Source of the DNA: Parafilimonas sp. | GTDB taxonomy: Bacteria > Bacteroidota > Bacteroidia > Chitinophagales > Chitinophagaceae | Direction of reading: 5' to 3' | Length of the DNA stretch: 12,442 bases | Assembly (NCBI GenBank): GCA_023251275.1 | Contig: JAHEZC010000020.1 | Span: 1 to 12,442 of the forward strand | Shown here: positions 1 to 12,442 of the stretch, one piece after another | Numbering within the stretch: position 1 is the stretch's first letter | Layout: every line of letters begins with the position of its first letter | Program-made: the position numbers and the translations under genes | Notes under the pieces: generated by a model | Database searches by the model: none | The model's input: only the letters and a program-made list of their open reading frames with translations | Told to the model about the DNA's origin: nothing

Positions 1-148
1 AAAGCTTTGCGGGATAAAGCAAATGCTTGGTTATAAAAAATTTTTCTGTTTTGTCAAAAGCAATACCTTAACAGTGGCTAACAGGACTTTTCCGTTGAAA
101 TTGATCAACTTTTGCAAACGGAACTTCTCTAATCAAAATATCTTGTAT

Positions 149-3091
149 ATGAGAAAAATTTTATTGTCATCAGTATTCCTGCTAAATGGATTCCTTTTGT
201 GTTATAGTCAAAATACCATTAATATGTGGACGGAGACAAATGAATCCTCTTTGACAAAAAGCGGGAAAAATGTTTTCGAAAAAAATTATAAACCCGGCGC
301 CTATAAAGTATTTCAATTGAATGAATCTCTTATGCGATCTGAGTTAAGTAAAGCTCCGTCTATTCAAAAGGTACCAATGCACAAATCGGATTTTATTATT
401 TCAGTTCCTAATTCAGATGGAATGTTGGAAAGATTCAGGGTAGTGGAATTTCCGGTAATGGCCCCGGAACTTTCAGTAAAATATCCTGAAATAAAATCGT
501 ACGCAGGTCAGGGTATTGACGATCCGTCATCATCCATTCGATTTGATATAAACCCGCAGGGATTTCATGTGATGATATTATCATCCAAAAGAAAAACTAT
601 TTATATCAATCCTGTTGACAGTGATAATAAATTATATGTTGTTTTTGACAGGGATCATTTATCTGACAAAAAAGAGATATTTGATTGCAAAGTGGAAGCT
701 GTCACCAGCAGTGCGATACAGGGAATCCCGGTTTCTGCAGCAACCAATGCTAATGCCGATGATGGGAAATTAAGAGCTTATCGTTTGGCTCTTTGTGTAA
801 CCGGTGAATTTTCTGTTGCAGCATTAAACGGTGCTGGCGGAACAGATGCCCAAAAAAAAGCGATTGTATTGGGCATTTTAAATACAGATCTCACCAGGGC
901 CAACGGCATTTATGAAAGAGACTTCGGTATTCACATGAACCTTGTCGCAAATAACGATGCCATTATTTATCTTGATCCTGCAACCGATCCCTGGACAAGC
1001 TCTTCTCAATGGAACAGCAAGACTCAAACTACCTGCGATGGTGTAATAGGCAGCGCCAATTACGACATCGGCCATCTTCTGGCACGTGTGACCACCACAC
1101 CAAATAATAATGGTAATGCAGGTTGTATAGGTTGCGTTTGCAAAGCGGGCTCAAAAGGCAGCGGCTTCAGTGCTCATACAGATGTCGTTGGTGATCCTTT
1201 GGTAGTGGATTATTGGACTCATGAAATGGGCCACCAGTTCGGCGCTAACCATACTTTTACTTTCAGCAACGAGAGTACTGCTTACCAGATGGAGCCTGGA
1301 AGCGGTTCCACTATCATGGGTTATGCGGGGATTACAGGAGCAACCGACCTGCAACCTCACAGTGATGATTATTTTCATGCCATAAGTATTCAGCAGATCA
1401 CGGATTATATTAAATCAGGAACCGGTGGCGGGGCTTGTGCCGTAGTTAGTGTAACCGGAGATAATACACCTGCCGCAAATGCAGGTGCTGATTATACTAT
1501 TCCTAAATCAACTCCTTTCAAATTAACCGGAGCAGGAACTGATGCAGATGCTACTGATGTATTAAGCTATTGCTGGGAGCAAATGGATGATTACGGAACC
1601 AGCAGTAATTCGAATACCTATCCCACATCCACAACAACGAAAGGACCCTTATTCCGAAGTTTCCTGCCGGATAATTCGATTTCAAGAGTTTTCCCTAAGC
1701 TTAGTTCGATCCTTGATGGTACCAATGCAAATAAATGGGAAGTATTGCCTGCAGTTGCAAGGACCATGAATTTCAGATTAACAGTAAAAGATAATCATCC
1801 CAGTGGCGGTAATAACCAAAGTGACGATATGATAGTAACTGTATCAAGTGCAGCAGGTCCGTTTACAGTAACACAACCGAATACCAATCTTACCTGGGCA
1901 GCGGGGTCTCAGCAAACAATCACATGGACTGTAGCATCTACCAATGTTGCACCGGTGAATTGCGTCAATGTAAATATTCTTTTATCAACAGATGGCGGCC
2001 AGACATTCCCTGTTACACTCGCTTCAGGCACACCAAACGACGGTTCACAATTAGTGACTCTGCCTGCTGCACAGAGCACTGCATGCAGGGTAAGAGTAGA
2101 AGCGGTTGGTAATATTTTCTTTGACATTTCCAATACTGATTTTACAATCGGTGTACCTGCCCCATGCAATACGCCATCAGGCTTATCTGCTTCTGCAATT
2201 ACAACAAACAGTGCAACAGTAAATTGGGGCGCTGTAAACGGGGCTAATTCTTATGACGCGGATTACAAGCTTGCTTCATCAGGTTTATGGACAAATGCTG
2301 CCACAGCTACTACAGCCACTTCTGTAAACCTGATCAGCCTGAACTCATCAGCATCTTATGACTGGAGAGTCAGGGCCAATTGTAATGGTGGCAGCAGTGC
2401 TTATACGATTACACAAAGCTTTACCACATTATCTGCCGGCTGTAATGATGTATATGAACCTAATGATACAAAAGGAAAAGCTGCGGCTATTCCTTTAAAT
2501 ACAAATATCAACGGACTTATTTCAGCAGGTACAGATAAAGATTTCTTTAAGTTCAGTAACAGTTCAATTGCTCCGAATATTAATGTTACCCTAAGCAATC
2601 TCCCTGCTGATTATGATATAAAACTTTTTGATCCGTCAGGCGCCAATGCAGCTATCTCTAAAAATAAAGGCATAGCAAATGAAACCATAACTTATAATGG
2701 CGGCCCGACGGGAACTTATAAGGTACTTGTGTATGGTAAGAAAGGCGCCAGCAATCCTGCAAATTGTTACACACTAAAAGTGCAGACCGGGAGTTCTGCT
2801 TTTAAAGGCAGTACAGAAGAAAAATATGCTGTCAGCAAGGTTGGAGAATCCATCCTTGTTTACCCGCAACCTGCAAACAGTTTTGCAAATATTCAGTTGA
2901 ATAATGAATGGAAAGGTGTTGTCAATCTTACAGTATATAACCAGTTAGGGGTAGCTGTTACGATAAAAAAGCTGAATGCAGAAAGTAAAACTTATAAACT
3001 GGACGTTAGTCATTTGTTCAGCGGAATGTATTATCTGAAGATCACGAATAACAATGAAACTGTAACAAAGAAGATCATCATTCAGCGATAA
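149..3091 (+). CDS. Secreted reprolysin-like zinc metalloprotease with T9SS C-terminal sorting domain
   Basis: Predicted 980-residue secreted protease. The ATG at 149 is preferred over the in-frame ATG at 23 because it opens directly into a signal peptide (MRKILLSSVFLLNGFLLCYS, cleavage probably after residue 20); the 42 codons upstream look like leader DNA. Residues about 21-205 look like a propeptide. The catalytic domain (about 207-425) carries the zinc motif HEMGHQFGANH at 358-368, with E359 as general base, and a Met-turn STIMGY around M390, as in the M12B/reprolysin clan. After it come two Ig/PKD-like segments (about 437-567 and 571-668), a fibronectin type III-like domain (about 672-761), a PPC-like domain (about 765-878, starting near VYEPNDT) and a T9SS type A sorting domain (about 903-980, VYPQPAN through GMYYLKI to the basic end). 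It should cross the outer membrane and be released or anchored on the surface. The substrate is unknown. It stands alone with its own terminator. The class is secure; the domain borders are approximate. Confidence 0.93.
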   Translation: MRKILLSSVFLLNGFLLCYSQNTINMWTETNESSLTKSGKNVFEKNYKPGAYKVFQLNESLMRSELSKAPSIQKVPMHKSDFIISVPNSDGMLERFRVVEFPVMAPELSVKYPEIKSYAGQGIDDPSSSIRFDINPQGFHVMILSSKRKTIYINPVDSDNKLYVVFDRDHLSDKKEIFDCKVEAVTSSAIQGIPVSAATNANADDGKLRAYRLALCVTGEFSVAALNGAGGTDAQKKAIVLGILNTDLTRANGIYERDFGIHMNLVANNDAIIYLDPATDPWTSSSQWNSKTQTTCDGVIGSANYDIGHLLARVTTTPNNNGNAGCIGCVCKAGSKGSGFSAHTDVVGDPLVVDYWTHEMGHQFGANHTFTFSNESTAYQMEPGSGSTIMGYAGITGATDLQPHSDDYFHAISIQQITDYIKSGTGGGACAVVSVTGDNTPAANAGADYTIPKSTPFKLTGAGTDADATDVLSYCWEQMDDYGTSSNSNTYPTSTTTKGPLFRSFLPDNSISRVFPKLSSILDGTNANKWEVLPAVARTMNFRLTVKDNHPSGGNNQSDDMIVTVSSAAGPFTVTQPNTNLTWAAGSQQTITWTVASTNVAPVNCVNVNILLSTDGGQTFPVTLASGTPNDGSQLVTLPAAQSTACRVRVEAVGNIFFDISNTDFTIGVPAPCNTPSGLSASAITTNSATVNWGAVNGANSYDADYKLASSGLWTNAATATTATSVNLISLNSSASYDWRVRANCNGGSSAYTITQSFTTLSAGCNDVYEPNDTKGKAAAIPLNTNINGLISAGTDKDFFKFSNSSIAPNINVTLSNLPADYDIKLFDPSGANAAISKNKGIANETITYNGGPTGTYKVLVYGKKGASNPANCYTLKVQTGSSAFKGSTEEKYAVSKVGESILVYPQPANSFANIQLNNEWKGVVNLTVYNQLGVAVTIKKLNAESKTYKLDVSHLFSGMYYLKITNNNETVTKKIIIQR

Positions 3092-3109
3092 TGAATATTT
3101 CAAAAAAAT

Positions 3110-3151
3110 AAAAGCTCTGTCGTTGATTTGGCGGGGCTTTTATTTTTTTTT
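3110..3151 (+). terminator. Intrinsic terminator after the metalloprotease gene
   Basis: Arms AAAAGCTCTG (3110-3119) and CGGGGCTTTT (3132-3141) pair over 10 bp with two G-U wobbles around a 12-nt loop, followed by ATTTTTTTTTA. It starts 18 bp after the protease stop codon. An A-run just before the left arm means it could also act weakly on the opposite strand. Confidence 0.85.
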
Positions 3152-3161
3152 ATTGTTATCC

Positions 3162-3347
3162 TAACGTGAGTTCAGTATAAGCAATCGTTCATGTTTTTTA
3201 TTCTTTGAAATTTGCTAAAATAGATTCTTCGTTCCTCAGAATGACAAGCAATAGAATATGTTTTTACCTTTTAGCCCAAATAATTTTTCATCTGTTTGTC
3301 ATGCTGACAAAGGAAGCATCTGAAAAAATCATCCCGAACTCACGTTA
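3162..3347. repeat. MITE/REP-like inverted-repeat element between the protease gene and ruvC
   Basis: A 186-bp stretch is bounded by a perfect 12-bp terminal inverted repeat: TAACGTGAGTTC at 3162-3173 and GAACTCACGTTA at 3336-3347. Nested inside is a second inverted pair of 25-nt arms, 3222-3246 and 3297-3321, identical at 20 of 25 positions (one arm begins AGATTCTTCG, the other ends GAAGCATCT). There is no transposase inside, so any movement would need an enzyme encoded elsewhere. The inner arms resemble the TGTCAT-CTGA-GAAG-ATCT hairpin family that I recall as dispersed in intergenic DNA of Bacteroidota and other phyla. The right terminal repeat overlaps the ruvC stop codon (3345-3347). The symmetry is seen directly; the mobile or repetitive nature is inferred. 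Confidence 0.65.
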
Positions 3348-3905
3348 TCCAACTCTTCCCGGGTTCTTCGCAACAAAATCGTTCCATCCGTTAAAATTTT
3401 TCTTATTCTTTGTAAGGAGTGATGAAATCTGGAAATAATGACAGAGTGCTACTGCAAGCGCATCGGTTGAATCAAAAAATTGCGGTTTTTCATTGATGTT
3501 AAGAATGCGATGGAGCATTTTCCATACCTGCTCTTTATCCGCGTTGCCATTGCCTGTAATGGATTGTTTCACTTTTTTGGGTGAATACTCCGTGACCTCA
3601 ATATTATATTGCATTGCTGCTGCTATGGCTACCCCCTGTGCCCTGCCTAACTTCAGCATGCTTTGCACATTCTTGCCGAAGAAAGGCGCTTCGATGGCAA
3701 ATGTTGTCGGCTTATATTTTTTTATCAATGAGCAAACAGTGGAATGTATTGTTTCCAGTCTTGCATACACATCTTTTTTAGAGGCAAGCCTCAACACATC
3801 CATTGCAAGTATGTTGGTTTTTTCGTCCTGTACAGCAAGCACAGCATAACCCATTATGATAGAGCCGGGGTCTATACCTAAAATAATTTCATCTCTTTGC
3901 TTCAT
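3345..3905 (-). CDS. ruvC: Crossover junction endodeoxyribonuclease RuvC
   Basis: RuvC cuts Holliday junctions symmetrically during recombination and fork repair, working with the RuvAB branch-migration motor. The 186-residue length is normal for the family. The acidic active site is complete: D12 in GIDPGS, E72 in AIEAPFFGKN, and D145/D148 in FDSTDALAVALCH. The region EYSPKKVKQSITGNGNADKE (106-125) is the conserved basic stretch. The start is the ATG at 3905, which leads straight into the first beta strand. The C-terminal end NPGRVG matches the usual Bacteroidota ending, so the protein is probably not truncated even though its stop codon lies inside the terminal repeat of the neighbouring element. 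It lies about 200 bp downstream of dnaA on the same strand, but no operon is evident. ruvA and ruvB are not in the window. Confidence 0.96.
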   Translation of the reverse strand: MKQRDEIILGIDPGSIIMGYAVLAVQDEKTNILAMDVLRLASKKDVYARLETIHSTVCSLIKKYKPTTFAIEAPFFGKNVQSMLKLGRAQGVAIAAAMQYNIEVTEYSPKKVKQSITGNGNADKEQVWKMLHRILNINEKPQFFDSTDALAVALCHYFQISSLLTKNKKNFNGWNDFVAKNPGRVG

Positions 3906-4109
3906 TGCTTTGTGAAAATAACAATTTAGTGTATTTACCCAATGGAGAATTTTACCGGTCTATTTCAAAATTGCTGAAATGTTTTGAAGCTTTCAGTATA
4001 AGCTTTTCAATTTTTTAAATGCAGGGTCAGACGTTGCGATAAAACAAACGTGTATTTTCAATAAAAAAATCAATATGTACAACTAAAAGCCAGGTAAGAC
4101 ATTAAGTAA

Positions 4110-4358
4110 TCACATTGCTGCAAGCTGAACTTTTTGGGTAAGTTCCATTACATTTTCACGGAATAAATTATCAGTATCCATCAGGTCTTTTACAGTTTGG
4201 CAACTATGAATAACAGTTGTATGATCTCTTCCGCCAAAATGTTCACCAATCGTTTTTAGTGAGTTCTTGGTAAAGGCCTTAGCGAGGTACATAGTTATCT
4301 GGCGGGCCTGAACAATTTCGCGTTTTCTTGTTTTCTGGAGGAGTTTATAATAAGGCAC
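4110..4358 (-). CDS. dnaA: DnaA domain IV (DNA-binding) fragment, downstream part of the interrupted dnaA
   Basis: This is the C-terminal part of DnaA, in the same reading frame as the upstream part and separated from it by one TAA at 4368-4370. The coordinates start at a possible GTG at 4358; the frame is open up to the stop, adding Tyr-Phe-Asp before it. It holds the helix-turn-helix domain that recognises DnaA boxes, including the basic helix QKTRKREIVQARQ and the family signature FGGRDHTTVIHSC. Translation as a separate 82-residue protein would need reinitiation at GTG, 9 nt after the stop, or readthrough of TAA. No Shine-Dalgarno-like sequence is visible. Sequence conservation is excellent up to the TGA at 4110-4112, so there is no decay after the stop. 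That argues for a recent mutation, a sequencing error or functional expression rather than an old pseudogene. Confidence 0.85.
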   Translation of the reverse strand: MPYYKLLQKTRKREIVQARQITMYLAKAFTKNSLKTIGEHFGGRDHTTVIHSCQTVKDLMDTDNLFRENVMELTQKVQLAAM

Positions 4359-4367
4359 ATCAAAGTA

Positions 4368-5537
4368 TTAGCAAACCATTTTCTGAATAGCATCAATTGT
4401 AATTTCCTTGCTGCTTGTTTTAATGAAATTACGCAGCACTTTCTTGGCAAGTTCAAGATCAATTTCTCTTTTATTGAGCGATGATTGCGCCAGCAGGGAA
4501 ATCAATGCACCCTCGAGTTCACGCACATTGGTAGTTATATTATACGCTACATATTTCACTACTTCTTTCGGCATCTCCAGACCATCATTTTTCATTTTCC
4601 GCTCAAGAATCTCGATCCTTGTTTCATAATCGGGTATCTGCAGATCAGCGCTTAATCCCCAACGGAAACGGCTGAGCAGCCTCTCCTGTAAACCATCGAG
4701 ATCTTTGGGAGCTTTATCTGAAGTAAGCACCAATTGTTTTCCACTTTGGTGAAGATGATTGAAAATAGCAAAAAGTGCATCCTGGCTTTTTTCAGCCCGT
4801 GAAAAAAACTGCACATCGTCAATGATCAGTGTATCTATTAACTGGTAAAAATGAATAAAATCATTGATAGCATTGTTACGGCTGTGATCTTGAAATTGAT
4901 TAATGAATTTTTCACTGCTTACATACAACACGACCCTGTTATGATGCAAACGCTTTACTTCATTGCCTATGGCTTGCGCAAGATGCGTTTTGCCCAAACC
5001 AACGCCTCCGTAAATTACAAGCGGATTAAATGAATTTGCGCCTGGTTTGTCTGCAACAGATTTTCCGGCGCGTCTTGCTACCCTGTTACAATCACCTTCA
5101 ATCAGCGCATCAAAAGTATATGCAGAATTAAGCTGCGGATCAATCTGCATCTTTTTCAATCCCGGAATTACAAACGGGTTCTTAACAGGATTAGGTATTA
5201 CCAAGGGAAAATCCATTTCATTGTTATTGTAAATTTTTGCAGTTCCTGCGGGAATATCCATGCTTCCATTGCTCCCGCCGCTGTCAACCATAATGCGGTA
5301 TTCCAACCTTGCATCTTTTCCCATTTCTCTTTTCAAAGTCTTTGCCAATAAATTCAAATAGTTCTCTTCAAGATATTCATAAAAGAATTGACTGGGCACC
5401 TGTATCAGCAATACATTATTATTTTTCAGTTCGATAACCTTAATTGGTTGAAACCATGTTTTATAATGCTGCCACTCTACTATATCCTTTATAATTTTCA
5501 GACAATTATCCCAAATGGATTCAGCGGTTTTGGTCAT
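4368..5537 (-). CDS. dnaA: Chromosomal replication initiator DnaA, domains I-III, ending at a premature in-frame TAA
   Basis: DnaA is the AAA+ ATPase that binds and melts the origin to start replication. This frame encodes 389 residues: domain I (about 1-85, AESIWDNCL to RIMVD), a linker, and the AAA+ domain (about 135-370). Walker A is GGVGLGKTH (177-185), Walker B is LIIDD (237-241), the box VII arginine region is ERLLSRFRWGL (285-295) and the sensor II region is NVRELEGAL (337-345). The frame ends after IQKMVC at TAA (4368-4370), where related proteins, as I recall them, read MVC-Glu-YFDVP. A single G-to-T change of GAA would produce it. Reading through gives 475 residues, the normal family length. 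Without domain IV this product could bind ATP and oligomerise but not recognise DnaA boxes. The start ATG at 5537 fits the conserved N-terminus. Other explanations are a sequencing error, a second dnaA elsewhere, or a split protein. Confidence 0.93.
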   Translation of the reverse strand: MTKTAESIWDNCLKIIKDIVEWQHYKTWFQPIKVIELKNNNVLLIQVPSQFFYEYLEENYLNLLAKTLKREMGKDARLEYRIMVDSGGSNGSMDIPAGTAKIYNNNEMDFPLVIPNPVKNPFVIPGLKKMQIDPQLNSAYTFDALIEGDCNRVARRAGKSVADKPGANSFNPLVIYGGVGLGKTHLAQAIGNEVKRLHHNRVVLYVSSEKFINQFQDHSRNNAINDFIHFYQLIDTLIIDDVQFFSRAEKSQDALFAIFNHLHQSGKQLVLTSDKAPKDLDGLQERLLSRFRWGLSADLQIPDYETRIEILERKMKNDGLEMPKEVVKYVAYNITTNVRELEGALISLLAQSSLNKREIDLELAKKVLRNFIKTSSKEITIDAIQKMVC

Positions 5538-6007
5538 GGCAATATCTTCAGAATTTATATCGGGTCAAGAATATTACGCCGGATAAAAGACCCAAAAAAT
5601 TCGTTCATGAGTTAATAAATAAATTTTTTGAGGCGGAGAACGAATATCAACTTTTTATGTTGAAAAAAAAATTTTTTCCTTTCATGTTTTTTTGCAAATA
5701 ATGATATTAGAATATCTGGTAAAAAAACTTTTACTATAACTCAATGATAGTAAAACACATGGCTGGGGTAAGGGCGTTCATATCTTTTTTTTTGTTTTTT
5801 TTTGTTTTTTTATGGGTAATTTAAAAAAAAATGCTTAATATCCTCATTTTTAGTTTTTACCTGCCCGCATCAGTCATTTCAGATATTTTTTAGTTTCAAT
5901 TTATAAAAATATCCCGACGGAATATTCCTGTAATATTTCTTATTTACAGCATGTATATTTTCTGAAAACAAGGCTGACAAGGGCTTTCAGAAGATAAAAT
6001 TATTATT
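5538..6007. other. Gene-free AT-rich region upstream of dnaA with several dyads and phased T-tracts
   Basis: No coding frame here resembles a gene. It should contain the dnaA promoter, but I find no convincing TAnnTTTG-type -7 element. Visible structure: a 9-bp inverted repeat TTTTACTAT (5729-5737) / ATAGTAAAA (5747-5755); a T9-G-T9-G-T7 tract (5785-5811) with a 10-bp period; the 10-bp palindrome GGAATATTCC (5919-5928); CTGTAA (5928-5933) / TTACAG (5944-5949); and TTCTGAAA (5960-5967) / TTTCAGAA (5985-5992). No consensus DnaA box (TTATCCACA) was found, so a replication origin is not supported. Confidence 0.5.
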
Positions 6008-6008
6008 C

Positions 6009-6042
6009 AAAAAAACAAATCCTCTTTCTTGCAACAGGACTT
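6009..6042 (-). terminator. Intrinsic terminator of the metY-metX-hom operon
   Basis: On the minus strand AAGTCCT (6042-6036) pairs with AGGATTT (6023-6017) over 7 bp with one G-U, around a 12-nt loop, and is followed within two bases by seven T (6015-6009). It begins 43 bp past the hom stop codon, as expected for the end of the operon. Confidence 0.75.
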
Positions 6043-6085
6043 ATTTAAACTGCACGCTGTTTTTTCTGTACAAAAAAACACCTGA

Positions 6086-7342
6086 TCAGATCACTCCTGC
6101 CAGTTCAAGGCTTCTTTTTTTAAGGAGGCGGATTTCGATATTTTCAATAATTGCTTCCGGCGCAAGAATAAGTGAAACACCAGGTTGCATCCACCAATCA
6201 CTTTTCACCAGTTTTTCAAAGTGAATGGTTCCTATAAAATAATTTCTCTCCTGCCCGCCATGCCATTCCTCTATCCATTCAAAATCATCTTTAGGTACTT
6301 TGCTTATTTTATCAAAACTTATATAAGTACGCACATAAAAATCTGTTGTCAGTTCTGAAGGTTTGTGATGATACAATTTTTTATACTCATAGTGATAATC
6401 ATAACGCAATGCAGATATATCGCTCAATACGGCAGACGCGGTGGGAAAGCTGCCAGCCCCTTTGCCGTAAAAAAATTGCTTGTCTGCAAAGCCTGTTTCA
6501 ATTACAACGCCATTGTATTCATTCTTTACAAATGCCAGGTGGTCTTCGTGATTTACGAACTGGGGCAATACAAATGCAGCCACTTTACCATTCTGTAGTT
6601 TTTGTGCCTGCGCAACAAGCTTGATATCGTAATTTTTTTCTTTGGCAACTGCGGCATCGCTCAACTGTATATTCTGGATTCCTGTAAATAAAACATTATC
6701 CGGATGCTCTACTATGCCGTACGCATGGTTCAAAAGAATAACCCATTTATTTACTGCATCATACCCTTCTATGTCCAACGCAGGGTTACTTTCGGCAAAC
6801 CCCAACTGTTGTGCGAGCAACAAAGCTTCATTGAACTCCAGCTTATCCTCAAACATTTTGGTTAAAATAAAATTGGTAGAGCCGTTTACAATCGCTTTAA
6901 TTGCGTGCAGCAAATCGTTATCATAATATTCTTCGAGGTTCCGGATCACCGGGATAGAAGCGCATGCTGCAGCCTCGCACAAAAATGGCAGTCCTGTTTC
7001 CAGTTGCAGTTGAAGAATTTCGGGTAAATGTTCTGCAATCATTTTCTTGCTTGCACTTACTACAGCTTTGCCATTCCTGAATGCGGTCCTGATGATCTCA
7101 AATGCCTCATCAGCATTATCAATCACTTCCACAATTACATTGATTTTTTCATCAAACAACAATACATTTCTGTCTGTTGTAAATAATTCTGCCGGTGCAT
7201 TTCTTTTTTTATCCGGATGCTTGATACATACTTTTTTTACCTTGGCCTTTAATGAATCTGTTTGTTGCAATATTCTATATAATCCTTCTCCTACTGTGCC
7301 AAATCCAAACAAGCCAATCGTTAGTTCCTTATGTGTTTCCAT
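6086..7342 (-). CDS. hom: Homoserine dehydrogenase
   Basis: NAD(P)H-dependent reduction of L-aspartate semialdehyde to L-homoserine, the branch point for methionine and threonine. The protein has 418 residues from the ATG at 7342; the open frame continues upstream into metX, but METHKELTIGLFGFGTVG is the natural N-terminus. The Rossmann glycine motif is GFGTVG (13-18). A Lys pair in VSASKK (95-100) sits where NK is common. NGSTNFIL (153-160), GFAESNPALDIEGYDAVNK (181-199, with D195 and K199 as likely catalytic residues) and GKGAGSFPTASAV (293-305) are family landmarks. The last roughly 100 residues begin like an ACT domain (DFYVRTYISFD) but lack the DKPGVL-type loop, so threonine feedback may be absent or altered; this is inference. 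The gene overlaps the end of metX by 14 bp, a sign of translational coupling, and is the last gene of the operon. It is not fused to aspartokinase. Confidence 0.93.
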   Translation of the reverse strand: METHKELTIGLFGFGTVGEGLYRILQQTDSLKAKVKKVCIKHPDKKRNAPAELFTTDRNVLLFDEKINVIVEVIDNADEAFEIIRTAFRNGKAVVSASKKMIAEHLPEILQLQLETGLPFLCEAAACASIPVIRNLEEYYDNDLLHAIKAIVNGSTNFILTKMFEDKLEFNEALLLAQQLGFAESNPALDIEGYDAVNKWVILLNHAYGIVEHPDNVLFTGIQNIQLSDAAVAKEKNYDIKLVAQAQKLQNGKVAAFVLPQFVNHEDHLAFVKNEYNGVVIETGFADKQFFYGKGAGSFPTASAVLSDISALRYDYHYEYKKLYHHKPSELTTDFYVRTYISFDKISKVPKDDFEWIEEWHGGQERNYFIGTIHFEKLVKSDWWMQPGVSLILAPEAIIENIEIRLLKKRSLELAGVI

Positions 7343-8441
7343 TAATTTGTTTTTGAAGTTTATAGTTTCCTGCTTGTTCTGACGACAGGTCAGGCAAGGT
7401 TGTTTTATATTGTTCCAGAAAATCTTCGATGAGTTGAGAGAGTTGCTCATACTCAAGCAGAAAACCATCATGCCCATAATACGAATCAATGATTGCCAGT
7501 TCTGCATGGGGAATATGTGCAGCGAGAAGTTCCTGTTCACATGTCGGAAAAAGCATGTCTGATGAAATGCTGATAACCAAGGCTCTTGATTTAATGCTGT
7601 GTAAAGCGGTTTTCACCGATTCCCGTCCTCTGCCTGCATTGTGTTTATCCATTGACTGGGAGAGAAAATAATAGCTGAAAGCATTAAAACGTTTTGCCAG
7701 CTTCTCGCCCTGGTAGCGTTGGTAAGTTTCTGCCTTGAAAACCTGTTTATCAACAGGTTCATTTTCCGTTTCACCGGTAAATCCATGCTGAGATTTTACA
7801 TAAGTATCATAATGTCTGTAAGAGATCAATGCAACAGACCTTGCGACTTTCATTCCTTCAAGACCCGCATCTACATCTTTATTTTTCCACGTAATATCAT
7901 TTTCAATACACATACGCTGCGATGCATTAAATGCAATGCCCCATGCAGAATGCTCTGCATTTGTGGCAATTGGAAAAATGAATTCAAATGCATCAGGTTC
8001 TTCTATAGCCCATTCCAGCAATTGCTGCCCGCCCATAGAGCCGCCAATACCAATATGAATTTTTCCGATACCGAGAAATTTTCTCAGATGCCTGTAAGCA
8101 TGCACCATATCACGTGTAGTGAATAACGGAAAATCGTGATAATAACTTTCTCCGGTGGCTGGATCAATATCGAGCGGGCTGATACTTCCATAACAACTTC
8201 CGGGCATATTTACACACACAATAAAATATTTTGCCGGATCAAGCAGTGTTTTTTCTCCCACAAGACCGGGCCACCATTCTATAGGATTACTGTTTGCTGT
8301 AAGTGCATGAAATATCCAGACGGCATTGCTTTTATCTTTGTTCAGCCTGCCATGCGTTGTGTATGCAAGATGAAAACCAGGTAAGCTTCTTCCGCTTTCA
8401 AGTATAAACGGATGATGATATGAAAATGATTTCTGGCTCAA
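7329..8441 (-). CDS. metX: Homoserine O-acetyltransferase (MetX family)
   Basis: An alpha/beta-hydrolase-fold acyltransferase that moves an acetyl group from acetyl-CoA to homoserine. The 370 residues match the family. The catalytic triad is visible: S135 in the nucleophile elbow GIGGSMGGQQ, D295 in SISSDMLFP and H324 in YYGHDGFLLE. FHALTANSN (44-52) forms the oxyanion region and NMPGSCYGSISP (78-89) is a typical substrate-pocket stretch. The start codon is TTG at 8441: an in-frame TAA lies nine codons upstream and no ATG intervenes, while MSQKSFSYHHPFILESG aligns with the usual N-terminus. Acetyl rather than succinyl specificity is inferred from the neighbouring O-acetylhomoserine sulfhydrylase and from what is usual in Bacteroidota. 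It begins 76 bp after metY and its 3' end overlaps hom by 14 bp. Confidence 0.94.
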   Translation of the reverse strand: MSQKSFSYHHPFILESGRSLPGFHLAYTTHGRLNKDKSNAVWIFHALTANSNPIEWWPGLVGEKTLLDPAKYFIVCVNMPGSCYGSISPLDIDPATGESYYHDFPLFTTRDMVHAYRHLRKFLGIGKIHIGIGGSMGGQQLLEWAIEEPDAFEFIFPIATNAEHSAWGIAFNASQRMCIENDITWKNKDVDAGLEGMKVARSVALISYRHYDTYVKSQHGFTGETENEPVDKQVFKAETYQRYQGEKLAKRFNAFSYYFLSQSMDKHNAGRGRESVKTALHSIKSRALVISISSDMLFPTCEQELLAAHIPHAELAIIDSYYGHDGFLLEYEQLSQLIEDFLEQYKTTLPDLSSEQAGNYKLQKQINGNT

Positions 8442-8517
8442 GTTTTTTGATTTTATGTAATCAGCTTATTATCCATTCATAAAAACATTTCTTCTTATGC
8501 GACTTCTTCCACGGGTT

Positions 8518-9868
<1,351 letters not shown>

Positions 9869-9912
9869 CTTGTTTGTATTTGGGATTAAAGGAGATAATA
9901 ATGATGCGATAG

Positions 9913-9952
9913 TGCCGCAAGGACATAAAATTACAATATGCCTTGCGGCATA
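9913..9952 (-). promoter_or_regulatory. Possible two-state hairpin leader of the met operon
   Basis: On the metY sense strand, TATGCC-GCAA-GGCATA (9952-9937) can form a 6-bp hairpin capped by a GNRA-type GCAA tetraloop. The same bases, TGCCGCAAGG (9950-9941), are also perfectly complementary over 10 bp to CCTTGCGGCA (9922-9913), separated by 18 nt. The two pairings exclude each other, as in attenuators or simple RNA switches. The downstream arm ends about 70 nt before the metY ATG. No T-run follows, so it is not an intrinsic terminator. It lacks SAM-I or SAM-II riboswitch landmarks. The complementarity is seen; the regulatory role is inferred, and it presumes that the transcript starts upstream of 9952. 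Confidence 0.4.
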
Positions 9953-10355
9953 CAACAACAGCAACAACAGACGATAATAGTGTTGCAGAAAACGGGAATT
10001 TGTTTATCTAAGTGCCTGTTCATGCAGTTACAAATCTTGACCAAATTTGCTTTCTTTTTAGTAAAAAAGCATACAAATATCGTAAAAATGTTGTTAAGTT
10101 TATTACTTAGCCTGAATTTCCTTCTTCAAAAACTGTTTTAAAATGAAGCCCAAAGTTAATGATTTCTACTCTTAATTTCTCACATTGATGAAAGCAGCTT
10201 TGAAAGTTGCCCTTGCGAAGATAATACTATGAAAGGTCTATGCAACCTCGGCAATAAAACATTAATGCGAAACCAAACTAACATAACAAATTTCGGACGC
10301 AGTCCACCAAAATATTCATACCGGCACTATACCTTTATTCTTAAACTTTAATACA
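9953..10355. other. Gene-free region between the metY leader and the decayed barrel gene
   Basis: No credible coding frame. It starts with a tandem 2 x 9-bp repeat of CAACAACAG (9953-9970). The rest is AT-rich and must hold the met operon promoter on the minus strand; GATATTTG (10081-10074) is the nearest match to the Bacteroidota -7 consensus TAnnTTTG but has no clear partner at -33. On the plus strand TACCTTTA (10330-10337) lies 18 bp before the ATG of the decayed gene and is a similarly weak -7 candidate. No riboswitch, tRNA or terminator was recognised. Confidence 0.4.
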
Positions 10356-11011
10356 ATGAAAAAAATATTTATTTATTTGTTGCTTTCTTTCCCGCAATAT
10401 ATTCATTTGAGCAAATTAAAGAGGGAAGTAAAGTATTGACAAGCACAATTGGCATTTTAGGAATTGGTATCAGTGAAAGTAAAACGACATCTGATATTAA
10501 TCCCACTTTGACAACAAAATCACGAGGATTTGGCTTTAATAGTAAAGTAACTTATGGAAAAATTTAAAAATTAAATTTATGGTCCTATGGATTAAACTTT
10601 TCTTGGAGATTAAACACGCAATCTAATGGAGGAAGTGACTACCATTCAATCGGTTTTGCTCCTGTTGTAACTTATCAAAAATTTTATTCAATAACTAATA
10701 AATTATATTTTTCTCCATTTACGAAGTTGAGTATCGGCTATCAATATTCAAAACAAGATCCTACAGCTTCTTCGTCAGCATTTATTCAAAAAGGCATAGT
10801 AGGTTCTATAGCTTTCTATCCATTCTCTGTTGCATTTTCAAAAAACCACAAAACTAATTTTCTCTTTATGCTGGGTAATACTTCAATTAATTATGATAGA
10901 ACAAAATCTTTTTATGAAGCAAATCTTGATAATGGTAAAACCATCTCAAGTAGTCTTTCTATTAATGCTAGTATTGGTGGAATTAGTTTTGCCATTCAAA
11001 AACTATTTTAA
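10356..11011 (+). pseudogene. Decayed outer-membrane beta-barrel-like protein gene
   Basis: The ATG at 10356 opens a signal-peptide-like start, MKKIFIYLLLSF, but this frame ends at TGA near 10437. The continuation lies in another frame, beginning PAIYSFEQIKEGSKVLT, so about one base has been lost near 10387-10393 in the TTTCCC run. That frame has a further TAA at 10565-10567 and then stays open to 11009-11011. Restoring the base gives about 218 residues: signal peptide, short helix, then alternating polar/hydrophobic strands rich in aromatic residues and glycine (GFAPVVTYQKF, TKLSIGYQYS, SINASIGGISFAIQKLF), ending in a terminal Phe as barrel proteins do. The function is unknown. The stretch is more AT-rich than its neighbours. 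The longest intact piece, 10727-11011 from a TTG, is unlikely to be made. An assembly error could explain one lesion but less easily two. Confidence 0.65.
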
Positions 11012-11022
11012 ACTTAATATAA

Positions 11023-11046
11023 CATATTCCCCAAGCATTGAATATG
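11023..11046. terminator. Weak hairpin between convergent genes
   Basis: CATATTC (11023-11029) and GAATATG (11040-11046) form a 7-bp stem with a 10-nt loop in the 45-bp gap between the decayed barrel gene and the end of the acyl-CoA dehydrogenase gene. Its place suits a bidirectional terminator, but the stem is AT-rich and no proper T-run follows on either strand. Confidence 0.3.
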
Positions 11047-11056
11047 AATAAGCTTT

Positions 11057-12241
11057 CTATTTAAACGCATTGAATCCCGTCACATCCATACCGGTGATAA
11101 GCAGGTGTATATCATGCGTGCCCTCGTAGGTGATCACGCTTTCCAAATTCATGATATGGCGCATAATGCTGTATTCGCCTGTAATGCCCATGCTTCCTAA
11201 AATCTGCCTTGCATCACGGGCTATATTCGCGGCAATTTCACAACTGTTCCGTTTGGCCATGCTCACCTGCTGCGGAGTTGCTTTGCCTTCATTCATCAAT
11301 ACTCCCAAACGCCATACAAGCAATTGTGCCTTGGTAATTTCTGTGATCATCTCTGCCAGCTTTTTTTGCTGCAACTGGAATGCCCCTATGGGTTTGTCAA
11401 ACTGGATTCGCTCTTTGCTGTAACGTAAGGCAGTATCGTAACAATCCATTGCTGCACCGATTGTACCCCATGCAATACCATACCGCGCTTTGGTCAAACA
11501 ACTTAACGGCCCTTTCAGCCCTTTTACGTTTGGAAGAATATTTTCTTTCGGCACTTTTACATTGTCAAAAACCAATTCACCTGTTGCGCTGGCACGAAGG
11601 CTCCATTTACCATGCGTGGTTGGTGCAGAAAACCCATGCATCCCTCTTTCGAGGATTAATCCATGTATCTCGCCTGATTCATTTTTTGCCCATACTACAG
11701 CTACCTGTGAGTAAGGTGCATTGCTGATCCACATTTTTGAACCGTTTAAGATAACATGGTCACCCGCGTCTTTAAAATTGCTGAGCATTCCCCCAGGATC
11801 GCTTCCGTGATTGGGTTCCGTTAATCCAAAACACCCGAGCCATTCACCGCTGGCAAGTTTCGGTAAATATTTTTTGCGTTGATCCTCGCTCCCATAAGCA
11901 TAAATGGGAAACATGACCAGCGAGCCCTGCACACTTGCAGTGGAGCGTACCCCGCTGTCACCGCGTTCCAGTTCCTGCATCATCAAACCATAAGATATAT
12001 AATCCAACCCGCCACCACCATATTCAGGCGGAATAGTAGGGCCGAAACAACCCAGGTCACCCATCTGTCTTACGATCTGTTCGGGGAATTCAGCACGCTG
12101 TGCATAGTCTTCAATGATGGGAGAAATTTCTTTCTTCACATAATTGCGCACTGCTTCCCGTACATGCTTATGCTCTTCTGTAAGCAATTCATCCAGGCAG
12201 TAATAATCAGGAGATTGAAACAGGTCTGTTTTAGCAGCCAT
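11057..12241 (-). CDS. gcdH: Glutaryl-CoA dehydrogenase (acyl-CoA dehydrogenase family)
   Basis: FAD enzyme expected to oxidise and decarboxylate glutaryl-CoA to crotonyl-CoA in lysine/tryptophan breakdown, passing electrons to electron-transfer flavoprotein. It has 394 residues from the ATG at 12241; the open frame runs further upstream through a repeat, but MAAKTDLFQSPDYYCLDELL is the natural start. The flavin-binding stretch is CFGLTEPNHGSDPG (137-150) and WISNAP (171-176) also belongs to the FAD site. The catalytic base is E373 in TYEGTHDIH. R99 in DSGVRSTASVQGSLVM sits where the glutarate-carboxylate-binding arginine lies in human GCDH, and several other segments (KWSLRASATG, KARYGIAWG) match that subfamily. 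This favours glutaryl-CoA over simple short-chain substrates. It is monocistronic here. Its leader AAAAAAACTATTATG is identical over 15 bases to that of metY. The family is certain; the exact substrate is likely. Confidence 0.9.
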   Translation of the reverse strand: MAAKTDLFQSPDYYCLDELLTEEHKHVREAVRNYVKKEISPIIEDYAQRAEFPEQIVRQMGDLGCFGPTIPPEYGGGGLDYISYGLMMQELERGDSGVRSTASVQGSLVMFPIYAYGSEDQRKKYLPKLASGEWLGCFGLTEPNHGSDPGGMLSNFKDAGDHVILNGSKMWISNAPYSQVAVVWAKNESGEIHGLILERGMHGFSAPTTHGKWSLRASATGELVFDNVKVPKENILPNVKGLKGPLSCLTKARYGIAWGTIGAAMDCYDTALRYSKERIQFDKPIGAFQLQQKKLAEMITEITKAQLLVWRLGVLMNEGKATPQQVSMAKRNSCEIAANIARDARQILGSMGITGEYSIMRHIMNLESVITYEGTHDIHLLITGMDVTGFNAFK

Positions 12242-12317
12242 AATAGTTTTTTTGTATGCCGCTAATGTATGAAAAAGGCTGTTCTCAGAAGCTCCTATGT
12301 TTAAATATTGCAGATTA

Positions 12318-12426
12318 GCACACTGATGACGCAGACTTGAAACCTGCCCGACTGAGTCATTCAGGCGGGGATTTACACGGATTTTATCTGCGATAATCCG
12401 TTTAATCAGTGTCATCCGTGTTCCCT
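12318..12426. repeat. Interspersed-type inverted repeat upstream of the acyl-CoA dehydrogenase gene
   Basis: The left arm at 12318-12335 (GCACACTGATGACGCAGA) is an imperfect inverse of a right part around 12385-12416 containing ATCTGCG and AATCAGTGTCATC. Between them is a GC-rich hairpin, CCCGACTGA / TCAGGCGGG with one mismatch. The right part also has a perfect 8-bp pair, ACACGGAT (12375-12382) / ATCCGTGT (12414-12421). The wording CACGGATT...ATCCGTGT resembles an intergenic repeat that I recall from many Bacteroidota and other genomes. The symmetry is visible; repetitiveness cannot be shown from one copy. Confidence 0.5.
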
Positions 12427-12442
12427 TTTTCAACATAGAAAA

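Follow-up and report, generated by a model that had tools for sequence, protein, structure and literature searches.

The window, that is, the whole stretch of 12,442 nucleotides that was analysed, carries on its minus strand a dnaA gene (5537-4110) that comprises 475 codons upon translation, contains a single internal stop and terminates at its own TGA. The stop is an in-frame TAA at 4368-4370 (minus strand), codon 390 of the gene, and DnaA is accordingly not encoded here in one continuous frame. The preliminary description of this DNA had reported the same single stop and a read-through length of 475 residues; translation confirms both, and domain matches demonstrate that the sequence is coding on either side. 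An open tail of 85 codons has a chance probability of about 0.003 at 39% G+C; whatever this estimate, it is homology that is decisive for the coding status of both sides of the TAA.

The part upstream of the stop (4371-5537, minus strand; 389 aa) contains domain I (PF11638, DnaA_N, 8.9e-16), the AAA+ ATPase domain III (PF00308, Bac_DnaA, 8.6e-57) and the beginning of domain IV (approximately 9 positions). The downstream part (4110-4367, minus strand), which is open to the TGA, comprises the remainder of domain IV including the FGGRDHTTV motif and matches PF08299 and the protein chain 1j1v_A. Domain IV as a whole is matched by PF08299 with 104.5 bits over positions 1-69, with the one TAA inside the match read through by the search; as the match extends over 4397-4191 of the window, the TAA falls at about position 10 of the 69 positions of the model. 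Thus, the TAA does interrupt dnaA, as had been proposed, but the further proposal that it sets the ATPase and DNA-binding domains apart does not hold exactly, the stop being located within domain IV. Compared with bacterial DnaA of the Chitinophagaceae type, the gene has the same order of domain I, AAA+ domain and domain IV, an amino acid identity of at most 90% and a similar length (475 codons versus 475-481 aa in the full-length relatives among the matches listed), whereas the in-frame TAA at codon 390 sets it apart.

The first in-frame ATG, GTG or TTG past the TAA is a GTG at 4356-4358 (minus strand), four codons on, and the next in-frame ATG after it is codon 416 of dnaA. The preliminary description was right to name GTG 4358 as a possible restart site, although inspection of the frame establishes this as a possibility only. 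If it were used, ribosomes would halt at the TAA and restart at this GTG, and the resulting ATPase and DNA-binding pieces would assemble into a two-piece DnaA. The position of the GTG is compatible with such an arrangement, as is the good conservation of the second piece, which matches positions 18-69 of PF08299 at 4.1e-24 and residues 20-88 of the DnaA domain-IV chain 1j1v_A. However, the cut would fall inside domain IV: residue 5 of the restart piece aligns with residue 20 of the 94-residue chain 1j1v_A, so the restart product would correspond to this chain from about residue 16 onward and would lack approximately positions 1-13 of PF08299. The protein database does contain short DnaA C-terminal entries (139 in all), but several of the 19 inspected lack an initial methionine or have a foreign start, as would result from cut or chimeric contigs. 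Together with the comparison of relatives described below, these observations render the assembly of DnaA from two such pieces extremely improbable.

Conservation of the site and of the gene in relatives

A PF08299 match was found in 274 of the 294 genomes of the same family and in none of the remaining 20. The best match was inspected for all 274 genomes, and a stop is present inside it in a single one, the window's own; comparison of dnaA among relatives, which the preliminary description had suggested, therefore yielded no second instance of the stop. A split initiator would be expected to be common to relatives, but the best match is free of stops in each of the other 273 genomes of the family that have one. 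A working split protein is thus disfavored both by a cut that falls within domain IV and by the lack of the stop in the other family genomes. At the level of individual codons, 110 relative loci could be aligned across the site (the window's own loci L001-L003 are excluded, and some loci may represent one genome twice). None of these alignments contains a stop; the codon in the respective column is GAA in 73 loci, GAG in 22, GAT in 10 and GAC in 5, corresponding to 95 Glu and 15 Asp residues, in agreement with the statement of the preliminary description that family members usually have Glu at this position.

Several family genomes present peculiarities of their own. In G024, G033 and G227, for example, the frame that contains the best PF08299 match is short and probably does not represent dnaA; in these drafts (90-100% estimated completeness), the sole match lies in a frame of 132-162 aa, and dnaA is seemingly absent from the assembly. 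In G285, a further, partial PF08299 match below the threshold (23 bits) contains a TGA. In many genomes (e.g. G170, G042 and G203), short frames of about 98-246 aa with a weak match to DnaA domain IV are found in addition to dnaA; these may be transposase-linked helix-turn-helix domains.

Most of the closest relatives of the window's DnaA are records that bear the name Chitinophagaceae or Bacteroidetes, which suggests that the genome belongs to the Chitinophagaceae. Among the best 120 of 8000 scored protein database entries none but the window's own exceeds 90% identity, in a database clustered at 90%, where nearer copies may sit inside a cluster. The genomes compared include no other member of the draft's genus. 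For the 108 of the 110 relative loci whose alignment covers the tail, amino acid identity averages 87% upstream of the stop and 94% downstream; with no relative closer than these, such values would be compatible alike with a recent mutation, an error and retained function. No decay of the post-stop part is apparent from the identity to the 108 relative loci. The dN/dS ratio has been left unused because synonymous divergence was inestimable for most of the 30 pairs.

At 8 positions of dnaA, the stop included, the state is absent from all 110 relative loci, a number of private positions above the 90th percentile of these loci (4) and below their maximum (46); two of the 8 are more than one base change away from every relative's codon. 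The private residues were also considered as a sign of error, but lineage divergence is mixed in them with possible error, and they decide nothing in this respect. They do bear on the idea that the TAA is a genuine nonsense mutation of very recent origin, present in the strain sampled or in part of the population, the carriers of which would be dying, possess a second allele or subsist on weak natural readthrough. The 8 private positions are in favor of this idea in that the lineage does diverge, but the two that are more than one step from the relatives show only that the lineage is isolated. Furthermore, dnaA is essential in the bacteria studied, which speaks against a tolerated nonsense mutation, as does the failure to find another dnaA copy in the draft. 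A young mutation of this kind is a minor possibility that we nevertheless rank second after a consensus error, given that other genes of the draft broken by stops (see below) could be real pseudogenes.

Stop codon usage and the search for a second dnaA

Reassignment of a stop codon would be recognizable by a tRNA that reads it combined with its avoidance as a terminator. In the sampled contigs, 225 open frames of 220 codons or more have a visible end; 123 of these end in TAA, 66 in TGA and 36 in TAG (the frames were not checked individually and include stops of broken genes). No stop anticodon was detected among 29 tRNA genes, a set that is incomplete, with Phe, Val and Ile unrepresented. TAA serves as an ordinary stop codon in this genome, and the preliminary description's view that a general reassignment is unlikely is well supported, even though its premise that the other genes of the window end in TAA applies to only five of the eight ORF ends examined, of the others two (those of dnaA and homoserine dehydrogenase) being TGA and one TAG. 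Decoding of the TAA as an amino acid, through either a suppressor tRNA or general reassignment, would be consistent with the frame being open on both sides. Against it stand the common use of TAA as a terminator and the tRNA genes found, as well as the fact that two other genes of the draft, encoding a UvrA paralogue and an Omp85-type protein, are broken by TAG and TGA instead; we regard such decoding as highly unlikely.

The window is contig C44 of a draft genome of 645 contigs and 3.34 Mb that is 83.2% complete and 0.58% contaminated. Several of the sampled contigs contain N gaps, and the fragmentation suggests that the genome was probably assembled from mixed DNA (a metagenome). A second copy of dnaA, one of the options raised in the preliminary description, was not found in this 83%-complete draft, which yielded one PF00308 match and one PF08299 match, both to the gene described here. 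An intact dnaA could conceivably reside in the missing part of the genome, about 17%, which would make the present copy an ordinary pseudogene. Apart from the incompleteness of the draft, a precedent may be seen in G152 (84% complete, 4% contaminated), in which two matches were found, one in a frame of 453 aa and the other in one of 485 aa. However, across 126 distinct genomes, the present one included, second matches are located in short frames (98-246 aa), with the exception of G247, whose two matches occupy frames of 125 and 340 aa; genomes do not as a rule carry a second dnaA of full length. As the present dnaA is, moreover, undecayed, a missing intact copy appears improbable.

Broken genes elsewhere in the draft

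The dnaA gene is not the only broken gene on its contig. A second one, at 10356-11011 on the plus strand, combines a frame change in the region of the signal peptide, where a signal-peptide-like start lies in a different frame than the remainder, with an in-frame TAA at 10565-10567. Five homologues of this gene were found; the four that were aligned are continuous, 218-224 aa in length, and all have a basic residue at the position of the TAA. By inspection, the product is a small secreted or outer-membrane-like protein, for the pieces of which two Pfam scans found no family.

Elsewhere in the draft, a gene for a UvrA paralogue contains one in-frame TAG (2302-2304 of L176, contig C566) that separates pieces matching positions 203-889 and 891-937 of NF001503; an uninterrupted UvrA is encoded on contig C6 of the same draft. 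An Omp85-type gene has an in-frame TGA (3783-3785 of L191, contig C138) between two pieces matching PF01103, the first over positions 76-210, weakly (E 0.0015, under the curated cut-off), and the second over positions 225-315 at 3.6e-12. A TPR-like protein gene near a contig end is probably broken by a TAA (2952-2954 of L162, contig C100), its short first piece having no family match. The UvrA paralogue, the Omp85-type gene and the gene for the small protein could be true pseudogenes. Since the draft contains other broken genes, one of them on the same contig, the interrupted dnaA carries less significance than the preliminary description implied.

The frequency of such breaks was assessed in a sample of 464 kb, of which 81 kb are N, leaving 383 kb unmasked, the window included; the contigs are a non-random choice, some having been picked mostly for earlier search matches and others by number, and 31 of the 80 are entirely N. 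A strict coding-potential scan over 307 kb returned dnaA as the sole in-frame candidate. A looser scan, with N excluded, gave 21 raw candidates in 383 kb; a finished relative gave 20 in 400 kb, so that no raw excess of in-frame stop candidates over this control was found; most of the candidates resemble ordinary gene ends. By eye, four of the 21 (dnaA, the small protein, UvrA and the TPR-like protein) are recognizable breaks, versus one of 20 in the control, whose candidates were not checked with family models; this difference is suggestive at most and proves nothing. The Omp85-type gene fell under the cut-offs of the scan. In the finished relative G022, a frame that by eye resembles a regulator contains an in-frame TGA (4523-4525 of L229), and such breaks thus also occur in the family.

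The error rate of the draft is not gross, since no stop was found in the genome's 41 PF00005 matches (some of them weak or cut by contig ends), nor in one partial rpoB match and two tRNA-synthetase matches, the latter three being too few to be informative. Of random base changes in the codons of this genome, 4.6% produce a stop. If the error rate is taken to be 1e-4 per base, about 14 false stops would be expected over 3 Mb of coding sequence, and some of these would hit essential genes, so that a reader scanning many drafts will meet such a case.

Origin of the stop and its implications

The TAA in dnaA is probably an error of the consensus sequence in a fragmentary draft rather than a working feature. 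This explanation is favored because the interrupted gene is the sole dnaA found, the stop is private to this genome, the tail is undecayed, other genes of the draft are broken and the draft is fragmentary. The stop would represent a single-base difference in the draft consensus, for instance, at a site covered by few reads, with which the source reads would be expected to disagree; the living cells would most likely possess an uninterrupted dnaA and produce an ordinary full-length DnaA. Spurious interrupted genes occur in draft or metagenome-assembled genomes, and the present case resembles them in that the stop is isolated and single, the gene is undecayed, the break is absent from relatives and other genes of the draft are broken; it differs from them in affecting an essential gene.

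A working DnaA of either kind, split or read through, is unlikely even when both are considered jointly, and is unsupported. In particular, it is very unlikely that DnaA is produced in this bacterium as two pieces, or through regulated readthrough of the TAA, with the DNA-binding part being separate or rare. When an essential gene is interrupted in a fragmentary draft, the break is absent from relatives and the sequence is undecayed, the interruption should be treated as an error until the reads have been checked. A real and fixed TAA would mean that an essential initiator works split or by readthrough, which would be a striking exception.
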